Below, one piece after another: positions 1 through 64,000 of a stretch of DNA of 64,000 bases. Source of the DNA: Chelativorans sp. AA-79 (GTDB taxonomy: Bacteria > Pseudomonadota > Alphaproteobacteria > Rhizobiales > Rhizobiaceae); assembly GCF_029457495.1 (NCBI RefSeq), contig NZ_CP120361.1, positions 2,062,001-2,126,000 of the forward strand, written 5' to 3'. Positions within the stretch are counted from its first letter, which is position 1, and each line of letters starts with the position of its first letter. Position numbers and translations under genes: made by a program. Below the pieces are notes generated by a model, which had not been told where the DNA came from, ran no database searches, and saw nothing but the letters and a program-made list of their open reading frames with translations.

Positions 1-1
1 T

Positions 2-919
2 CCGCCGGCTGAAACCAGGGAAATCCCGATCGACGTTTCGCTCGTGCGCAGGCTGGTGGCCGCGCAGTTCCCGCATTGGGCCGACCTTTCCATTTGGCCG
101 GTCGAGCATGGCGGCTGGGACAACCGCACCTTCCACCTGGGCCGTGAGATGACGGTGCGGCTGCCAAGTGCTGCCTGCTATGTGGAGCAGGTGGAGAAGG
201 AGCAGCACTGGCTGCCGAAGCTTGCATCCCACCTGCCTCTTTCCATCCCCGAGCCGTTGGCCCGCGGCGTGCCGGGCGAGGGATTCCCCTGGCCATGGTC
301 CGTCTATCGCTGGATCGAGGGGGAGCCGGCCAGAAGGGAGCGAATCGGTGATCTGAAGGCGTTCGCGGCGGCGCTTGCGGCGTTTCTGAACGCGCTGCGA
401 CGGATCGACGCCGTCGGCGGGCCGCTGCCGGGGCCGCACAATTTCTTTCGCGGCGCGTCGCCCGAGGTCTATGACGCGGAGACGCGGCGGGCGCTCCACC
501 TTCTCGACGGACGGATCGACACGGCCGCTGCGGCGGATGTGTGGAAGGCCTCGCTCGCATCCCGATGGGACCGGGCTCCGGTCTGGTTCCATGGCGATAT
601 CGCCTGGGGCAACCTGCTCGTGAGGGACGGGCGGCTTTCCGCCGTGATCGATTTCGGCACGTCCGGCGTGGGCGATCCCGCCTGCGACCTGACGATCGCC
701 TGGACGCTTTTCGAGGGGGAGAGCAGGGCGGTCTTCCGCGACGCGCTCGGGCTCGACGAGGACACCTGGGCGCGGGGAAGGGGCTGGGCGCTGTGGAAGG
801 CGCTGATCCTGGCCGCCGGCATGGCGGGAGCCGGTCATCCCGAGATCGAGAAATCGTGGAAGGTCATCGACGAGGTGCTCGCCGATCACGCGGAGAACGC
901 GAGCGGGCTCGCACTGTGA
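2..919 (+). CDS. APH-family small-molecule kinase, 5' end cut by the window
   Basis: Kinase of the aminoglycoside phosphotransferase/choline kinase fold, expected to be cytoplasmic. The catalytic loop W-F-H-G-D-I-A-W-G-N is at bases 584-613 and the metal-binding I-D-F-G-T-S-G at 647-667, followed by G-D-P-A-C-D-L. The frame is open back to base 2, and E-I-P-I-D-V-S-L-V before the first possible start (GTG 44) looks like the normal N-terminus of the family, so the true start is probably outside the window. The substrate cannot be read from sequence. Chromosomal members like this should not be taken as resistance genes without test. Confidence 0.8.
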   Translation, partial: PPAETREIPIDVSLVRRLVAAQFPHWADLSIWPVEHGGWDNRTFHLGREMTVRLPSAACYVEQVEKEQHWLPKLASHLPLSIPEPLARGVPGEGFPWPWSVYRWIEGEPARRERIGDLKAFAAALAAFLNALRRIDAVGGPLPGPHNFFRGASPEVYDAETRRALHLLDGRIDTAAAADVWKASLASRWDRAPVWFHGDIAWGNLLVRDGRLSAVIDFGTSGVGDPACDLTIAWTLFEGESRAVFRDALGLDEDTWARGRGWALWKALILAAGMAGAGHPEIEKSWKVIDEVLADHAENASGLAL

Positions 920-1005
920 ATAGCGGGCATCCGGCAAAGACGGGGTGCGACAGGAGAGCAGGTTGGCTATAGGATCAGCACAATAGAGTGCCGCATTTGG
1001 CGGGT

Positions 1006-1040
1006 GCCACGTGCTTCCACTTGGCTGCAATATGCTCTAG
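1006..1040 (+). repeat. 35-base palindromic repeat, copy 1 (upstream of dnaG)
   Basis: An imperfect inverted repeat, GCCACGTG-CTTC-CACTTGGC with one mismatch, is followed by a tail ending in ATGCTCTAG. A second element with the same layout and length lies at 6541-6575 (29 of 35 bases identical by hand count). It ends 11 bases before the dnaG ATG. From memory it resembles an abundant short intergenic repeat of rhizobial genomes; this was not checked. Confidence 0.5.
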
Positions 1041-1051
1041 AGCCGGACCAG

Positions 1052-2977
1052 ATGCGCTTTTCCAACAGTTTCCTCGACGAGATCCGGGACCGCGTGCCCA
1101 TCAGCCAGGTGGTGGGCACGCGCGTCACCTTCGACAAGCGCAAGAGCAATCCGGGCCGCGGGGACTTCTGGGCCTGCTGTCCCTTTCACGGCGAGAAGAC
1201 GCCGAGCTTCCACTGCGAGGACCGCAAGGGGCGATATCACTGCTTCGGCTGCGGGGTATCGGGCGATCACTTCCGGTTCCTCTCGGAACTGGACGGGATC
1301 AGCTTTCCCGAGGCCGTGGAGCGGGTGGCGGAGATGGCGGGCGTGCCGATGCCCGCGCGCGACCCCGAGGCGGAGAAGAAGGACAAGGAGCGCGCCAGCC
1401 TCACCGATGTCATGGAGATGGCGGCGCAGTTCTTCCAAGACTGCCTGCAGGGGCCCAAGGGCGCCGAGGCGCGGGCCTATCTGCGCGGTCGCGGCATCGC
1501 CTCGGTGACGCAGCAGACGTTCCGCCTCGGCTTTTCGCCGGACAGCCGCAACGCGCTCAAGGAATTCCTGGCGGGGAGGGGCGTCGCGAAGGAGCAGATG
1601 GAGGCGTGCGGGCTCGTGGTCGTCGGGCCGGATATCCCCGTCTCCTACGATCGGTTCCGCGGCCGCGTGATGTTCCCCATCGAGGATACGCGGGGACGCG
1701 TGATCGCGTTCGGCGGGCGGGCTCTTTCCTCCGACGTGCCCGCGAAATACCTCAATTCGCCCGACACGGAGCTCTTCCACAAAGGCAATGTGCTCTACAA
1801 TCACGCGCGGGCGCGCCGGGCGGCCAAGGACGGGCCGGTGATCGCGGTCGAAGGCTATATGGACGTGATCGCGCTCGCCCAGGCGGGTGTCGAGAATGTC
1901 GTGGCGCCGCTCGGCACCGCACTCACAGAGAACCAGCTCGAACTCCTCTGGCGCATGACGGGCGAGCCGGTGCTGTGCTTCGACGGGGACAATGCGGGCC
2001 TGCGCGCGGCCTGGCGGGCGGCTGACCTGGCGCTGCCGCTGGTGCAGCCGGGGCGCTCGCTGCGTTTCGCGCTGCTGCCGCAGGGGAAGGACCCGGACGA
2101 TCTCGTGCGGGAAGAGGGCAGGGAGGCCGTCGACGCGCTGATGGCGGCGGCGCGGCCGCTCGCCGACCTTCTCTGGATGCGCGAGACCTCGGGCCGCGTG
2201 TTCGATACGCCGGAGCGGCGCGCGGAGCTGGAGCAGACCTTCCGCGAGCTTGCAAACCGCATCCGCGACGAGAACGTGCGCCGGCATTATGCGCAGGAGC
2301 TGCGCGAGCGGGTGCAGAGCTTCTTCGGCTCGAGCCGGCAGCCGGGCGGCCGGCAGCGCGGCGGCGGTTTTCCGCACAGGGCAGGCGGGGCGCAGGGGCG
2401 GCATGGCGCGGCGGCGGGCCGCTTCGCCGTTTCCGAAAGCCTGGCGCGGTCGGCGCTCGTCAAGCGCGCGGCGGGCGTGATGCCGCTGCGCGAGGCGGCG
2501 ATCATCGTCGCGCTCGTCAACCACCCGGCGCTGATCGACGAGCAGTTCGACCAGATGGACAAGCTGTCGCTCGCCAGCCCCGACCTGAAGAGCCTGCGCG
2601 CCGCCCTGCTCGACGCCGTCGCCCATGACGTGGCGCATGAGCGCGAGGCGCTATCGGCCGCGATCGCGGCGGCGGGGCTGGGGGAGGTGCTGGAGCGGGC
2701 GCAGGCGCTGGTGCGGCGGGCCAATCTCTGGCCGGCTCTGCCCGAGGCCGCCTTCGAGGACGCGCGCGAGGCGTTTCTTCAGGCGCTCCACTTGCACCGC
2801 AGTGCCGGGACCCTACATAGGGAGCTCAAGGCAGCCGAGCAGGCGCTGGCCAACGAGCCGACAGAAGAGAATTATCGCCACCTTGTGGAGATACAGGCGC
2901 AACTGCGCAATGTGCAGGCGACGGAGGCGCTCATCGAGGGTTTCGGTATCCTCTCCGGGCGTGCGGGCCGGTCTTGA
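1052..2977 (+). CDS. dnaG: DNA primase DnaG
   Basis: Makes the RNA primers for chromosome replication, working with the DnaB helicase. The CHC2 zinc finger is near residues 41-65 (C-C-P-F-H-G, then Y-H-C-F-G-C-G). The TOPRIM core starts near residue 262 with V-E-G-Y-M-D-V and continues with G-T-A-L-T and the metal-binding F-D-G-D-N-A-G. A Gly/Arg-rich linker near residues 430-470 leads to the C-terminal helicase-binding domain. The chosen start reads M-R-F-S-N-S-F-L-D-E-I, the usual family beginning. An in-frame ATG at 1004 would add 16 residues that fall in the palindromic repeat. 641 residues is normal. rpoD follows about 300 bases later, as in many alphaproteobacteria. Confidence 0.97.
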   Translation: MRFSNSFLDEIRDRVPISQVVGTRVTFDKRKSNPGRGDFWACCPFHGEKTPSFHCEDRKGRYHCFGCGVSGDHFRFLSELDGISFPEAVERVAEMAGVPMPARDPEAEKKDKERASLTDVMEMAAQFFQDCLQGPKGAEARAYLRGRGIASVTQQTFRLGFSPDSRNALKEFLAGRGVAKEQMEACGLVVVGPDIPVSYDRFRGRVMFPIEDTRGRVIAFGGRALSSDVPAKYLNSPDTELFHKGNVLYNHARARRAAKDGPVIAVEGYMDVIALAQAGVENVVAPLGTALTENQLELLWRMTGEPVLCFDGDNAGLRAAWRAADLALPLVQPGRSLRFALLPQGKDPDDLVREEGREAVDALMAAARPLADLLWMRETSGRVFDTPERRAELEQTFRELANRIRDENVRRHYAQELRERVQSFFGSSRQPGGRQRGGGFPHRAGGAQGRHGAAAGRFAVSESLARSALVKRAAGVMPLREAAIIVALVNHPALIDEQFDQMDKLSLASPDLKSLRAALLDAVAHDVAHEREALSAAIAAAGLGEVLERAQALVRRANLWPALPEAAFEDAREAFLQALHLHRSAGTLHRELKAAEQALANEPTEENYRHLVEIQAQLRNVQATEALIEGFGILSGRAGRS

Positions 2978-3279
2978 TTTGTCCCCAGGGCGAACTCCGG
3001 AAAAGCCGTGATTCGCTTTTTTGGCGCGAATCATGGCAGAGCGGCTTGACCTCGACAGAGTTTAAAGGAATCACGTCGATTCGACCGGGTCCCGCGCATG
3101 GATCCGCATGGTGGAAACAAGACACCACATGAAGTGGAAAGGCGGCAAGGCCGCCATAAATGTCAGGGTTAATCGGGCTTTAACACAGGGCGCATAGAGC
3201 CTGGGCAGGCGCAAGGCGGCGGAAAGCCGAGCTTGAATGTGGCTGAGCCCACTGCAAGGGCGGTTGGAGAAGGCAGAGC
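2978..3279 (+). other. dnaG-rpoD intergenic region (302 bases)
   Basis: No gene seen. It holds a perfect 8-bp stem, TGATTCGC at 3009-3016 with GCGAATCA at 3026-3033, with its T-run in the loop rather than after the stem, so it is not a standard terminator. Twelve bases later lies CTTGAC (3045-3050), a good alphaproteobacterial -35 hexamer, but no convincing -10 follows at 16-18 bases. The rpoD promoter is probably somewhere here. Confidence 0.4.
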
Positions 3280-5292
3280 ATGGCGACAAAGGAAAAGGAA
3301 GAGGTCGAGATCGAACGCGAGGGCACCGACGGTCCTCTGCTCGACCTTTCCGACGACGCAGTCAAGAAAATGATCAAGCTCGCGAAGAAGCGCGGCTATG
3401 TGACCATGGACGAGCTGAACGCGGTGCTGCCTTCCGGCGAAGTGAGCTCCGAGCAGATCGAGGACACCATGGCCATGCTCTCCGACATGGGCATCAATGT
3501 GGTCGAGGACGACGAGGCGGGCGAGGAAGCCGAGTCAGACGGTTCGGGCGACGAGGAAAGCACCGAGTTGACCGAAGCCTCCAGCGGGCCCGTGGCCACC
3601 GTCGCCAAGAAGGAGCCGACGGACCGCACCGACGACCCCGTGCGCATGTATCTGCGCGAGATGGGCTCGGTGGAACTTCTGTCGCGCGAGGGCGAGATCG
3701 CCATCGCCAAGCGCATCGAGGCCGGCCGCGAGACCATGATCGCCGGCCTTTGCGAGAGCCCGCTCACCTTCCAGGCGCTCATCATCTGGCGCGACGAACT
3801 CAACGATGGAAAGATACTCCTGCGCGAGATCATCGATCTCGAGGCGACCTATGCCGGCCCCGAGGGCAAGCAGGCGCCCGTGATCGCGCGGCCGGACGAG
3901 GAGACCAAGCCCGCGGCCGAGGAAAAGGAGCGCGTGAGGCGCACCCGCGAGGACGACGACATCACCAATGTGGGCGGCGAGGCGGCCCCGGAAGAAGACG
4001 ACGAGGAAGAGGACGAGGCCAATCTTTCGCTGGCCGCCATGGAGGCCGAGCTGAAGCCCGGCGTCATGGAAACGCTCGACTTCATCGCCGACACCTATGC
4101 CAAGCTGCGCAAGCTGCAGGACCAGGAGGTGGAGAGCCGCCTGGCCGACGCGGACAAGCTGTCGGCCGGGCAGGAACGCCGCTCCAAGCAGCTCAAGGAC
4201 GAGCTGATCAAGTCGGTGAAGTCGCTGTCGCTCAACAATGCGCGTATCGAGACGCTCGTCGAGCAACTCTACGACATCAACAAGCGGCTGGTGCAGAACG
4301 AATTGCGGCTCTACCGGCTCGCCGAGAGCTACGGCGTCAGGCGCGAGGACTTCCTGAAGGCCTATCAGGGCTCCGAGCTCAACCCGAACTGGGGAGGGAC
4401 GGTTTCGGCCCTGCCGCAACCGGGCTGGAAGGAATTCGTCAGGAGCGAGACGGACACGATCGACGCGCTGCGCTCGGAAATCCAGAACCTCGCCACCGAG
4501 ACGGGCATCTCCATCGGCGAGTTCCGCCGCATCGTCAACCAGGTGCAGAAGGGCGAACGCGAGGCAGCCATCGCCAAGAAGGAGATGGTGGAGGCCAATC
4601 TGCGCCTCGTGATCTCCATCGCCAAGAAGTACACGAACCGCGGCCTGCAATTCCTTGATCTCATTCAGGAAGGCAATATCGGCCTGATGAAGGCGGTCGA
4701 CAAGTTCGAGTATCGGCGCGGCTATAAGTTCTCCACCTACGCCACGTGGTGGATCCGGCAGGCGATCACGCGGTCGATCGCCGACCAGGCGCGCACCATC
4801 CGCATCCCCGTGCACATGATCGAGACGATCAACAAGATCGTGCGGACCTCCCGCCAGATGCTGCACGAGATCGGCCGCGAGCCGACGCCGGAGGAACTGG
4901 CCGAGAAGCTCGCCATGCCGCTCGAGAAGGTGCGCAAGGTGCTGAAGATCGCCAAGGAGCCGATCTCCCTCGAGACGCCCGTGGGTGACGAGGAGGATTC
5001 GCATCTCGGCGACTTCATCGAGGACAAGATGGCGGTGCTGCCGATCGATGCGGCGATCCAGGCGAATCTGCGCGAGACGACCACGCGCGTGCTCGCCTCG
5101 CTCACCCCGCGCGAGGAGCGCGTGCTCAGGATGCGCTTCGGCATCGGCATGAACACCGACCACACGCTGGAGGAAGTCGGCCAGCAGTTCTCGGTGACTC
5201 GCGAACGCATCCGCCAGATCGAGGCGAAGGCGCTCCGGAAGCTCAAGCATCCGAGCCGCAGCCGGAAGCTCAGAAGCTTCCTCGACAGTTAA
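3280..5292 (+). CDS. rpoD: RNA polymerase sigma factor RpoD (sigma-70)
   Basis: Primary sigma factor. Region 1.1 covers about residues 20-85, and region 1.2 starts near 115 with [12 protein letters not shown] very acidic non-conserved insert follows (residues about 195-260, rich in E and D). Regions 2.1-2.4 run from about residue 437 ([12 protein letters not shown]) through the -10-binding [10 protein letters not shown]. Region 4.2 is near the end (L-E-E-V-G-Q-Q-F then [11 protein letters not shown]). 670 residues is usual for alphaproteobacterial RpoD. A strong intrinsic terminator lies 9 bases after the stop. Confidence 0.98.
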
Positions 5293-5297
5293 GCGAA

Positions 5298-5323
5298 AAG
5301 CCCGGCATCAGCCGGGTTTTTTT
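5298..5323 (+). terminator. Rho-independent terminator after rpoD
   Basis: Stem CCCGGC (5301-5306), loop ATCA, stem GCCGGG (5311-5316), then seven T (5317-5323). The A residues before the stem can extend the pairing with the T-run. Textbook geometry directly after the rpoD stop. Confidence 0.93.
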
Positions 5324-5670
5324 CACCTGCTTGCCGCCCGCGCGCACAGCCGCCCGGTGATATATACGGCGGACCGCCGGCAGCACGACAGGTGCTCATC
5401 CTCGTGGTCGGAAAACCGGCGCTGAAGCCGATGCTCTCCACCGTAAAGACAAGCAAGACGACGAAGGTCATCAGCGGCGACGGATGATGGGCTGACGATC
5501 ACCGGTGCTATCCATCTTGGGTAGGGGATCGGGCCAAGGGTGGAGGAGGCTACGGGCCACCGCCGCTTGCGGGCGAAGAGGGGCAGGCGCATAGTCTGCG
5601 AAGGCGATGGGGCAACAGGTCCGGCGCCGGCGGGCTCGCCCGCATGTCACGGCGCCGGGGGAGGTGTCAT
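5324..5670. other. Intergenic stretch with no supported gene
   Basis: About 350 bases. Short open frames exist on both strands (for example 5323-5592 on the minus strand), but none has a good ribosome binding site or a sequence I recognise. The promoter of the following GYD gene must lie here, but I see no clear hexamer pair. Confidence 0.4.
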
Positions 5671-5964
5671 GTGACCACTTACATCGTACTTCTGAGATGG
5701 ACGGAGCAGGGCATGAAGAACGTGCGCGAATCGCCACGGCGGCTCGACGCGGCCAAGGCGCTGCTCCAGGAAATGGGAGGCTCGTTCCGGGGCTTCTATC
5801 TGACGATGGGCGAATACGACATGGTCTCCATCTGCGAGGCGCCGGACGATGCCGTTGCCGCGCGTTTCGCCCTCACGCTGGCGGCGCAAGGCAATGTGCA
5901 CACGCGCACGCTGAAGGCGTTTCCAGAAGACGCCTACAGGGAGATCATACGATCGCTGGGCTGA
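5671..5964 (+). CDS. GYD domain protein
   Basis: Small protein of about 97 residues with a ferredoxin-like GYD fold: T-T-Y-I-V-L-L-R-W-T-E-Q-G at the N-terminus, then S-P-R-R-L-D-A-A-K and the family core G-E-Y-D-M-V. The function of the family is unknown. I chose GTG 5671 because a GGGGGAGG ribosome binding site lies about 6 bases upstream. The longer frame from ATG 5644 would put that site inside the coding region. It lies 45 bases before the YjbQ gene on the same strand. Confidence 0.75.
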   Translation: MTTYIVLLRWTEQGMKNVRESPRRLDAAKALLQEMGGSFRGFYLTMGEYDMVSICEAPDDAVAARFALTLAAQGNVHTRTLKAFPEDAYREIIRSLG

Positions 5965-6009
5965 GCGCGGCATCTTGACAGGCGCACCGGGCCATAGCAC
6001 CACCCTGCT

Positions 6010-6435
6010 ATGGCCCAAACGCGCCTTACAATAGCCACCTCCGGCCAAGGCCTCTACGAGTTCACCGCCGAGGCCGCGGAATTCGTGCGCCGGCAGAATG
6101 CGGACGAAGGGCTCCTCACCGTCTTCGTCCGGCATACCTCATGCTCGCTGATCATCCAGGAGAACGCCGATCCCGACGTGAAGCGGGACCTGGCGGCCTT
6201 CTTCCGGCGCCTCGTGCCGCCGTCCGACGATCCGTCCATGCACTGGATCGTGCATCGGCTCGAAGGGCCGGATGACATGCCCGCGCATATCAAGACGGCG
6301 CTGACGCAGACCTCGATCGGCATTCCGGTCTCCGGCGGTCGCATGGTGCTCGGCACCTGGCAGGGCCTCTATCTGTTCGAGCACCGGGACCGCCCACATG
6401 GGCGGGAAGTGGTGCTGCATCTGAGCCGAGGATGA
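6010..6435 (+). CDS. yjbQ: YjbQ/UPF0047 family protein
   Basis: 141 residues, full length for the UPF0047/YjbQ family. The conserved H-T-S-C-S-L-I-I-Q-E-N-A-D-P is near residue 43 and the C-terminal G-T-W-Q-G-L-Y-L-F-E-H-R-D near residue 113. The family forms small trimers with histidine-rich sites. Some members have weak thiamine-phosphate-synthase activity in complementation tests, but the native role is not settled. The ATG lies 45 bases after the GYD gene, so the two could share a transcript. Confidence 0.88.
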   Translation: MAQTRLTIATSGQGLYEFTAEAAEFVRRQNADEGLLTVFVRHTSCSLIIQENADPDVKRDLAAFFRRLVPPSDDPSMHWIVHRLEGPDDMPAHIKTALTQTSIGIPVSGGRMVLGTWQGLYLFEHRDRPHGREVVLHLSRG

Positions 6436-6540
6436 TCCCGCCGCGTCCCGGTCCGGCGGAAGGCGCAGCCGTGTTGAGCGGGCGCCTTCTCCGGCTCGCA
6501 CGTTCCGCGCGATTTCCTTGCCCAGCCGCATTTGTGCGGC

Positions 6541-6575
6541 GGCAAGTGATTCCACTTGCCTGCGAAATGCTCTAG
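6541..6575 (+). repeat. 35-base palindromic repeat, copy 2 (upstream of hlyU)
   Basis: Perfect 8-bp inverted repeat GGCAAGTG-ATTC-CACTTGCC followed by a tail ending in ATGCTCTAG. It has the same length and layout as the element at 1006-1040. It ends 26 bases before the ATG of the HlyU-family gene. Confidence 0.55.
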
Positions 6576-6601
6576 GTTCCGCGACTGAAAGGGAGATCGA
6601 C

Positions 6602-6889
6602 ATGTCATTTCTGAAACGGCTGTTCGGTGGCGGCGGGGACAATGCGGGCGGAACGGAAACGGTCGGCAAGCCGGAGGAGCACAAGGGCTTCACCATCCGC
6701 GCCACACCGTTTCCGCAGGAAGGCCAGTACCAGACCTGCGGCATCATCTCGAAGGAGGTCGGCGGCGAGGTGAAGGAGCACAAATTCGTTCGCGCCGACC
6801 GCTTCCCGAGCGCCGATCTCGCCGCCGAGCATGCGCTGCGCAAGGCCCGCCAGATCATCGACGAGCAAGGCGACGGGATTTTCCGCTGA
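6602..6889 (+). CDS. HlyU-family protein
   Basis: 95-residue protein with the HlyU domain: M-S-F-L-K-R-L-F-G-G-G at the N-terminus, K-G-F-T-I-R-A-T-P near residue 31, G-I-I-S-K-E-V-G-G-E-V and F-V-R-A-D-R in the middle, and a final Q-I-I-D-E-Q-G-D. Homologues are called HlyU transcriptional regulators after a Vibrio protein, but most alphaproteobacterial members are uncharacterised and this one lacks a helix-turn-helix. A GGGAG ribosome binding site precedes ATG 6602. Confidence 0.8.
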   Translation: MSFLKRLFGGGGDNAGGTETVGKPEEHKGFTIRATPFPQEGQYQTCGIISKEVGGEVKEHKFVRADRFPSADLAAEHALRKARQIIDEQGDGIFR

Positions 6890-6921
6890 CGCCTCTCTGT
6901 TCCGAGGAGGAACCAGCGCCT

Positions 6922-7560
6922 TCAAAGCGGCAGTTCGGGTGCGGTATAAGAGCCGGCCGGCCTTGGTCTGCCGCCGGCGGCGAGACCGCGGATCAGCGCC
7001 GCCAACACGAGCCGGAGGGCTGCGGGCTCCTCGCCCGCTTCGACGGCTAAAGCGGCGCGATCAAAGGCGGCCCCGAGAAGGGCGGTGAGCGCGTCGAGCG
7101 GCAGCGGGCGGACCGCGCCCGATTGCATGGCCGCCTGCAATCCCTCACGCAAGGTCCGGTTGCCGTGGCGGCCGTCGATCTCGTCCATGACGGCACGACC
7201 GAGCACGGCCGGCCCGTCGAGCAGGAGAAGGCGGGTGCGACCGGGTGCCTTCATTGCCGCCAGGAACGCATCCCCGCCCGCGATGAGCGCCTCAACCGGC
7301 GCCAGGTCCGGGCCGGTCTCCGCTTCTATTTCCTCCGCCACGCATTCCGCTTCACGCTCGACGACCGCGCGGAAGAGCGCCTGCTTGTCCGCGAAGTGGT
7401 GGTAGAGCGCACCGCGCGTGAGCCCTGCCGCTTCCACGATCTCCGGCGTGCCGGTCTCCGCATAGGATTTTTCCACGAAGAGGCGCCTGGCGGCGTCGAT
7501 CAACTTCTCACGGGTTTCTTCCGAGCGCTCGCGGTTGGAGCGGCGTGCTCTCTCTTGCAT
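6922..7560 (-). CDS. TetR/AcrR-family repressor
   Basis: 212 residues. The N-terminal helix-turn-helix covers about residues 15-65, with the family signature [16 protein letters not shown]. The C-terminal ligand-binding part is not recognisable in detail. It is divergent from the VOC gene at 7633, and the 72-base gap between them holds two palindromic operators, the first abutting this gene's own start codon. It therefore probably represses itself and the VOC gene. The inducer is unknown. Confidence 0.9.
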
Positions 7561-7577
7561 ACATACAGCCTGTATGT
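7561..7577. promoter_or_regulatory. TetR operator 1 (perfect palindrome)
   Basis: ACATACAG-C-CTGTATGT, an 8+8 perfect inverted repeat starting one base outside the TetR ATG. The ACATAC/GTATGT arms resemble operators of AcrR-type repressors. The position fits autorepression. Confidence 0.75.
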
Positions 7578-7589
7578 TAATAAAAACCT

Positions 7590-7606
7590 ACATGCAGATT
7601 GTATAT
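7590..7606. promoter_or_regulatory. TetR operator 2 (degenerate copy)
   Basis: ACATGCAG-A-TTGTATAT, the same 17-base layout as operator 1 with a few changes, starting 29 bases further on. It overlaps TATATT (7602-7607), a probable -10 hexamer for the VOC gene, so binding here should block that promoter. Confidence 0.6.
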
Positions 7607-7632
7607 TATTTCGTGCAAGGAGGAAAGCCGCC

Positions 7633-8058
7633 ATGAAGGCCACCAGCTACTATCCCGTGATCCTGACCGGCGACGTGGCCGGCACCGCCGCGTTCTACCG
7701 GGCGCATTTCCGCTTCGAGGCGAAGTTCGAAAGCGATTGGTACGTGCACCTGCAGTCGCGCGAGGACGAAAGCGTCAATCTCGCCGTGCTCGACGGCGAT
7801 CACACGACCATTCCGGAGGCGGGCCGGGGCCGCGTTTCGGGGCTGATCCTCAATTTCGAGGTGGAGGATGTCGACGGGGAGTATCAACGGGCCCGCGAGG
7901 CGGGCCTGCCGGTCCTGCAGGAATTGCGGGACGAGGAATTCGGGCAACGCCATTTCATCACGGCCGACCCGAACGGCGTGCTGATCGACGTGATCAAGCC
8001 CATCCCGCCCTCGACCGACTTCGCCGCGCAGTACACTGCCGACGTGCTGCCACAGTGA
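7633..8058 (+). CDS. VOC/glyoxalase-fold protein
   Basis: 141 residues with one vicinal-oxygen-chelate module pair: [17 protein letters not shown] at the N-terminus, and [14 protein letters not shown] near the end. Such proteins act on small electrophiles or antibiotics, or bind them. The substrate is not evident. The start ATG has an AAGGAGG ribosome binding site about 9 bases upstream; longer frames through the operator region are not credible. It is divergent from, and probably repressed by, the TetR gene. Confidence 0.85.
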
Positions 8059-8085
8059 GGGCGGGCGCGAGACCCGCCCTCGCTG
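8053..8085. terminator. Stem-loop between convergent genes
   Basis: Perfect 9-bp stem GAGGGCGGG (8057-8065) with CCCGCCCTC (8073-8081), extended by CAG/CTG over a G-T pair to 13 bp. It lies between the converging VOC and FKBP genes and could serve both. There is no T-run, so it is not a classical intrinsic terminator. Confidence 0.55.
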
Positions 8086-8088
8086 CTC

Positions 8089-8547
8089 TCAGCTTCCGTA
8101 GGCGGTGCCGGGCTCGGAGCCGACGATCTCGACCAGTTCCACGTCGAAGACGAGATCCTGACCGGCGAGCGGGTGATTTGCGTCCACCGTCACCTGGCTG
8201 TCGTCGAGATCGATCACGGTAAGCGGGATCTGCTTGCCCTCGCGGGTGGTGGCCGTGAGGCGCGCGCCGACGCTCAGGTCGAGGCCGTCGGGCAGGGACT
8301 CGCGCGGCACCGACTGCACCTGGCGATCATCCCGAGGGCCATAGGCCTGGTCCGCCGGCACCGTGACGGTTGATTTCTCGCCGACCTCCATGCCTTCCAC
8401 CTGCTTTTCGAAGCCCGGTATGACCTGGCCGCCGCCGACCTGGAACTCCAGGGGCTCGCGGCCTTCCGAGGTATCGAACTCGGTGCCGTCCGTGAGCCGT
8501 CCGCGGTAGTGAACGCGCACGACATCGCCCGTCTTGGCCTGTTGCAT
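8089..8547 (-). CDS. FKBP-type peptidyl-prolyl isomerase (SlyD-like)
   Basis: 152 residues, prolyl isomerase with chaperone activity. The FKBP core opens with D-V-V-R-V-H-Y-R-G-R-L and D-G-T-E-F-D-T-S, and has V-I-P-G-F-E-K-Q-V-E-G-M-E-V-G. An inserted flap domain (about residues 70-125), then N-H-P-L-A-G and L-V-F-D-V-E-L-V, matches the SlyD class. There is no signal peptide and no histidine-rich nickel tail, so it is cytoplasmic. Confidence 0.93.
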   Translation of the reverse strand: MQQAKTGDVVRVHYRGRLTDGTEFDTSEGREPLEFQVGGGQVIPGFEKQVEGMEVGEKSTVTVPADQAYGPRDDRQVQSVPRESLPDGLDLSVGARLTATTREGKQIPLTVIDLDDSQVTVDANHPLAGQDLVFDVELVEIVGSEPGTAYGS

Positions 8548-8668
8548 GGCTATCTCCTTTGCCGATTTCGTTCCAGAGGCGCACTACAACGGCAGACGCC
8601 AAAAAGGCCGCACAAGCCATCATGCCGGCCCATCAACGCCAAGGGTAGAGCAACTTCAGTATGCGTAA

Positions 8669-8690
8669 ACCCCCTGCGGGGTGCTTTTTT
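8669..8690 (+). terminator. Plus-strand hairpin with T-run, no plus-strand gene upstream
   Basis: Stem ACCCC (8669-8673), loop CTGC, stem GGGGT (8678-8682), then GC and six T to 8690. It points rightward, yet the nearest genes on both sides run leftward. It may end an unrecognised small RNA made from 8548-8668, or be chance. Confidence 0.5.
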
Positions 8691-8738
8691 GCGGGAATTT
8701 ACGCTGGGAGGAGACAGACGGCGCGGAGAACCGCCATC

Positions 8739-8760
8739 AAAAAACCGCTGCCGGCAGCGG
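8739..8760 (-). terminator. Terminator of the ECF42 array (minus strand)
   Basis: Read leftward: stem CCGCTG, loop CCGG, stem CAGCGG, then six T (8739-8744 on the plus strand are A). It starts about 30 bases after the stop of the VOC gene at 8791, the last gene of the array. Confidence 0.88.
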
Positions 8761-8790
8761 CCGACAGCGGGCGGATGGCGGGTCCTGGTG

Positions 8791-9207
8791 CTATTTCCCG
8801 ACGATGGCCCATTCGAAACCGAAGGGATCGCGCAGCGCGCCGAAACGATCACCCCAGAACATCTTCTCGAGCGGCGTGACGATCTCCATGCCCTCGGCCT
8901 TGGAGGCGCGGTCCCACCAGAAGTCGACATCGTCCACGCACAGCGTGAGGGTGACGCCGGCAGGCTTGTTGAAGGCATGGCCGTATTCGGGATAGGGATC
9001 GCTCATCATCAGCGAGCCGCCGTTGATGTAGAGGTGCAGATGCATGGTGCGGCCCTGCTCGTCGACCGGGTGGCGGGCGACTTCCTTGGCGCCGAAGGCC
9101 TTTTCGTAATAAGCGGCGGCCTTGGTGGTGCCCTGGATCTGAAGATAGGCGATGACGCCGCCGCGCGGTTCGCCCGTTTCCCCGGGAGCAAGCTGGATCG
9201 CTGACAT
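8791..9207 (-). CDS. VOC-fold protein, PhnB/YdeI-like (last gene of the ECF42 array)
   Basis: 138 residues of the PhnB-like VOC group: A-Y-L-Q-I-Q-G near residue 20, A-A-A-Y-Y-E-K-A-F-G-A, L-M-M-S-D and the terminal D-P-F-G-F-E-W-A-I. The function of this group is unknown. The start ATG 9207 follows an AAGGAGAAGG ribosome binding site; the frame upstream is not family-like. It has its own ECF42-type promoter (9257-9285) and an intrinsic terminator downstream. PhnB-like VOC proteins are familiar neighbours of ECF42/DGPF genes. Confidence 0.9.
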   Translation of the reverse strand: MSAIQLAPGETGEPRGGVIAYLQIQGTTKAAAYYEKAFGAKEVARHPVDEQGRTMHLHLYINGGSLMMSDPYPEYGHAFNKPAGVTLTLCVDDVDFWWDRASKAEGMEIVTPLEKMFWGDRFGALRDPFGFEWAIVGK

Positions 9208-9256
9208 TTTCCTTCTCCTTTGGTTTTTCAGAAGCCCTCTCGCCGGGCTCGACCAA

Positions 9257-9285
9257 AGGACGGGCGGGCCGTGGCTAAACCGACA
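9257..9285 (-). promoter_or_regulatory. ECF42-type promoter of the VOC gene
   Basis: Read on the minus strand: TGTCGG (9280-9285), 17 bases, CGTCCT (9257-9262). The spacing and both hexamers match the other promoters of the array. It lies 49 bases before the ATG. Confidence 0.85.
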
Positions 9286-9344
9286 GGAGCGGTAAATTTT
9301 GTGGGCGGCCGCGCTCGGGGGGGAAGGAAGCGCGGCCGCCAGCC

Positions 9345-10907
9345 TCATTCCGCGGGGGCCGGAACGGGCTTTTCCGTGCGGTCCTCGGTGTCGGGCGTGC
9401 CGGAGCCGCGGAAGATCCCGAGGATCAGGACCGCCGTGAGAAAGGCGATCAGGGCGCTGGCCAGCGAGGTGAGCACCAGGCCGCCGGTGAAGGCATCGCG
9501 GGCGGTCGACAAGAATGTTCCGCCAAGGGTGGCGGGCAGTTCCGTGGCCACCGCAAGCGCGCCGCCCAGCGTATCGCGCGCCGCCTCGGCCATGGGAGCG
9601 GGAACGCCGGTGAGTGCATCGGCTTCCATGGTGCGGCGGTAGAGCGCGGTGACGACGCTCCCCAGGACGGCCACGCCCAGCGCGCCGCCGAGCTCAGCGC
9701 CCGTCTCGGACATGGCGGCGGCCGCGCCCGCCTTTTCCGGCGGGACGGAGCCGACGATGAGGTCGGTGGTGAGCGTGAAGACCGGGGCCAGCCCGAGAGA
9801 GAAAAGAGTGAAGGTGAAAGCCATCGCCGCCACGCTTTCGGCCTGGGCCGACCAGCTCTGGGCGACGAAGCCCATGGCCGCGACCAGGAGGCCGCCGGCC
9901 ATGATCACCGGCGGACGGGCGCGGGTCGTCATCTTCTGCGTCAGCATGGAGCCGACGATGAAGGCGAGGCTGGAGGGAAGCGAGACCAGTCCGGCCTGAA
10001 ACGGGGTCAAGCCGAGGACGAGCTGCAGATACTGCGCCACGAAGAAGAAGGAGCCGAAGGCGACGAAGACCGTGAGCAGATTGGTGGCGAGGGCGGCGCT
10101 GAAGGCGGCGCGGCGGAAGAGACGGACATCGATCAAGGGATCGTCGAGCTTCTTCTGGCGGCGGAAGAAGACCGTGCCGATGACGAAACCCGCGAGGATG
10201 AACAGGAAGGGTTCGACGCCCACACCATGCTCCGCCAGCCCTTTGATGCCGTAGATGACGGCGAGCACGGCGGCCAGCGAGAGGGCGGCACTCGGGATAT
10301 CGAGCCGGCCCGCTTCCGGGTCGCGGAACTCGGGCAGGAGGAAGGGGGCGACGGCCAGGAGCAGGATCATCACCGGCACGGCGATGAGGAAGACCGAGCC
10401 CCACCAGAAATAGGCGAGCAGCACGCCGCCGACGACCGGACCGATCGCGCCGCCGGCGGAGAAGGCGGAGATCCAGACCCCGATCGCGAAGGTCCGCTCG
10501 GCGGGATCATGGAACATGTTCCTGAGCAGCGAGAGCGTAGAGGGCGCGAGCGTGGCCGCCGAGACGCCCAGCACGGCGCGCGCGAGGATCAGCATCTCGG
10601 CCGTGGTGGCGAAGGCCGCGAAGACGGAGGCGAGGCCGAAAAGCGTGGCTCCGATCAGGAGCAGCTTGCGGCGGCCGATGCGATCGCCGAGCGTGCCCAT
10701 CGTGATGAGGGAGCCCGCAACCAGGAAGCCGTAGATATCGACGATCCAAAGGAGTTGCGAACTGGTGGGCTTCAGATCGGCGCTCAAGGCGGGCACCGCC
10801 AGATTGAGCACCGTCATGTCCATGGAATAGAGCAGGCAGGGGAGCGCAAGAACGGCAAGGCCGATCCATTCGCGTCGTCCGGCACGGGGCGGCGTTTCAG
10901 GAGCCAT
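9345..10907 (-). CDS. MFS drug:H+ antiporter, DHA2 (14-helix) family
   Basis: 520-residue inner-membrane exporter. The length and about 14 hydrophobic segments fit the DHA2/EmrB-QacA class. Early motifs are L-D/M-D-M-T-V-L-N-L-A-V-P in helix 1, W-I-V-D-I-Y in helix 2, the loop 2-3 motif G-T-L-G-D-R-I-G-R-R-K, and the antiporter motif region G-G-A-I-G-P-V-V-G-G in helix 5. A close match could be SmvA-like cationic biocide pumps, but the substrate is not proven. It lies in the ECF42 array, yet its 155-base upstream gap has no TGTCGG-N17-CGTC site, so it is probably read through from the DUF899 gene or has another promoter. Confidence 0.92.
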   Translation of the reverse strand: MAPETPPRAGRREWIGLAVLALPCLLYSMDMTVLNLAVPALSADLKPTSSQLLWIVDIYGFLVAGSLITMGTLGDRIGRRKLLLIGATLFGLASVFAAFATTAEMLILARAVLGVSAATLAPSTLSLLRNMFHDPAERTFAIGVWISAFSAGGAIGPVVGGVLLAYFWWGSVFLIAVPVMILLLAVAPFLLPEFRDPEAGRLDIPSAALSLAAVLAVIYGIKGLAEHGVGVEPFLFILAGFVIGTVFFRRQKKLDDPLIDVRLFRRAAFSAALATNLLTVFVAFGSFFFVAQYLQLVLGLTPFQAGLVSLPSSLAFIVGSMLTQKMTTRARPPVIMAGGLLVAAMGFVAQSWSAQAESVAAMAFTFTLFSLGLAPVFTLTTDLIVGSVPPEKAGAAAAMSETGAELGGALGVAVLGSVVTALYRRTMEADALTGVPAPMAEAARDTLGGALAVATELPATLGGTFLSTARDAFTGGLVLTSLASALIAFLTAVLILGIFRGSGTPDTEDRTEKPVPAPAE

Positions 10908-11062
10908 CGCAAAAATCCTCTACTCTCTGGCAGCCCTGCGAGGGCGCCGGTCGGATCGTCGGTTCAGCGGAACGGCCGCCCGGAGACAAGAGGCAGGGAC
11001 GGCCTTTCCCAGACATTCGCACACGCTTCCTGCCAACCTCGTGTCAGGAGAGCGGAAGCCCG

Positions 11063-11758
11063 TCAGGCGGGGTATTCGTCGTGCCGGTGAATCCAGTCGA
11101 GCGGTGTCTTCTCGTTGCGGCCTACCGGCGTCATATCGAGATACATGAGCGCGCCCAGCACTTCCTCGCCGCCGCGGGCGAAGGTGGAATAGGTATGGAA
11201 GACCGTGCCGTCCGCATCCCTGTAGAAGACGCTGAGACCCGGCAGGTCCGAAATGCCGGGATCGATGACCTCGTAGTTGTAGACGGCCTCGCCCTTCTCC
11301 AACTGCTCCCTGGTGAAGGAGACGTTGAAGTCGTAGTTGAAATCCGTCCTGCCCGAGGAGACCCAGGGGAAGGCCCAGCCCATACGCTTGCGATAGGCCT
11401 CGATCTTGTCGATGGGCGCGCGGGAGATGGCAACGTAGGTCACATCCTTGTGCAGGAAATGTTGGCGCGCGCCGTCGACGTGGTCCGCCTCGAAAGAGCA
11501 GCCGGCGCAGCCCGCCTCCCATTCGGGCGGGAACATGAAATGCTGGACAATGAGCTGGCTGCGGCCTTCGAACAGCTCGGCGAGGGTTCTTTCGCCGTCC
11601 GGCGCATCGAAAACGTAGTTCTTCTCGATTTTCACCCAGGGGAGGGCGCGACGCGCCTCCCCGATTTCGTCACGCAGCCGGGAGGCCTGTTTCTCCTTGG
11701 CGAGAAGCGTCTTGCGGGCCTCGATCCATTCTGCGCGCGATACGGTCCGGTGCTGCAT
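11063..11758 (-). CDS. DUF899 (thioredoxin-like) protein
   Basis: 231 residues of the DUF899 family, a thioredoxin-like fold often found beside ECF42/DGPF genes. The core reads Q-H-F-M-F-P-P-E-W-E-A-G-C-A-G-C-S-F, with a C-x-x-C pair near residue 90, then H-L-H-K-D-V-T-Y-V-A-I-S-R-A-P and a C-terminal H-R-H-D-E-Y. The biochemical role is unknown; a redox role is an inference from the fold and cysteines. The start was chosen at ATG 11758 after a GAGGAGAAGG ribosome binding site. Its own ECF42-type promoter is at 11802-11830. Confidence 0.9.
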   Translation of the reverse strand: MQHRTVSRAEWIEARKTLLAKEKQASRLRDEIGEARRALPWVKIEKNYVFDAPDGERTLAELFEGRSQLIVQHFMFPPEWEAGCAGCSFEADHVDGARQHFLHKDVTYVAISRAPIDKIEAYRKRMGWAFPWVSSGRTDFNYDFNVSFTREQLEKGEAVYNYEVIDPGISDLPGLSVFYRDADGTVFHTYSTFARGGEEVLGALMYLDMTPVGRNEKTPLDWIHRHDEYPA

Positions 11759-11801
11759 TTTCCTTCTCCTCTCGTTGATACGATCGCTGGCGATCCCCCG
11801 G

Positions 11802-11830
11802 AGGACGGATGCGGGAACGGCTTTCCGACA
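11802..11830 (-). promoter_or_regulatory. ECF42-type promoter of the DUF899 gene
   Basis: Minus strand: TGTCGG (11825-11830), 17 bases, CGTCCT (11802-11807), 43 bases before the ATG. Confidence 0.87.
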
Positions 11831-11858
11831 TTTTGTCCGGGAGAAGCTCAGTGCCTTT

Positions 11859-12224
11859 TCAAAGGAGCTCTTCGGCCAGATCGTCGATGGCGCGGACCTC
11901 CACCGTGCTGCCGGAAGCGAGCATCGGCAGGCGGGAGGCGAGCGACAGCGCTTCCTCCCGGTCCTTCGCCTGAACGAGGAAGAAGCCGAGCAACTGTTCC
12001 TTGGTTTCCGCGAACGGGCCGTCGGTGCTGACCACCTTGCCACCCTGCGAGCGCAGGACGGTGGCCTGCGAGGCCCATTCGAGCCCGTGGGAGGCGACGA
12101 AATGGCCGTGCTGCTTCAGGAACTCGTCATATTCCATTCCCTCGCGGACGCATTGCAGCGCATCCTCCATGGGGCGGGCCTTCATCTCCACCTCGTCGGC
12201 GTGGATCAGAAACAGAAACCGCAT
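11859..12224 (-). CDS. DGPF/YCII-domain protein, third copy
   Basis: 121 residues, YCII-related fold. The signature T-D-G-P-F-A-E-T-K-E-Q-L-L-G-F is near residue 67, with M-R-F-L-F-L-I-H-A-D-E at the start. DGPF proteins are the defining neighbours of ECF42 sigma factors. Their activity is unknown, although the fold has a possible His/Asp active site. ATG 12224 follows AAGGAGG; any longer frame overlaps the neighbouring gene and promoter. Its own ECF42-type promoter is at 12260-12288. Confidence 0.92.
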   Translation of the reverse strand: MRFLFLIHADEVEMKARPMEDALQCVREGMEYDEFLKQHGHFVASHGLEWASQATVLRSQGGKVVSTDGPFAETKEQLLGFFLVQAKDREEALSLASRLPMLASGSTVEVRAIDDLAEELL

Positions 12225-12259
12225 CGGATTTTTCCTCCTTGCTCGGATCCGGCGCCCCG

Positions 12260-12288
12260 AGGACGAACGCCAAAGCCGCGATCCGACA
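12260..12288 (-). promoter_or_regulatory. ECF42-type promoter of the third DGPF gene
   Basis: Minus strand: TGTCGG (12283-12288), 17 bases, CGTCCT (12260-12265), 35 bases before the ATG, in the 76-base gap after the second DGPF gene. Confidence 0.87.
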
Positions 12289-12300
12289 AAAACGAGATCG

Positions 12301-12657
12301 TCAGTGGTCGCCGGGTTTTCCCGCGGCCCGAACTTCGATGCGGCCATAGGCGCCGGGTGGTACCCTGGAGGCGAGCGCGATGGCCTCCTCCCGATCCCGC
12401 GCCTCGACCAAAAGGAAGCCCAGCAACTGCTCCTTGGACTCGGAAAAAGGCCCGTCCGTCGTGACTGTCTTTCCGCTGCGCGTGACGACATTGGTGGCGA
12501 GGGAGGGCGATTCCAATGCATGGGCGACAATCAGATGTCCCTGCCGTTCGAGCAGGTCGTCATAGTCGATGGAGTCCTGAACGAGCCGATCGAAATCCTC
12601 CTTGGGCAATGCCCGCAGCGCGGCTTCATCGGCATAGACCAGGCATATATAGCGCAT
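12301..12657 (-). CDS. DGPF/YCII-domain protein, second copy
   Basis: 118 residues. Starts M-R-Y-I-C-L-V-Y-A-D-E and carries T-D-G-P-F-S-E-S-K-E-Q-L-L-G-F near residue 71, then V-E-A-R-D-R-E-E-A. It is clearly paralogous to its two neighbours but diverged outside the signature. It sits 91 bases downstream of the sigma factor stop and has its own ECF42-type promoter at 12692-12720. Confidence 0.92.
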   Translation of the reverse strand: MRYICLVYADEAALRALPKEDFDRLVQDSIDYDDLLERQGHLIVAHALESPSLATNVVTRSGKTVTTDGPFSESKEQLLGFLLVEARDREEAIALASRVPPGAYGRIEVRAAGKPGDH

Positions 12658-12691
12658 ATTCGCCTCCCTTCTCCTGGAACGATACGCCCCA

Positions 12692-12720
12692 AGGACGCCG
12701 GTCCATGGGCCCCGCCGACA
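12692..12720 (-). promoter_or_regulatory. ECF42-type promoter of the second DGPF gene
   Basis: Minus strand: TGTCGG (12715-12720), 17 bases, CGTCCT (12692-12697), 34 bases before the ATG. Confidence 0.87.
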
Positions 12721-12748
12721 TTTTTCCCGATCCGGACGAGGAAAAATC

Positions 12749-14014
12749 TCAGGCGGATTTCGCCTTCGCCTTCCCCTCCGCGATCAGGCGGTCGATGTGC
12801 TGGCGGATGTGGGCGGCCTCCGCGGGGGTGCGTGCGAGGGAGATCGCCTTGTCGAAGGCGATGTGGGCCTCCCGGTCGCGGCCGAGCTCCATCAGAAGGG
12901 CGCCGCGCACGCCGTGGAAATAGAAATAGCCCGACAGCCGGTCCTTCAGCGGATCGACAAGCAGGAGGGCGGCTTCGGCTCCCTGCAGCTTGAAGACGGC
13001 GACGGCGCGGTTCAGCCGGACGATGGGGGAGGGCTGGAGGCGCTCCAGCATCTGGTAGAGAAGGTTGATCTCCTGCCAATCCGTGTCCTCCGGCTTCGCC
13101 GCGCGTGCGTGAAGCGCGGCGATCGCGGCCTGGACCTGATACGGGCCGGGCTTGCGGTGGCGCATCGCCTTGTCGACGAGCGCCAGGCCTTCCGTGATCT
13201 TGTCGCGGTTCCAGAGACCGCGGTCCTGGTCTTCGAGGAGAACGATATTGCCCTCGGCATCGAGACGGGCTGCCGTGCGGGCGTGCTGGAGGAGCATGAG
13301 GGCCAACAGACCCATGATCTCGGGCTCCGCCGGGAAGAGACGGAGGAGCAGGCGCGCGAGCCTGATCGCCTCCTCACAGAGCGGCTCGCGAACATGCACT
13401 TCGCCCCCGCTTGCCGAATAGCCCTCGTTGAAGATCAGGTAGATCATGGCCGCCACCGCCGCCAGCCGCTCCGCACGATCGACCGCGTCGGGTGCCGCGA
13501 AGGGCACGTCAGCCTCCGACACGCGGCGCTTGGCGCGGGTGATGCGCTGCTCCATCGCCTTTTCGTTGACGAGGAAGGCGTTGGCGATCTCGCGTACGGA
13601 AAGGCCAGAGACGATGCGCAGGGCGAGCGCCACCTGCTGGGTGGCGGGCAGGTCCGGATGGCAGCAGATGAACATCAACCGCAGGATGTCGTCACGGTAA
13701 TGGGAATCGTCGAGCCTTTCGGCCATGTCCGCCTCGGCATCGCCGAGGTCGGAGATGAGCTCATCGGGGGGAAGCGCGGTGTTGCGGCTGTCGCGGCGCA
13801 CGCTGTCCAGCGCCGCATTGCGGCCGACGAAGATGAGCCAGGCGGCGGGGTCGCGCGGCGGCCCCTTCACCGGCCAGGTCTTCATGGCGCGCAGGCAGGC
13901 TTCCTGAAAGGCTTCCTCGGCCCGGTCGAGATCGCGGAAATAGCGCAGGAGCGCGCCCATCGCCTGCGGGCGGGCGCCCGTCAATGCGGTCTCTATCCAG
14001 GCTAGGTCGGTCAT
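12749..14014 (-). CDS. ECF42-group RNA polymerase sigma factor with TPR-like C-terminus
   Basis: 421 residues, much longer than ordinary ECF sigma factors. Sigma region 2 covers about residues 10-80 (F-R-D-L-D-R-A-E-E-A-F-Q-E-A). Region 4 covers about 105-170 (L-R-I-V-S-G-L-S-V-R-E-I-A-N-A-F and R-I-T-R-A-K-R-R). The C-terminal extension carries the group's conserved D-T-D-W-x-x-I-N-L-L-Y and S-P-I-V-R-L-N-R-A-V-A. This architecture plus flanking DGPF genes defines ECF42, which works without a classical anti-sigma factor. It overlaps the upstream DGPF gene by 4 bases (ATGA), so it is translationally coupled to it and controlled by that gene's ECF42-type promoter, a positive feedback loop. Confidence 0.95.
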   Translation of the reverse strand: MTDLAWIETALTGARPQAMGALLRYFRDLDRAEEAFQEACLRAMKTWPVKGPPRDPAAWLIFVGRNAALDSVRRDSRNTALPPDELISDLGDAEADMAERLDDSHYRDDILRLMFICCHPDLPATQQVALALRIVSGLSVREIANAFLVNEKAMEQRITRAKRRVSEADVPFAAPDAVDRAERLAAVAAMIYLIFNEGYSASGGEVHVREPLCEEAIRLARLLLRLFPAEPEIMGLLALMLLQHARTAARLDAEGNIVLLEDQDRGLWNRDKITEGLALVDKAMRHRKPGPYQVQAAIAALHARAAKPEDTDWQEINLLYQMLERLQPSPIVRLNRAVAVFKLQGAEAALLLVDPLKDRLSGYFYFHGVRGALLMELGRDREAHIAFDKAISLARTPAEAAHIRQHIDRLIAEGKAKAKSA

Positions 14015-14397
14015 GATGCTACTTTCACCTCCTCGGGGAGCACGCCTTTTTCAAAGATCTGGACGGGGCGGATCTCGAAGGTGCAGCTTTCGCCCTCCTT
14101 CATGCGCTTGGCGAAGTCGACCACCTCGTCCAGATTCTCGCAGTCGACGAGATAGAAGCCCAGCAACTGCTCCTTGGTCTCGGCGAAGGGACCGTCGAGC
14201 ACCAGCTGCTCGTTGCCGGAGGCGCGCAGCGTGGTGGCGCCTGTCGTGGGCACGAGCCGAATGGCGGGGCCCATCTTGCCGCGCTCGATGAATTCCTTCT
14301 GGACGCGCTTGCGCTTGGCGAGGACGGCTTCGTCCTCGGCCTTGCTCCAGGACATCACCACATCCTCGTCGTGGTAGCAGAGAATGGCATAAAGCAT
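14011..14397 (-). CDS. DGPF/YCII-domain protein, first copy (leads the sigma operon)
   Basis: 128 residues. Begins M-L-Y-A-I-L-C-Y-H-D-E-D, with L-D-G-P-F-A-E-T-K-E-Q-L-L-G-F near residue 68. It is the first gene of the array and is coupled to the sigma factor by a 4-base overlap. The ECF42-type promoter lies 23 bases upstream of the ATG. It may sense or process the signal to which the sigma factor responds, but that is inference from context. Confidence 0.93.
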   Translation of the reverse strand: MLYAILCYHDEDVVMSWSKAEDEAVLAKRKRVQKEFIERGKMGPAIRLVPTTGATTLRASGNEQLVLDGPFAETKEQLLGFYLVDCENLDEVVDFAKRMKEGESCTFEIRPVQIFEKGVLPEEVKVAS

Positions 14398-14420
14398 GCG
14401 GGTTCACCTCGTTCGGTTGG

Positions 14421-14449
14421 AAGACGGCCGAGCATGCCTCAATCCGACA
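14421..14449 (-). promoter_or_regulatory. ECF42-type promoter of the first DGPF gene and the sigma factor
   Basis: Minus strand: TGTCGG (14444-14449), 17 bases, CGTCTT (14421-14426). It differs from the other four by one base in the -10 element. It lies 23 bases before the ATG and implies autoregulation. Confidence 0.85.
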
Positions 14450-14496
14450 GAGGCGGCGAGGATTTTCGCAAAGACGTGGGGAGGGTGCTTTCTCCC

Positions 14497-14524
14497 TTGC
14501 GCGCGGTGTGAAACCGGCTATGTC
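14497..14524 (+). promoter_or_regulatory. Possible pyrC promoter
   Basis: TTGCGC (14497-14502), 16 bases, TATGTC (14519-14524). Transcription would start only a few bases before the pyrC ATG at 14536. The -10 match is only partial. Confidence 0.3.
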
Positions 14525-14535
14525 TCGGCCTCGTC

Positions 14536-15576
14536 ATGAAAACGCTCACCATCAGGCAGCCAGACGACTGGCATCTCCATCTGCGCGACGGGGCGGTGCT
14601 TGCGGCCGTGGCGCCGCATTCGGCCGGTCATTTTTCCCGCGCGATCATCATGCCGAACCTCGTGCCGCCGGTCGTCACGACCCGGGACGCGGCAGACTAT
14701 CGCGAGCGCATTCTGGCGGCGCTGCCGCAGGGAAGCGGGTTCGAGCCGCTGATGACGCTTTACCTCACCGAATCGACGCAAGCCGATGATGTGGAATCAG
14801 GTTTCCGCAACGGGCTCGTGACGGCGGTGAAGCTCTATCCGGCGGGAGCGACCACCAATTCCCAGAGCGGCGTGCGCAATATCGAGACGGTCTATCCCGT
14901 GCTGGAGCGCATGGCGGCGATCGGCATGCCGCTCTGCGTGCATGGCGAGGTGACCGATCCGGCGATCGATATTTTCGACCGGGAGGCGGTGTTCATCGAA
15001 CGGGTGCTCGCGCCGCTGCGCAAGCGGCTGCCGGAACTCCGTATCGTCATGGAACATGTGACCACGAAGGACGGTATCGATTTCGCGCGGTCGCAGGACG
15101 AGAATGTTGGTGCGACGATCACCACGCATCATCTCATCATCAACCGCAATGCGATTCTCGCCGGCGGCATCCGCCCGCATTATTACTGCCTGCCGGTGGC
15201 CAAGCGCGAGACGCACCGGCTGGCGCTGCGCGCCGCCGCGACGTCGGGCGAGGGGCGTTTCTTCCTCGGCACCGATTCGGCGCCGCATCTCGATCCGCTC
15301 AAGGAATGCGCCTGCGGCTGCGCCGGCATCTTCAACGCGCCGAATACAATGGCCTGCCTGGCGCATGTGTTCGAGGAGGAAGGCGCGCTCGACCGGCTGG
15401 AGGCTTTCACCTCGCTCAACGGCCCTGCCTTCTACCGCCTACCGCCCAACGAGAAGCGCATCACGCTGAGGCGGTATGACAAGCCGGTGGAGATGGAGCG
15501 GAAGGTGAGTGTGGGCGAGGAGGCCGTCACCGTCTTCGATCCGATGTTCCCCATCCAATGGAAAGTGGAGGATTAA
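14536..15576 (+). CDS. pyrC: Dihydroorotase, class II
   Basis: Cyclises N-carbamoyl-L-aspartate to dihydroorotate in pyrimidine synthesis; cytoplasmic zinc enzyme. Metal ligands are visible in order: H-L-H-L-R-D-G near residue 13, the carboxylated lysine in V-K-L-Y-P-A-G near residue 100, [14 protein letters not shown], and the catalytic Asp in G-T-D-S-A-P-H. 346 residues is the normal class II length. No Shine-Dalgarno sequence precedes the ATG. pyrE follows 245 bases later across a structured spacer. Confidence 0.97.
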
Positions 15577-15615
15577 ACTTTTTAGGAGCGAAGAAGCCAC
15601 AAGAATGGTGAGATC

Positions 15616-15778
15616 ACCCCTCACTTGCGATTTCTAACACTTAGCTTCCGCTTCGCTCCAGCTAAGATGTTGAAATCGCTTTCTCTCCCACAAGGGGAGA
15701 GATAACGCGGCGTCGCCGTTGCGCCAATCACCGGCGCGGGTGATTGTTGGGACGGGGGCCGCAGCGCAAGTGAGGGGT
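15616..15778. repeat. Multi-stem palindromic element between pyrC and pyrE
   Basis: Perfect 14-bp outer arms (15616-15629 with 15765-15778) enclose three further stem-loops. They are a bulged stem of about 18 bp at 15628-15678, TCTCTCCC/GGGAGAGA at 15682-15702, and CAATCACC/GGTGATTG at 15725-15746. Fully folded it gives a multi-branched structure. CTCTCCC-ACAA-GGGGAGAG cores recall dispersed palindromic repeats of rhizobial intergenic regions. It could instead be an RNA element controlling pyrE. Confidence 0.75.
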
Positions 15779-15821
15779 ATATTGACCTGTTGAAGACGGT
15801 CCGAAGGAACCAAGCCCGCCC

Positions 15822-16526
15822 ATGTTCGCCAACAGTTTTCCCGACAAGACCCTGATCGCCGAGACGGCGGCCAAGATGCTGCTCGAGATCGAGGCGGTGC
15901 ATATCCGCGCCGACCAGCCCTTCACCTTCACCTCAGGCATCAAGAGCCCGGTCTATATAGACTGCCGCAAGCTCATCTCGTATCCGCGCATCCGATCGGC
16001 GGTCATCGATTTCGGGGCCTCCGTGGTCCTGCGGCAGGCAGGCTTCGAGCAGTTCGATGCAGTGGCCGGCGGCGAGACGGCGGGCATCCCGTTTGCGGCG
16101 TGGCTTTCGGAGCGGCTCGGCCTGCCGATGCTCTATGTGCGCAAGAAGCCCAAGGGCTTCGGGCGCAATGCGCAGATCGAGGGCGACCTCGCCGAAGGCG
16201 CGCGCGTGCTCCTGGTGGAGGATCTCACCACCGACGGCGGCAGCAAGATCAAGTTCGCGGAGGCGATCCGCAACGCGGGCGCGACGGTGAGCGACACCTT
16301 CGCGGTGTTCTATTACGATATCTTCCCCGATACGCCGGACCGGCTTGCGGCCGCCGGCATGCGGCTTCACTATCTCACCACCTGGTGGGACATCCTGGCC
16401 GTCTGCCGCAAGGAGAACCGCTTCGGGGCGGAAGCGCTCGACCAGGCGGAAGCGTTTCTCAAGGAGCCGCTCAAGTGGTCGGCCGACCATGGGGGCATCT
16501 CCGCGTTGCCGCGCGCGGAGAGTTGA
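15822..16526 (+). CDS. pyrE: Orotate phosphoribosyltransferase
   Basis: Transfers ribose 5-phosphate from PRPP to orotate to give OMP. 234 residues. The N-terminal hood has [14 protein letters not shown]. The flexible loop has [10 protein letters not shown] near residue 106. The PRPP-binding motif reads [13 protein letters not shown] near residue 130. The ATG directly follows the structured spacer; the pyrC stop is 245 bases upstream on the same strand. Confidence 0.96.
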
Positions 16527-16586
16527 CGTTCACGTAAGAGGCGGACTAGGTTCTTCCGGTCGCCTTTACGGCCTGGAGGAACGGAC

Positions 16587-17453
16587 ATGTCGCTTGCGGG
16601 CAAGACGCTATTCATCTCCGGCGGGAGCCGGGGCATCGGGCTTGCAATCGCGCTGAGAGCGGCGCGCGACGGCGCGAACGTCACCATCGCCGCCAAGACC
16701 GACACGCCGCATCCCAAGCTGCCGGGGACGATTCACACGGCGGCCGAACAGATCGAGGCGGCGGGCGGCAAGGCGCTCGCTGTGGTCTGCGACATCCGCG
16801 ACGAGGCCAGCGTGGAGGCCGCGGTGGCGGCGACGGCGGAGGCCTTCGGCGGCATCGATATCTGCGTCAACAATGCCAGCGCCATCCAGCTCACGGGCAC
16901 GCTCCAGACCGAGATGAAGCGCTTCGACCTGATGCATCAGGTGAACACGCGGGGCACCTTTCTCGTGTCGAAAACCTGCATCCCGCATCTGAGACAGGCC
17001 GAGAACCCGCATATCCTGAACCTCGCCCCGCCGCTCGACATGAACCCGAAATGGTTCAAGAAACACGTGGCCTACACGATGGCGAAGTTCGGAATGTCCA
17101 TGTGCACGCTGGGCATGAGCGCGGAGTTCGCGGAGGAGGGGATCGCGGTCAATTCCCTATGGCCGCTGACGGCGATCGACACGGCCGCGGTGCGCAACCT
17201 CCTGGGCGGGGAGGCGGTGGCGGGCCTGAGCCGCTCGCCGGAGATCGTCGCCGATGCGGCCCATGAGATCGTGACCCGGCCGGCGCGCGATTGCACCGGC
17301 AACTTCTTCATCGACGAACTCGTGCTGCGGGAGGCGGGCGTGACCGACTTCGGCAAATATGCGCCCGGCCCGAATGCGGCACTCGCGGCCGACTTCTTCG
17401 TGCCGGACGAGGTCTTCGGGAAAACTCCGACGAAGGTCAGGCCCTTGTGGTAG
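16587..17453 (+). CDS. SDR-family oxidoreductase, HSDL2-like
   Basis: 288-residue short-chain dehydrogenase/reductase close to the Rossmann domain of HSDL2. The cofactor motif is S-G-G-S-R-G-I-G near residue 11, followed by N-N-A-S, Y-T-M-A-K, and the HSDL2-type F-G-M-S-M-C-T-L-G-M-S and L-W-P-L-T-A-I-D-T-A-A. Animal HSDL2 has N-I-S-P-P-L before the catalytic Tyr; here it is N-L-A-P-P-L, so the catalytic Ser appears replaced by Ala. The substrate is unknown. It starts 60 bases after pyrE. Confidence 0.9.
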   Translation: MSLAGKTLFISGGSRGIGLAIALRAARDGANVTIAAKTDTPHPKLPGTIHTAAEQIEAAGGKALAVVCDIRDEASVEAAVAATAEAFGGIDICVNNASAIQLTGTLQTEMKRFDLMHQVNTRGTFLVSKTCIPHLRQAENPHILNLAPPLDMNPKWFKKHVAYTMAKFGMSMCTLGMSAEFAEEGIAVNSLWPLTAIDTAAVRNLLGGEAVAGLSRSPEIVADAAHEIVTRPARDCTGNFFIDELVLREAGVTDFGKYAPGPNAALAADFFVPDEVFGKTPTKVRPLW

Positions 17454-17466
17454 ACGCGCGATCTGC

Positions 17467-17497
17467 ATTGTTCACATTCGTTACACTTGGGAACAAT
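17467..17497. promoter_or_regulatory. Inverted repeat upstream of the DUF378 gene
   Basis: ATTGTTC (17467-17473) and GAACAAT (17491-17497), perfect 7-base arms separated by 17 bases, in the gap between the SDR stop and the DUF378 gene. It could be an operator or a weak hairpin. Confidence 0.3.
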
Positions 17498-17549
17498 TTC
17501 GTTAGATCTGCGTTCGCATTGCTTGGGAGACCAAGTGGGAGTGCTCTCC

Positions 17550-17774
17550 ATGCACGCACTGAACATCATTACGCTCATTCTCATCATCGTCGGCGGACTG
17601 AACTGGCTGCTCGTCGGCCTGTTCCAGTTCGACCTGGTGGCAGCGATCTTCGGCGGCCAGGAGGCGGTGGTCTCCAGGGTGATCTACATCCTGGTCGGCC
17701 TCTCCGCCGTCTGGCAGCTGATACCGCTGTTCAAGTCCTTCGGTGAGGATGAGGCGCTGGCTCAGCGCCACTGA
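17550..17774 (+). CDS. DUF378 small membrane protein
   Basis: 74 residues with two hydrophobic segments: N-I-I-T-L-I-L-I-I-V-G-G-L-N-W-L-L-V-G at the N-terminus, and V-I-Y-I-L-V-G-L-S-A-V-W-Q-L in the second half, separated by F-D-L-V-A-A-I-F-G. This is the full DUF378 pattern (YuzA-like). Function unknown. ATG 17550 is preferred because GGGAG lies 8 bases upstream; in-frame GTG codons at 17535 and 17541 are less likely. Confidence 0.88.
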   Translation: MHALNIITLILIIVGGLNWLLVGLFQFDLVAAIFGGQEAVVSRVIYILVGLSAVWQLIPLFKSFGEDEALAQRH

Positions 17775-17787
17775 GCGAAAGAATGCG

Positions 17788-17811
17788 CCGGCGGGCGGGG
17801 ACGCCCGCCGG
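17788..17811. terminator. Stem-loop between convergent genes
   Basis: CCGGCGGGC (17788-17796) and GCCCGCCGG (17803-17811), perfect 9-bp stem with a 6-base loop, between the DUF378 gene and the oppositely directed phosphoesterase gene. It has no T-run. Confidence 0.55.
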
Positions 17812-17822
17812 TCCCATGCGTG

Positions 17823-18767
17823 TCAGGCGTCGCGCGTGGCGCCGATCCTCAGGCTGCGGCTCGGTTCCCGGCCGAAGCCGCTGATCTCCAGCCTGTCTTC
17901 GTAGACCTCGAGGACCGCATAGGCATTGTGGGCGGGCGTCTCGACCATTCCCTGAAAATTGACGAAGTGGGTTCCAGCCACCTCGCCGTAGTTTCCGGCA
18001 TGGTTGTGGCCGTTGAAGAAAGCCACCACGTGGTCATGGCCGGTCAGGAGCTCGACGATGCGCTCGGAGTCCCAGAGATTGTGCATGTTGTCCGGGTAGA
18101 CCGGATAGTGGCTGAGCACGATCACCTTTTCGCCCGCGTTTTTCGCCTCTTCTATTGTCCGCCCGAGCCAGGCGAACTGTTCGTCGCTCAGCGAGCCGTT
18201 CCAGCTATGGGCATTCTCCGCGCCTGTTTCCTTGAGCTTCGCCAGGCGCTCTGCGGCGATCTCGAGGCGCGGATCGCCCGCAGGCGGCGCAAAGAGGCTC
18301 ACATCATTGCCATCGATCACGATGAAGCGGTACCCGCCGCCGGAGAAGTCGTAATAGGCCCGGGGCATGCCGACGGTGCGGACCACGGAACGCAGATAGT
18401 CCTGGCCGACCTCATAGTCGTGGTTGCCGAGCACGAAGAAGTGGTCGTGCCGGAGCGTGTCGTAGATCGGCAGGATGTCGCCGAAGCTGTCCCAGTTCCG
18501 GTCGATGATATCGCCCAGCGTGGCGACGAACTGGAGGTCCTGACCATTGAAGGTGCCGATCGCCTCGCTCAGCTTCCAGAGGCTGTTCGCGTAGTAGCGC
18601 GATCCGCCCGGCTTGGGCGGGAAGGGGGCATATTGCGGGTCTGCGATGATCCCGAACCGGAAGGCGGGAGCGCCTTCCGCCTTCGCGGGTGACGCGGCGA
18701 AGCCGCCGAACGGGGTGAAAAGGCCAGCCGCCGCGGCGGCCTTGATGAGGGTGCGGCGCGTGGGCAT
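17823..18767 (-). CDS. Tat-exported metallophosphoesterase
   Basis: 314 residues. It starts M-P-T-R-R-T-L-I-K-A-A-A-A-A-G, a twin-arginine signal, with a likely cleavage near A-K-A at about residue 30, so the mature enzyme is periplasmic. Calcineurin-like motifs follow: I-I-A-D-P-Q, L-G-D-I-I-D, G-N-H-D-Y, L-S-H-Y-P-V and G-H-N-H. The I-A-D-P-Q-Y opening and overall order resemble Mn-dependent ADP-ribose/CDP-alcohol diphosphatases, so a nucleotide-sugar or phosphate-ester substrate is plausible but unproven. Confidence 0.9.
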   Translation of the reverse strand: MPTRRTLIKAAAAAGLFTPFGGFAASPAKAEGAPAFRFGIIADPQYAPFPPKPGGSRYYANSLWKLSEAIGTFNGQDLQFVATLGDIIDRNWDSFGDILPIYDTLRHDHFFVLGNHDYEVGQDYLRSVVRTVGMPRAYYDFSGGGYRFIVIDGNDVSLFAPPAGDPRLEIAAERLAKLKETGAENAHSWNGSLSDEQFAWLGRTIEEAKNAGEKVIVLSHYPVYPDNMHNLWDSERIVELLTGHDHVVAFFNGHNHAGNYGEVAGTHFVNFQGMVETPAHNAYAVLEVYEDRLEISGFGREPSRSLRIGATRDA

Positions 18768-18874
18768 CTCCGATTCTCCTCGTCAGAATGGGATGCCGGC
18801 TTCTACCGGCGAGCCGTGACATGCGGGTGACGCGCATGTGAAGCGCAGATGAAATCCGCCAAGGCGGCGGCGGA

Positions 18875-20656
18875 TCAGTGCAGCGGCCAGACGATCATCA
18901 GTGTCGGCACGGCCACGAGGATCACGAGCAGGGAAAGGGGCAGGCCGAGGCGGGGGTAATCGGAGAACTGATAGCCGCCGGGACCCATCACCAGCGTGTT
19001 GCACTGGTGCCCGATCGGCGTGAGGAAATCGCAGCCCGCGCCGATGGCCACGGCCATCAGGAAGGCTTCCGGCTTGTAGCCGAGCGTGGTGGCGAAGCCG
19101 GCTGCGATGGGCGCCATGACGAGCACCGCGGCGGCATTGTTGAGGAAGGGCGTGACCGCCATGGCGGCCACCATGATGAGCGCCAGCGCGCCATAGCTCG
19201 GCAGGAGCGTACCGAGCTGGGCGAGGTAGGCGGCGATGACGTCGGTGGCGCCCGTGGTGCGCAACGATTCGCTGACGGGGATGAGCGTGGCCAGCATCAC
19301 GAGAATCGGACCGTCCATTGCCGAATAGACGTTGCGCGCGGGGATGACCCGGAACAGAATCATCATGACGGCGGCGGCAAAGAAGGCGACGGTAACGGGG
19401 ACAGCACCCATGGCCGTGGCCGCCATCGCCGCCGCGAGGATGATGATCGGCACCACGCCGCGCCGCACGCTGCCCAGGAGCAGGGGCCGCTCGGCAAGCG
19501 GCAGCAGGCCGAAATCACGCAGGAATTCCGGCAGGGATTTCTGGCTGCCCTGAAGCACGACCACGTCGCCCAGGCGCAGCGTGACGGTGCCCACGCGCTG
19601 GTTGAGCCGCTCGCCCTGGCGGCTCACCGCCAACAGGTTCACATTGAAGCGGTCGTGAAGCAGGAGGGCCTGCGCCGACCAGCCGATGAGGCTCGAATTC
19701 TCGCCCACCACGGCCTCGATGGCGGTGATTTCGAAGCCGGGCTCGCCGCCATCCGCCACCCCCCTGTCGCTGGACAGCCTGAGCTTCGCCTGGGCGACGA
19801 GGCGGTCGAGCGCCTCGTGCTCGCCTTCCATCAGCAGGATGTCGCCCTCGCGCAATGTCGCATCCGGCAAGGGTGCGATCCGCACGCCGTCGGCACGCAG
19901 CACATTCGTGATCGCGACGTCGCCCGCCGATATCTTCAGAAGATCCCCCAGGGTCCTGTTCATCACCGTGGAGTCCTTCGCCACCCGGGCCTCGGCCACG
20001 TAATTCTTGATGACGATGGCCTGCTGCAGGGAGGTGTCCTTGCGTTCGCGATGCGGCAGGAGCCAGTAGAAGAGGATGAGGAAGACGGAGCCCGCAAGGG
20101 TGAGCGTGAGGCCCACGGGCGTGAAATCGAACATGGTGAAGGGCTCACCCGTGAGGTCCCCGCGCAGGCGCGACACCAGGATGTTGGGCGAGGTGCCGAT
20201 CTGCGTCATCAGCCCGCCCAGGAGCGAGGCGAAGGCCATGGGCATGAGGAAGGTGGAGGCGGAGACGCGGGAGCGGCGCGCGAACTGGAACGCCACCGGG
20301 ATCATGATCGCCACGGCGCCGATATTCTTCACGAAGGCGGACATGAAGGCGACGGTGAGGACGAGCAGGGCCACCTGCGCACGCACCGTGGTGACCTTGG
20401 GCGCATAGCGATGAATCGTCAGTTCCAGGATGCCGCTGCGGGCGACGCCTGCGCTGACCAGAAGCGCGCTGCCGACGATGATGACGATATCGTCGCTGAA
20501 GCCCCTGAACGCCTGGTCCAAGGGGACGACCCCGACGGCCATAGCCGCGAGAAGGGCGAGCGCGCCGATGAGATCGTAACGGAACCGGCCCCAGACGAAG
20601 GCAGCCATGGCCAGGGCAATCACGGTGAAAGAGAGGATTTGCGGCAGGGTGAACAT
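18875..20656 (-). CDS. SLC13/DASS-type anion transporter with two RCK-C domains
   Basis: Inner-membrane permease of about 593 residues. Hydrophobic blocks at both ends flank a soluble middle with two TrkA-C (RCK-C) domains. The first contains I-S-A-G-D-V-A-I-T-N-V-L and G-D-I-L-L-M-E-G; the second L-L-A-V-S-R-Q-G-E-R-L and L-G-D-V-V-V-L-Q-G. Membrane motifs such as V-K-N-I-G-A-V-A-I-M-I-P and I-G-T-S-P-N-I-L-V fit the DASS fold. Likely substrates are sulfate or dicarboxylates, not decidable here. Starts at 20680 and 20701 are also in frame; 20656 gives the usual N-terminus. Confidence 0.87.
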   Translation of the reverse strand: MFTLPQILSFTVIALAMAAFVWGRFRYDLIGALALLAAMAVGVVPLDQAFRGFSDDIVIIVGSALLVSAGVARSGILELTIHRYAPKVTTVRAQVALLVLTVAFMSAFVKNIGAVAIMIPVAFQFARRSRVSASTFLMPMAFASLLGGLMTQIGTSPNILVSRLRGDLTGEPFTMFDFTPVGLTLTLAGSVFLILFYWLLPHRERKDTSLQQAIVIKNYVAEARVAKDSTVMNRTLGDLLKISAGDVAITNVLRADGVRIAPLPDATLREGDILLMEGEHEALDRLVAQAKLRLSSDRGVADGGEPGFEITAIEAVVGENSSLIGWSAQALLLHDRFNVNLLAVSRQGERLNQRVGTVTLRLGDVVVLQGSQKSLPEFLRDFGLLPLAERPLLLGSVRRGVVPIIILAAAMAATAMGAVPVTVAFFAAAVMMILFRVIPARNVYSAMDGPILVMLATLIPVSESLRTTGATDVIAAYLAQLGTLLPSYGALALIMVAAMAVTPFLNNAAAVLVMAPIAAGFATTLGYKPEAFLMAVAIGAGCDFLTPIGHQCNTLVMGPGGYQFSDYPRLGLPLSLLVILVAVPTLMIVWPLH

Positions 20657-20844
20657 CAGGAGCTTCGTTGATGAGGCCATCAGCAACGTAGCATGTGCCA
20701 TTTCGTTGCCGCACCGGCAAATGCGTTTCGAAAAAAATCACCACGCCGGCAATCGCGCCGCGATGCAGGCACGCAATCGCCCGGGGCGATCCGCCGCCCC
20801 GGGCGCTGGAGAAGGTGCAGGCGTGTTTTGGGTGGAGGACGCAG

Positions 20845-21951
20845 CTATCCGGCGGCTTTGAGCACGCCGCGCCGGATCTGGTCTTCCTCGATGGATTCGA
20901 AGAGTGCGCGGAAATTGCCTTCGCCGAAACCTTCGTCGCCCTTTCGCTGGATGAACTCGAAGAAGATGGGGCCGATCACGGTCTTGGAGAAGATCTGCAG
21001 CAGGATCTTCGTCATGCCGCCGTTCACCACGCCTTCGCCGTCGATCAGAATCCCGTGCTTCTTCATGCGCTCGATCGGCTCCTGGTGGCCGTTCACGCGA
21101 TCGAACGATTTTTCGTAATAGATGTCCGGCGGGCCCGGCATGAATTTGAGCCCGTTGTCCGCCAGCCGGTCTGTGGCATCGTAGATCCCCTCGGTGCCGA
21201 CCGCGATGTGCTGGATGCCTTCGCCCTTGTACTTCTTCAGGTATTCGACGATCTGGCTGGTCTCGTCCTTGGATTCGTTGAGGGGGATGCGGATCTTCCC
21301 GCAGGGCGAGGTGATGGCGCGGCTCACGAGGCCGGTGATGCGCCCGTCGATGTCGAAATAATGGATCTGCCTGAAGCCGAAGAGCTCGCGGTAGAAGGCC
21401 CACCACTTGTCCATATTGCCGCGATAGACGTTGTGGGTGAGGTGGTCGAGAAAGTAGAAGCCGACGCCCTCCGGCCTCGGATTGCGTTCACCGAGCCATT
21501 CGAACTCGGCATCGTAGGCCGAGCCTTTGGCGCCATATGTCCCGACGAAGTAGATGAGCGAGCCGCCGATGCCGACAATGGCGGGCACGTCGAGCGTCTT
21601 GTCGTCACCGCTGTAGGGCTCGGCGCCTTTGGACACCGCGTGGTCGAAGGCGTGTTTCGCATCCACGACGCGCCAGGCCATGGACGGTGCGCAAGGGCCG
21701 TGCTCCTCCAAGAAACGGGCGGCGTGAGAGCCCGGCTCGGCATTCACGATGTAATTGATGTCGCCCTGGCGCCAGACGGTGATGTCCTTGCTGCGGTGGC
21801 GTGCCACGGGCGTATACCCCATCCGGGCGAAGAGATCCGCCAGCTCGCCGGGTTCGGAATGCGCGAATTCCACGAATTCGAAGCCGTCGGTTCCCGCCGG
21901 GTTTTCCGGGCTTATGGTGGCGGGCGGCGCGTCATGCGGGAACGGTCCCAT
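20845..21951 (-). CDS. hppD: 4-hydroxyphenylpyruvate dioxygenase
   Basis: Converts 4-hydroxyphenylpyruvate to homogentisate in tyrosine breakdown; iron enzyme. 368 residues with two VOC halves. Iron ligands are seen in D-H-L-T-H-N-V, I-Q-H-I-A-V-G and F-F-E-F-I-Q-R-K-G. The C-terminal G-F-G-E-G-N-F-R-A-L-F-E-S-I-E is the family's closing helix. It is divergent from an Lrp-type regulator, a common arrangement for this gene, suggesting local control. Confidence 0.97.
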   Translation of the reverse strand: MGPFPHDAPPATISPENPAGTDGFEFVEFAHSEPGELADLFARMGYTPVARHRSKDITVWRQGDINYIVNAEPGSHAARFLEEHGPCAPSMAWRVVDAKHAFDHAVSKGAEPYSGDDKTLDVPAIVGIGGSLIYFVGTYGAKGSAYDAEFEWLGERNPRPEGVGFYFLDHLTHNVYRGNMDKWWAFYRELFGFRQIHYFDIDGRITGLVSRAITSPCGKIRIPLNESKDETSQIVEYLKKYKGEGIQHIAVGTEGIYDATDRLADNGLKFMPGPPDIYYEKSFDRVNGHQEPIERMKKHGILIDGEGVVNGGMTKILLQIFSKTVIGPIFFEFIQRKGDEGFGEGNFRALFESIEEDQIRRGVLKAAG

Positions 21952-21983
21952 TCTGTTTCTCCCTGGTTCCTGGCTCGGAAGAC

Positions 21984-21989
21984 ATTATA
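21984..21989 (-). promoter_or_regulatory. Probable -10 hexamer of hppD
   Basis: Read on the minus strand it is TATAAT, a perfect -10 hexamer 32 bases before the hppD ATG. No good -35 is present at 16-18 bases, as expected for an activated promoter. Confidence 0.45.
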
Positions 21990-22071
21990 GCCGGCGGGGC
22001 ATACAGCGTGCTTGCGTTTGCCGGCGGAGAATGGCTTTCTGGCGCACGGTTTTTGCATAATGAGATGGAAA

Positions 22072-22542
22072 ATGGCGGATATGGCGCAACTCGACGGGTA
22101 TGATCGCAAGATGCTATCGCTGCTGCAGGAGGATGCGCGGCTCACCAACAACGATCTTTCCGAGCGCGTGAACCTTTCGGCGTCCCAATGCTCCAGGCGC
22201 CGGCAGAAGCTCGAGGAGGAGGGGATCATCAAAGGCTATCGGGCGATCCTGGACAGGGACAGGCTCGGTCTCTCGCTGGTCAACATCATCTCGGTGACGC
22301 TCGCCACGCACAACCGCGACAATGCGCGCCGGTTCGCGGAGCTTGTCTCGCGGCTGCCCGAAATCCAGGAGGCGTATGCGCTGACGGGCGAGATGGATTA
22401 CATCCTGAAGGTCGTCACGCCTGATCTGAAGTCGCTATCGGATTTCGTGAACGAGGTCCTGCTGCCGCACGAATCGGTCCAGCATGTGAAGACCGCCATC
22501 GCGCTCCAGACGCTGAAGGAAAACAGCGCCCTGCCGATTTGA
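22072..22542 (+). CDS. Lrp/AsnC-family regulator
   Basis: About 156 residues. The N-terminal helix-turn-helix contains D-R-K-M-L-S-L-L-Q-E-D-A-R-L-T-N-N-D-L and S-A-S-Q-C-S-R-R-R-Q-K-L-E-E-E-G-I-I. The C-terminal RAM domain includes A-Y-A-L-T-G-E-M-D-Y-I-L-K-V-V. Starts at 22060, 22072 and 22081 are possible and none has a strong ribosome binding site. It is divergent from hppD, so it probably controls hppD and itself in response to an aromatic amino acid or keto acid. Confidence 0.9.
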   Translation: MADMAQLDGYDRKMLSLLQEDARLTNNDLSERVNLSASQCSRRRQKLEEEGIIKGYRAILDRDRLGLSLVNIISVTLATHNRDNARRFAELVSRLPEIQEAYALTGEMDYILKVVTPDLKSLSDFVNEVLLPHESVQHVKTAIALQTLKENSALPI

Positions 22543-22565
22543 GCGGCTGCGGCAGCCCTGCGCGG

Positions 22566-23417
22566 TCACTCCGCCTTCAGGACGGACACCGCCGCTTCAC
22601 TGTAGTGGATGTAGTCGTTGGCGTCGGGCTGGCGCTGCACCAGCAGGATGAAGAGGAGGTCCGTCAGGGTGAGCTGCGCGTCGCGGGCCGTGATGGAAGA
22701 GGAGCGGACGCGCTCTTCATCGGCCACCGTGTGGAGGCAGATGTCGGCGATGCGGCTCAAGGGATTGTCCTGCAGCCCCGTGACGGCGATCACGGTCGTG
22801 CCGCGTCGCCGCGCGAGCTCGGCGATGCGCAGGGTCTCGGTGCTCGTGCCCGAATGGGAGAGCGCGAACAGCACGTCCTCCGCGCCCAGCGCCGAGGCGT
22901 TCGCCATCTGCACATGGCTGTCGCTGTCGTGCAGCACGTTGCGGCCGAGCTTCGCAAGCTTGTAGGTGAAATCGCGGGCGACCAGTGAGGACGCGCCGAC
23001 GCCCGCCAGATGGATGCGGCGCGCCTTGTCCAGCCGTTCCAGCACGCGGCCGATATCCCGCTCGTTGTTGGCCGCCACCGTCTGCTGCATGGACTGGAGC
23101 TTGGAGCCGACCAGTTTCTGCAGGATGGTCACGTAGCTGTCGCCGATCTCGATCGTGCCGTGGATCATGCCGGCGGGCACCTGCCATTCCTGGGCCTTGG
23201 CCTCGCTGACGGCGAGCTTCAGCGCCTGGTAGCTGCCATAGCCGAGCTTCTGGCTGAACTTCACGACGCTCGACTGGCTGCGGCCGGTCACGGCGGCAAG
23301 CGCAGTCGAAGAGAGACGCAGCATCTGGTCGGGATTGTCGAGGATGAACTGTCCGATCTGCCGATCGGCGGGCGTCATGTCGTCCAGCTTGGCGCTGATC
23401 TTTCTCAGAACGGACAT
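22566..23417 (-). CDS. MurR/RpiR-family repressor of the peptidoglycan recycling island
   Basis: 283 residues. The N-terminal HTH_6 domain contains L-T/S-S-T-A-L-A-A-V-T-G-R-S-Q-S-S-V-V-K-F. The C-terminal SIS sugar-phosphate domain includes L-A-G-V-G-A-S-S-L-V-A and A-L-S-H-S-G-T-S-T-E-T. In characterised MurR the ligand is MurNAc-6-phosphate, which fits the flanking murQ and anmK. ATG 23417 gives the usual M-S-V-L-R-K-I beginning; the frame stays open much further but without family-like sequence. Divergent from murA, with a palindrome in the gap. Confidence 0.92.
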   Translation of the reverse strand: MSVLRKISAKLDDMTPADRQIGQFILDNPDQMLRLSSTALAAVTGRSQSSVVKFSQKLGYGSYQALKLAVSEAKAQEWQVPAGMIHGTIEIGDSYVTILQKLVGSKLQSMQQTVAANNERDIGRVLERLDKARRIHLAGVGASSLVARDFTYKLAKLGRNVLHDSDSHVQMANASALGAEDVLFALSHSGTSTETLRIAELARRRGTTVIAVTGLQDNPLSRIADICLHTVADEERVRSSSITARDAQLTLTDLLFILLVQRQPDANDYIHYSEAAVSVLKAE

Positions 23418-23449
23418 GCGTTTCCCTTGCTTGATGGGCCGGCGGTGGA

Positions 23450-23464
23450 GGAATAGATTATTCC
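23450..23464. promoter_or_regulatory. MurR/RpiR operator, site 1
   Basis: GGAATA-GAT-TATTCC, perfect 6+6 palindrome in the gap between the RpiR regulator and murA. The same GGAATA-N3-TATTCC occurs before murQ at 25728-25742. A TTGACA hexamer for murA lies 8 bases further on (23473-23478), though its -10 is weak. Confidence 0.8.
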
Positions 23465-23531
23465 AATCCTTGTTGACAGTGAAGAATGAATGATCGACTT
23501 TCGGATCTTCACGAATATCGGGTTCCGGGCC

Positions 23532-24788
23532 ATGGACAGATTGCGGATCGTCGGCGGACAAAGGCTCCAGGGCGCAGTGACGATCGCGGGGGCGAAGAAC
23601 GCCGCGTTGCCGCAGATTGCGGCCGCGCTGCTCAGCCCCTATCCGCTGGCGATTGCGAACCTGCCCGCCGTGACCGACGTCGAGAACATGCTGGGCGTGG
23701 TGGAACTGCACGGCGCCAAGGTCGAGCGTTCGCCGCATGCCGCGACCATCGATGCCGGCGAGGCCGTTTCCAAGGAGACGTCCTATGACACGGTGCGGCG
23801 CATGCGGGCGACGCTGCTGGTGCTTGCGCCGCTGCTTGCCCGTTTCGGCCATGCGCGGGTCTCGATGCCAGGCGGCTGCGCGATCGGGGCCCGGCCCGTC
23901 GACATGCATGTGAAGGCGCTGGCGGCGCTCGGGGCCGATATCGCGATCGAGAGCGGGCACATCGTGGCGTCTGCTCCGCAGGGGCTGACCGGCACGCGCA
24001 TCGTGCTCAGTTCGCCATCCGTCGGCGCGACCGAGACCGCGATGATGGCGGCGACATGTGCCAAGGGCGAGACGGAGATCCTAAACGCGGCGCGGGAGCC
24101 GGAGGTGGCGGACCTTGCCGCCTGTCTCAACGCGATGGGCGCGGAGATCGAGGGCGCGGGGACACACCGCATCCTCATCAATGGCGGCCGGAGCTGGCGC
24201 GCCGCGACCCACACCATCATCCCGGACCGGATCGAAGCCGGCACCTATGCTGTGGCGGCGGCCATCACCGGCGGGCAGCTCGAACTGATCGGCGCCCGGC
24301 TGGAGCACATGGCCTCCGTGGTGCAACTTCTGGAGGTGGCCGGCGTCAGCGTCTGGCCTGGCGACCGTGGGCTGATGGTGTCGCGGGACGGGCCGCTCAG
24401 GGCCGCGGACCTTACGACCGAGCCTTATCCGGGTTTCCCGACCGACCTGCAGGCGCAGTTCATGGCGCTGATGTGCTGCGCGGAGGGCGCCGCGCTCCTG
24501 CGGGAGACGGTGTTCGAGAACCGCTTCATGCATGTGCCCGAACTGATGCGGCTCGGCGCCAACATCACGCTGCAGGGCACGACCGCGCTGGTGCGCGGAG
24601 GTGCCTCACTGAAAGGGGCGCAGGTGATGGCGACGGATCTGCGGGCTTCCGTGTCGCTGGTGCTGGCGGGCCTCGTGTCGGAGGGCGAGACGATCGTCAA
24701 CCGGGTCTACCACCTCGACCGCGGCTATGAGCAGCTGGACCGCAAGCTGCGCATGTGCGGGGCGGAGATCGAGCGGATCAGCGCATGA
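23532..24788 (+). CDS. murA: UDP-GlcNAc 1-carboxyvinyltransferase (MurA), in a recycling operon
   Basis: Transfers enolpyruvate from PEP to UDP-GlcNAc, the first committed step of peptidoglycan synthesis and the target of fosfomycin. 418 residues. Starts M-D-R-L-R-I-V-G-G with G-A-K-N-A-A-L-P near residue 20. The catalytic loop is [12 protein letters not shown] near residue 115, so the fosfomycin-reactive Cys is present. The upstream in-frame ATG 23490 lies inside the likely promoter. It overlaps the next kinase gene by 4 bases. The location beside murQ/anmK is unusual for the housekeeping murA, so this may be a second copy. Confidence 0.92.
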
Positions 24789-25687
24789 GCACCGGCCGAA
24801 AACCGCGCTACTTCCTCGGCGTCGACGGCGGCGGGACCGGTTGCCGGGCGCGCATCGAAGACGAGGCAGGCGCGGTGCTGGGACAGGGGCTTTCGGGACC
24901 GGCCACGACACGCCTCGGTATCGAGGAAGCGTGGGCGTCGGTCTCACGCGCCTTCGGCGCGGCGATCGAGGAGGCGGGGCTCGGACCCGCCGAGACCGGC
25001 CGGATCCATGCGGGGATCGGCCTTGCCGGGACCGGGCGGAAGAGTGCGCTGGAGGCGCTGCGCGCGATCGCCCACCCCTTTGCAAAAATGGATTTCGTCA
25101 GCGACGGCATGGCCGCCTGCCTCGGCGCACATTCGGGCGAGGACGGCGCTATCGTCATCGCAGGGACAGGCTCCATCGGCCTCGGCGTCGTCGACGGGCG
25201 GGAATTGAGGGTGGGCGGCTACGGTTTCCCGATCTCGGACGAGGGGAGCGGGGCGGATCTGGGGCTGAAAGCCGTGCAGCTTGCGCTGCGCGCCCATGAC
25301 GGCCGCCACGAGAAGACGCCGCTGCTGGCGGAGGTCATGCAGCGGTTCCGGAACGACCCGATGGAAGCGGTGGCTTGGATGGACCGCGCCACGGCCACTG
25401 ATTATGCGTCCCTTGCTCCCATGGTGCTGCGCCATGCGGACCAGGGCGATCCGGCAGGGCGGCGGATCGTGCAAGCTGCCGCCGAACAGATCGATACGCT
25501 GGTGCGCGTGCTCTTCGAGAAGGGGGCGCCGCGCTTGACCTTGCTGGGCGGCCTGGCAAGCCCGATCGAGCCCTGGCTCGCACCCGACGTGCGCCGGCGC
25601 TTGAAACCGGCCGACGGCGATGCCGTTTCTGGAGCGATCATCCTCGCGAGGAGATCTACGGCGCCTTCGAGCAGTTCCGCAGCCTGA
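24785..25687 (+). CDS. BadF/BadG-family amino-sugar kinase (NagK/MurK-like)
   Basis: 300 residues, actin-like ATPase fold. Phosphate-1 motif G-V-D-G-G-G-T-G-C-R-A-R near residue 13, V-S-D-G-M-A-A, phosphate-2 I-A-G-T-G-S-I-G-L-G, and adenosine motif L-L-G-G-L-A-S near the end. Family members include GlcNAc kinase and the Clostridium MurK that phosphorylates GlcNAc and MurNAc at C6. Given murQ and anmK nearby, making GlcNAc-6-P and perhaps MurNAc-6-P is the likely role. Starts inside the murA stop (ATGA). Confidence 0.88.
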   Translation: MSTGRKPRYFLGVDGGGTGCRARIEDEAGAVLGQGLSGPATTRLGIEEAWASVSRAFGAAIEEAGLGPAETGRIHAGIGLAGTGRKSALEALRAIAHPFAKMDFVSDGMAACLGAHSGEDGAIVIAGTGSIGLGVVDGRELRVGGYGFPISDEGSGADLGLKAVQLALRAHDGRHEKTPLLAEVMQRFRNDPMEAVAWMDRATATDYASLAPMVLRHADQGDPAGRRIVQAAAEQIDTLVRVLFEKGAPRLTLLGGLASPIEPWLAPDVRRRLKPADGDAVSGAIILARRSTAPSSSSAA

Positions 25688-25727
25688 CTCCGGAGTACGG
25701 TCGGAAAGCGCAGATGGCGAGAAAATA

Positions 25728-25742
25728 GGAATATTATATTCC
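25728..25742. promoter_or_regulatory. MurR/RpiR operator, site 2 (before murQ)
   Basis: GGAATA-TTA-TATTCC, extended to a 19-base palindrome TAGGAATAT-T-ATATTCCTA at 25726-25744. It ends 7 bases before the -35 hexamer of the murQ promoter and has the same core as site 1. Confidence 0.82.
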
Positions 25743-25751
25743 TAATTTCGG

Positions 25752-25780
25752 TTGACGTTGTGAATGGAAAATTCTAGAAT
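25752..25780 (+). promoter_or_regulatory. Sigma-70 promoter of murQ and the importer operon
   Basis: TTGACG (25752-25757), exactly 17 bases, TAGAAT (25775-25780). Each hexamer differs from consensus by one base. Expected start of transcription is near 25787, about 70 bases before murQ. The -10 sits inside a second palindrome, ATTCTAGAAT. Confidence 0.82.
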
Positions 25781-25858
25781 CTTAACAAAATGGAAAGAGA
25801 CCGCGGGGCCGGCCTGCGGGAGCCGTCCAAACAGCGGCAGTTTCCTGAGAGCGAGCAG

Positions 25859-26800
25859 ATGACCGAACAGGGATTGATATCCGAGCTGGAACGGCTTGTT
25901 TCGGAGGGCCGGAACCCCAGGACGATGGATATCGACCTGTTGCCGACCGTCGAGGTCCTGCGCAAAATCAACAATGAAGACAAGGCTGTCGCCGAGGCCG
26001 TTGAGAAAGTGATTCCGGACGTTGCCGCTGCGGTCGATCGGATCGTCGGAGCGTTCCAGAAGGGGGCGCGGCTCATCTATATGGGCGCCGGCACGAGCGG
26101 CCGGCTGGGGGTTCTCGACGCGTCGGAATGTCCGCCCACTTTCGGCGTGCCGGAGGAGATGGTCGTCGGCCTGATCGCGGGCGGTCCCGAGGCACTGGTC
26201 CGTTCCATAGAAGGCGCCGAGGACGACACGGAAGAGGGGGCCGAGGCGCTGCGGCAGATCGGGCTGAGGGCGGACGACGTGGTGGTCGGCATCGCGGTGA
26301 GCGGACGCACGCCCTATGTGATCGGCGGGCTGGGCTATGCCAAGCAGATCGGGGCGACCACGGTTGCCCTTTCCTGCAATCCAGCCTCGATCATCGCCGG
26401 CATTGCCGACATCGCCATCTCGCCGGTGGTGGGGCCGGAGGCCCTGACGGGCTCGACGCGGCTGAAGTCGGGCACGGCGCAGAAACTTGTGCTCAACATG
26501 CTGTCGACGGCGAGCATGATCCGCATCGGCAAGAGCTACCAGAACCTGATGGTGGACGTGAATCCGAGCAACCGGAAGCTGGTTGCTCGGGCCATCCGCA
26601 TCGTCATGCAGGCGGCCGGCTGCACGGCGGAAGAGGCAAGGCAGGCGCTCGCCCGGACCGGCAACGACGTGAAGCTGGCCATCCTGGTGGTCATGACCGG
26701 CATGGGGCCTGACGAAGCGCAGGAGACGCTCAGGAATGCGGGAGGCTTTCTCCGCAGGGCGATCGGCGACAAAGGCGGTGTGACGCCGCCCAATCATTGA
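25859..26800 (+). CDS. murQ: N-acetylmuramic acid 6-phosphate etherase
   Basis: Splits MurNAc-6-phosphate into GlcNAc-6-phosphate and D-lactate. 313 residues with a SIS domain. The family signature [18 protein letters not shown] is near residue 72 and includes the catalytic Glu. The second Glu is in [16 protein letters not shown] and L-K-S-G-T-A-Q-K follow. The C-terminal UBA-like tail is V-N-P-S-N-R-K-L onwards. The upstream in-frame start at 25790 is too close to the promoter start point, so 25859 is used. Confidence 0.96.
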
Positions 26801-26869
26801 TAAGAGGGCCGAGGCCGGCCCGGCGGAACGTAGACGAAAAGTTCGATCCAGAAGGGGAGAGAGACAGAA

Positions 26870-28393
26870 ATGACACGCCACCTTATGACAAAGTTCATTC
26901 GCGGCATCGCCGTTGCGGCGATGCTCGGCACGGCGGCGGTTTCGGCGACCGCCAATGCCGCGACGCTGCGCATGGCCTGGGCGCAGGATGCGACCGGCCT
27001 CGACCCGCACAAGCAGACGGCCTTCCCCTCGCTGCGGCTCCTGGAACTCGTCTATGAGCCGTTGGTGCGGCTTGACGCCGATCTCCAGATCGGCCCGGCG
27101 ATCGCGGAATCATGGGAGTTCTCGGCCGACGGCAGGGAATTGACCTTCAAGCTCGACCCCGACGCCAAGTTCCACAACGGCGCGGCGGTGACCGCCGCCG
27201 ACGTGAAAGTCTCGTTCGAGCGCATCCTGGACGAAGCGACGGGCGCGGTGGCGCGCGCGAACTTCCTTTCGATAGAGGGCATCGAGACGCCGGACGAAGG
27301 CACGGTCGTCTTCAAGCTGTCGCAGCCGGACGCGCCGATCCTGACGGCGATGAGCGACATCAACGCGGCCATCGTCCCTGCCAGCGAAGTCGAAGCGGGC
27401 TCGATCGGCACGGAGACCGTCGGGTCCGGTCCGTTCAAGCTCGATGAATGGGACCCGAATTCCAAGGCGGTGCTCGACGCCAACGAGGAATGGGCGGGCG
27501 GTACGGTCGGCATCGACGGGATCAATATCAGCGTGCTTCCCGACGAGACGGCGATCCTGGCCGCGATGCGCGCCGGCCAGATCGATTTCGCGCTGTTGAA
27601 CGATCCGCTGGTGGCCACGCTGGTGCCGCGCGAGGCGAGCCTGCAGCTCAACCGCGCGCCGGTGCTGGCCTATCACGTGCTGCAGCTCAACCCCTCGCGC
27701 TCGCCGATGACGGAGCTCGGCGTGCGGCAGGCGATCTCCTGCGCCATCGACCGGCAGGAGGTGCTCGACACGGCCTCGCTGGGCGAGGGCAAGGTCACGG
27801 GGCCGCTGACGATCCCGGCCTATGCAACCGATCCGAAAGAGCTTTTCTGCTACGAACGCGACATCGAGAAGGCGAAGAAGCTGATGGCAGACGCCGGCCA
27901 TGCGGACGGCTTCTCGGCCACCGTGATCGCGGCCACCGGCGAGCCGCCCACGGCGGCGGCGGAGGCGCAGGTCATCCAGTCGCAGCTCGCCGAGATCGGC
28001 ATCGACCTGGACATCAGGATGATGGAGCTCAACGTGTATGTTGACACATGGCTGAAGGGCGATTTCGACATGGCGGTGGCGCTCAATGGCGGCCGGGCGG
28101 ACCCCTACACCATGTATAACCGCTACTGGACGAAATCCGGCAACCTGCAGCACGTCGCCAACTATATCGACGACACGCTGGACAGCCTTATGCAGCAGGG
28201 GCGCGAAGAGACCGATCCGGAGAAGCGCAAGGCGATCTTCGCCGACTTCGAGAAGCACCTGGCGGAGGTCTCGCCGTGGATCTGGCTCTACACCTCCTAC
28301 GGCTACACCGCGCAGCAGAAGACCGTGCAAGGCTTCGAGCCGAGCCCGACGGGCACCCTGTTCGGCCTCAGCAAGGTGACGATCGGGCAGTAA
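26870..28393 (+). CDS. Periplasmic binding protein of a dipeptide-type ABC importer (recycling island)
   Basis: 507 residues, SBP family 5. Signal peptide of about 30 residues ending A-T-A-N-A-A. Mature part starts L-R-M-A-W-A-Q-D, with L-D-P-H-K and V-Y-E-P-L-V typical of DppA/OppA. A GGGGAGAGAG ribosome binding site precedes the ATG. It lies 69 bases after murQ in the same direction. By context the ligand is a peptidoglycan fragment (muropeptide, anhydroMurNAc or amino sugar) rather than a free peptide; this is inference. Confidence 0.9.
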   Translation: MTRHLMTKFIRGIAVAAMLGTAAVSATANAATLRMAWAQDATGLDPHKQTAFPSLRLLELVYEPLVRLDADLQIGPAIAESWEFSADGRELTFKLDPDAKFHNGAAVTAADVKVSFERILDEATGAVARANFLSIEGIETPDEGTVVFKLSQPDAPILTAMSDINAAIVPASEVEAGSIGTETVGSGPFKLDEWDPNSKAVLDANEEWAGGTVGIDGINISVLPDETAILAAMRAGQIDFALLNDPLVATLVPREASLQLNRAPVLAYHVLQLNPSRSPMTELGVRQAISCAIDRQEVLDTASLGEGKVTGPLTIPAYATDPKELFCYERDIEKAKKLMADAGHADGFSATVIAATGEPPTAAAEAQVIQSQLAEIGIDLDIRMMELNVYVDTWLKGDFDMAVALNGGRADPYTMYNRYWTKSGNLQHVANYIDDTLDSLMQQGREETDPEKRKAIFADFEKHLAEVSPWIWLYTSYGYTAQQKTVQGFEPSPTGTLFGLSKVTIGQ

Positions 28394-28438
28394 CCGGGGC
28401 AGTTTCGGAAACTCCAGCATGCGCATGAGGTGCATCGC

Positions 28439-29398
28439 ATGAACTATCTGGCACGCCGCCTGGCGGCGTTCCCCCTCGTGCTCATTGGCGTGTCCGTGCT
28501 CGTCTTCGTCGCCATCCGGCTGGTGCCGGGCGATTCCATCACGGCGATGCTGGGCACGGAGGCGGGGCTGCTGACGCCGGCGCAGCGCGATGCGCTGGCG
28601 GCCTATTTCGGCATCGACCAGCCCTGGCTCGTGCAATACTGGCGCTGGGTAACCGGCCTGCTCCAGGGCGACATGGGCATCTCGGTCACCTATGGCAAGC
28701 CGGTGCTGGACGTGATCCTGCAGCGTTTCCCACTGACGCTGGAACTCGCGCTGCTTTCGATGTTCATTGCTCTGCTCATGGGAATCCCGGCCGGCATATT
28801 CGCGGCGACGCGCAACGAGAGGCCGTCCGATCTCGGCGTGCGCATCATCGCCATGGTCGGGCAGTCGACGCCGAATTTCGTGTTCGGCCTGCTGCTGATC
28901 TACATGCTTTCCGCCGGCTTCGGCATCCTGCCCGCCATGGGGGAGTTCGCACCTCTCTGGGAGGACCCGCTGCGCAACCTGAGCCAGCTCATCCTCCCGG
29001 CGATCACGCTCGGCTTCGCCTTTGCCGCTTCCGTGACGCGCGTATCGCGTTCGGCCATGCTCGACGTGCTCAACGAAGACTATGTCCGGACCGCACGCAG
29101 CAGGGGCGTTTCCGCTCGCGGGGTCATCTGGCGGCACGCCTTTCCCAATGCGCTGATCCCGGTGGTGACGCTGAGCGGCATCGAGTTCGGCTATCTGCTC
29201 GGCGGCGCCGTCATCGTCGAGCAGATCTATGCGCTGCCTGGCCTCGGGCGCGTGGTGCTCGATGCGATCCTGCAGCGCGACTATGCGCTGGTGCAGGGGT
29301 GCGTGCTGTTCATCGCCTTCAACTTCATGATCGTCAATCTCCTGGTCGACCTCGCCTATGTGGCGCTCGATCCGCGCATCCGGCTGGGTGAACGCTGA
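28439..29398 (+). CDS. Importer permease, DppB type (recycling island)
   Basis: 319-residue inner-membrane subunit. N-terminal M-N-Y-L-A-R-R-L-A-A-F-P, about six hydrophobic segments, and the EAA loop R-T-A-R-S-R-G-V near residue 220. GAGG lies about 8 bases before ATG 28439; a GTG at 28430 is also in frame. The stop overlaps the next gene's start by one base. Confidence 0.92.
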   Translation: MNYLARRLAAFPLVLIGVSVLVFVAIRLVPGDSITAMLGTEAGLLTPAQRDALAAYFGIDQPWLVQYWRWVTGLLQGDMGISVTYGKPVLDVILQRFPLTLELALLSMFIALLMGIPAGIFAATRNERPSDLGVRIIAMVGQSTPNFVFGLLLIYMLSAGFGILPAMGEFAPLWEDPLRNLSQLILPAITLGFAFAASVTRVSRSAMLDVLNEDYVRTARSRGVSARGVIWRHAFPNALIPVVTLSGIEFGYLLGGAVIVEQIYALPGLGRVVLDAILQRDYALVQGCVLFIAFNFMIVNLLVDLAYVALDPRIRLGER

Positions 29399-30237
29399 TG
29401 CGTATGCTTAAGGCGATTTTTTCTCACACCAGCGGCAGGATCGGCGGGGCCATCGTGCTCGTCTATTTGGCTGTCGCCGTGCTCGCCATGCTGGGGATCA
29501 CGCCCCACGACCCGCTGATGCAGTACCGGATCGACCGGCTGCATCCGCCGAGCGCCGTCTACTGGATGGGCACGGACCTCTTCGGCCGGGACGTAGCGAG
29601 CCGGCTCATGGAGGGAATTGCACAGTCCTTCACCGTGGGATTCCTCTCGGTCGCTGTCGCCGCGCTCGCCGGTACCGTGCTCGGACTCTTTGCGGCCTGG
29701 CTCGGCGGCCGGTGGGACGGCCTCGTGATGCGCATCATGGACGTGTTGCTCGCCTTTCCGGCGATCCTGCTTGCGCTGCTCATCGTCGCCATCGTCGGGC
29801 CGGGCACCTGGACCAGCGTTGCGGCCATCGGCATCGTCTACACCCCGATCTTCACGCGCGTGGTGCGCGGGCCCGCGCTTTCGCTCAAGGCGCGCGACTT
29901 CGTGGATGCGGCGCGCACCTTCGGGAGCAGCCGGAGCTACATCCTCACACACCACCTGCTCCTCAATCTCGTCGCGCCGCTGACGGTGCAGGTGACGCTC
30001 GCGCTCGCATGGGCGCTGCTCACCGAGGCGGGCCTGAGCTTCCTCGGGCTCGGTACTCAGCCGCCGGCCTCTTCGCTCGGCCTCATGCTGAGCGACAGCC
30101 GCAACCTCATGGAGACCGCGCCCTGGCTGATGATCTTTCCGGGCCTTGCCATCATGATCAGCATCCTTGGCTTCAATCTTCTGGGCGATGCGCTGCGCGA
30201 CATTCTCGACCCGAAGACGCGGAGGGCGATGGCATGA
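29398..30237 (+). CDS. Importer permease, DppC type (recycling island)
   Basis: 279-residue permease. Has the DppC hallmark W-M-G-T-D-L-F-G-R-D-V-A-S-R near residue 55 and a C-terminal E-A-G-L-S-F-L-G-L-G. Its start overlaps the DppB-type gene and its stop overlaps the ATPase gene by 4 bases, so the three are coupled. Confidence 0.92.
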   Translation: MRMLKAIFSHTSGRIGGAIVLVYLAVAVLAMLGITPHDPLMQYRIDRLHPPSAVYWMGTDLFGRDVASRLMEGIAQSFTVGFLSVAVAALAGTVLGLFAAWLGGRWDGLVMRIMDVLLAFPAILLALLIVAIVGPGTWTSVAAIGIVYTPIFTRVVRGPALSLKARDFVDAARTFGSSRSYILTHHLLLNLVAPLTVQVTLALAWALLTEAGLSFLGLGTQPPASSLGLMLSDSRNLMETAPWLMIFPGLAIMISILGFNLLGDALRDILDPKTRRAMA

Positions 30238-31976
30238 CGCCGCTTCTTTCGGTATCAAACCTGCGTGTGGGCTTTGGCCGCAAGCCGGAGGAGAACGAGG
30301 TCGTTCACGGAGTGAGCTTCGACGTCGCGCCCGGAGAGACGCTCGCCATCGTGGGCGAGAGCGGTTCGGGCAAGTCCGTCACCGCACTCTCGATCAACCG
30401 GCTGGTCGATTTCGGCGGCGGGCGCATCCTCGGCGGCTCGATCGACTTCAAGCGGGCGGATGGCAACGCGATCGACCTCGCGACCGCGGCGGAACCGGAA
30501 CTCACGAAGATCCGGGGTGCGGAGATCGGCATGATCTTCCAGGAGCCGATGACCTCGCTCAACCCGGTGCTGACCATCGGCACGCAGATCGAGGAATCCT
30601 TCCGCCTGCATCACGGCCTCACCGGGCGGCAGGCGAAGGCCGCGGCCAAGGACGCGCTCGACCGCGTGCGCATCCCCGATGCGGAGCGACGAATGAAATA
30701 CTGCCCGAACCAGCTTTCGGGCGGGATGCTGCAGCGCGTGATGATCGCCACCGCCCTTGCCTGCAACCCGCGCCTTCTGATCGCCGACGAGCCGACCACG
30801 GCGCTCGACGTGACGGTGCAGGCGCAGATCATGGCCCTCCTTGCCGAGTTGAAGCAGGAGACGGGCATGTCGATGATCTTCATCACGCACGATATCGGCC
30901 TCGTCGCCGGCATCGCCGACAAAGTGATGGTGATGCAGGACGGCCAGGCGGTGGAGCAGGGGCATTTGGACCAGATCCTCGACCGACCGCATCACCCCTA
31001 TACGAAGCACCTGCTGCACGCGGTGCCGCATTTCTCGCGCGGGCAGGCGGTGCGTTCGGATGGTACGCGTGAAAAGGCGGCGGAGCCGGCGCTGGAGGTG
31101 GATGGCCTCGTCGTGCGCTTTCCGGTGAAGGGCGGATTCTTCGGCCGGGCGACTGGTGCGGTCCACGCGGTCGACGGCGTGGATTTCGATCTGATGCCGG
31201 GCGAGACGCTGGCGATCGTGGGCGAGAGCGGGTCCGGCAAGTCCACCACCGCGCGCGCCATTCTCGGGCTGGTGCATCCGACGCGGGGCACGTTTGCCGC
31301 GGGCGCACGGGAGGCATCCGCGGGGCAAAGCCGGCGGCCGGTCCAGATGGTGTTCCAGAACCCCTATGCCTCGCTCAATCCCCGGCTCGCGGTGGAGAGC
31401 ATCCTCGCGGAGCCGGTGATCGCGGCGGGCGGGCGTGCGGATGGGAAGACGCGGGAACGTATGGCCATGCTGCTCAAGCGCGTGGGCCTGCCGGAGAACA
31501 GCCTCGAGCGCTATCCGCACCAGTTCTCGGGCGGTCAGCGGCAGAGGCTCTGCATCGCACGGGCGCTGATGGTCAATCCCTCCGTCGTCGTCCTGGACGA
31601 GGCGGTCTCCGCGCTCGACGTCTCGGTGCAGGCGAAGGTGCTGGAACTGCTCGTCGACTTACAGCGTGAATATCGGCTTGCCTATCTCTTCATCTCGCAC
31701 GACATGGCCGTGGTGGAGCGGATCGCGCATCGCGTCGCCGTCATCTATGACGGCCAGATCGTCGAGATCGGCGATGCGGCGTCGGTATTGTCCGAGCCGC
31801 AGCATCCTTATACGAAGAAGCTGATCTCGGCGGTTCCCACCATCGACCGCCGCCGCGAACACTTTGAACTGGATACGCGCCAGGTGCCGTCGCTCATGCG
31901 CCCATTGGGCTTCGAGCCCGAACTTGCCGCCTGGAAGGAATGCGGGCCCGATCACCGGGTCCGGGCGGATGCCTAG
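30234..31976 (+). CDS. Fused double ATPase of the recycling-island importer (DppD-DppF type)
   Basis: 580 residues holding two complete ABC nucleotide-binding domains. The first has Walker A G-E-S-G-S-G-K-S near residue 40, signature L-S-G-G-M-L-Q-R, and Walker B L-L-I-A-D-E-P-T. The second begins near residue 285 with G-E-S-G-S-G-K-S-T-T, F-S-G-G-Q-R-Q-R and V-V-L-D-E-A. In many peptide importers these are separate proteins. ATG 30234 sits in the permease stop (ATGA). The shadowed upstream frame is not used. Confidence 0.93.
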   Translation: MTPLLSVSNLRVGFGRKPEENEVVHGVSFDVAPGETLAIVGESGSGKSVTALSINRLVDFGGGRILGGSIDFKRADGNAIDLATAAEPELTKIRGAEIGMIFQEPMTSLNPVLTIGTQIEESFRLHHGLTGRQAKAAAKDALDRVRIPDAERRMKYCPNQLSGGMLQRVMIATALACNPRLLIADEPTTALDVTVQAQIMALLAELKQETGMSMIFITHDIGLVAGIADKVMVMQDGQAVEQGHLDQILDRPHHPYTKHLLHAVPHFSRGQAVRSDGTREKAAEPALEVDGLVVRFPVKGGFFGRATGAVHAVDGVDFDLMPGETLAIVGESGSGKSTTARAILGLVHPTRGTFAAGAREASAGQSRRPVQMVFQNPYASLNPRLAVESILAEPVIAAGGRADGKTRERMAMLLKRVGLPENSLERYPHQFSGGQRQRLCIARALMVNPSVVVLDEAVSALDVSVQAKVLELLVDLQREYRLAYLFISHDMAVVERIAHRVAVIYDGQIVEIGDAASVLSEPQHPYTKKLISAVPTIDRRREHFELDTRQVPSLMRPLGFEPELAAWKECGPDHRVRADA

Positions 31977-31985
31977 GAGACCGGA

Positions 31986-33023
31986 ATGAGCAAAGGCGGC
32001 GAGCAGCAGGCTTCCTCACCGGAACTCGCCCGGCTCATCGACCATGCGTTCCAGCCGCTGGAAGAGGCGGTCGCAACCCGCCGCATTCCCGGAGGCGTGC
32101 TCGGTATCGTGGAGCGCAACCGCGGGCGGGCCGTGCGCGCGGCGGGTCTCGCGCAGCGCGTGCCGAAGGTGCGGCCGATGCAGGCGGACACGATTTTCGA
32201 CCTCGCCTCGCTGACGAAGGTCGTCTTCACGGCGCCGCGCATCCTGGCGCTTGCGGATGAAGGGGAGATCGATCTCGACGCTCCGCTCATCTCGGTGATG
32301 CCGGACCTGCGGCAATACGATCAGAACGCATGGGAGCGGAAGGTTACCTTCCGCCAGTGCCTGGGGCATCAGACGCCGTTTCCCGCGGTCGAGCCGATCT
32401 ATACCTATGGGCAGGATCCGAACCTGTTGCGCGCCTTCGTCCTGCAGCGGGAATGGCGGGCCGGGCCTCCCGTCTATTCCGATATCAATTTCATCCTGCT
32501 CGGCATCGCGCTGGAGCGGATTTCGGGGAAGACGATCCGGCAGATGGAACCGGGCCCGGGCTTCGCCTTTTCCGCCGATCCCGACAAGGCGGCGGCGACC
32601 GAGCACTGCACCTGGCGCGGGCGTGTGCTTTCCGGCGAGGTGCATGACGAGAACTGCTTTGCCTTGCAAGGCTCCGGCCATGCGGGCCTCTTCGGGCCGG
32701 CGGCAGCGGTTCTCGATTTCGCGCAAGGCTTGCTCGATGGCGGCGGTGCCTCAAAGCGCGCGGTAGAACTGATGCGCACGCCCCTGTCCCAGACCCGCAC
32801 CCACGGCTGGGAGCGGCCCTACGAAGGCTGGTCCGGTGGTAATCTCTGCGGCCCGGAGACGATCGGGCATACCGGCTTCACCGGTACCGGGCTCTGGATC
32901 GACTTCGACAAGGGCAGGGCCTGGACGCTGCTTACCAACCGGGTCCATCCGACGCGACATTTCGACAGCGGCATCCTCTCGCTCCGCCAGGCGGTGGGCG
33001 ACCTCATCAACGCAGGATTCTGA
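31986..33023 (+). CDS. Serine hydrolase, class C beta-lactamase/DD-peptidase fold
   Basis: 345 residues without signal peptide, so probably cytoplasmic. The catalytic S-x-x-K is S-L-T-K at residues 75-78, the Tyr motif is Y-S-D-I-N at 164-168, and the third motif is H-T-G near residue 295. This fold covers DD-peptidases, esterases and penicillin hydrolases. Located 9 bases after the ATPase gene and 2 bases before anmK, it may cut peptide or ester bonds of imported wall fragments. A resistance role is not supported. Confidence 0.87.
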
Positions 33024-33025
33024 TC

Positions 33026-34147
33026 ATGGAACCAATCTGGGCCGTGGGCCTGATGACCGGCACGGTGCTCGACGGCAACATCGATGTGGCGCTGATCAAG
33101 ACCGATGGCGAGCGGATCCAGGATTACGGAACCTACACGCTGGCGCCCTATCCGCAGGCGATCCGGTCTCTCCTGGAGGAGACGCTGCGGCAGGCGCGGG
33201 TGTGGAATTTCGAAGGCCCCGAGCCCGCGATCTTCCGCGAGGCAGAGGAGGCGCTGACCCGTGCCCAGTCCGCGGCGGTGAAGGAGCTGGTCGAGAGTTA
33301 CGGCATGCGCATGAGCGAGATCGGCGTGGTGGGCTTCCATGGCCAGACAGTGCTGCACCGCGCTCCGCAGAAGGGCAGGCTCGGCCAGACGCGGCAGCTC
33401 GGTGACGGCGAGCTCATGCATTCGCTGCTCGGCACGAAGGTGGTCTACGACTTCCGCACCGCCGACATGCAGGCAGGCGGGCAGGGGGCACCGCTTTCGG
33501 CTTCCTACCACGTGGCGATGCTGCGGAGCTCGGATGTCGGCGGCGACGGTGACACCGCGATCCTCAATCTGGGCGGCGTCGCGAATGTCACCTGGTGGGG
33601 CGGGGGCGACGATTTCGTGGCCTTTGATACCGGGCCGGCCAATGCGCCGCTCAACGACTTCATCAAGACGAAGGGTCTCGGCGAGATGGACCGCGACGGC
33701 GCGATCTCGGCGGCGGGAAAGGTGGACGAGGCGCGGCTCGCCAAGCTGCTCGAACATCCCTACCTTTCAGCACCCTATCCCAAGTCGCTCGACCGTTTCG
33801 ATTTCGGGGCGGAGATGGCGGAGGGGCTCGGCGCCGAGGATGGCGCGGCGACGCTCGCGGCCTTCACGGCTTCCGCCGTGGGCAAGGGGCTTGATCTCCT
33901 GCCGCGCCGGCCGAAGCGGCTGGTGGTGAGCGGCGGCGGCCGGCACAACCCGACCATCATGGCGATGCTTGCAAGCCGGACCGGCGTGGAGGCCGTGCCG
34001 GCGGAAGCGCTGGGGTGGAGCGGCGACGCGGTGGAGGCGCAGTGCTTCGCGTTTCTCGCCGTGCGCGTGCTGCGTGGCCTACCGATCAGCTTCCCCGGCA
34101 CGACCGGCGTCCCCGAGCCGATGCGCGGTGGGCGAATCGCGGGATAG
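33026..34147 (+). CDS. anmK: Anhydro-N-acetylmuramic acid kinase
   Basis: Opens the 1,6-anhydro ring of anhydroMurNAc with ATP to give MurNAc-6-phosphate, the substrate of MurQ. 373 residues. ATP motif [14 protein letters not shown] near residue 8, G-F-H-G-Q-T near residue 106, L-N-L-G-G-V-A-N, the catalytic Asp in F-D-T-G-P-A-N-A, and V-S-G-G-G-R-H-N near the end. Starts 2 bases after the hydrolase stop. Last gene of the recycling operon. Confidence 0.95.
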
Positions 34148-34148
34148 A

Positions 34149-34574
34149 TCAGCCCGTCAACTTCTTCTGAAGAAAGATGCGGCTCCGGCCCATCGGGAAG
34201 TCCTGAAGCTCGCCGAAGGGTTCGTAGCCCTGGCGCCGATAGGTTTTCGCGGCTTTCGGGTTGAAGGTGTCGATGAAGGCACCGTGGCAACCTCTTGCAA
34301 CGGACTCCTTTTCCGCCGCCTGCAGCATCCTGCCGGCCATGCCTTGACCGCGCAGTTTTTCATCGACCCAGAGCCACTGCACGTAGAGCCAGCCCCAGGC
34401 CGTGTAGCCCGAAATGCCGGCCAGGATCGTGCCGTCCTCGCCGCGCACGAAGACGGCGAGCGGCTTCTTTTGCGACGGTCCCACATCGCCGTCGTTGAAG
34501 GCCGCGAGGCGCTCTCCCAGAAAGGCGAGTTCCCGCGGATCGGGCTCGGCCGTCGTTTCGATCACCGTGTTCAT
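34149..34574 (-). CDS. GNAT-family N-acetyltransferase
   Basis: 141 residues. The acetyl-CoA motif is L-R-G-Q-G-M-A-G-R-M-L near residue 80, after W-L-Y-V-Q-W-L-W-V. The C-terminal N-P-K-A-A-K-T-Y-R-R-Q-G-Y-E follows. Substrate unknown. ATG 34574 gives the usual N-terminus; an in-frame start at 34646 would add 24 unfamiliar residues. Convergent with anmK, one base apart. Confidence 0.87.
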   Translation of the reverse strand: MNTVIETTAEPDPRELAFLGERLAAFNDGDVGPSQKKPLAVFVRGEDGTILAGISGYTAWGWLYVQWLWVDEKLRGQGMAGRMLQAAEKESVARGCHGAFIDTFNPKAAKTYRRQGYEPFGELQDFPMGRSRIFLQKKLTG

Positions 34575-34755
34575 CGGACCGTCCGGAAGGATGTGACTGC
34601 GGGCATGTGCGGCTGACCGTATGGGGACAGCTTTAGCATCTCGCATGCCGACGAGGTGACATCAAGACGGGTTCGAGTGGTTGCGCGGCCGCGCGGTCGC
34701 GCCTAAATCGGGTGTTGCTTCATTTCTCCCCGTCCTTCCGCATCGCGAGGTTTCC

Positions 34756-36813
34756 ATGGCTTCATCCTCATCGGCGGTCGATCTTTCGACCGGCCCACTC
34801 AGCGCCTGGTCCGGCCCTCTGGGCCTGCCGGAATTCGACCGCATCGAGGATTCGGCCTTTGCACCGGCCTTCGACGCCGCACTTGCCGCGCACGAGGCCG
34901 AGATCGTGGCCATCGCAGGCAACGGAGAGGAGCCGACCATCGCCAACACGTTGGCCGCGCTGGAACTTTCCGGCAAACCGCTGTCTCGGGTTTCGGCCAT
35001 CTTCTGGTGCCGCGCGGGCGCGCACACGAACGAGGAGATCCAGAGGCTGGAGCGCGAGATCTCGCCGCGCATGGCCCGCCACTATTCGCGCCTCTTCATG
35101 AACGAGGCGCTTTTCGGGCGCATCGACGCGCTCCATGCGAAACGGGGCGCGCTGGGCCTCGACAAGGAAACGGCGCGGGTTCTGGAAAAGACGTGGAAGC
35201 GCTTCGTTCATGGCGGCGCCAAGCTCGATGCGGCGGGCAAGGCGCGGCTGGCTGAGATCAACGAGCGGCTCGCCGAGCTTGGCGCCCGCTTCGGCCAGAA
35301 CGTGCTTTCCGACGAGAGCAAATGGGCGCTCTTCCTCGATGAGGGCGATCTCGGCGGGCTGCCCGCGTCCCTCAGAAGCGCCATGGCGGAAGCGGCCGAA
35401 ACGCGCGGACAGCCGGGGCGCTACGCCGTCACCCTCTCGCGCTCGATCGCCGAGCCTTTCCTCTCCTTCTCTTCCCGCCGCGACCTGCGCGAAACGGTGC
35501 TGGAGGCTTTCGTGCGCCGCGGCGGAAACCCGAACGACGCGAACAACACGGGAATTGTGCGCGAGACACTGAAGCTGCGTGCGGAGAAGGCGAAGCTGCT
35601 CGGCTATGACAGCTATGCCGCCTATAAGCTCGACGACACGATGGCGAAAACGCCGGACGCGGTGATGAAGCTACTCGAGCCCGTGTGGGAGAAGGCGCGG
35701 GAAAAGGCGGCGGCCGACGAGAAGGAGTTGCAGCGCCTCGCCACGGCCGAGGGGCACAACCATGCAATCGCCGCCTGGGACTGGCGGTATTATTCCGAAA
35801 AGCTGCGCGCCGAGCGCTTCGCGCTGGAGGACGGCGCGCTCGAACCCTATCTCGCCCTGGAGAACGTGATCGCCGCTGCCTTCGACGTGGCGGGACGCCT
35901 CTTCGGCCTCACCTTCGAGGAGCAGAAGGGCGTGCCCGCTTGGCACGAGGATGTGCGCGTCTTCAAGGTGAGGAATCACGACGGGTCGGAGCGCGGCGTC
36001 TTCCTCGCGGATTATTTCAACCGCTCGTCGAAGCGCTCCGGCGCATGGATGAGTTCGTTACGGTCGGGATATAGGCTCGGCGAAGGGCAGAAGCCGATCA
36101 TCTACAATGTGATGAACTTCGCCAAGCCGCCCAGGGGCAAGCCGGCGCTGCTCTCGGCCGACGATGCGCGCACGCTCTTCCACGAATTCGGCCACGCGCT
36201 GCACGGCCTCCTTTCCGATGTCACCTGGCCCTCCATCGCCGGAACGGCCGTGGCACGCGATTTCGTGGAGCTTCCATCGCAGCTCTTCGAGCACTGGTTC
36301 GGCGTGCCGCAGGTGCTTGCCGAGCACGCACGCCATGTGGAAACCGGCGAGCCGATGCCGGCGGAGCTCCTGGAGAAGATCAGGGCCGCGCGCAATTTCG
36401 GCGCCGGCTTCGCAACGGTCGAGTTCACCGCGTCAGCGCTCGTCGACATGGCCTTCCATGCGAGCGGAGAAGCGCCGGAAGAGCCGCTGCGCTTCGAGGC
36501 CGAGGTGCTGGAGAAACTGAGCAAACCCGCGGCCATCCCGATGCGCCACGCCACGCCGCATTTCCTCCACGTCTTCTCGGGAGACGGCTATTCGGCGGGC
36601 TATTATTCCTATCTCTGGTCGGAGGTGCTCGACGCCGATGCTTTCCGCGCCTTCGAGGAAGCAGGCGATCCGTTCGATCCCGAGACCGCGGAGAAGCTGC
36701 GCCGATTCATCTATTCCAGCGGCGGCTCGGCCGATCCGGAAGAGCTGTACAAGGCGTTTCGTGGCCGGCTGCCCAGTCCCGACGCCATGATGGAGAAGAA
36801 AGGGCTGGTCTGA
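34756..36813 (+). CDS. dcp: M3-family metallopeptidase (peptidyl-dipeptidase Dcp type)
   Basis: 685-residue zinc peptidase that removes C-terminal dipeptides or cuts short peptides in the cytoplasm. The zinc site is H-E-F-G-H-A-L-H-G near residue 476, with the third ligand in D-F-V-E-L-P-S-Q about 26 residues later. The M3 fold is otherwise full length, with a Y-x-Y segment (Y-S-A-G-Y-Y-S-Y-L-W) near 615. ATG 34756 has GAGG about 8 bases upstream. It could degrade peptides released by wall recycling, but it is a separate unit. Confidence 0.94.
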   Translation: MASSSSAVDLSTGPLSAWSGPLGLPEFDRIEDSAFAPAFDAALAAHEAEIVAIAGNGEEPTIANTLAALELSGKPLSRVSAIFWCRAGAHTNEEIQRLEREISPRMARHYSRLFMNEALFGRIDALHAKRGALGLDKETARVLEKTWKRFVHGGAKLDAAGKARLAEINERLAELGARFGQNVLSDESKWALFLDEGDLGGLPASLRSAMAEAAETRGQPGRYAVTLSRSIAEPFLSFSSRRDLRETVLEAFVRRGGNPNDANNTGIVRETLKLRAEKAKLLGYDSYAAYKLDDTMAKTPDAVMKLLEPVWEKAREKAAADEKELQRLATAEGHNHAIAAWDWRYYSEKLRAERFALEDGALEPYLALENVIAAAFDVAGRLFGLTFEEQKGVPAWHEDVRVFKVRNHDGSERGVFLADYFNRSSKRSGAWMSSLRSGYRLGEGQKPIIYNVMNFAKPPRGKPALLSADDARTLFHEFGHALHGLLSDVTWPSIAGTAVARDFVELPSQLFEHWFGVPQVLAEHARHVETGEPMPAELLEKIRAARNFGAGFATVEFTASALVDMAFHASGEAPEEPLRFEAEVLEKLSKPAAIPMRHATPHFLHVFSGDGYSAGYYSYLWSEVLDADAFRAFEEAGDPFDPETAEKLRRFIYSSGGSADPEELYKAFRGRLPSPDAMMEKKGLV

Positions 36814-36869
36814 ACGCAAGGCGTGGTGCAATGGACAGGGGAGCCGGCGGCGGGATCGGTCAATGTCAG

Positions 36870-36900
36870 CCCGCCCGGAGTGCACCGAGCGGAGGGCGGG
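36870..36900. terminator. Stem-loop after dcp
   Basis: CCCGCCC (36870-36876) pairs with GGGCGGG (36894-36900) around a 17-base loop, 57 bases after the dcp stop. No T-run follows, so termination here is only possible. Confidence 0.35.
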
Positions 36901-37070
36901 TCAATGGAGGCTCCTTCTTCACGGCGTTGTCGAATGCGCAGACAAGCCTGCGCTCGTGGCCGATTGGCCGGTCGCCGTGCTTGGCGAGAGTTAGCCGCTT
37001 TCACCGGTGCCTTCGGCCCCTGAATTCGCAACCCCGTTAATTGACAAAAATACACTTCTAGCCAAGACTG

Positions 37071-37085
37071 TTGCGCTTTCTGCAA
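37071..37085 (+). promoter_or_regulatory. LysR-type box before the LysR gene
   Basis: TTGCGCTTTCTGCAA: TTGC-N7-GCAA, which contains T-N11-A, 14 bases before the LysR ATG. A perfect TTGACA hexamer lies upstream at 37041-37046. The box matches 11 of 15 positions of one upstream of the operon at 44596. Confidence 0.5.
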
Positions 37086-37099
37086 TTGAAGAGTGCCTC

Positions 37100-38029
37100 A
37101 TGAACCTTCGCAGCCTCATCCTGTTTCGGCACATTGTCGTGACGGGATCGCTTTCGGAGGCGGCGAACCGGCTGAATCTCTCTCCATCGGCGGCGAGCAG
37201 GCTTCTCGCTCAACTCGAAGGACAGCTTTCGCTCGCGCTATTTTCGCGTTCACGCCGCAACCTCAAGCTCACCGAGGACGGCGCACTCTTCTACCGGCAG
37301 ATATCCAACACGCTGAACGGGCTCGACGAGATCCCACTCATTGCGCAGGACATTCGGCGCAGGGCACGCGACTGGCTGTCCGTCGTGACGGCGGCACCGC
37401 TCGCCAGCGCGCTGGTCGTTCCGGCAATCGCGCGGCTGCGCCGGTCGGGCCTCGATTTTCAATGCACCCTGCACATCGAGAGCCGGTTCGAGATCGAGAG
37501 CAAGGTGGCGGCGCGCGGCTACAATCTCGGCTTCATCTCGCTTCCGGTCGAAAACGAGATCATTCCGCTGGACATCATGCCGCTGCTGCGCGCGCGGCTC
37601 TCCGTGCTGATGCCGGGTGCGCACCGGCTGGCGGCCAGGCCGGAAATCACCCTTTCCGAGCTCGCAAAGGAGAACCTGGTGACGCTGGCGCTCGGCCAGC
37701 GCTGGCGCACGCGGCTCGACGAGGTGATGGGCGGGGCGGGGCTCAAGCCGCGCATCGCCTTCGAGACCGGTTCGACCCTCGTGACCGTCGAGATGGTCCG
37801 ACAGGGCCTCGGGCTCACGCTGATCGACCCGGTCTGCATGCCCTTCGCTGCCAGGGACGGAATGGTCGTGCGACCGCTCGAAGGCGACCACTGGACGACC
37901 TATGCAAGCGTCCACGCAAAAGGGCCGCGGGCGGAATTGTCGGAGGTTTTCCTCGACGCGCTGAGCGCCCATCTGGACGATCAGCGCGCCGCGCATCCCG
38001 AGATCGCGGAGACGCTCTACCTGATTTAG
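37100..38029 (+). CDS. LysR-family regulator
   Basis: 309 residues. N-terminal winged helix: L-F-R-H-I-V-V-T-G-S-L-S-E-A-A-N-R-L-N-L-S-P-S-A-A-S-R, L-F-S-R-S-R-R-N-L-K-L-T at residue 50. The periplasmic-binding-like effector domain follows. ATG 37100 gives a standard LysR start; a longer frame from 37007 spans the promoter. Its stop overlaps the tail of the convergent lyase gene by 4 bases. It probably controls the importer-lyase operon that starts 7.5 kb away at 44596. Confidence 0.92.
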   Translation: MNLRSLILFRHIVVTGSLSEAANRLNLSPSAASRLLAQLEGQLSLALFSRSRRNLKLTEDGALFYRQISNTLNGLDEIPLIAQDIRRRARDWLSVVTAAPLASALVVPAIARLRRSGLDFQCTLHIESRFEIESKVAARGYNLGFISLPVENEIIPLDIMPLLRARLSVLMPGAHRLAARPEITLSELAKENLVTLALGQRWRTRLDEVMGGAGLKPRIAFETGSTLVTVEMVRQGLGLTLIDPVCMPFAARDGMVVRPLEGDHWTTYASVHAKGPRAELSEVFLDALSAHLDDQRAAHPEIAETLYLI

Positions 38030-39366
38030 GCCGCGGCAAGCACGCGCGCGAGCCGCCTCGCCATCTCCGCTGCCTCGCAGGCGATGCGCGCGCTGTCTCC
38101 GCAGTAGCCGGCGGGGTCGAGGGTCGCGCGAATCTCACCGGGTTGCATGTACGCGCCGATCGCCTCGTCGGCAGCCAGCGCTCCGGCGATGTCGTGTGGA
38201 TCCTGCAGGCGGCCGTCGAGCGCGTGATGGATCAGGTCGTGCGCGGCCGCGCGGCCGGTCTTCGGTGCCAACAGCATCATTAACTTCTCGGTGGCGATGG
38301 CGCCGCCACTTATCCGCGCGTTTTCCGCCATGCGCTCGGCGTCGACCGCGATGCGCGACAGAAGCCGGTCGAGATTCTCGGCCAGTGTCCAGGCGAGCGG
38401 TATGGCGCGGTCGAGCACCGAGCTCAGGAGCTGGTTGACCGCCGCGTCGCCTTCATGGCTCGACCGTCCGGTCTCCAGTGCCGTGCCCGCAAGCCCTCGC
38501 AGTTCGGCGGCCTCGGCAAGGACCTTCATCACGAATTTCGGATTGACCTTGTGCGGCATGGTCGACGAACCTACCGTTCCGGAATCGAGCTTCTCGAAGA
38601 CTTCGCCGATTTCCTGCGTCATCAGAAGATAAAGTTCGGAGGCGATCCGCTCGATCGTCATGGCCAACAGGGAAAGCTGCACGACATAATCGGCGAAGAG
38701 GTCGTTGACGGCACGGCCCGGCACCAGCAATTCGCGCAAGCCCAAGCGGGCGGCGAGCCTGCGATTGATCTCGCGGCCCTGGGCACCGAAAGCGTGCATC
38801 GCGCCGACGGCGCCGCCGAAAGGCAGTGCGAAGAGCCGTTCCCCGCCGCCGTCAAGGCGTTCGGCCGCGCGGGCCATTTCCTCGATCCAGCCCGCCACCT
38901 TGAAGCCGAAGGTGATGGGAACCGCATGCTGCCGATTGGTCCGACCGACCGTCAGCGTGTCCGCGTTCTCGGAGGCGAGTCCCGCCAGCATGTCGAGCGA
39001 GGTCGACAGCGCCTGTCTTATGGCGCGGTCGGCCTCGCGGATCAGCAGGATGCGCCCTGTCTGCATCACGTTTTGCGTCGTCGCGCCCCAGTGGACGTAG
39101 CTGCCAGCCTCGCCGGCAGCCTTGCCGAGAAGACGCGTGAGCGACAGGATCGGCGCCATGGTACGGCGAATGTCGGCTTCCAGAGCCTCGACGCCGATCT
39201 GCTCGAGGACGGCGGCGGCGCGAATGTCTTTCGCCGCCCAGTCGGGGATGATGCCAAGCTCGGCCTGCGTTTCCGCAAGGGCAGCCTCGATGTCGAGCCA
39301 CGACTGCCAGAGCGTCTCGCGCGAGAAGAGTGTCAGGGGCGTCAGGCCCGGGGCGAGCACATTCAT
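38026..39366 (-). CDS. Aspartase/fumarase-superfamily lyase (PurB/CMLE-like)
   Basis: 446 residues. The superfamily signature G-S-S-T-M-P-H-K-V-N-P-K near residue 262 contains the flexible-loop catalytic Ser. H-W-G-A-T-T-Q-N near residue 92 and T-N-R-Q-H-A-V-P-I-T near 143 are the other conserved blocks. It looks closest to 3-carboxy-cis,cis-muconate cycloisomerase and adenylosuccinate lyase types, but the pathway neighbours of either are absent. As the last gene of a five-gene importer operon it probably splits the imported compound by elimination, for example an N-substituted aspartate. Its start overlaps the ATPase gene by 4 bases. Confidence 0.88.
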   Translation of the reverse strand: MNVLAPGLTPLTLFSRETLWQSWLDIEAALAETQAELGIIPDWAAKDIRAAAVLEQIGVEALEADIRRTMAPILSLTRLLGKAAGEAGSYVHWGATTQNVMQTGRILLIREADRAIRQALSTSLDMLAGLASENADTLTVGRTNRQHAVPITFGFKVAGWIEEMARAAERLDGGGERLFALPFGGAVGAMHAFGAQGREINRRLAARLGLRELLVPGRAVNDLFADYVVQLSLLAMTIERIASELYLLMTQEIGEVFEKLDSGTVGSSTMPHKVNPKFVMKVLAEAAELRGLAGTALETGRSSHEGDAAVNQLLSSVLDRAIPLAWTLAENLDRLLSRIAVDAERMAENARISGGAIATEKLMMLLAPKTGRAAAHDLIHHALDGRLQDPHDIAGALAADEAIGAYMQPGEIRATLDPAGYCGDSARIACEAAEMARRLARVLAAA

Positions 39367-41189
39367 TGCGCGACCTCCAACTGAAGGGGATTTGCCTCGA
39401 ACCGCGGCGCGGCGGCCAAAAGCCGTCGAGTGTAGTCGTTTTCCGGTGCGGTGAGTACGCGCAATGCCGGCCCCTCCTCAACGATGCGGCCTTGCAACAT
39501 GACCGCCACACGGTCGGCTACCTGATGCACGACAGCCATATCGTGGGTGATGATGAGGCAGGTCAGGCCCATTTGGGCGCGCAGATCGTCGATCAGATTC
39601 AGGATCTGGGCCTGGACGGAAACGTCCAGCGCCGATGTCGGCTCGTCGCAGATCAGTGCTTCGGGCCGGGTGACGAGCGCACGGGCGATCGCGACCCTCT
39701 GGCGCTGCCCGCCGGAAAGCTGCGAGGGATAGGCGTGGAGGAGCCGCTTCGGCAGGCGGACGAGGTCCATGGCTTCCGCAACGGCCTCATCGCGCGCCGC
39801 GGCGTCCCGCTCGCCGCGCAGCCGGAGCGGACGGGCGATGATCTCCGACAGGCGGCGGCGCGGATTGAGCGAGGAATAGGGGTCCTGGAAGACCGGCTGG
39901 ACGAAGCTCGCCCTCTCGGTCGGCGACAGTTCGGCCACCGGGCGGCCGAGCATCATGACCCCGCCGGAAGCCGGTTGTGCAAGGCCGAGCAGGATACGGG
40001 CGAGGGTGGACTTGCCCGATCCGCTCTCGCCGATCAGGGCGAGCGTCTCGCCGCGGCGCAGCTCCAGCGACACGCGGTCGAGCGCCGTAATGTAGCGCTT
40101 CGGCGCGAACAGCGCCTTGCGGACGGTGAAGACCTGGGTCACATCCTTTGCGGCGATGACGATGTCGGCGTCTTCTGCCGCGCCAGATCCATGCAACGGG
40201 TCCGTGCCGCGGCTCGTCTTCGGTGGTGCCTTCAGGACGCATCGCCATGTGTGGTCGCGCGAGCCCGTGCGTGACGGCGGCGGTGCCACGGTGCACTCCT
40301 CCCGGCGGTGCTCGCAGCGCGGCGCGAAAACGCAGGCTCTCGGCAAACGCATCAGCGAGGGCACGGTTCCCGGAATGGAAGCAAGGCGCGAAGGCGTGCC
40401 GCCAAGCTGCGGGATGGCGTGCAGCAGTGCCTGCGTATAGGGATGCGCCGGTGCTTGCAGGACGTCGCCGGCCAAGCCCTGTTCGACCATCTCGCCGCCA
40501 TACATGACGGCCACCGTGTCGGTGCGCTCGGCAACCACCGCGAGGTCGTGCGAGATCAGGATCATCGCCATCTCGCGTTCGCGCCGAAGACCGTCGAGCA
40601 GATCGAGGATTTGCGCCTGCACCGTCACGTCGAGTGCGGTGGTCGGCTCGTCGGCGATCAGGAGCTCCGGATCGAGCATCAGCGCCATGGCGATCATCAC
40701 GCGCTGGCGCTGCCCGCCCGACATCTGGTGCGGAAACTGGCCAAGGCGCATCTGCGGATCGGGAATGCCCACACGGTCGAGCAGGTCGAGCGCCTTGTTG
40801 CGCGCCTCCGACGTGGAGAGAAGCCCGCGGGAGACGGCCGCTTCGGTCATCTGCCGGCCGATGGTGTAGACCGGGTTGAGCGAGGTCATCGGCTCCTGAA
40901 AGATCATGCCGATGCGCGGACCGGCGATCTCCCGCGTGAAGGCGGACTCCTCAAGTGACCCCAGGGCGATGCCGTCGAATTCAAGCCGGCCGGCGGTGGA
41001 GCGGGCGCCGCGCGGCAGGAGCCGCATCAGGGCAAGCGCGGTCATCGACTTGCCCGAGCCGCTTTCACCGACGATGCCGATGGACTGGCCGCGGTCGAGC
41101 GCAAGGTCGACCTCGCGCACGGCGTGCAGGGTTCCCGACGGCAGCGGCAGCGCGACCGAGAGGCCGCGGATTTCAAGAAGACGAGTCAT
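39363..41189 (-). CDS. Fused double ATPase of the lyase-linked importer (DppD-DppF type)
   Basis: 608 residues with two nucleotide-binding domains. First: G-E-S-G-S-G-K-S-M-T near residue 42, [20 protein letters not shown]. Between them lies the C-F-A-P-R-C-x7-C oligopeptide-type cysteine motif (C-V-F-A-P-R-C-E-H-R-R-E-E-C). Second: G-E-S-G-S-G-K-S-T-L, L-S-G-G-Q-R-Q-R, I-C-D-E-P-T-S-A-L-D. Overlaps both neighbours by 4 bases. Confidence 0.93.
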   Translation of the reverse strand: MTRLLEIRGLSVALPLPSGTLHAVREVDLALDRGQSIGIVGESGSGKSMTALALMRLLPRGARSTAGRLEFDGIALGSLEESAFTREIAGPRIGMIFQEPMTSLNPVYTIGRQMTEAAVSRGLLSTSEARNKALDLLDRVGIPDPQMRLGQFPHQMSGGQRQRVMIAMALMLDPELLIADEPTTALDVTVQAQILDLLDGLRREREMAMILISHDLAVVAERTDTVAVMYGGEMVEQGLAGDVLQAPAHPYTQALLHAIPQLGGTPSRLASIPGTVPSLMRLPRACVFAPRCEHRREECTVAPPPSRTGSRDHTWRCVLKAPPKTSRGTDPLHGSGAAEDADIVIAAKDVTQVFTVRKALFAPKRYITALDRVSLELRRGETLALIGESGSGKSTLARILLGLAQPASGGVMMLGRPVAELSPTERASFVQPVFQDPYSSLNPRRRLSEIIARPLRLRGERDAAARDEAVAEAMDLVRLPKRLLHAYPSQLSGGQRQRVAIARALVTRPEALICDEPTSALDVSVQAQILNLIDDLRAQMGLTCLIITHDMAVVHQVADRVAVMLQGRIVEEGPALRVLTAPENDYTRRLLAAAPRFEANPLQLEVAQ

Positions 41190-42103
41190 CCGTTGCGGCC
41201 CTCCGGCGAGGTGATGTCGCGCAGCCCGTCACCCATCAGATTGGCGCCGATCACCAGCAGGAACAGGCAGATGCCGGGCAGGACGACGAGCCAGGGGCGG
41301 TAGAACATCGCCTGCTTGCCTTCGGCGATCATCAATCCCCAGGACGGGGTCGGCGGCTGGATGCCCACACCGAGGAAGGACAGGCTCGCTTCCGCGAGGA
41401 TGGCGATGCCGAGCTCGAAGGTGAAGATCACGATGATCTGCGAGGCCAGGTTCGGCAGGATCTCGTGCCAGATGATCTGGCGTGACCCGGCGCCCGAGGC
41501 GGCTGCCGCCGCAACGAAATCGAGGCTGCGTATCCGCTGTGTCGCCGATCGTGTGACAACCAGATAATAGGTCCAGTGCAGAACGCCGACGATGCCGATC
41601 ACCACCCAGATAGACGGGCCGATGATGAAGACCAGCGCCATCGCCAGCAACAGGCCGGGCAGAGCAAGCTGAGCGGTCAAAAGGAAGCTGACGACGTGGT
41701 CGACCCAGCCGCCGAAATAGCCCGCAAGCACGCCCAGCGTGACGCCGATCAGAAGGCCGATGGTCGCGGCACCAAGGCCGATCGTGATCGACACGCGCGT
41801 GCCGTAGATCAGGCGGCTCAGATAGTCGCGCCCATTCTGGTCCGTGCCGAGCAGGTGGTCCCAGGTGCCGCCTTCGGACCAGACGGGTGGCAGCATGCGT
41901 GTCGAGAGCGATTGCTGGAAGGGATCGTGAGGCGCGAGCATCGGCGCGAAAATCGCAACGAAGACGATCAGCGCGATCAGCCCGGCACCGATCAGAAAAC
42001 CGGTATGCCCGGCCATGCGCCGGCGGATGATCTCGCCGGGCGTGAGCGCCTCGGGTTCGCTGTCGGCCTCGACGGCGGCGAAGGTGATGTCGGTGTCGCT
42101 CAT
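41186..42103 (-). CDS. Importer permease, DppC type (lyase-linked)
   Basis: 305 residues. The cytoplasmic N-terminal segment is followed by about six membrane helices. DppC motif L-L-G-T-D-Q-N-G-R-D-Y-L near residue 88 and C-terminal E-A-S-L-S-F-L-G-V-G-I-Q-P-P. ATG 42103 lies in the upstream permease's stop (4-base overlap); a longer frame to 42775 is only a shadow of that gene. Confidence 0.92.
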   Translation of the reverse strand: MSDTDITFAAVEADSEPEALTPGEIIRRRMAGHTGFLIGAGLIALIVFVAIFAPMLAPHDPFQQSLSTRMLPPVWSEGGTWDHLLGTDQNGRDYLSRLIYGTRVSITIGLGAATIGLLIGVTLGVLAGYFGGWVDHVVSFLLTAQLALPGLLLAMALVFIIGPSIWVVIGIVGVLHWTYYLVVTRSATQRIRSLDFVAAAAASGAGSRQIIWHEILPNLASQIIVIFTFELGIAILAEASLSFLGVGIQPPTPSWGLMIAEGKQAMFYRPWLVVLPGICLFLLVIGANLMGDGLRDITSPEGRNG

Positions 42104-43017
42104 CCGATGCGGATCCTCGGGTCGAGCGCCGCATTCAGAATGTCGGCAAGCAGGTTCATGGCAACGAACACGATCGCGAAGACGAAGATCAGCATCTGCA
42201 CGGTCGGGATATCGGCGCCGAGGATCGATTCCAGCGCCAGCCGGCCGAGCCCGTTGATCGCGAAGATGCTCTCCGTGATGACCGAGCCGCCGAATTTCTG
42301 GCCCAGCTGAACGGCGAGAACGGAGATGACGGGCAGCAGCGCATTGCGCAGCGCGTGGCGGTGCAGGAGTTGCCAGCCGCGGAAGCCCTTGGCGCGGGCG
42401 GTGCGGATATAGTCCGCGCCCATCACCTCGATCAGGCCGGTGCGGGTGAGCCGCATCACGGCGGGAACGGAGGAGGCGCCGAGAACGAAGGCGGGCAGGA
42501 CGTAGTGCCGCCAGCTGTCGTCGCCCGAGACGGGGAATATCGGGATGGTCACGGCGAACAGGATGATCACGATCAGCCCGAGCCAGAAATTCGGCACCGC
42601 CTGCGCCGAGACGGCCACGCCGAGCGCGAAACGGTCGATCCAGCTGTTCGGGTTGAGCGCTGCGAGCGCGCCCAGCGGAATGGCGATCAGGATCGTGACC
42701 GCGAGCGCCGAAAGGGCCAGCGTTATCGTCTCGTCGGCGCGGTCGGCGACCAGTGCGGCCACCGGTTTGTGCCAATAGTAGCTTTCACCGAAATCACCGG
42801 TGACGACGCCGCCGAGCCAGTCGGCGTAGCGGACGGGAAGGGGACGGTCGAGGCCATAGCGCGCGCGGATGGATTCGACAACCTCGGGCGGCGCATCCTC
42901 GCCTGCGATGGCCTGTGCCGGATCGGTCGCCACGTTCAGCAGGAAGAACGTGGCGAGCGACACGGTAAAGGCGACGAGAAGGGCGAGCAGCCCCCGCATT
43001 GCGATATATCTCAGCAT
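42100..43017 (-). CDS. Importer permease, DppB type (lyase-linked)
   Basis: 305 residues, about six membrane helices. N-terminal M-L-R-Y-I-A-M-R-G-L-L-A, R-A-R-Y-G-L-D-R-P-L near residue 50, and EAA loop R-T-A-R-A-K-G-F-R-G near residue 205. It follows the binding-protein gene by 52 bases. Confidence 0.92.
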   Translation of the reverse strand: MLRYIAMRGLLALLVAFTVSLATFFLLNVATDPAQAIAGEDAPPEVVESIRARYGLDRPLPVRYADWLGGVVTGDFGESYYWHKPVAALVADRADETITLALSALAVTILIAIPLGALAALNPNSWIDRFALGVAVSAQAVPNFWLGLIVIILFAVTIPIFPVSGDDSWRHYVLPAFVLGASSVPAVMRLTRTGLIEVMGADYIRTARAKGFRGWQLLHRHALRNALLPVISVLAVQLGQKFGGSVITESIFAINGLGRLALESILGADIPTVQMLIFVFAIVFVAMNLLADILNAALDPRIRIG

Positions 43018-43069
43018 GGTCCAATCCTGCCGGAAGGGCGACGGAAGGTCTCCCGCCGCCTTGCCCGGC

Positions 43070-44596
43070 TCATTTCCAGCTCGAATTCTGAAGCCGGGGC
43101 AGGCCGTCCGGGTCGAGCGGGAAGTTCAGGTCCGGCGAGACGAGGTAGTTCGCCGAGTAGGAAAAGAGCGGCGCCCAATAGGCCTGGTCGGCAATGCGCC
43201 CGAGCGCCTCACTGTAGAGCTTCTTGCGCTCTTCCGGATCGTTGGTCCGTTCGGCCGCGAGCACCATCTCCTCGAGCTCCGCATCACCCGACAGGTTGCG
43301 GTCGGTATCGGCGAAGTGGATGCGTGCAATCGCGGCGGTGTCCGCCGTGCCGCCGGAGCCCCATGTGCCGAAATAGGCCGGGATCTCATGCTTGGCGCGC
43401 GCCTGATTCAGGCTTTCGAGCTTGACGTAGCGCAGGTCGACATCAATCCCCACCGCTTCGAGGTCCGCGGCGATCGCCTCGGCTGCGGCTTTGTCGCGAT
43501 AGGCCCAAAGTTCGAGCGGGAAGCCCTCTTCGTAACCGGCTTCGGCCAGCAGTGCGCGCGCCTTTTCCGGGTCGTACTGATAGGCGGTGACCGACTGGTC
43601 GCAGCCGAACTGGGCCGGGTGGCAGGCCGTGTGGATGGCCTCGGCGGAGCCGCCGACAAGAAACTTCGCCATCTCCGGAGTGTTGAGCGCATGATTGATC
43701 GCACGGCGGACGAGCACGTTGGTCAGCGGCCCATCCTTGTCGGTATAGCCGGCGGCATCCAGAACCAGGAAGCCGATGCGCAGGTCGGGGCCGCTCAGAT
43801 GCTCGGCCATCGGTGTCGCCCCAAGGCTCTCGGCGAGATCGAGGGGAACCTTGAACATCCAGTCGACACCGCCCGACATCAGTTCTGCCTGCTGGGTGCC
43901 GATGTCGGGAATGTTGCGCACGACGATCTTGGAGATCGCGGGCTTCTCGCCGAAATACCCGTCGAAGCGCTCGAGAACGAGTTCCGTGCCAGGCTCGAAC
44001 GACACGACCTTGTATGGGCCCGTGCCGATCAGGCGATTGGCCATCGCATCGCGGTCGACGGTGCCGCCTGCATCATAGGTGCCGGCCTTGCGCAGCATGA
44101 TGCGGGCGCCCATGTCGCGCAGCACCAGCGGATAGACCGAGGTCAGGTGAAAGCGCACCGTGTTCGGGCCGGTGACTTCCGCGTGGTCCAGCCAGCGCTC
44201 CACGACGCCCGAGGCGTTCGATTCGCTCTGCGGATTGTTGATCCAGTTGTAGGTGTAGGCGACGTCCTCAGGGGTGAGCTTCGAACCGTCGTGAAACCTG
44301 ACGTCGTCGCGCAGCGTCACGTCGAGCGTGGTGTCGTCGATGAATTCATAGCTCGTCGCCACGGACGGCTCGATCTCGGCCGTATCAGGATCGATGTTGA
44401 ACAGCGTCGCGTCCGTGAGCTGGGCAAGGATGATGTATTCGCGCTTGGTCGTGTAGTTGTAGTCGAGGTTCAAGATCTCCTCGGCCATGGCCACCCGAAG
44501 CGTGTCGTCATTCTTGCCGGCCTGGGCCGGACCGATCGCGACGGCCAGCACAATGGCGCTCGCGGCGCAAAGATCGCGCATACGAAGTTGCTGCAT
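43070..44596 (-). CDS. Periplasmic binding protein of the lyase-linked importer
   Basis: 508 residues, SBP family 5. Signal peptide of about 25 residues ending P-A-Q-A-G. The mature part has L-N-L-D-Y-N-Y-T and the family's R-F-H-D-G-S-K-L-T-P-E-D-V-A-Y-T-Y. ATG 44596 follows a GGGAGGAAAAC ribosome binding site; the frame upstream is open but not protein-like. First gene of the operon; the ligand is unknown. Confidence 0.9.
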   Translation of the reverse strand: MQQLRMRDLCAASAIVLAVAIGPAQAGKNDDTLRVAMAEEILNLDYNYTTKREYIILAQLTDATLFNIDPDTAEIEPSVATSYEFIDDTTLDVTLRDDVRFHDGSKLTPEDVAYTYNWINNPQSESNASGVVERWLDHAEVTGPNTVRFHLTSVYPLVLRDMGARIMLRKAGTYDAGGTVDRDAMANRLIGTGPYKVVSFEPGTELVLERFDGYFGEKPAISKIVVRNIPDIGTQQAELMSGGVDWMFKVPLDLAESLGATPMAEHLSGPDLRIGFLVLDAAGYTDKDGPLTNVLVRRAINHALNTPEMAKFLVGGSAEAIHTACHPAQFGCDQSVTAYQYDPEKARALLAEAGYEEGFPLELWAYRDKAAAEAIAADLEAVGIDVDLRYVKLESLNQARAKHEIPAYFGTWGSGGTADTAAIARIHFADTDRNLSGDAELEEMVLAAERTNDPEERKKLYSEALGRIADQAYWAPLFSYSANYLVSPDLNFPLDPDGLPRLQNSSWK

Positions 44597-45010
44597 GTTT
44601 TCCTCCCTTGTGGGCGTGGCCAGTATGGGACAGGTGTGCAGGTGAATAAAATTGCAAAGATCGGACGTTTTGATGCAAATTGCGCAACTGTTGCGCGGAT
44701 CCTGCCGAATCGTACCGGAATGCGAGCTGTTCGCGATCGTGGCCTGGCCGGCCCTCACCGAAGCGCGGCTCTTGAAGTCGGCGTCCGGGCTCCTCTCACC
44801 GCATCCTATGGCAGCGGCTCGAGTGAGCCATGAAGCGGATTTCAGCCTCTTCAGCTCCGATTTTTGCGACCAAACCCGCCCTGGGCAGCAGCAGACCACC
44901 GCCTGGTTCGACGGCGCTGTCGTCTCGTCATCGAACTTTCGAAAAACTGTTGCGGAGATGTCATCCATCGATGGCAGCTTCAGCGCCGAACCTCACAAAC
45001 GGGATGACAC
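44597..45010. other. Divergent intergenic region between two importer operons (414 bases)
   Basis: No gene supported: short frames on both strands are shadows. The left part holds the LysR-type box and palindrome listed separately, near the leftward operon. The right part must carry the promoter of the ugp-like operon. I found no clear PhoB box (two CTGTCAT copies spaced by 4) and no good sigma-70 pair. Confidence 0.5.
44673..44687 (-). promoter_or_regulatory. LysR-type box before the importer-lyase operon
   Basis: On the minus strand TTGCGCAATTTGCAT, 11 of 15 positions identical to the box in the LysR gene's own leader (37071-37085). It overlaps a perfect 15-base palindrome, GCGCAAC-T-GTTGCGC, at 44682-44696. 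It lies about 77 bases before the binding-protein ATG, a usual activator position. Confidence 0.55.
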
Positions 45011-46261
45011 ATGAGAACCCTGCGTAAGCTCACCCTTTCGGTGGGAATTATGGCCTTCGCCGCCGCGCCGGCGTTGGCTGATACGACGGTCGAATTCTGG
45101 CACAGCTTCAGTGGTGCTTCTGGAGAGGCGCTGGATCAGATCATCGAAAAGTTCGAAGCTGCGAACCAGGATATCGACATCCAGGCCGAACATATCGGCA
45201 ACTACAACGATATCGTCGCCAAGCTGCAGGCCGCCATTCCGGCCGGCCAGGCGCCCGACGCCGTGATCATGGAGGTCACTCGCTACGGCCTGTTCGCCGA
45301 ACGCGGAGTGCTCATCGACCTCACCCCCTATCTCGATGCGGATCCGCTCAAGGACGACCTGTTCGACTACGCCCGTGAAGTCGGGGTGTACAAAGGCAAG
45401 AACTACATCATCCCGTTCAACAACTCGACCCCGGTGCTCTACTTCAACAAGGCGATCCTGGAGCGCGCCGGCTATACCGAGGAGCCGTCGCTGAAGACCT
45501 TCGACGATATCCTCGAAGTTTCCAAAACCGTGACCGAGAAGCTGGGCAGCGAGGGCATCTACGGCATCGCCGCGCCAGGCCAGTTCGCCCGCTGGGGTCT
45601 GGTCATGTCGAATGACAGCGACCTGATCGACTCGGTCTCCGGCGAGATACTGATCGACGCGCCGAACACCGTGGAGGCATACGAATGGATGTCCTCCCTG
45701 GTTCATGAGCAAAAGGTCGCTTCGCCTGACGGCGTGACCGAAGAGTCCAATGGCCGCGACGCTTTCTACGCCGGCAAGGCCGCCATCCTGATGAACTCGA
45801 CCGGCGACTACGGCAGCACCAAGTCGGCCGTGGGCGACGACCTCGAAGTGCGGCCGATGCCGTGCAACAAGGTCTGCCGCGTGCCGATCGGCGGAGCCGG
45901 CATCGGCATCCTCTCCTCCGCGGAGAAGGAGGTTCAGGACGCAGCCTACAAGTTCATCAGCTTTGCAGCCTCGCCGGAATCGAACGCCCTGTGGTTCGCC
46001 GCCACCGGCTATATGCCGATCAACAAGAAGACGACCGAGCAGCCCGTCGCGGCCGAGGCGCTGGAAACCCAGCCCGGTATCCGCGTCGCCATCGACCAGC
46101 TGCCCTTCGCCAAGGGGCGTCCGCGTCCTCCGGTCGTGACCTGGATGCGCTCGACCGAATATCCCACCTGGCAGGCGATGGCGCTGGGGCAGCGCGATGT
46201 CAGCGAAGCGCTGGCCGAGTTCGCCGAGCGTACCCGCCAGGAAGAGATGCGCCTGAATTGA
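45011..46261 (+). CDS. UgpB-like periplasmic binding protein
   Basis: 416 residues, SBP family 1. Signal peptide ends A-P-A-L-A-D at about residue 24. The mature protein opens T-V-E-F-W-H-S-F-S-G-A-S-G-E-A-L, the W-H-S-x-x-G pattern of glycerol-3-phosphate binding proteins, with F-N-N-S-T-P-V-L-Y-F-N-K-A and a C-terminal M-R-S-T-E-Y-P-T-W-Q-A-M. With the GDPD and permeases downstream, glycerol-3-phosphate or a glycerophosphodiester is the likely ligand. Confidence 0.9.
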   Translation: MRTLRKLTLSVGIMAFAAAPALADTTVEFWHSFSGASGEALDQIIEKFEAANQDIDIQAEHIGNYNDIVAKLQAAIPAGQAPDAVIMEVTRYGLFAERGVLIDLTPYLDADPLKDDLFDYAREVGVYKGKNYIIPFNNSTPVLYFNKAILERAGYTEEPSLKTFDDILEVSKTVTEKLGSEGIYGIAAPGQFARWGLVMSNDSDLIDSVSGEILIDAPNTVEAYEWMSSLVHEQKVASPDGVTEESNGRDAFYAGKAAILMNSTGDYGSTKSAVGDDLEVRPMPCNKVCRVPIGGAGIGILSSAEKEVQDAAYKFISFAASPESNALWFAATGYMPINKKTTEQPVAAEALETQPGIRVAIDQLPFAKGRPRPPVVTWMRSTEYPTWQAMALGQRDVSEALAEFAERTRQEEMRLN

Positions 46262-47196
46262 GCGCGCCGACCGACACAGTGGCGGCGGGCCCAGTCGAGG
46301 TCCGCCGTCAGATTGCCCGTGCGTCCTTTGCGCGGAAAGCGACGCCCTATCTCTTCATTCTGCCGCTGATGGGCTTCATAGCGGTTTTTACCTATATTCC
46401 TATCGCCGTCAGCCTGGATCTCAGCTTCAGGGAATGGGACTTCCTGTCGCCCACCAAGCCCTTTGTCGGTTTCGAAAACTACCGCATCCTGCTGAGCTCC
46501 TATGATTTCTGGAACTCGCTGAAAGTCACCGCGGTGTTCACGCTCATCTCGGTGCCGCTACGGCTGACCCTGGCGTTGGCCATCGCGAGCTATCTGGTGC
46601 GCGAGACGTTGCCCTCGCGGCTCCTGCGCGGTGCGCTGTTCCTGCCCTCCGTCACGTCGACCGTCGTGATCGCCGTCGTCTTTTCCTGGGTCTTCGCCAC
46701 CGATTACGGGCTGGTGAATGCCGGATTCGGGCTTCTCGGCCTGCAGAAGGTCATGTGGATGCAGGATCCGCAGCTGGCGCTGTGGGTGCTGATCCTCGTC
46801 AATACCTGGAAGCAGTTGGGCTATGACGTCATCATCTATATCGCCGGCCTTCAGGCGATACCCCAGGAACTCTACGATGCGGCCGCCGTGGATGGGGGGC
46901 GGCGCCGGCACGTGTTCCGCCGGGTGACCGTGCCGCTGGTGATGCCGACCACCTATTTCCTGCTGGTGGTCTCCGTCATCGAAGCGTTCCAGGTTTTCAC
47001 CGTCGTGGACGTGATGACGCGCGGTGGTCCCGCCGGAGCGACGGACATGCTGGTCAACATGCTGTACCGCATCGGCTTCACGCTGTTCGACATCGGCACC
47101 GGCTCGGCGCTTGCGGTGCTGCTTTTCGTCTTCCTGATCGCTCTGGCGCTGATCAAGGCCAGGGTCATCGGGCGGAGGGTCCACTATGGATCTTAG
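46258..47196 (+). CDS. UgpA-like sugar-type ABC permease
   Basis: About 312 residues, six membrane helices. A-T-P-Y-L-F-I-L-P-L-M-G-F near the N-terminus and the EAA loop Y-D-A-A-A-V-D-G-G-R-R-R near residue 210. I chose TTG 46258, which sits in the upstream stop (TTGA) with AGGAAGAG about 12 bases before it. GTG 46279 is the alternative. Ends inside the next permease (11-base overlap). Confidence 0.88.
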   Translation: MSAPTDTVAAGPVEVRRQIARASFARKATPYLFILPLMGFIAVFTYIPIAVSLDLSFREWDFLSPTKPFVGFENYRILLSSYDFWNSLKVTAVFTLISVPLRLTLALAIASYLVRETLPSRLLRGALFLPSVTSTVVIAVVFSWVFATDYGLVNAGFGLLGLQKVMWMQDPQLALWVLILVNTWKQLGYDVIIYIAGLQAIPQELYDAAAVDGGRRRHVFRRVTVPLVMPTTYFLLVVSVIEAFQVFTVVDVMTRGGPAGATDMLVNMLYRIGFTLFDIGTGSALAVLLFVFLIALALIKARVIGRRVHYGS

Positions 47197-47995
47197 GAAC
47201 CGCCTGCTGGTCGCGCTGGCGCTTGCAGGGGGGCTGCTGTTCCTTTCGCCGGCTCTTTATTCGATCTGGATGTCCTTCCAGACCGCCGAATCCTACTACC
47301 GGGGCGAGTTCGACTTCACCCTGGACAACTACGCGCGGGCCATCGGGCAATACAATTTCGCCCGCTATCTGCTCAACAGCCTGATCGTCTCGGGGCTGGT
47401 AACGACGGCTGGGCTCGCATTCGCGGTCATGGCCGCCTTCGCCTTCGCCCGTTACCGCTTCGCGGGCGGCAACCTGATGTTCGGCGCCACGGTGGCGACG
47501 CTGATGATCCCCAGCCATATCACGCTGATCCCGAATTACCTGAACCTCGCGCGGGTCGGGCTGCTCGACACCTATGCGGGCCTGATCCTACCCGCCGTGT
47601 CAAACGGCTTTGCCGCCTTCTTCCTCCGCCAGTATATCCGCGGCATTCCGCGCGCGCTGGACGAAGCGGCCTATATGGACGGTGCCACGCCCCTGCAGGT
47701 GTTGTGGCGGGTGATCGTGCCGGTCGCGCGGCCGGCGATCCTGTCGATGGGACTCTTCATCTTCATCGGCGAGTGGAACAACTACATCTGGCCCCTGGTC
47801 GCCGTCGGCAAGCAGGATCTGTATACGCTGCAGGTGGGGCTCGCGCGCCTCTACAAGATCAATCCCGGCGAAGGCGCCATCGACTGGCCGCTTGTCATGG
47901 CGGCCTCCACCCTGACGATACTGCCGGTGCTTCTGGGTTTCGCGCTGATTGAACGGCATCTCGTGCGCGGTATTACCATGGGCGCGGTGAAGTGA
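47186..47995 (+). CDS. UgpE-like sugar-type ABC permease
   Basis: 269 residues, six membrane helices. N-terminal P-A-L-Y-S-I-W-M-S-F-Q, A-F-A-F-A-R-Y-R-F-A-G, and the EAA loop L-D-E-A-A-Y-M-D-G-A-T-P near residue 157. Partner of the UgpA-like subunit. Confidence 0.92.
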   Translation: MDLRNRLLVALALAGGLLFLSPALYSIWMSFQTAESYYRGEFDFTLDNYARAIGQYNFARYLLNSLIVSGLVTTAGLAFAVMAAFAFARYRFAGGNLMFGATVATLMIPSHITLIPNYLNLARVGLLDTYAGLILPAVSNGFAAFFLRQYIRGIPRALDEAAYMDGATPLQVLWRVIVPVARPAILSMGLFIFIGEWNNYIWPLVAVGKQDLYTLQVGLARLYKINPGEGAIDWPLVMAASTLTILPVLLGFALIERHLVRGITMGAVK

Positions 47996-48006
47996 GGAGA
48001 CTCCCA

Positions 48007-48753
48007 ATGACACGCATCGCTTCGCACCGTGGCGGGACCCTCGAATTCGGGGATTCGACGCCGCGGGGCTTTGCCGCCACCGCCGCCATGCCTCTGGACG
48101 AAGTCGAGTTCGACGTCCATCCGACAGCCGACGGCGCAATCATGGTGCATCACGATGCGACGCTCGACCGCACCACTGATCGGACGGGCGCCTTGGCTGC
48201 CCTGACAGAGGCGGAAATCCGCTCCGCTGCAATCGACTACGCGGCAGGCGAGCATCCGATTTCCCTCTCCGACCTGTGCGCCATCTTCCGCAACAGCAGC
48301 GTTGATCTTCGCTGCGAGATCAAGCCTGGGGCGGACGGGCTGCCCTATGCCGGTTTCGTTCCCCGTGTCGTGGAGACCCTCGAGCGCGAAGACATGCTGC
48401 GCCGGACGGGTTTTTCCTCCTTCCTGATCGCCACGCTGGACGAACTGGCCGTGGCCAGTGACCGGCCGCGCCTGTGGCTGGTGAGCCCGGCGGTCTTGCG
48501 GCAATTGGGGCCGGCAGCGGTGATCGAGCTTGCCCGCTCCCATGCCATCCCCGAGATCGGGGTGGATGTGGACATGGCCGATGCGGCGCTGATGGAGATG
48601 GTACAGCGCGCCGGGATCGACTTCGGGGTCTGGGGGGCGCACAGCATGATCCAGATCGACAAGGCGCTGCATCTGGGGGTGAAGGTCTTCACCACCGACC
48701 GCCCGAGCCTTGCCATCGTCCGGAGGCGGCTTCTGGTGGAGACGGCAGCATGA
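48007..48753 (+). CDS. Glycerophosphodiester phosphodiesterase in the importer operon
   Basis: 248 residues, TIM-barrel GDPD; cleaves glycerophosphodiesters to sn-glycerol-3-phosphate and an alcohol. H-R-G-G near residue 7, V-E-F-D-V-H-P near residue 38, and H-D-A-T-L-D-R-T-T. The usual P-E-N/H-T is here G-D-S-T, so a metal-ligand Glu appears to be Asp. There is no signal peptide, so it acts in the cytoplasm on imported diesters, as UgpQ does. ATG 48007 has GAGGAG 8 bases upstream. Overlaps the ATPase gene by 4 bases. Confidence 0.9.
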   Translation: MTRIASHRGGTLEFGDSTPRGFAATAAMPLDEVEFDVHPTADGAIMVHHDATLDRTTDRTGALAALTEAEIRSAAIDYAAGEHPISLSDLCAIFRNSSVDLRCEIKPGADGLPYAGFVPRVVETLEREDMLRRTGFSSFLIATLDELAVASDRPRLWLVSPAVLRQLGPAAVIELARSHAIPEIGVDVDMADAALMEMVQRAGIDFGVWGAHSMIQIDKALHLGVKVFTTDRPSLAIVRRRLLVETAA

Positions 48754-49778
48754 GTGCCATCGAGCTGATCGATATCCGGAAGTCCTATGCCGGCGGCCCC
48801 CAAGTGCTGCATGGCGTGTCGATGAACATCCGCGACGGCGAATTCATCGTCGTCGTCGGGCCCTCTGGCTGCGGCAAGTCTACGCTTCTGCGGCTGATCG
48901 CCGGGCTCGAGGCCTGCGAAGAGGGCGAGATCCGTATCGCCGGCCGGCGCGCCAACGAGCTGGCGCCACAGGACCGCGACATCGCCATGATCTTCCAGAA
49001 CTATGCGCTTTATCCGCACATGACGGTGCGCGAGAACATCGCTTTCGGGCTGGAGCTGCGCGGCATGCCCAGAGCCGAACGCAATGCCCGCGCGGAGGCG
49101 GTGGCCAAGAACCTGCGCCTCGACCCCTATCTCGACCGCAAGCCCGGCGCGCTTTCGGGCGGGCAGCGGCAGCGGGTGGCGATGGGCCGGGCGATGGCGC
49201 GTGACAGCTCCACCTTCCTGATGGACGAGCCGCTCTCGAATCTCGACAATGCGTTGCGGATCGAGATGCGGACCGAGATCAAGGAACTGCATCGGCAGTT
49301 GGGCGCGACGATCGTCTATGTCACGCATGACCAGACCGAAGCATTGACGCTCGCCGACCGGATTGCAGTGATGAAGGACGGCGTTCTGCTGCAGTTCGAT
49401 GCGCCCGAAGCGATATACGATCGACCCGCAAACCGCTTCGTTGCCGGGTTCCTCGGTCATCCGCCGGCAAATTTCGTGCCGGCCGCTCGGCTGCCGGGCT
49501 GGACGGGTCCGCAGGGCTGCGTGGTGGGGCTGCGGCCCGAGGCGCTGTCGATCGGGACGGAACCGGCAAAGGGAGCCGCTATCGAAGGGCGCATCGCGCT
49601 GTCTGAAATGACCGGCGCGACGGTCGTCCTGCATTGCGACACCGATCTGGGTCGAATGACCGCCACGGTCAGCCGGCACGACATGCCGAGCGATCCATCG
49701 ACGGTCTGGATTGGATATGATCCGGCGCAGACCCTGTGCTTTGACGCGGATACGGGGATAAGGCTGGAAAAGGCCTGA
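48750..49778 (+). CDS. UgpC/MalK-type ABC ATPase
   Basis: 342 residues. Walker A G-P-S-G-C-G-K-S-T near residue 37, Q-loop M-I-F-Q-N-Y-A-L-Y, signature L-S-G-G-Q-R-Q-R-V-A-M-G-R-A, Walker B F-L-M-D-E-P-L-S-N-L-D, and a C-terminal OB/TOBE part with V-V-G-L-R-P-E-A. This class energises sugar-type importers and completes the ugp-like operon. ATG lies in the GDPD stop (ATGA). Confidence 0.93.
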   Translation: MSAIELIDIRKSYAGGPQVLHGVSMNIRDGEFIVVVGPSGCGKSTLLRLIAGLEACEEGEIRIAGRRANELAPQDRDIAMIFQNYALYPHMTVRENIAFGLELRGMPRAERNARAEAVAKNLRLDPYLDRKPGALSGGQRQRVAMGRAMARDSSTFLMDEPLSNLDNALRIEMRTEIKELHRQLGATIVYVTHDQTEALTLADRIAVMKDGVLLQFDAPEAIYDRPANRFVAGFLGHPPANFVPAARLPGWTGPQGCVVGLRPEALSIGTEPAKGAAIEGRIALSEMTGATVVLHCDTDLGRMTATVSRHDMPSDPSTVWIGYDPAQTLCFDADTGIRLEKA

Positions 49779-49928
49779 ATGCAAACTGCCTCGAGTGGGC
49801 TTTGTCGCGCCCGCGCTGCCTCCGATCCAGTCGACGGCAGTTCCGCTCAGGGCCGCCAGGAGCGGGCATCACAATGGCGAGGCTGCAAGTCGAGTTGCAC
49901 CATGAGCGGACTTTGTGCCGCTCCTCCA

Positions 49929-52019
49929 TCAAGCTTTGTACTCGATGCGGCCCAAGCTTGGCCGATGCGCCACCTGCTTCCGATCCACGCAGAAGCTAAG
50001 TCCCGTGTCCTTGCTGAAATGGATAGAAATTTCGCGGCCACGAACATAAACCTGCTCGAGCGAAAAATGCGCCAGGCCGATATCGAGGGGCTCCACGACA
50101 ATCGCTCCATCGTCATGCACATCGAGTCCCGCCACATGGCGGATGATCAGGTCGATGAGATAGGAATGGTTGTAGTCAGGCTCGTCGCTGATCGGCTCGC
50201 CGGAGAGGCTGTCGTAGTGCTCAACGAGATACGGTGTTTGGCCGTCGCGCTGCTGGAAATGCAACAGGATATATTTGCAGAAGAAATGGGCGAAGAGTCC
50301 GTCCTGCGCATGTCCGTTGGCCCGGCTCACCTTGCCGATCGCATCGATGACGACGCTGTTGGTGTAGGGCCAGGTGGGTCCGTCCCACATGCAGCCGTTG
50401 CGCCCCTTGAAGAACTGCCCCTTCCAGCTTCCGCCCGACTGGAACACCGGGCATTCCTGCGAGACGGACGGCAGAGGGTTGGGCGTATCGAAATGATCGG
50501 GGCCCAAGGCCGCGAGCATGCCGGCAAGATGCTCCGCGCCGGTGATTTGAGCCCAATAGGGATAGAAGCCAACCACGTTGCGCACCATGGCTTTCTCGTC
50601 GGTCTGGTGGTGCAGGTCGTAGAAGAAGCCGGTCTCTTCATCCCACTGCTTGGCAAGGACATCGCCGGCAATGGCGCCGGCCAGATCTTCGAACCTCCGG
50701 GCTTCCGGATCCCCCGCCAGCCTGCACAGGGCCGCGACACCGCGCGCGTTGAGATACTGATAGATGGCGCGGTCTACCCGCTTCAGCGGCGTGTAGGTGG
50801 CCGGATCGAAGGGATCGTCCGGGTATTGGTGGAAATACCAGTAGCTCGGCTGGTATTCCTTGCCCGTAAGCTGGTGGCGCTGCTGGATCGGCAGGTTGTC
50901 GCCGCCGGTCGCCAGGAATTCGGCCTCGCCCAGAACCTGGCGCTTCAGCATGGGCAGCGCCGCCCCGACCGGCTCGCCAAGACCTTTGACGAGTGCATAT
51001 TGATAGGCCGCCCAGCCCATGAAGTTGGCGTAGGGGTGCATCAGCTTGGTGAGCGTGCGGCTGTGGAGCTGGCCGTCCTCGCCCTGGGCTTGCGCAAGGA
51101 TCTCGAAGAGATCGGCGCCCAGCCCGGCCTCGTGATGCCAGCGGGCTTCGAGGAGATGCATCGGGCTCGAGAGCGGAATGAGCTTGCTGAATTCCCAACC
51201 CGCCGGGTCCCAAGGGGTCTTGCTCATCTTGTGCGAGCGACCCTCGTAGAAGATGGTGCCGTCAAGCGGCGCAAGCCCCGGCCGCGCCAGATTGTGGCGC
51301 ATCAGGAACCAGCGGTAGGCATAGATTCTGTCGAGAACCGGATTGCTGCTCGAAAACTGCGGCGTGGCATCGAACCAGCTCTGATAAGCATGGGTCTGGC
51401 CGGTGAGCAGTTCGGCTGCCGGCTTAGCCGCGTGGGCGGCGACACGTGCGGACAAGGCGTTCCAATCGTCGCTTTCAGCGGCACCCAGCGCTGCGACGAC
51501 GGCGAACTCGAGGGTCTCTCCGGGCAAGACTGTCAAGCCCGTCCAGAGTTCGGGGCGATCGGTCCCGATCTCCACACGTAAGGAAAACCCATGCGCCTCG
51601 ATCCGGCGCTCACCGCGCGCCCGGCCACGGTCATGACGAACCCATTCGGAATCCACCTGAAGACGCAACGTTGCGGCCGTGCGGCCCGCATTGTGCCAGC
51701 GCTGCAGGGAGACCGCTTCGTCTTCCCAGGTGATGAACTTTCTTTCCTCCAGCTCCAGCCTGCCGAGGGTGCTATGAACCGTCAAATGGCTGGGGCGCCA
51801 CTCGACCCGCGAGGGCAGCGGCGGATGGGACATACCGTGCTCGACGGTGAAAAGCAGCGGCATATTGATCTTGTGGATGAAGTCGATCGCGCCGCAGAAA
51901 CCGGGCTTGTCCTCGAGGAAATCCGCCCACAGCCGCGCGCCGGTCGGGCCGAGCAGCAGCGTGCCGGGCCGCGTGCGCAGGCCGCGGCGGCCGGTCCTGA
52001 GCATCTCGTCGATGCTCAT
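49929..52019 (-). CDS. MGH1/GH63-like (alpha/alpha)6 glycoside hydrolase
   Basis: 696 residues, no signal peptide. The N-terminal beta domain is followed by an (alpha/alpha)6 barrel. The barrel carries G-C-M-W-D-G-P-T-W-P-Y-T-N near residue 545, Y-W-Y-F-H-Q-Y near 390, and late E-P-D-Y-N-H-S-Y, as in mannosylglycerate-hydrolase/GH63-type enzymes. The sugar it releases is unknown. Starts within the stop of the DapA-family gene (4-base overlap), so the two are coupled. As a cytoplasmic enzyme it should act on small imported glycosides. Confidence 0.83.
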   Translation of the reverse strand: MSIDEMLRTGRRGLRTRPGTLLLGPTGARLWADFLEDKPGFCGAIDFIHKINMPLLFTVEHGMSHPPLPSRVEWRPSHLTVHSTLGRLELEERKFITWEDEAVSLQRWHNAGRTAATLRLQVDSEWVRHDRGRARGERRIEAHGFSLRVEIGTDRPELWTGLTVLPGETLEFAVVAALGAAESDDWNALSARVAAHAAKPAAELLTGQTHAYQSWFDATPQFSSSNPVLDRIYAYRWFLMRHNLARPGLAPLDGTIFYEGRSHKMSKTPWDPAGWEFSKLIPLSSPMHLLEARWHHEAGLGADLFEILAQAQGEDGQLHSRTLTKLMHPYANFMGWAAYQYALVKGLGEPVGAALPMLKRQVLGEAEFLATGGDNLPIQQRHQLTGKEYQPSYWYFHQYPDDPFDPATYTPLKRVDRAIYQYLNARGVAALCRLAGDPEARRFEDLAGAIAGDVLAKQWDEETGFFYDLHHQTDEKAMVRNVVGFYPYWAQITGAEHLAGMLAALGPDHFDTPNPLPSVSQECPVFQSGGSWKGQFFKGRNGCMWDGPTWPYTNSVVIDAIGKVSRANGHAQDGLFAHFFCKYILLHFQQRDGQTPYLVEHYDSLSGEPISDEPDYNHSYLIDLIIRHVAGLDVHDDGAIVVEPLDIGLAHFSLEQVYVRGREISIHFSKDTGLSFCVDRKQVAHRPSLGRIEYKA

Positions 52020-52930
52020 GCAGGATGCTCCGCATCGACCTGGTCGAGGATCGCGCCGAGCTCGCCGGTCTGCTCCTCGGTCAGCCGCACCAGCGGCGGC
52101 CGCACGTTTGCCCAGGCGGGCGCGCCATACCGGCGCGCGAGCATGGCCTTGATGGTCGGAATCTGGACGAAGCGGTTGCTTGCCTCGCGCAGCGCCACGA
52201 TACGGGCCTGCGCCGCGTTGACTTCCGCGCTCGCCTCAGGATCGGCGTGCTTGTCGAACACGATGCGCAACTGCCGGGCCGCCAGGTTCGAGGTGGCGGT
52301 GATGCATCCCCCGCCTTCTTCTTGCAGCAGCGGTAACAACAGCGGATCGGCCCCGGCGAGAATCGAGAGCTGCGGGAAGGATTTGGCCAGGCTCACCATG
52401 TTGTCGAGTTTGCCACCCGAGTCCTTCACACCCGCGATCGTGCCGGGAAACTTCTCGCAGAGCCGCGCGATGAGGTCATGGCCGAGCGGGACCTGCGAAA
52501 TCGGCGGGATATGGTAGAGGATGATGCGCAGCCGGTCGTCCGCCACGTCTTCGACAATCCGGCTATAGGCATCGAACAGGCCCGCATCGCTCACGCCCTT
52601 GTAGTAGAAGGGCGGCAGCATCACGACCTTCGTCACCCCGAGCCCGAGCGCATGGCGGGTGAGCGCGATGGTTTCGGGGGCCGCGCAGAGGCCGGTTCCC
52701 GGCAGAAGCGCTTCGGCGGGGATGCCGCCGGCAACCACGGCTTCAAGCATGTCCATGCGCTCGGCAACCGAGAAGGAGTTGGCCTCGCCGGTCGATCCCA
52801 AAAGTGCGATCCCGTGGCAGCCGTCCACGAGCAGTTGCCGGCAATGCGCGACCAGCGCCGCATGATCCGGCTCGAGCTTGGCGTTGAGCGGCGTGGCGGC
52901 TGCGCTGAAAACCCCGCGAACAGTAGACAC
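52016..52930 (-). CDS. DapA/NanA-family aldolase
   Basis: 304-residue class I aldolase of the dihydrodipicolinate synthase/N-acetylneuraminate lyase family. G-S-T-G-E-A near residue 45, the catalytic Tyr in L-Y-H-I-P-P near residue 138, and the Schiff-base Lys in I-A-G-V-K-D-S-G-G near residue 165. These enzymes form or split 2-keto acids, including 2-keto-3-deoxy sugar acids. Context (sugar hydrolases, PdxA2, DUF1537 kinase) favours a sugar-acid substrate over lysine synthesis. Confidence 0.9.
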   Translation of the reverse strand: MSTVRGVFSAAATPLNAKLEPDHAALVAHCRQLLVDGCHGIALLGSTGEANSFSVAERMDMLEAVVAGGIPAEALLPGTGLCAAPETIALTRHALGLGVTKVVMLPPFYYKGVSDAGLFDAYSRIVEDVADDRLRIILYHIPPISQVPLGHDLIARLCEKFPGTIAGVKDSGGKLDNMVSLAKSFPQLSILAGADPLLLPLLQEEGGGCITATSNLAARQLRIVFDKHADPEASAEVNAAQARIVALREASNRFVQIPTIKAMLARRYGAPAWANVRPPLVRLTEEQTGELGAILDQVDAEHPA

Positions 52931-52960
52931 CTTTTACCTCAATCTGAATGTGGAGAGTCG

Positions 52961-53950
52961 TCAGGCGGCCGAAGCCGCCAGCTTGCGCGCATAGGCGATG
53001 GCAGACAACATGTTGACATGTTTGGCCCGCCCGGTGCCGGCCAGATCGAATGCCGTGCCGTGATCCACCGACGTGCGGTCGATCGGCAGGCCCAGCGAGA
53101 CATTCACCGCGGTATCGAAGGCCACGAGCTTGATCGGAATGTGGCCCTGGTCGTGATACTGGGCGACCACGAGATCGAAATGCCCTGAATAGGCCCGATA
53201 ATAGAGCGTGTCCGCGGAGATCGGGCCGACGACGTCGATACCTTCTGCGCGGGCCATTTCCACTCCCGGCGCAACCTGGAGATCGTCCTCGCGGCCGAAC
53301 AGGCCGTTCTCCCCGCAATGGGGGTTGATGCCGGCGACCGCAATGCGCGGGCTGGCAATGCCGATCCGCTTCAGGTGCGCATGGCCGGTTCTCACTGTTT
53401 GCAGGATGCGTTCCGGCGCCGCGCGGCCGATCGCATCGCGCAGCGAAACATGTGTCGAGACATGGATGACGTTCAGCCGCTCCGAGGCAAGCAGCATGAA
53501 GGACGAGCGCGAGTTCGTCAGGTGTGCAAGCAGGCCGGTATGGCCATCAAAATGGTGGCCGGCGAGATTGAGCGCCTCCTTGTTGATGGGCGCCGTGACG
53601 ATGCCGGCGGCAGCGCCCGACCGGGCAAGTTCGACCGCCCGCACGATATAGCGATAGCTCGCCTCGCCGCCGATCGGGTTGAGCTTGCCGAAGGGGACCG
53701 GCATGCCTTCCATCGGGACATGTTCGAGGCGCAGCAGGTTCGCTGCGGGAGCCGCATCGGGGGCGCCGAGCTTCAGGGAAACGCCGGTGATGGCGATGGC
53801 ACGCTCGAGCGTCTCGGCCGAACCAACCACCAATAGCTGCTCGCGCACCTCTTCCGGCAACTCCCCCGCCGCCTTGACGATCACCTCGGGGCCGACCCCG
53901 GCCGGGTCTCCCATGGTGATGGCGATCGGCTTTTCGGCTGCGCGAGCCAT
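52961..53950 (-). CDS. pdxA2: PdxA2-type 4-phosphoerythronate/threonate dehydrogenase
   Basis: 329 residues of the PdxA family. [12 protein letters not shown] near residue 10, metal site D-G-H-T-G-L-L-A near residue 135, I-N-P-H-C-G-E-N-G near 208, and Y-H-D-Q-G-H-I-P near 265. The PdxA2 branch, when linked to a DUF1537 kinase, oxidises phosphorylated four-carbon acid sugars to give DHAP. The kinase is present at 60824, so this reading is preferred to pyridoxine synthesis. Confidence 0.9.
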
Positions 53951-53972
53951 TAGTTCTCCTCTCGTCCGAGCG

Positions 53973-55088
53973 TCATGCGCCGGCGACCCAGCCTGGATTG
54001 AAGCGGACGAATTTTATCGCCTTGCGGAAATAGGTGAAGGCCACGTTTATCCTGCCTTGCGCGTCGCCGGTGACGGTGGGGTAGGAGAGTTCGCGCATGC
54101 GCCGATCCTGCTTGTCCACATTAAGCTCCGGCGGCGGGCTTGGCGCAACCTCGATATCGCGGATGACCGGCCAAGTCTCACCCTCATCCGACGAAAGGGC
54201 AATGGAGAGAGGAGTGCGCGGCACGCCCCATGTCGGCCGCCCCTGCGCCTGGGCGCGCACGGCGGGCGTGGCCGAGACGTTGTTGAAAACCAGGGCGAGC
54301 GTCCCGTCTGCCAGCGCGCGGCACTGGATGGACGAATTGTTGTTCGGCAGCGGGGTCGGCACCGGCGTCGTCCAAGTTCTCCCCTTGTCGCCAGAGGTCG
54401 CGCTCATGATGCTGTCGGCATAGCGGCTGCGGAAGAGGGCGAGCAGCGTCCCGTCGCGCCGCTCGACGATGTTCATGTGCACGGCGCCCCTGCTCTCGGG
54501 AACGGGATATTCCGACCAGGTCCTGCCCTGATCGGCCGAAATTTTCACCGCGCTGACGTCGTTCTGGCCATGCCATGTTTCCCCGGGCACCGGCAGGCAA
54601 TGGAAGATCGGCAGGATCCACTCTCCGCTTGAAAGGACGAGCATGGGCTGGCGGATGAATGTGCCGGGTTCGTCGAAAAGCGTCTCGATGGGTCCCCAGC
54701 TCCTGCCGCCATCCTGGGAGATGCGGCGGCGGACGATTGCCGTATCCTGATTGCCGAACTCCTGGGCGGTGTAGAGGAGCCACAGGGCTCCCTCCGGCGT
54801 CTCGAACAGGACAGGGTTCTGCTCGGAACGTTCCGGATCGTCGGAGACTTTCGTCTCCGGCGTCCATTGCCGCGATCCCGCCGGCAGGCGGCTGAAATAG
54901 ATGGACACGTCCGGCTTGCCTTCCTCGGTGCCAGCAAACCAGGTGCAGGCGATGTCGCCATTGCCGAGCGCCAGGAGGAAAGACGCATGAGCCTGAGCGA
55001 CATGGGTGGGCAGAAAGGCCTCCTCGCGCGCGTCGTCCGCCTCGCTTCGACGGATTATGCCATCCGGATTTATTGCTATCGACGACAT
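53973..55088 (-). CDS. BNR-repeat/sialidase-fold protein
   Basis: 371 residues, six-bladed propeller family. Four Asp-boxes are visible: [24 protein letters not shown] and S-S-D-E-G-E-T-W. There is no signal peptide, so it is cytoplasmic, unlike typical secreted sialidases. Whether it cuts sialic acids or another acidic sugar cannot be told. ATG 55088 has AGGAGG 7 bases upstream. First gene of the leftward hydrolase-aldolase-PdxA2 unit. Confidence 0.88.
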
Positions 55089-55106
55089 CACAGCCCCTCC
55101 TGATTA

Positions 55107-55117
55107 ACTTGTAAAGT
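55107..55117. promoter_or_regulatory. Candidate GntR site in the sialidase leader
   Basis: ACTTGTAAAGT, an ACTT/AAGT inverted repeat, 18 bases before the start codon of the BNR protein gene. Similar GCTTGTAAACA and ACTTGACAATT occur before the kinase and ATPase genes. A GATAAT -10 for the leftward unit (minus strand, 55119-55124) lies beside it. Confidence 0.35.
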
Positions 55118-55220
55118 CATTATCATGCTCTCACTGTTGCGGCAAACACAAAAATTTTCTTGGAAAATCAAAATGTTGTGTAGAATTCCCTATAATTGAA
55201 AGACGGATTTAAGATACATG

Positions 55221-55248
55221 TTGACATGCCGTCTTGGTGTGACATGAT
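55221..55248 (+). promoter_or_regulatory. Promoter of the rightward importer operon
   Basis: TTGACA (55221-55226), 16 bases, CATGAT (55243-55248). The -35 is perfect and lies in the palindrome CATGT-TG-ACATG (55217-55228), a possible operator. Transcription would start near 55255, before the ATG at 55311. Confidence 0.55.
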
Positions 55249-55310
55249 CCTGCGCCGTCACCGCTGCGGCTTGGCTCAGGGACGGCGGAAAGAGATCGGG
55301 AGGGTTTCCA

Positions 55311-56936
55311 ATGGTGGATCGATTGACTGAGCGCGGCGGCATTTCCCGCCGTGACGTGTTGCGGGGGAGCGCTGGCGTGCTCGTCAGCATGACGGCGTTC
55401 GGGCTGGGTTCGGGCAAAGCCGCCGCCCAGGAACAGACGTTCAAAATCATACATCCGTCGTTCGACATGAACTGGTCGCCCATGCGCGGCGGCGGAGCGG
55501 CGCTGCGCTGGCACTCTCTGTGGTGGGCGTCGCCGATGTATTTCAACGACAAGGGCGAGATTCAGCCCTACGTCTTCACAAGCTGGCAGCCAAACGCGGA
55601 TCGGACGGTCTGGACGTTCAAGCTCGACCCCAAGGCGGTGTTCTCCGATGCCTCGCCGATAACGGCGGCTGATGTGAAAGGGTCGTGGGAAGTGGCCTCG
55701 ATGCCGCTCACGGCCAGCCAGCGCGTTCCGCTCGTGCTCGCGGGCGTCGTCGGCTACGACGAGATTGCGACCGGCAAGGCCAAGGATCTGCCCGGTGTCG
55801 AGATCGTCGACGACCAGACGGTCCGGGTGACGCTCAAGCAGCCGGACCCGATCTTCCACATGCGCATCGCCAACCACCTGGTTCCGATCGTCAAGGCTTC
55901 GCAGGCGCGCGGCGAGGACGGCAACCAGATCGAAGATTGGTACCTGCCGGAAATGGGCGTGGTGAGCTCCGGCCCGTTCAAGCTCGTCGAAATGAATCTC
56001 GACGATGGCTTCGTCGCGTGGGAGCCCAACGAAAACTTCTTCGGCCCCGAGCCCAAGCTCACGCGCATCGAGCTGCGCGTCATCGAGGACTCGGTGACGG
56101 CCACCACGCTCCTGAAGCAGGGCGAGTATCATGCACATACGGCGCTGGTGACGCCCACCATCGTCCAGGACCTTGGCCCCGAGTTCAGCATGGGGACAGA
56201 GATTCCGAACGGGCAGCACTTCTATTTCAACGCCAAGACACCGCCGTTCGATGACATCAATGTTCGCAAGGCTCTGATCCTGGCGGTCGATCGCGCCCAG
56301 ATGATGCGGGCCTCGTTCCCGAATGGCCCGCACAAGCAGGCCGAGCAGATCCTGGTGGGTGTCGATGGCGTGGACCCCAATTGGGACCCCTATCCCTATG
56401 ATCCGGAAGAGGCGAAGCGCCTGCTCGCCGCTTCCTCCTATGGCGGACCGGAACGCCTGCCGCGCATCATCTTTGCCGGCGTCATTGCCCCTGCCGAGCA
56501 GGCGGCGGCGCAGTTCGCCGTCGAGCAGTGGCGCCAGAATCTCGGCATCACCGCTGTCGAGCTGAAGCCGACGCTCGACAATTTCTCGCCGGCCGACGTC
56601 CATGTCATCCGCGATGACGCCGGGTCGCGCGTGCCCGACGCGACCGAGTTCCTGCGCACGATCATTCATTCGAGCTCGCGCGTGGCGAGGGAGAAGATGA
56701 ACGGCTACAACAATCCCGAGGTCGATCGCCTGCTGGACGAGGCGGCACCGCTGCCCTTGGACGATCCGCGCCGGAACGAGCTGGCGCAGCAGGCCCAGCG
56801 TGTGTTCCGCGAGGACTATCAATTGATCCCCTGGTACATCGAAGCCATGTCCCGTTGGGCGCTGCCCAACATCAAGGGCATGGAAAAGAACCTCGATTGG
56901 CAGGTGTTCGCTCCCTGGAACATCGAGATCACCTGA
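55311..56936 (+). CDS. Tat-exported binding protein of a dipeptide-type importer (acid-sugar cluster)
   Basis: 541 residues, SBP family 5. The twin-arginine signal S-R-R-D-V-L-R-G near residue 13 and hydrophobic stretch to A-A-A-Q near residue 40 indicate folded export. The rest has the DppA-like layout (P-I-T-A-A-D-V-K-G-S-W). GGGAGGG precedes the ATG. By context the ligand is an oligosaccharide or glycoside, not a peptide; this is inference. Confidence 0.9.
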   Translation: MVDRLTERGGISRRDVLRGSAGVLVSMTAFGLGSGKAAAQEQTFKIIHPSFDMNWSPMRGGGAALRWHSLWWASPMYFNDKGEIQPYVFTSWQPNADRTVWTFKLDPKAVFSDASPITAADVKGSWEVASMPLTASQRVPLVLAGVVGYDEIATGKAKDLPGVEIVDDQTVRVTLKQPDPIFHMRIANHLVPIVKASQARGEDGNQIEDWYLPEMGVVSSGPFKLVEMNLDDGFVAWEPNENFFGPEPKLTRIELRVIEDSVTATTLLKQGEYHAHTALVTPTIVQDLGPEFSMGTEIPNGQHFYFNAKTPPFDDINVRKALILAVDRAQMMRASFPNGPHKQAEQILVGVDGVDPNWDPYPYDPEEAKRLLAASSYGGPERLPRIIFAGVIAPAEQAAAQFAVEQWRQNLGITAVELKPTLDNFSPADVHVIRDDAGSRVPDATEFLRTIIHSSSRVAREKMNGYNNPEVDRLLDEAAPLPLDDPRRNELAQQAQRVFREDYQLIPWYIEAMSRWALPNIKGMEKNLDWQVFAPWNIEIT

Positions 56937-57000
56937 CGTCTCCTCCCACGATCGCGTAGGGGCCGCGCCGTTGGCGCGGCCCCGGTGACGAGGCCCAGCC

Positions 57001-57948
57001 ATGCTCGCATATGCCCTCAAGCGGCTGCTTCTTTGGATACCTTCGGTCCTGCTGGTCCTGCTGGCGGTCTACGCACTGGCATTTTATGGGGCAGGAGACC
57101 CGATCAAGCTCATCTTCCTGCGCGAGCCGGGCGGAGTTGCCTTCGATCCGGTGCGGTTGGAGGCGATCCGGGAGGCGGCGGGGCTCGACCGGCCGTTCCT
57201 CGTGCAATTCGGCAACTATATCTGGAATGTGCTTCACGGCGACTTCGGCAATTCGCTGACCTCCGGCCGCTCGGTCGGGCGCACCATTGCCGCGGCCGCT
57301 CCGGTGTCGATTCAGCTCGGTACAATGGCCATCCTGTTGACGGCGCTCGTCGCCATTCCACTGGGTCTCGTTGCCGGCCTGCGCCAGAACACCGCGATCG
57401 ACTACACCATTCTTGGCTCGGCGCTGTTCCTCTGGGCAATTCCCGCCTATGTGGCCGGCCCGATCCTCATGGTGCTTTTGATCCTCGTCATGCCCGGCGG
57501 CACCATCTCCTATGGCTGGGGCGGACTGTTCGACGCCCGGGTGATCCTCCCGCTGATCGTTCTGTCGTTCCATCCAATAGCGCTCATCGTGCGCCAGACG
57601 CGCTCGGCGGTGATCGAGGTGCTGAGCGAGGATTTCGTACGGACGGCCAGGGCCAAAGGCCTGCCGGCCCGGAAGATCGTGACGCGGCACATCCTGCGCC
57701 CGATCCTCACGCCGGTCCTCACCCAACTCGGGCTGATCATGATCACGCTGGTGAACGGCGCGGTGTTCGTCGAACTGGTCTTCGGCCTGCCCGGCCTGGG
57801 ACGGCTTGCCATACAGGCACTCCTCAACTCCGACTACCCCATCATCCTTGCAGTAACGCTCATCGCGTCGATGCTGGTGATGGTCTCCAATCTCCTGGTC
57901 GATCTCGCCTATCCGCTGCTCGATCCCCGCGCCGCAGAGAGGAGGTAG
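57001..57948 (+). CDS. Importer permease, DppB type (acid-sugar cluster)
   Basis: 315 residues, six membrane helices. N-terminal M-L-A-Y-A-L-K-R-L-L-L-W, I-R-E-A-A-G-L-D-R-P-F near residue 55, and EAA loop R-T-A-R-A-K-G-L-P-A near residue 215. It is followed 3 bases later by the DppC-type gene. Confidence 0.92.
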   Translation: MLAYALKRLLLWIPSVLLVLLAVYALAFYGAGDPIKLIFLREPGGVAFDPVRLEAIREAAGLDRPFLVQFGNYIWNVLHGDFGNSLTSGRSVGRTIAAAAPVSIQLGTMAILLTALVAIPLGLVAGLRQNTAIDYTILGSALFLWAIPAYVAGPILMVLLILVMPGGTISYGWGGLFDARVILPLIVLSFHPIALIVRQTRSAVIEVLSEDFVRTARAKGLPARKIVTRHILRPILTPVLTQLGLIMITLVNGAVFVELVFGLPGLGRLAIQALLNSDYPIILAVTLIASMLVMVSNLLVDLAYPLLDPRAAERR

Positions 57949-57951
57949 GCC

Positions 57952-58902
57952 GTGACCACTGCTGCAGAAACCTCCCAGACCCACGAACATGCCGGCCTGT
58001 GGGTCGATGCCTGGGCGCGGCTCAAGGCCAACCGCATCGCCATGGTGGGTCTCCTGCTCATCCTCCTGATGGCGTTTGTCGCCATTTTCGGCCCTTGGCT
58101 GACGCCTTACGATTTCCTTACCCAGAATCTCGACGCGCGCAATCTGCCGCCATCGGCGAGCCACTGGCTGGGCACGGATGAGCTCGGCCGCGATGTTGCG
58201 AGCCGCGTGATCTACGGCACGCGCACGGCCTTCCTGGTGGCCATCGTCGTCACGGTCATCTCCGTCGCCATCGGTGCAGCGCTCGGCGCGATCGCCGGCT
58301 ATTTCGGCGGGCGGGTGGATGCGGTCATCATGTGGTTTACCGACATCTTCATGTCGGTGCCCAACCTGCTGCTCGTCATCGTCATCAACACGTCACTCAA
58401 GCCCCCGCTCGGGCGCTGGATGGACTCCATGTATCTTTGGAGCGGCAACACGCTCTTCCGCAACACCGTGCTCTTCGACTTCGTCATGGTGTTCGGCACC
58501 ATCTCACTGGTGATGTGGCCGCCCTACGCCCGCACGGTTCGGGCGCAGATCCTGAGCGTGCGCAACCAGCCTTACGTGCTGGCCGCGCGCGCCCTCGGCC
58601 TGCCCAACAGGCATATCATTCTACGTTACCTCATACCCAATTCCGTCGGGCCGCTGATCGTGGCGGTCAGCGCCGGCCTGGGAAGCGCCATGGTGCTCGA
58701 GAGCGCCTTCAGTTTCTTAGGCGTGGGCGTCCAGCCGCCGACCCCGAGCTGGGGGCTCATGATTTCCGACGGGCTGCGGACGTGGCAGCAATATCCTCAT
58801 CTGCTGGCGGCACCTGCCATTGCGCTCGCCATAGCATCGGTCGCCTTCAGCTTCGTGGGTGATGGCCTCAACGACGCTCTCAATCCAAAGGGTGCCAAAT
58901 AA
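57952..58902 (+). CDS. Importer permease, DppC type (acid-sugar cluster)
   Basis: 316 residues. GTG start with GGAGG 8 bases upstream in the end of the previous gene. L-G-T-D-E-L-G-R-D-V-A-S-R near residue 75 and C-terminal E-S-A-F-S-F-L-G-V-G-V-Q-P-P. Ends one base into the alcohol dehydrogenase start (TAATG). Confidence 0.92.
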   Translation: MTTAAETSQTHEHAGLWVDAWARLKANRIAMVGLLLILLMAFVAIFGPWLTPYDFLTQNLDARNLPPSASHWLGTDELGRDVASRVIYGTRTAFLVAIVVTVISVAIGAALGAIAGYFGGRVDAVIMWFTDIFMSVPNLLLVIVINTSLKPPLGRWMDSMYLWSGNTLFRNTVLFDFVMVFGTISLVMWPPYARTVRAQILSVRNQPYVLAARALGLPNRHIILRYLIPNSVGPLIVAVSAGLGSAMVLESAFSFLGVGVQPPTPSWGLMISDGLRTWQQYPHLLAAPAIALAIASVAFSFVGDGLNDALNPKGAK

Positions 58903-60068
58903 TGTCCTCGGCCGACACGGCTTCCACCACGGCAGCATCCGGTGCCTTCTCCTCGCCTTTACTCCGCCCTTTGTCATTCGTGCAGCCGCCGCGGATTGAA
59001 TTTGGGTCAGGCAAGGCGCGTCTGCTTGCCGAATTGATCCCGGACTGGCCGGAGCGGCGCGTTCTGGTCGTGGCCGATGCCTTCAATGCCGGGCGAGCCG
59101 ACCTGTTGGGCCTGCCGCGCCAGAACCTCGTCTTCCCGGAGGCCAAGCCGGAGCCCGACTTGCCCAATCTCGCCCGGCTTCTGGACCAGGCGCGGGGCTT
59201 TGCGCCCGACCTCGTCATCGGCTTCGGGGGCGGCAGCGCCATGGACCTCGCCAAGCTCGCCGCCGTCCTGGTCGGGAGCGCGAAGGAATTTCATGCGATC
59301 GCCGGCGTGGACAAGGCCGATCCCCGCACGGTCGGGCTCATCGCCATTCCGACCACCTCCGGCACGGGCAGCGAGGTGGGGGCGCGGGCCCTCGTCACCG
59401 ATCCCGCAAGCCGAAGCAAGGTCGCGGCCGAAAGCAGGCACATGGTGGCGGATATGGCCATCGTGGACCCGGACCTGACCGTTTCCCTGCCACCCGCCGT
59501 CACGGCCGCGACGGGCATTGACGCACTTGCCCATTGCGTGGAGGCCTTCACCAGCCGCCGCGCCCATCCCCTCCTCGATATCTACGCGCAGAAGGGCATC
59601 GAGCTCGTCGGGCAATACTTGGCGCGCGCCGTGGCCGACGGCGCCGACGTGGAAGCGCGGGCCGGGCTTGCGATGGCGGCGCTTTATGGCGGCTTTTGCC
59701 TCGGACCGGTGAACACGACCGCCGGCCATGCCTTGTCCTATCCGCTCGGCACACGTTACGGCATAGCCCACGGTCTCGCGAATGCGGTGATCTTTCCGCA
59801 TGCCTTGGCCTTCAACGCGCCAGCGCAACCCGAAAAGACCGCCATCATCGCCGAGCTTATGGGCTTCGACGGCAACAGGCTTTTCGACAGCGCCTATCGC
59901 TATTGCGCAGAGCTTGGCATCGAGATGCACATGTCGAAATTGGGCGTCCCCCCCGATGACCTGCCTTCCATGGCGGCAGAGGCGCTGGGCATCAGGCGTC
60001 TGCTCGACTTCAATCCCCGCGACATGACGGGCAGCGACATCCTGGAAATCTATCGCGCCGCCTGGTAG
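58902..60068 (+). CDS. Iron-containing alcohol dehydrogenase
   Basis: 388 residues, group III Fe-ADH. NAD motif G-F-G-G-G-S-A-M-D near residue 108, P-T-T-S-G-T-G-S-E-V near residue 152, and metal histidines in A-L-A-H-C-V-E, T-A-G-H-A-L-S-Y and I-A-H-G-L-A-N-A. Family members reduce aldehydes such as lactaldehyde or maleylacetate, or oxidise sugar alcohols and hydroxy acids. Coupled to the importer genes, so it probably handles an intermediate of the same pathway. Confidence 0.92.
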   Translation: MSSADTASTTAASGAFSSPLLRPLSFVQPPRIEFGSGKARLLAELIPDWPERRVLVVADAFNAGRADLLGLPRQNLVFPEAKPEPDLPNLARLLDQARGFAPDLVIGFGGGSAMDLAKLAAVLVGSAKEFHAIAGVDKADPRTVGLIAIPTTSGTGSEVGARALVTDPASRSKVAAESRHMVADMAIVDPDLTVSLPPAVTAATGIDALAHCVEAFTSRRAHPLLDIYAQKGIELVGQYLARAVADGADVEARAGLAMAALYGGFCLGPVNTTAGHALSYPLGTRYGIAHGLANAVIFPHALAFNAPAQPEKTAIIAELMGFDGNRLFDSAYRYCAELGIEMHMSKLGVPPDDLPSMAAEALGIRRLLDFNPRDMTGSDILEIYRAAW

Positions 60069-60080
60069 GTGGGCGCGCGC

Positions 60081-60827
60081 TTACTGAAGCGACAAATCAA
60101 GCAAGCGATCCTCGAACAGGCGATTCCTGGATCCTTCGAGATGCTGACGCATCAGCTGGCGGGCAACTTCCGCATTCCCGTCACGGATGGCTTCATAGAT
60201 AGCCCGGTGTTCGCCGAGCACTTTCTCCAGCCCGCGCCCCGGCCCCATCAAGGCAAGACCATGCAGCTTCATCCCCACGGCGATGTGGCTGCGCAGGGCC
60301 TGCATGGCGGAGCTGTAGTAGTGGTTGTTGGCGGCTTCCGCGATCGCCAGGTGAAAGGCGAAGTCCGCATCTTCCCTGTGGCGCTGTTGGTCGGTGGCGC
60401 TGCTCAAGAGTTCGACCACCCGAGCAATCGCCTGGATCGCTGCATCGTTGCGACGACGCGCGGCGTAATAGGCCGCCTCCGGCTCGATGGTGAGGCGGAA
60501 TTCGTAGCAGCGCTGGATATCGGCAATGGTCTCGACGGGCGGAAAGCCCAGCGAGCGCGGCTCGCTGCGCAACCGAACAAAACTGCCGGAGCCCTGGCGC
60601 GAATAGATCAGGCCCTCGTTGCGCAACCGCTCAAGCGCCTCTCGCACGATCGGACGGGACACGTCGAACTGCTCCGACAGTTCCTTTTCGCTCGGCAGCT
60701 TGGTGTCCGGTGCATAGTCTCCGTTCGAGATCCGCATCAGAAGCAGCTGATAGACGCGGTCGGCAAACAGCGTGCGGTGCCGCGGCTCCTCGTCGAAGCT
60801 GTTTGTCCTGTACTTGGAGCCCGTCAT
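60081..60827 (-). CDS. GntR-family regulator, FadR/FCD subfamily
   Basis: 248 residues. N-terminal winged helix with L-P-S-E-K-E-L-S-E-Q-F-D-V-S-R-P-I-V-R-E-A near residue 42. C-terminal FCD domain with metal-type histidines (F-H-L-A-I-A near residue 150, H-I-A-V-G-M-K-L-H, E-H-R-A-I-Y-E-A-I). It overlaps the kinase gene upstream by 4 bases, so the regulator is made from the operon it probably controls. Acidic sugar ligands are common for this subfamily. Confidence 0.92.
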   Translation of the reverse strand: MTGSKYRTNSFDEEPRHRTLFADRVYQLLLMRISNGDYAPDTKLPSEKELSEQFDVSRPIVREALERLRNEGLIYSRQGSGSFVRLRSEPRSLGFPPVETIADIQRCYEFRLTIEPEAAYYAARRRNDAAIQAIARVVELLSSATDQQRHREDADFAFHLAIAEAANNHYYSSAMQALRSHIAVGMKLHGLALMGPGRGLEKVLGEHRAIYEAIRDGNAEVARQLMRQHLEGSRNRLFEDRLLDLSLQ

Positions 60828-61894
60828 GCTTGTTCTCCCGCAATGCTGGGTTGGGCAAGATGCAGCCGGGCTGTTTCGGCCAGCCGGAGAATGTCATCCG
60901 GTGTGCCGAAGCCGCCTGATTTCGTCAAGATTCCAATCGGACGGTCAGCGATCTGCGCCTGCACGGCCGGAATACCCGGCAATGCCTCGCCCAGCACTTC
61001 GACACAATCGATGGCGAGCGCGCTCAGCACGGTCTGCGCTGTCTCGCCGCCCGAAAGGAGCATGGTCCTGAACCAGCCCCGCCGCAGCGCCCAGGCCACG
61101 GAAGCGCCGAACCGGACCATCGCCTGCGTTCGGTCGGGAGCGTCGAGGGGAACCGTGGCCTGAACGATCGTCACGGGTGGAACGAGAGCCGGCATCTCTA
61201 TGCCGCCGTCGCTGGACGTCAGGTGCAACGTATCGGGGAGCCGGGCGGTTCTGGCCACCTGCTCGACGGTGATGGGATCGTGCGAACCGACGGCGATCAG
61301 AATGGGCGCGCAGATAGGGCCGGACCTCCATTGTGGCCGGGAGGAGAGAACCGAGGCCAGCCCTGCGGCCAAGCCGCTTGCGCCTACGAACAGTACGTCC
61401 GCCCACTCGATTCGCGCTATTCGCTCCAGGTCTGACGCCTCTGCGCTGTCAGGCGCTTCGTAAGCGAAAGCGTTTCCGAACACGTCCGCAATGGAAAGCG
61501 GCGCGGCCACGCCCATGCCGGTAAGTCGTCCGCCGACGACGAAGCGACCCTGGTCCGGGACGGCCGGGACGATCACCGCCCTGCGGCGTTTGAAGGCCAC
61601 CAGGCACGCCCGGCTTTCGACCGCAGCATGCCCCTTCAATCGGGAGTCAATCTTCTTGAAGGCGATCTCGGGGCCGGCATCCGCCAGGCGCTGCGCGATG
61701 CGGGCCACGATCGCTCCGGCGATGCCGGCCGCCATCTCTCGCGTCGCGGTGTTGACACATATGACGTCGCCATCTTGCGCAAGGGCAGCTTCCACTCCGT
61801 CGGGAACTGTGGCGACATGACAGCGCAATCCCTTGGCTGCGAATGGAGCGCAGACATCCAGAGCTCCTGTCAAATCGTCTGCGACGATGGCCAC
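60824..61894 (-). CDS. DUF1537 four-carbon acid sugar kinase
   Basis: About 356 residues. ATP-dependent kinase of threonate/erythronate-type acid sugars that feeds PdxA2. The N-terminal substrate domain opens V-A-I-V-A-D-D-L-T-G-A-L-D and contains F-K-K-I-D-S-R-L-K-G. The C-terminal nucleotide part has A-V-G-S-H-D-P-I and L-L-S-G-G-E-T-A-Q. I prefer GTG 61894, with AGGAA 9 bases upstream. An ATG at 61975 is in frame but has no ribosome binding site, and a TTGACA promoter hexamer lies just inside it. A start at 61903 is also possible. It is shorter than typical 420-residue members. Confidence 0.87.
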   Translation of the reverse strand: MAIVADDLTGALDVCAPFAAKGLRCHVATVPDGVEAALAQDGDVICVNTATREMAAGIAGAIVARIAQRLADAGPEIAFKKIDSRLKGHAAVESRACLVAFKRRRAVIVPAVPDQGRFVVGGRLTGMGVAAPLSIADVFGNAFAYEAPDSAEASDLERIARIEWADVLFVGASGLAAGLASVLSSRPQWRSGPICAPILIAVGSHDPITVEQVARTARLPDTLHLTSSDGGIEMPALVPPVTIVQATVPLDAPDRTQAMVRFGASVAWALRRGWFRTMLLSGGETAQTVLSALAIDCVEVLGEALPGIPAVQAQIADRPIGILTKSGGFGTPDDILRLAETARLHLAQPSIAGEQA

Positions 61895-61937
61895 GCGTGC
61901 CACTTCCTGCGTCCCTGTGCAGAGAAACCGTTTCCTT

Positions 61938-61966
61938 GCTTGTAAACATCTCTCGGATTCTGTCAA
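61938..61966 (-). promoter_or_regulatory. Kinase-GntR promoter with candidate GntR site
   Basis: Minus strand: TTGACA (61961-61966), 16 bases, TACAAG (61939-61944). Overlapping the -10 is GCTTGTAAACA on the plus strand (61938-61948), similar to the sites at 55107 and 62071. The promoter lies downstream of the ATG at 61975, which argues for the later kinase start. Confidence 0.45.
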
Positions 61967-62070
61967 CTTGGACATGCGCTAAAGGAGGCGGACAAGGCAA
62001 GAAGTCGGAATGCATCCAGTTGAAATTAAAGCATTTATGAGATTCTCTGCCTTAGGTGAGGAATTTGCTA

Positions 62071-62081
62071 ACTTGACAATT
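62071..62081 (+). promoter_or_regulatory. Candidate GntR site and -35 before the ATPase gene
   Basis: ACTTGACAATT contains TTGACA (62073-62078) and resembles the CTTGTAAA elements before the kinase and BNR genes. A -10 at 16-17 bases is weak, so this is tentative. Confidence 0.3.
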
Positions 62082-62195
62082 ATTCGGAGGTGCCATTAGG
62101 TGCCGGGAACCGCCCTGCTGCCAGGCGCGACAACGTGCATGGCTGCCGGCGCGAGAGACAACGTGCAGCCTGCCCCGCCTGCGGAGGAGCATTCG

Positions 62196-64000
<1,805 letters not shown>

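Follow-up and report, generated by a model that had tools for sequence, protein, structure and literature searches.

The locus lies in a 64,000-nucleotide stretch of DNA from Chelativorans sp. AA-79, and "the window" denotes that whole stretch. On the minus strand the gene order is YCII_A, ECF42 sigma factor, YCII_B, YCII_C, DUF899, MFS exporter and VOC. The genes, and the predicted promoters located ahead of them by pattern search, are as follows.

14421..14449, minus strand: predicted ECF42-type promoter of the YCII_A-sigma operon (TGTCGG, N17, CGTCTT)
14431..14436, minus strand: CATGCT in the spacer of the sigma-operon promoter (positions 8-13), a CATNNT hexamer of putative function
14011..14397, minus strand: YCII_A, YCII-domain protein, first gene of the sigma operon (PF03795, 6.5e-18; DGPF at residue 68)
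12749..14014, minus strand: ECF42-type sigma factor, 421 aa, with profile matches to Sigma70_r2, Sigma70_r4_2, DUF6596 and, weakly, TPR
12692..12720, minus strand: predicted ECF42-type promoter of YCII_B
12301..12657, minus strand: YCII_B, YCII-domain protein (PF03795, 3.5e-20; DGPF at residue 68)
12260..12288, minus strand: predicted ECF42-type promoter of YCII_C
11859..12224, minus strand: YCII_C, YCII-domain protein (PF03795, 1.1e-17; DGPF at residue 68)
11802..11830, minus strand: predicted ECF42-type promoter of the DUF899 gene and probably of the MFS gene too
11063..11758, minus strand: DUF899 protein (PF05988, 3.9e-93)
9345..10907, minus strand: MFS exporter (PF07690, 1e-46; NCBIfam at best 548.8 bits, under the cut-off of 1075)
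9257..9285, minus strand: predicted ECF42-type promoter of the VOC gene; 13 of the 18 genus loci, counting the window, have such a site ahead of a VOC homologue
8791..9207, minus strand: VOC protein of the glyoxalase/bleomycin-resistance fold (PF00903, 7e-15)

The sigma factor carries the Sigma70_r2 (1.5e-11) and Sigma70_r4_2 (4.8e-9) domains and a C-terminal extension matching DUF6596 (PF20239, 5.4e-37, residues 183-284 of 421), and it is the only DUF6596 match in the genome. Its TPR_2 match (22.7 bits) falls under the cut-off of 27, and a profile built from 12 relatives matches TPR structures, mostly over residues ~314-420 and several at E < 0.001. The assignment to the ECF42 type, proposed from the sequence alone, is thus supported by the sigma2 and sigma4 domains, the DUF6596 extension, the TGTCGR promoters with their CG(A/T)C -10 and the three YCII genes beside the sigma gene, each with a DGPF motif. 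No anti-sigma family appears among the matches listed for the eight neighbours scanned, a scan that ended before the genes from 14536 on; a diverged anti-sigma factor may be present. According to the accessible part of PMC8999054, the C-terminal extension of ECF42 factors is essential for activity, and the YCII protein may take part in regulation.

The five TGTCGG-N17-CGTC(C/T)T sites are present where the sequence-only reading had placed them; they are the only five matches in the window and all lie on the minus strand. Between the site and the start codon lie 23 bases for YCII_A, 34 for YCII_B, 35 for YCII_C, 43 for DUF899 and 49 for VOC, again in agreement with that reading. The chance expectation of TGTCGG-N17-CGTCYT in the window is a mean of 0.02 with a maximum of 1 (100 shuffles). 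A chance origin of the repeated motif is ruled out by these shuffles together with its recurrence ahead of homologous genes in sister genomes. The proposal that each protein has a promoter of its own holds in that the regulon is divided over separate promoters, but YCII_A and the sigma gene, whose frames overlap by 4 bases, share the first site, and a relaxed scan gave no separate ECF42 site for the MFS gene, which is probably read through from DUF899. An A run often stands directly 5' of TGTCGG in the promoters of YCII_B, YCII_C and DUF899 and of their genus homologues, and in the sigma-operon promoter an A/T run lies farther upstream of TGTCGG than the A run of these target promoters.

The sites are most likely promoters read by the ECF42 sigma factor of the window, since enrichment of the motif tracks the sigma family, as described below, and the same element has been mapped for RpoE10, the ECF42 factor of Sinorhizobium meliloti. 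In the accessible part of PMC6180224, the RpoE10 promoters with mapped starts are those of SMc01149 (TGTCGG-N17-CGTCCT) and SMb20475 (TGTCGG-N17-CGTCAT), both starts falling 7 bases past the -10 hexamer as read from Table 1. The promoter type is therefore a known one.

The genome-wide search that the sequence-only reading had called for returned 17 exact TGTCGG-N17-CGTCYT sites in 5.76 Mb (three contigs). As 12 of them lie outside the window, the finding of five sites ended too early. Other spacings are rarer (5 sites with N16, 10 with N18), and the reversed pattern gives 4 sites over N16-18 together. The 12 further sites, by genome position, are the following.

8415: N17 site ahead of a GyrI-like gene
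28146: N17 site ahead of an interrupted RibD_C-like frame followed by a 3-dmu-9_3-mt (PhnB-like VOC) gene
153127: N17 site ahead of a DUF1428 gene
594094: N17 site ahead of a DoxX gene
2040780: N17 site ahead of a DrrA-like ABC ATPase gene
2260722: N17 site ahead of a GST gene
2945842: N17 site ahead of an MFS gene
3124688: N17 site ahead of an AHSA1 gene
3817733: N17 site ahead of a gene for a 57-aa secreted-like protein
C3:77586: N17 site ahead of a second DUF899 gene
4511903: doubtful site, preceding a start far upstream of the conserved domain
C3:122849: doubtful site within long frames, with no good start close by

Recurrence of these sites was followed in three sister genomes (G002, G008 and G012), from which all 40 off-locus sites were taken. 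Nine of the 12 recur ahead of a homologous gene in at least one of the three: those of DUF1428, AHSA1 and the 57-aa protein in all three, those of DoxX, ABC and MFS in G002 and G008, those of the second DUF899 and GST in G008, and the site at C1:28146 ahead of the RibD_C-like gene in G002 and of its following VOC gene in G008. The sites of the GyrI-like gene, the CoA-transferase gene and C3:122849 do not recur in G002, G008 or G012. Target domains in the sister genomes further include ABM, GFA, RibD_C, 3-dmu-9_3-mt, VOC, alpha/beta-hydrolase and YCII. For five of the 40 sister sites, no frame of at least 80 aa begins 8 to 159 bases downstream, and the starts behind several others are doubtful; those judged doubtful are L205, L209, L211, L212, L225, L239, L244 and L227 (GAPDH). 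Over 16 genus genomes there are 178 motif sites against 17 reversed controls. The RibD_C-like frame at C1:28146 (L018) stops after 67 residues; it was not found open in G008 (L213) and is open in G002 (L229), and the VOC gene after it is 95% identical between the present genome and G008.

Two sites of unequal spacing also belong to this comparison. The N16 site at C1:3622782 (L032) stands ahead of a 102-aa frame, 463 bases upstream of a YCII gene (3623273); in two sister genomes, loci L214 and L240 encode proteins 68% identical to this frame behind N17 sites and likewise continue with a YCII gene, and the YCII gene at 3623273 is thus probably a regulon member one gene later, behind a spacer one base short. 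The N18 site at C1:4016264 (L040) precedes an alpha/beta-hydrolase gene whose homologue in a sister genome (L238) has an N17 counterpart. As both have N17 counterparts in sister genomes, the figure of 17 can be taken neither as a maximum nor as a minimum. Control by ECF42 of the three YCII genes above the Pfam cut-off other than those of the window was considered and rejected, no motif lying within 400 bases upstream of each, with the qualification just given for the gene at 3623273; this check took in the genes above the cut-off, a seventh YCII match falling below it.

Among 121 genomes of the family, 63 have DUF6596 above the cut-off and 58 do not, the latter including G133, whose DUF6596 match is below the cut-off. 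The sigma-bearing genomes hold 374 sites in 309.7 Mb (1.21 per Mb; reversed pattern 0.34 per Mb), as compared to 71 sites in 229 Mb (0.31 per Mb; reversed 0.28 per Mb) in those scored without the family. The difference in motif density is evident from the Mann-Whitney test (p=1.6e-9, which ignores relatedness; reversed control p=0.11) and from the number of genomes with at least five sites, 37 of 63 against 1 of 58. Five sigma-bearing genomes (G023, G049, G102, G117 and G124) have no exact site, and G058 (76% complete), scored as without the sigma factor, has 6. Over 58 ECF42 loci (all 64 kb of the window, up to 20 kb of each of the others), TGTCGR-N17-CGTC occurs 91 times, as compared to 21 for N16, 32 for N18 and 4 for reversed N17. 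In the genus, the neighbourhoods of 18 of 19 matches were examined, the partial match G003:C3 being left out, and 40 of the 97 matches outside the genus were taken, picked mainly by score and contig size. In two loci (L126, L139), TGTCGG-N17-CGTCCT lies 69 and 95 bases before an in-frame sigma start, and no YCII gene was recognised between.

The ECF42 factors of Streptomyces venezuelae (Liu 2018, Wu 2019) reportedly use a promoter with TGTCGA and CG(A/T)C, and a Streptomyces locus in the present set (L313) has TGTCGA-N17-CGTC, as against TGTCGG here. The sequence-only reading had called the match to this Streptomyces element close; the nearest known element is the alphaproteobacterial TGTCGG form, and TGTCGA belongs to a different part of the ECF42 tree. 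Among 138 ECF42 loci (the window, 57 others and 80 named loci kept from at least 588 relatives), the promoter before YCII or sigma genes is TGTCGG in 62, TGTCGA in 34, both in 2 and neither in 40, under a site rule that is looser for TGTCGA than for TGTCGG. In the tree, all 62 TGTCGG-type sigma factors fall in one clade (support 0.993) with none of the 34 TGTCGA-type inside. L245, from the same genome as G008/L100, is included in the promoter-type, tree and residue comparisons.

The split extends to the sigma4 recognition helix, which can be aligned with the helix of other ECF sigma factors. When the 40 loci with neither type and the 2 with both, out of 138, are left out, residue 155 is E in 62 of 62 TGTCGG-type factors and A (30), G (3) or S (1) in the 34 TGTCGA-type, and residue 159 is T in 62 of 62 and V in 33 of 34, respectively. 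The residues aligned with E155 and T159 presumably contact -35 bases in sigma-E. The TGTCGG set being one clade, the link with E155/T159 amounts to a single event, and many other alignment columns also separate the two types; the association with promoter type, read from aligned sequences, is a correlation only. One sigma factor, from a record titled Frankia sp. RB7 (L252), is 71% identical to that of the window and has a Bradyrhizobium-like promoter spacer; the label may be wrong.

The sequence-only reading held that the first site drives the sigma factor itself in a positive feedback loop. This is plausible, at somewhat less than an even chance: 14421-14449 is a full match, and 15 of the 18 genus loci have TGTCGG-N17-CGTC ahead of the YCII_A gene, a site from which the sigma factor would drive its own operon as a self-amplifying switch. 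Such a loop is not established, given that overexpression of S. meliloti RpoE10 left SMc01151, the first gene of the same operon, unraised, and that the sigma-operon promoter differs systematically from the others; in the portion of PMC6180224 available, SMc01151-rpoE10 has a similar motif, which the mapped start of SMc01151 overlaps. The difference is evident from the -10 element in the genus, which is CGTCTT in 14 of 15 sigma-operon promoters as compared to 3 of 32 targets (Fisher 2.7e-8, relatedness ignored). The three genus loci lacking the YCII_A site are L103, a contig starting with the sigma gene, and L097 and L106, from two congeners, which hold a second, divergent ECF42 sigma factor and have no TGTCGR-N17-CGTC site in the stretch examined.

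The systematic difference could also mean that the sigma-operon promoter is composite, with a nested housekeeping-type promoter (-10 at spacer positions 8-13, a -35-like element just upstream) providing basal expression and possibly competition between two holoenzymes. CATNNT occupies this fixed register in 29 of 59 sigma-operon promoters of all lineages and in none of 74 targets; with the genus set aside, the counts are 14 of 44 and 0 of 42. The sites counted were TGTCGG-N17-CGTC(C/T/A) matches that have a start no more than 130 bases away and a ribosome-binding-like sequence, L245 being left out. The match to TATAAT at spacer position 8 averages 2.50 of 6 in 42 thinned sigma-operon promoters, above the next best register (1.76), the maximum of 2000 shuffles (1.90) and the mean of 65 targets (0.98); the -35-like match gives a weaker signal (p=0.00095). 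Furthermore, as read from Table 1 of PMC6180224, SMc01151 starts at the last base of CGTC, 8 bases after the hexamer register. Against this stand the weak match in the present genome (CATGCT, 3 of 6) and the smaller contrast outside the genus and Bradyrhizobium, where at least three TATAAT matches occur in 16 of 36 sigma-operon promoters and 4 of 32 targets (p=0.007). At the hexamer register, the RpoE10-responsive target SMc01149 has CATCCT and SMc01151 itself TAGCGC (as read from PMC6180224), and therefore a nested promoter is proposed only tentatively.

It is unlikely that the spacer element serves as the operator of some other transcription factor that acts on the sigma operon only. The spacer of 17 bases is indeed more conserved in the sigma-operon promoter than in the VOC promoter of the same 13 loci (mean identity 0.70 against 0.42), and GCAT is invariant in all 15 genus sigma-operon promoters; across lineages, however, the hexamer drifts to CATA(A/G/C)T-like forms, behaviour that suits a -10 element rather than a fixed operator. 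That the sites are read by another ECF sigma factor with a CGTC -10, an element also found at promoters of other S. meliloti ECF sigma factors in the accessible part of PMC6180224, is highly improbable, as the 58 family genomes without the ECF42 family show no enrichment over the reversed control.

The window is best read as the core of an ECF42 regulon, consisting of the sigma factor and dispersed TGTCGG-N17-CGTC(C/T)T promoters for detox-like genes, with a probability of about 0.88. What the computation shows is the sites and where they lie, that they recur ahead of homologues in sister species, and that they co-occur with the sigma family. In the proposed mechanism, the active sigma factor would direct RNA polymerase, by direct recognition, to the five promoters of this locus and to some ten to twelve elsewhere in the genome, each serving one gene or a short operon. 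The predicted products are small ligand-binding or detox-like proteins (YCII, VOC, AHSA1, DUF899, DUF1428, RibD_C, GyrI-like, GST, DoxX) along with MFS and DrrA-like ABC exporters. The activity of the sigma factor may be controlled via its C-terminal extension and a YCII protein, and the regulon may act against toxic small molecules. A broader generalization appears rather doubtful, namely that alphaproteobacterial ECF42 factors would each serve ~15-20 dispersed single-gene or short-operon detox promoters, with a housekeeping element nested in the composite promoter of their own operon. The sigma factor would then be supplied constitutively, and its C-terminal extension and the YCII partner, not feedback, would do the switching.

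The apparent placement of many widespread uncharacterised families (DUF899, DUF1428, YCII, AHSA1, DoxX, RibD_C and small VOC) under one promoter suggests a common task, which could be tested directly by finding the activator of one ECF42 sigma factor. Specificity could readily be probed through the split between TGTCGG and TGTCGA and the sigma4 residues linked to it, and the unusual sigma-operon promoter opens ECF42 autoregulation to testing. The new elements are the genome-wide set of sites, the co-occurrence of motif and sigma factor, the TGTCGG clade apart from TGTCGA and the distinct sigma-operon promoter, for which no firm claim of first description is made. Within the openly accessible literature searched (titles and abstract openings, subscription papers lying outside the scope), no ECF42 regulon this large and no second element within an ECF42 factor's own promoter was found.

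As compared to known systems, the locus resembles most closely that of S. meliloti RpoE10, as described in the accessible part of PMC6180224, in which a YCII gene lies directly ahead of the sigma gene, the promoters are of the TGTCGG-N17 form, and the targets carry glyoxalase-like and hydrophobic-ligand-binding domains resembling those found here. Autoregulation was not seen for RpoE10 in that part of the source. Overexpression of RpoE10 raised six genes, four of them (two operons) at least 2-fold, whereas about 15-17 promoters are predicted genome-wide here, so that the present regulon looks larger than in the one close relative studied (PMC6180224). The neighbourhood of Pseudomonas putida ECF-10, also of the ECF42 group, is said to be similar to that of RpoE10, and antibiotic and stress phenotypes are described for it in the available portions of PMC8999054 and PMC6180224. 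With the Streptomyces venezuelae ECF42 factors, the sigma factor of the window shares a long C-terminal extension, which in those factors is TPR-rich and essential for activity, and a conserved YCII neighbour, which has been proposed as a partner (PMC8999054, accessible part).
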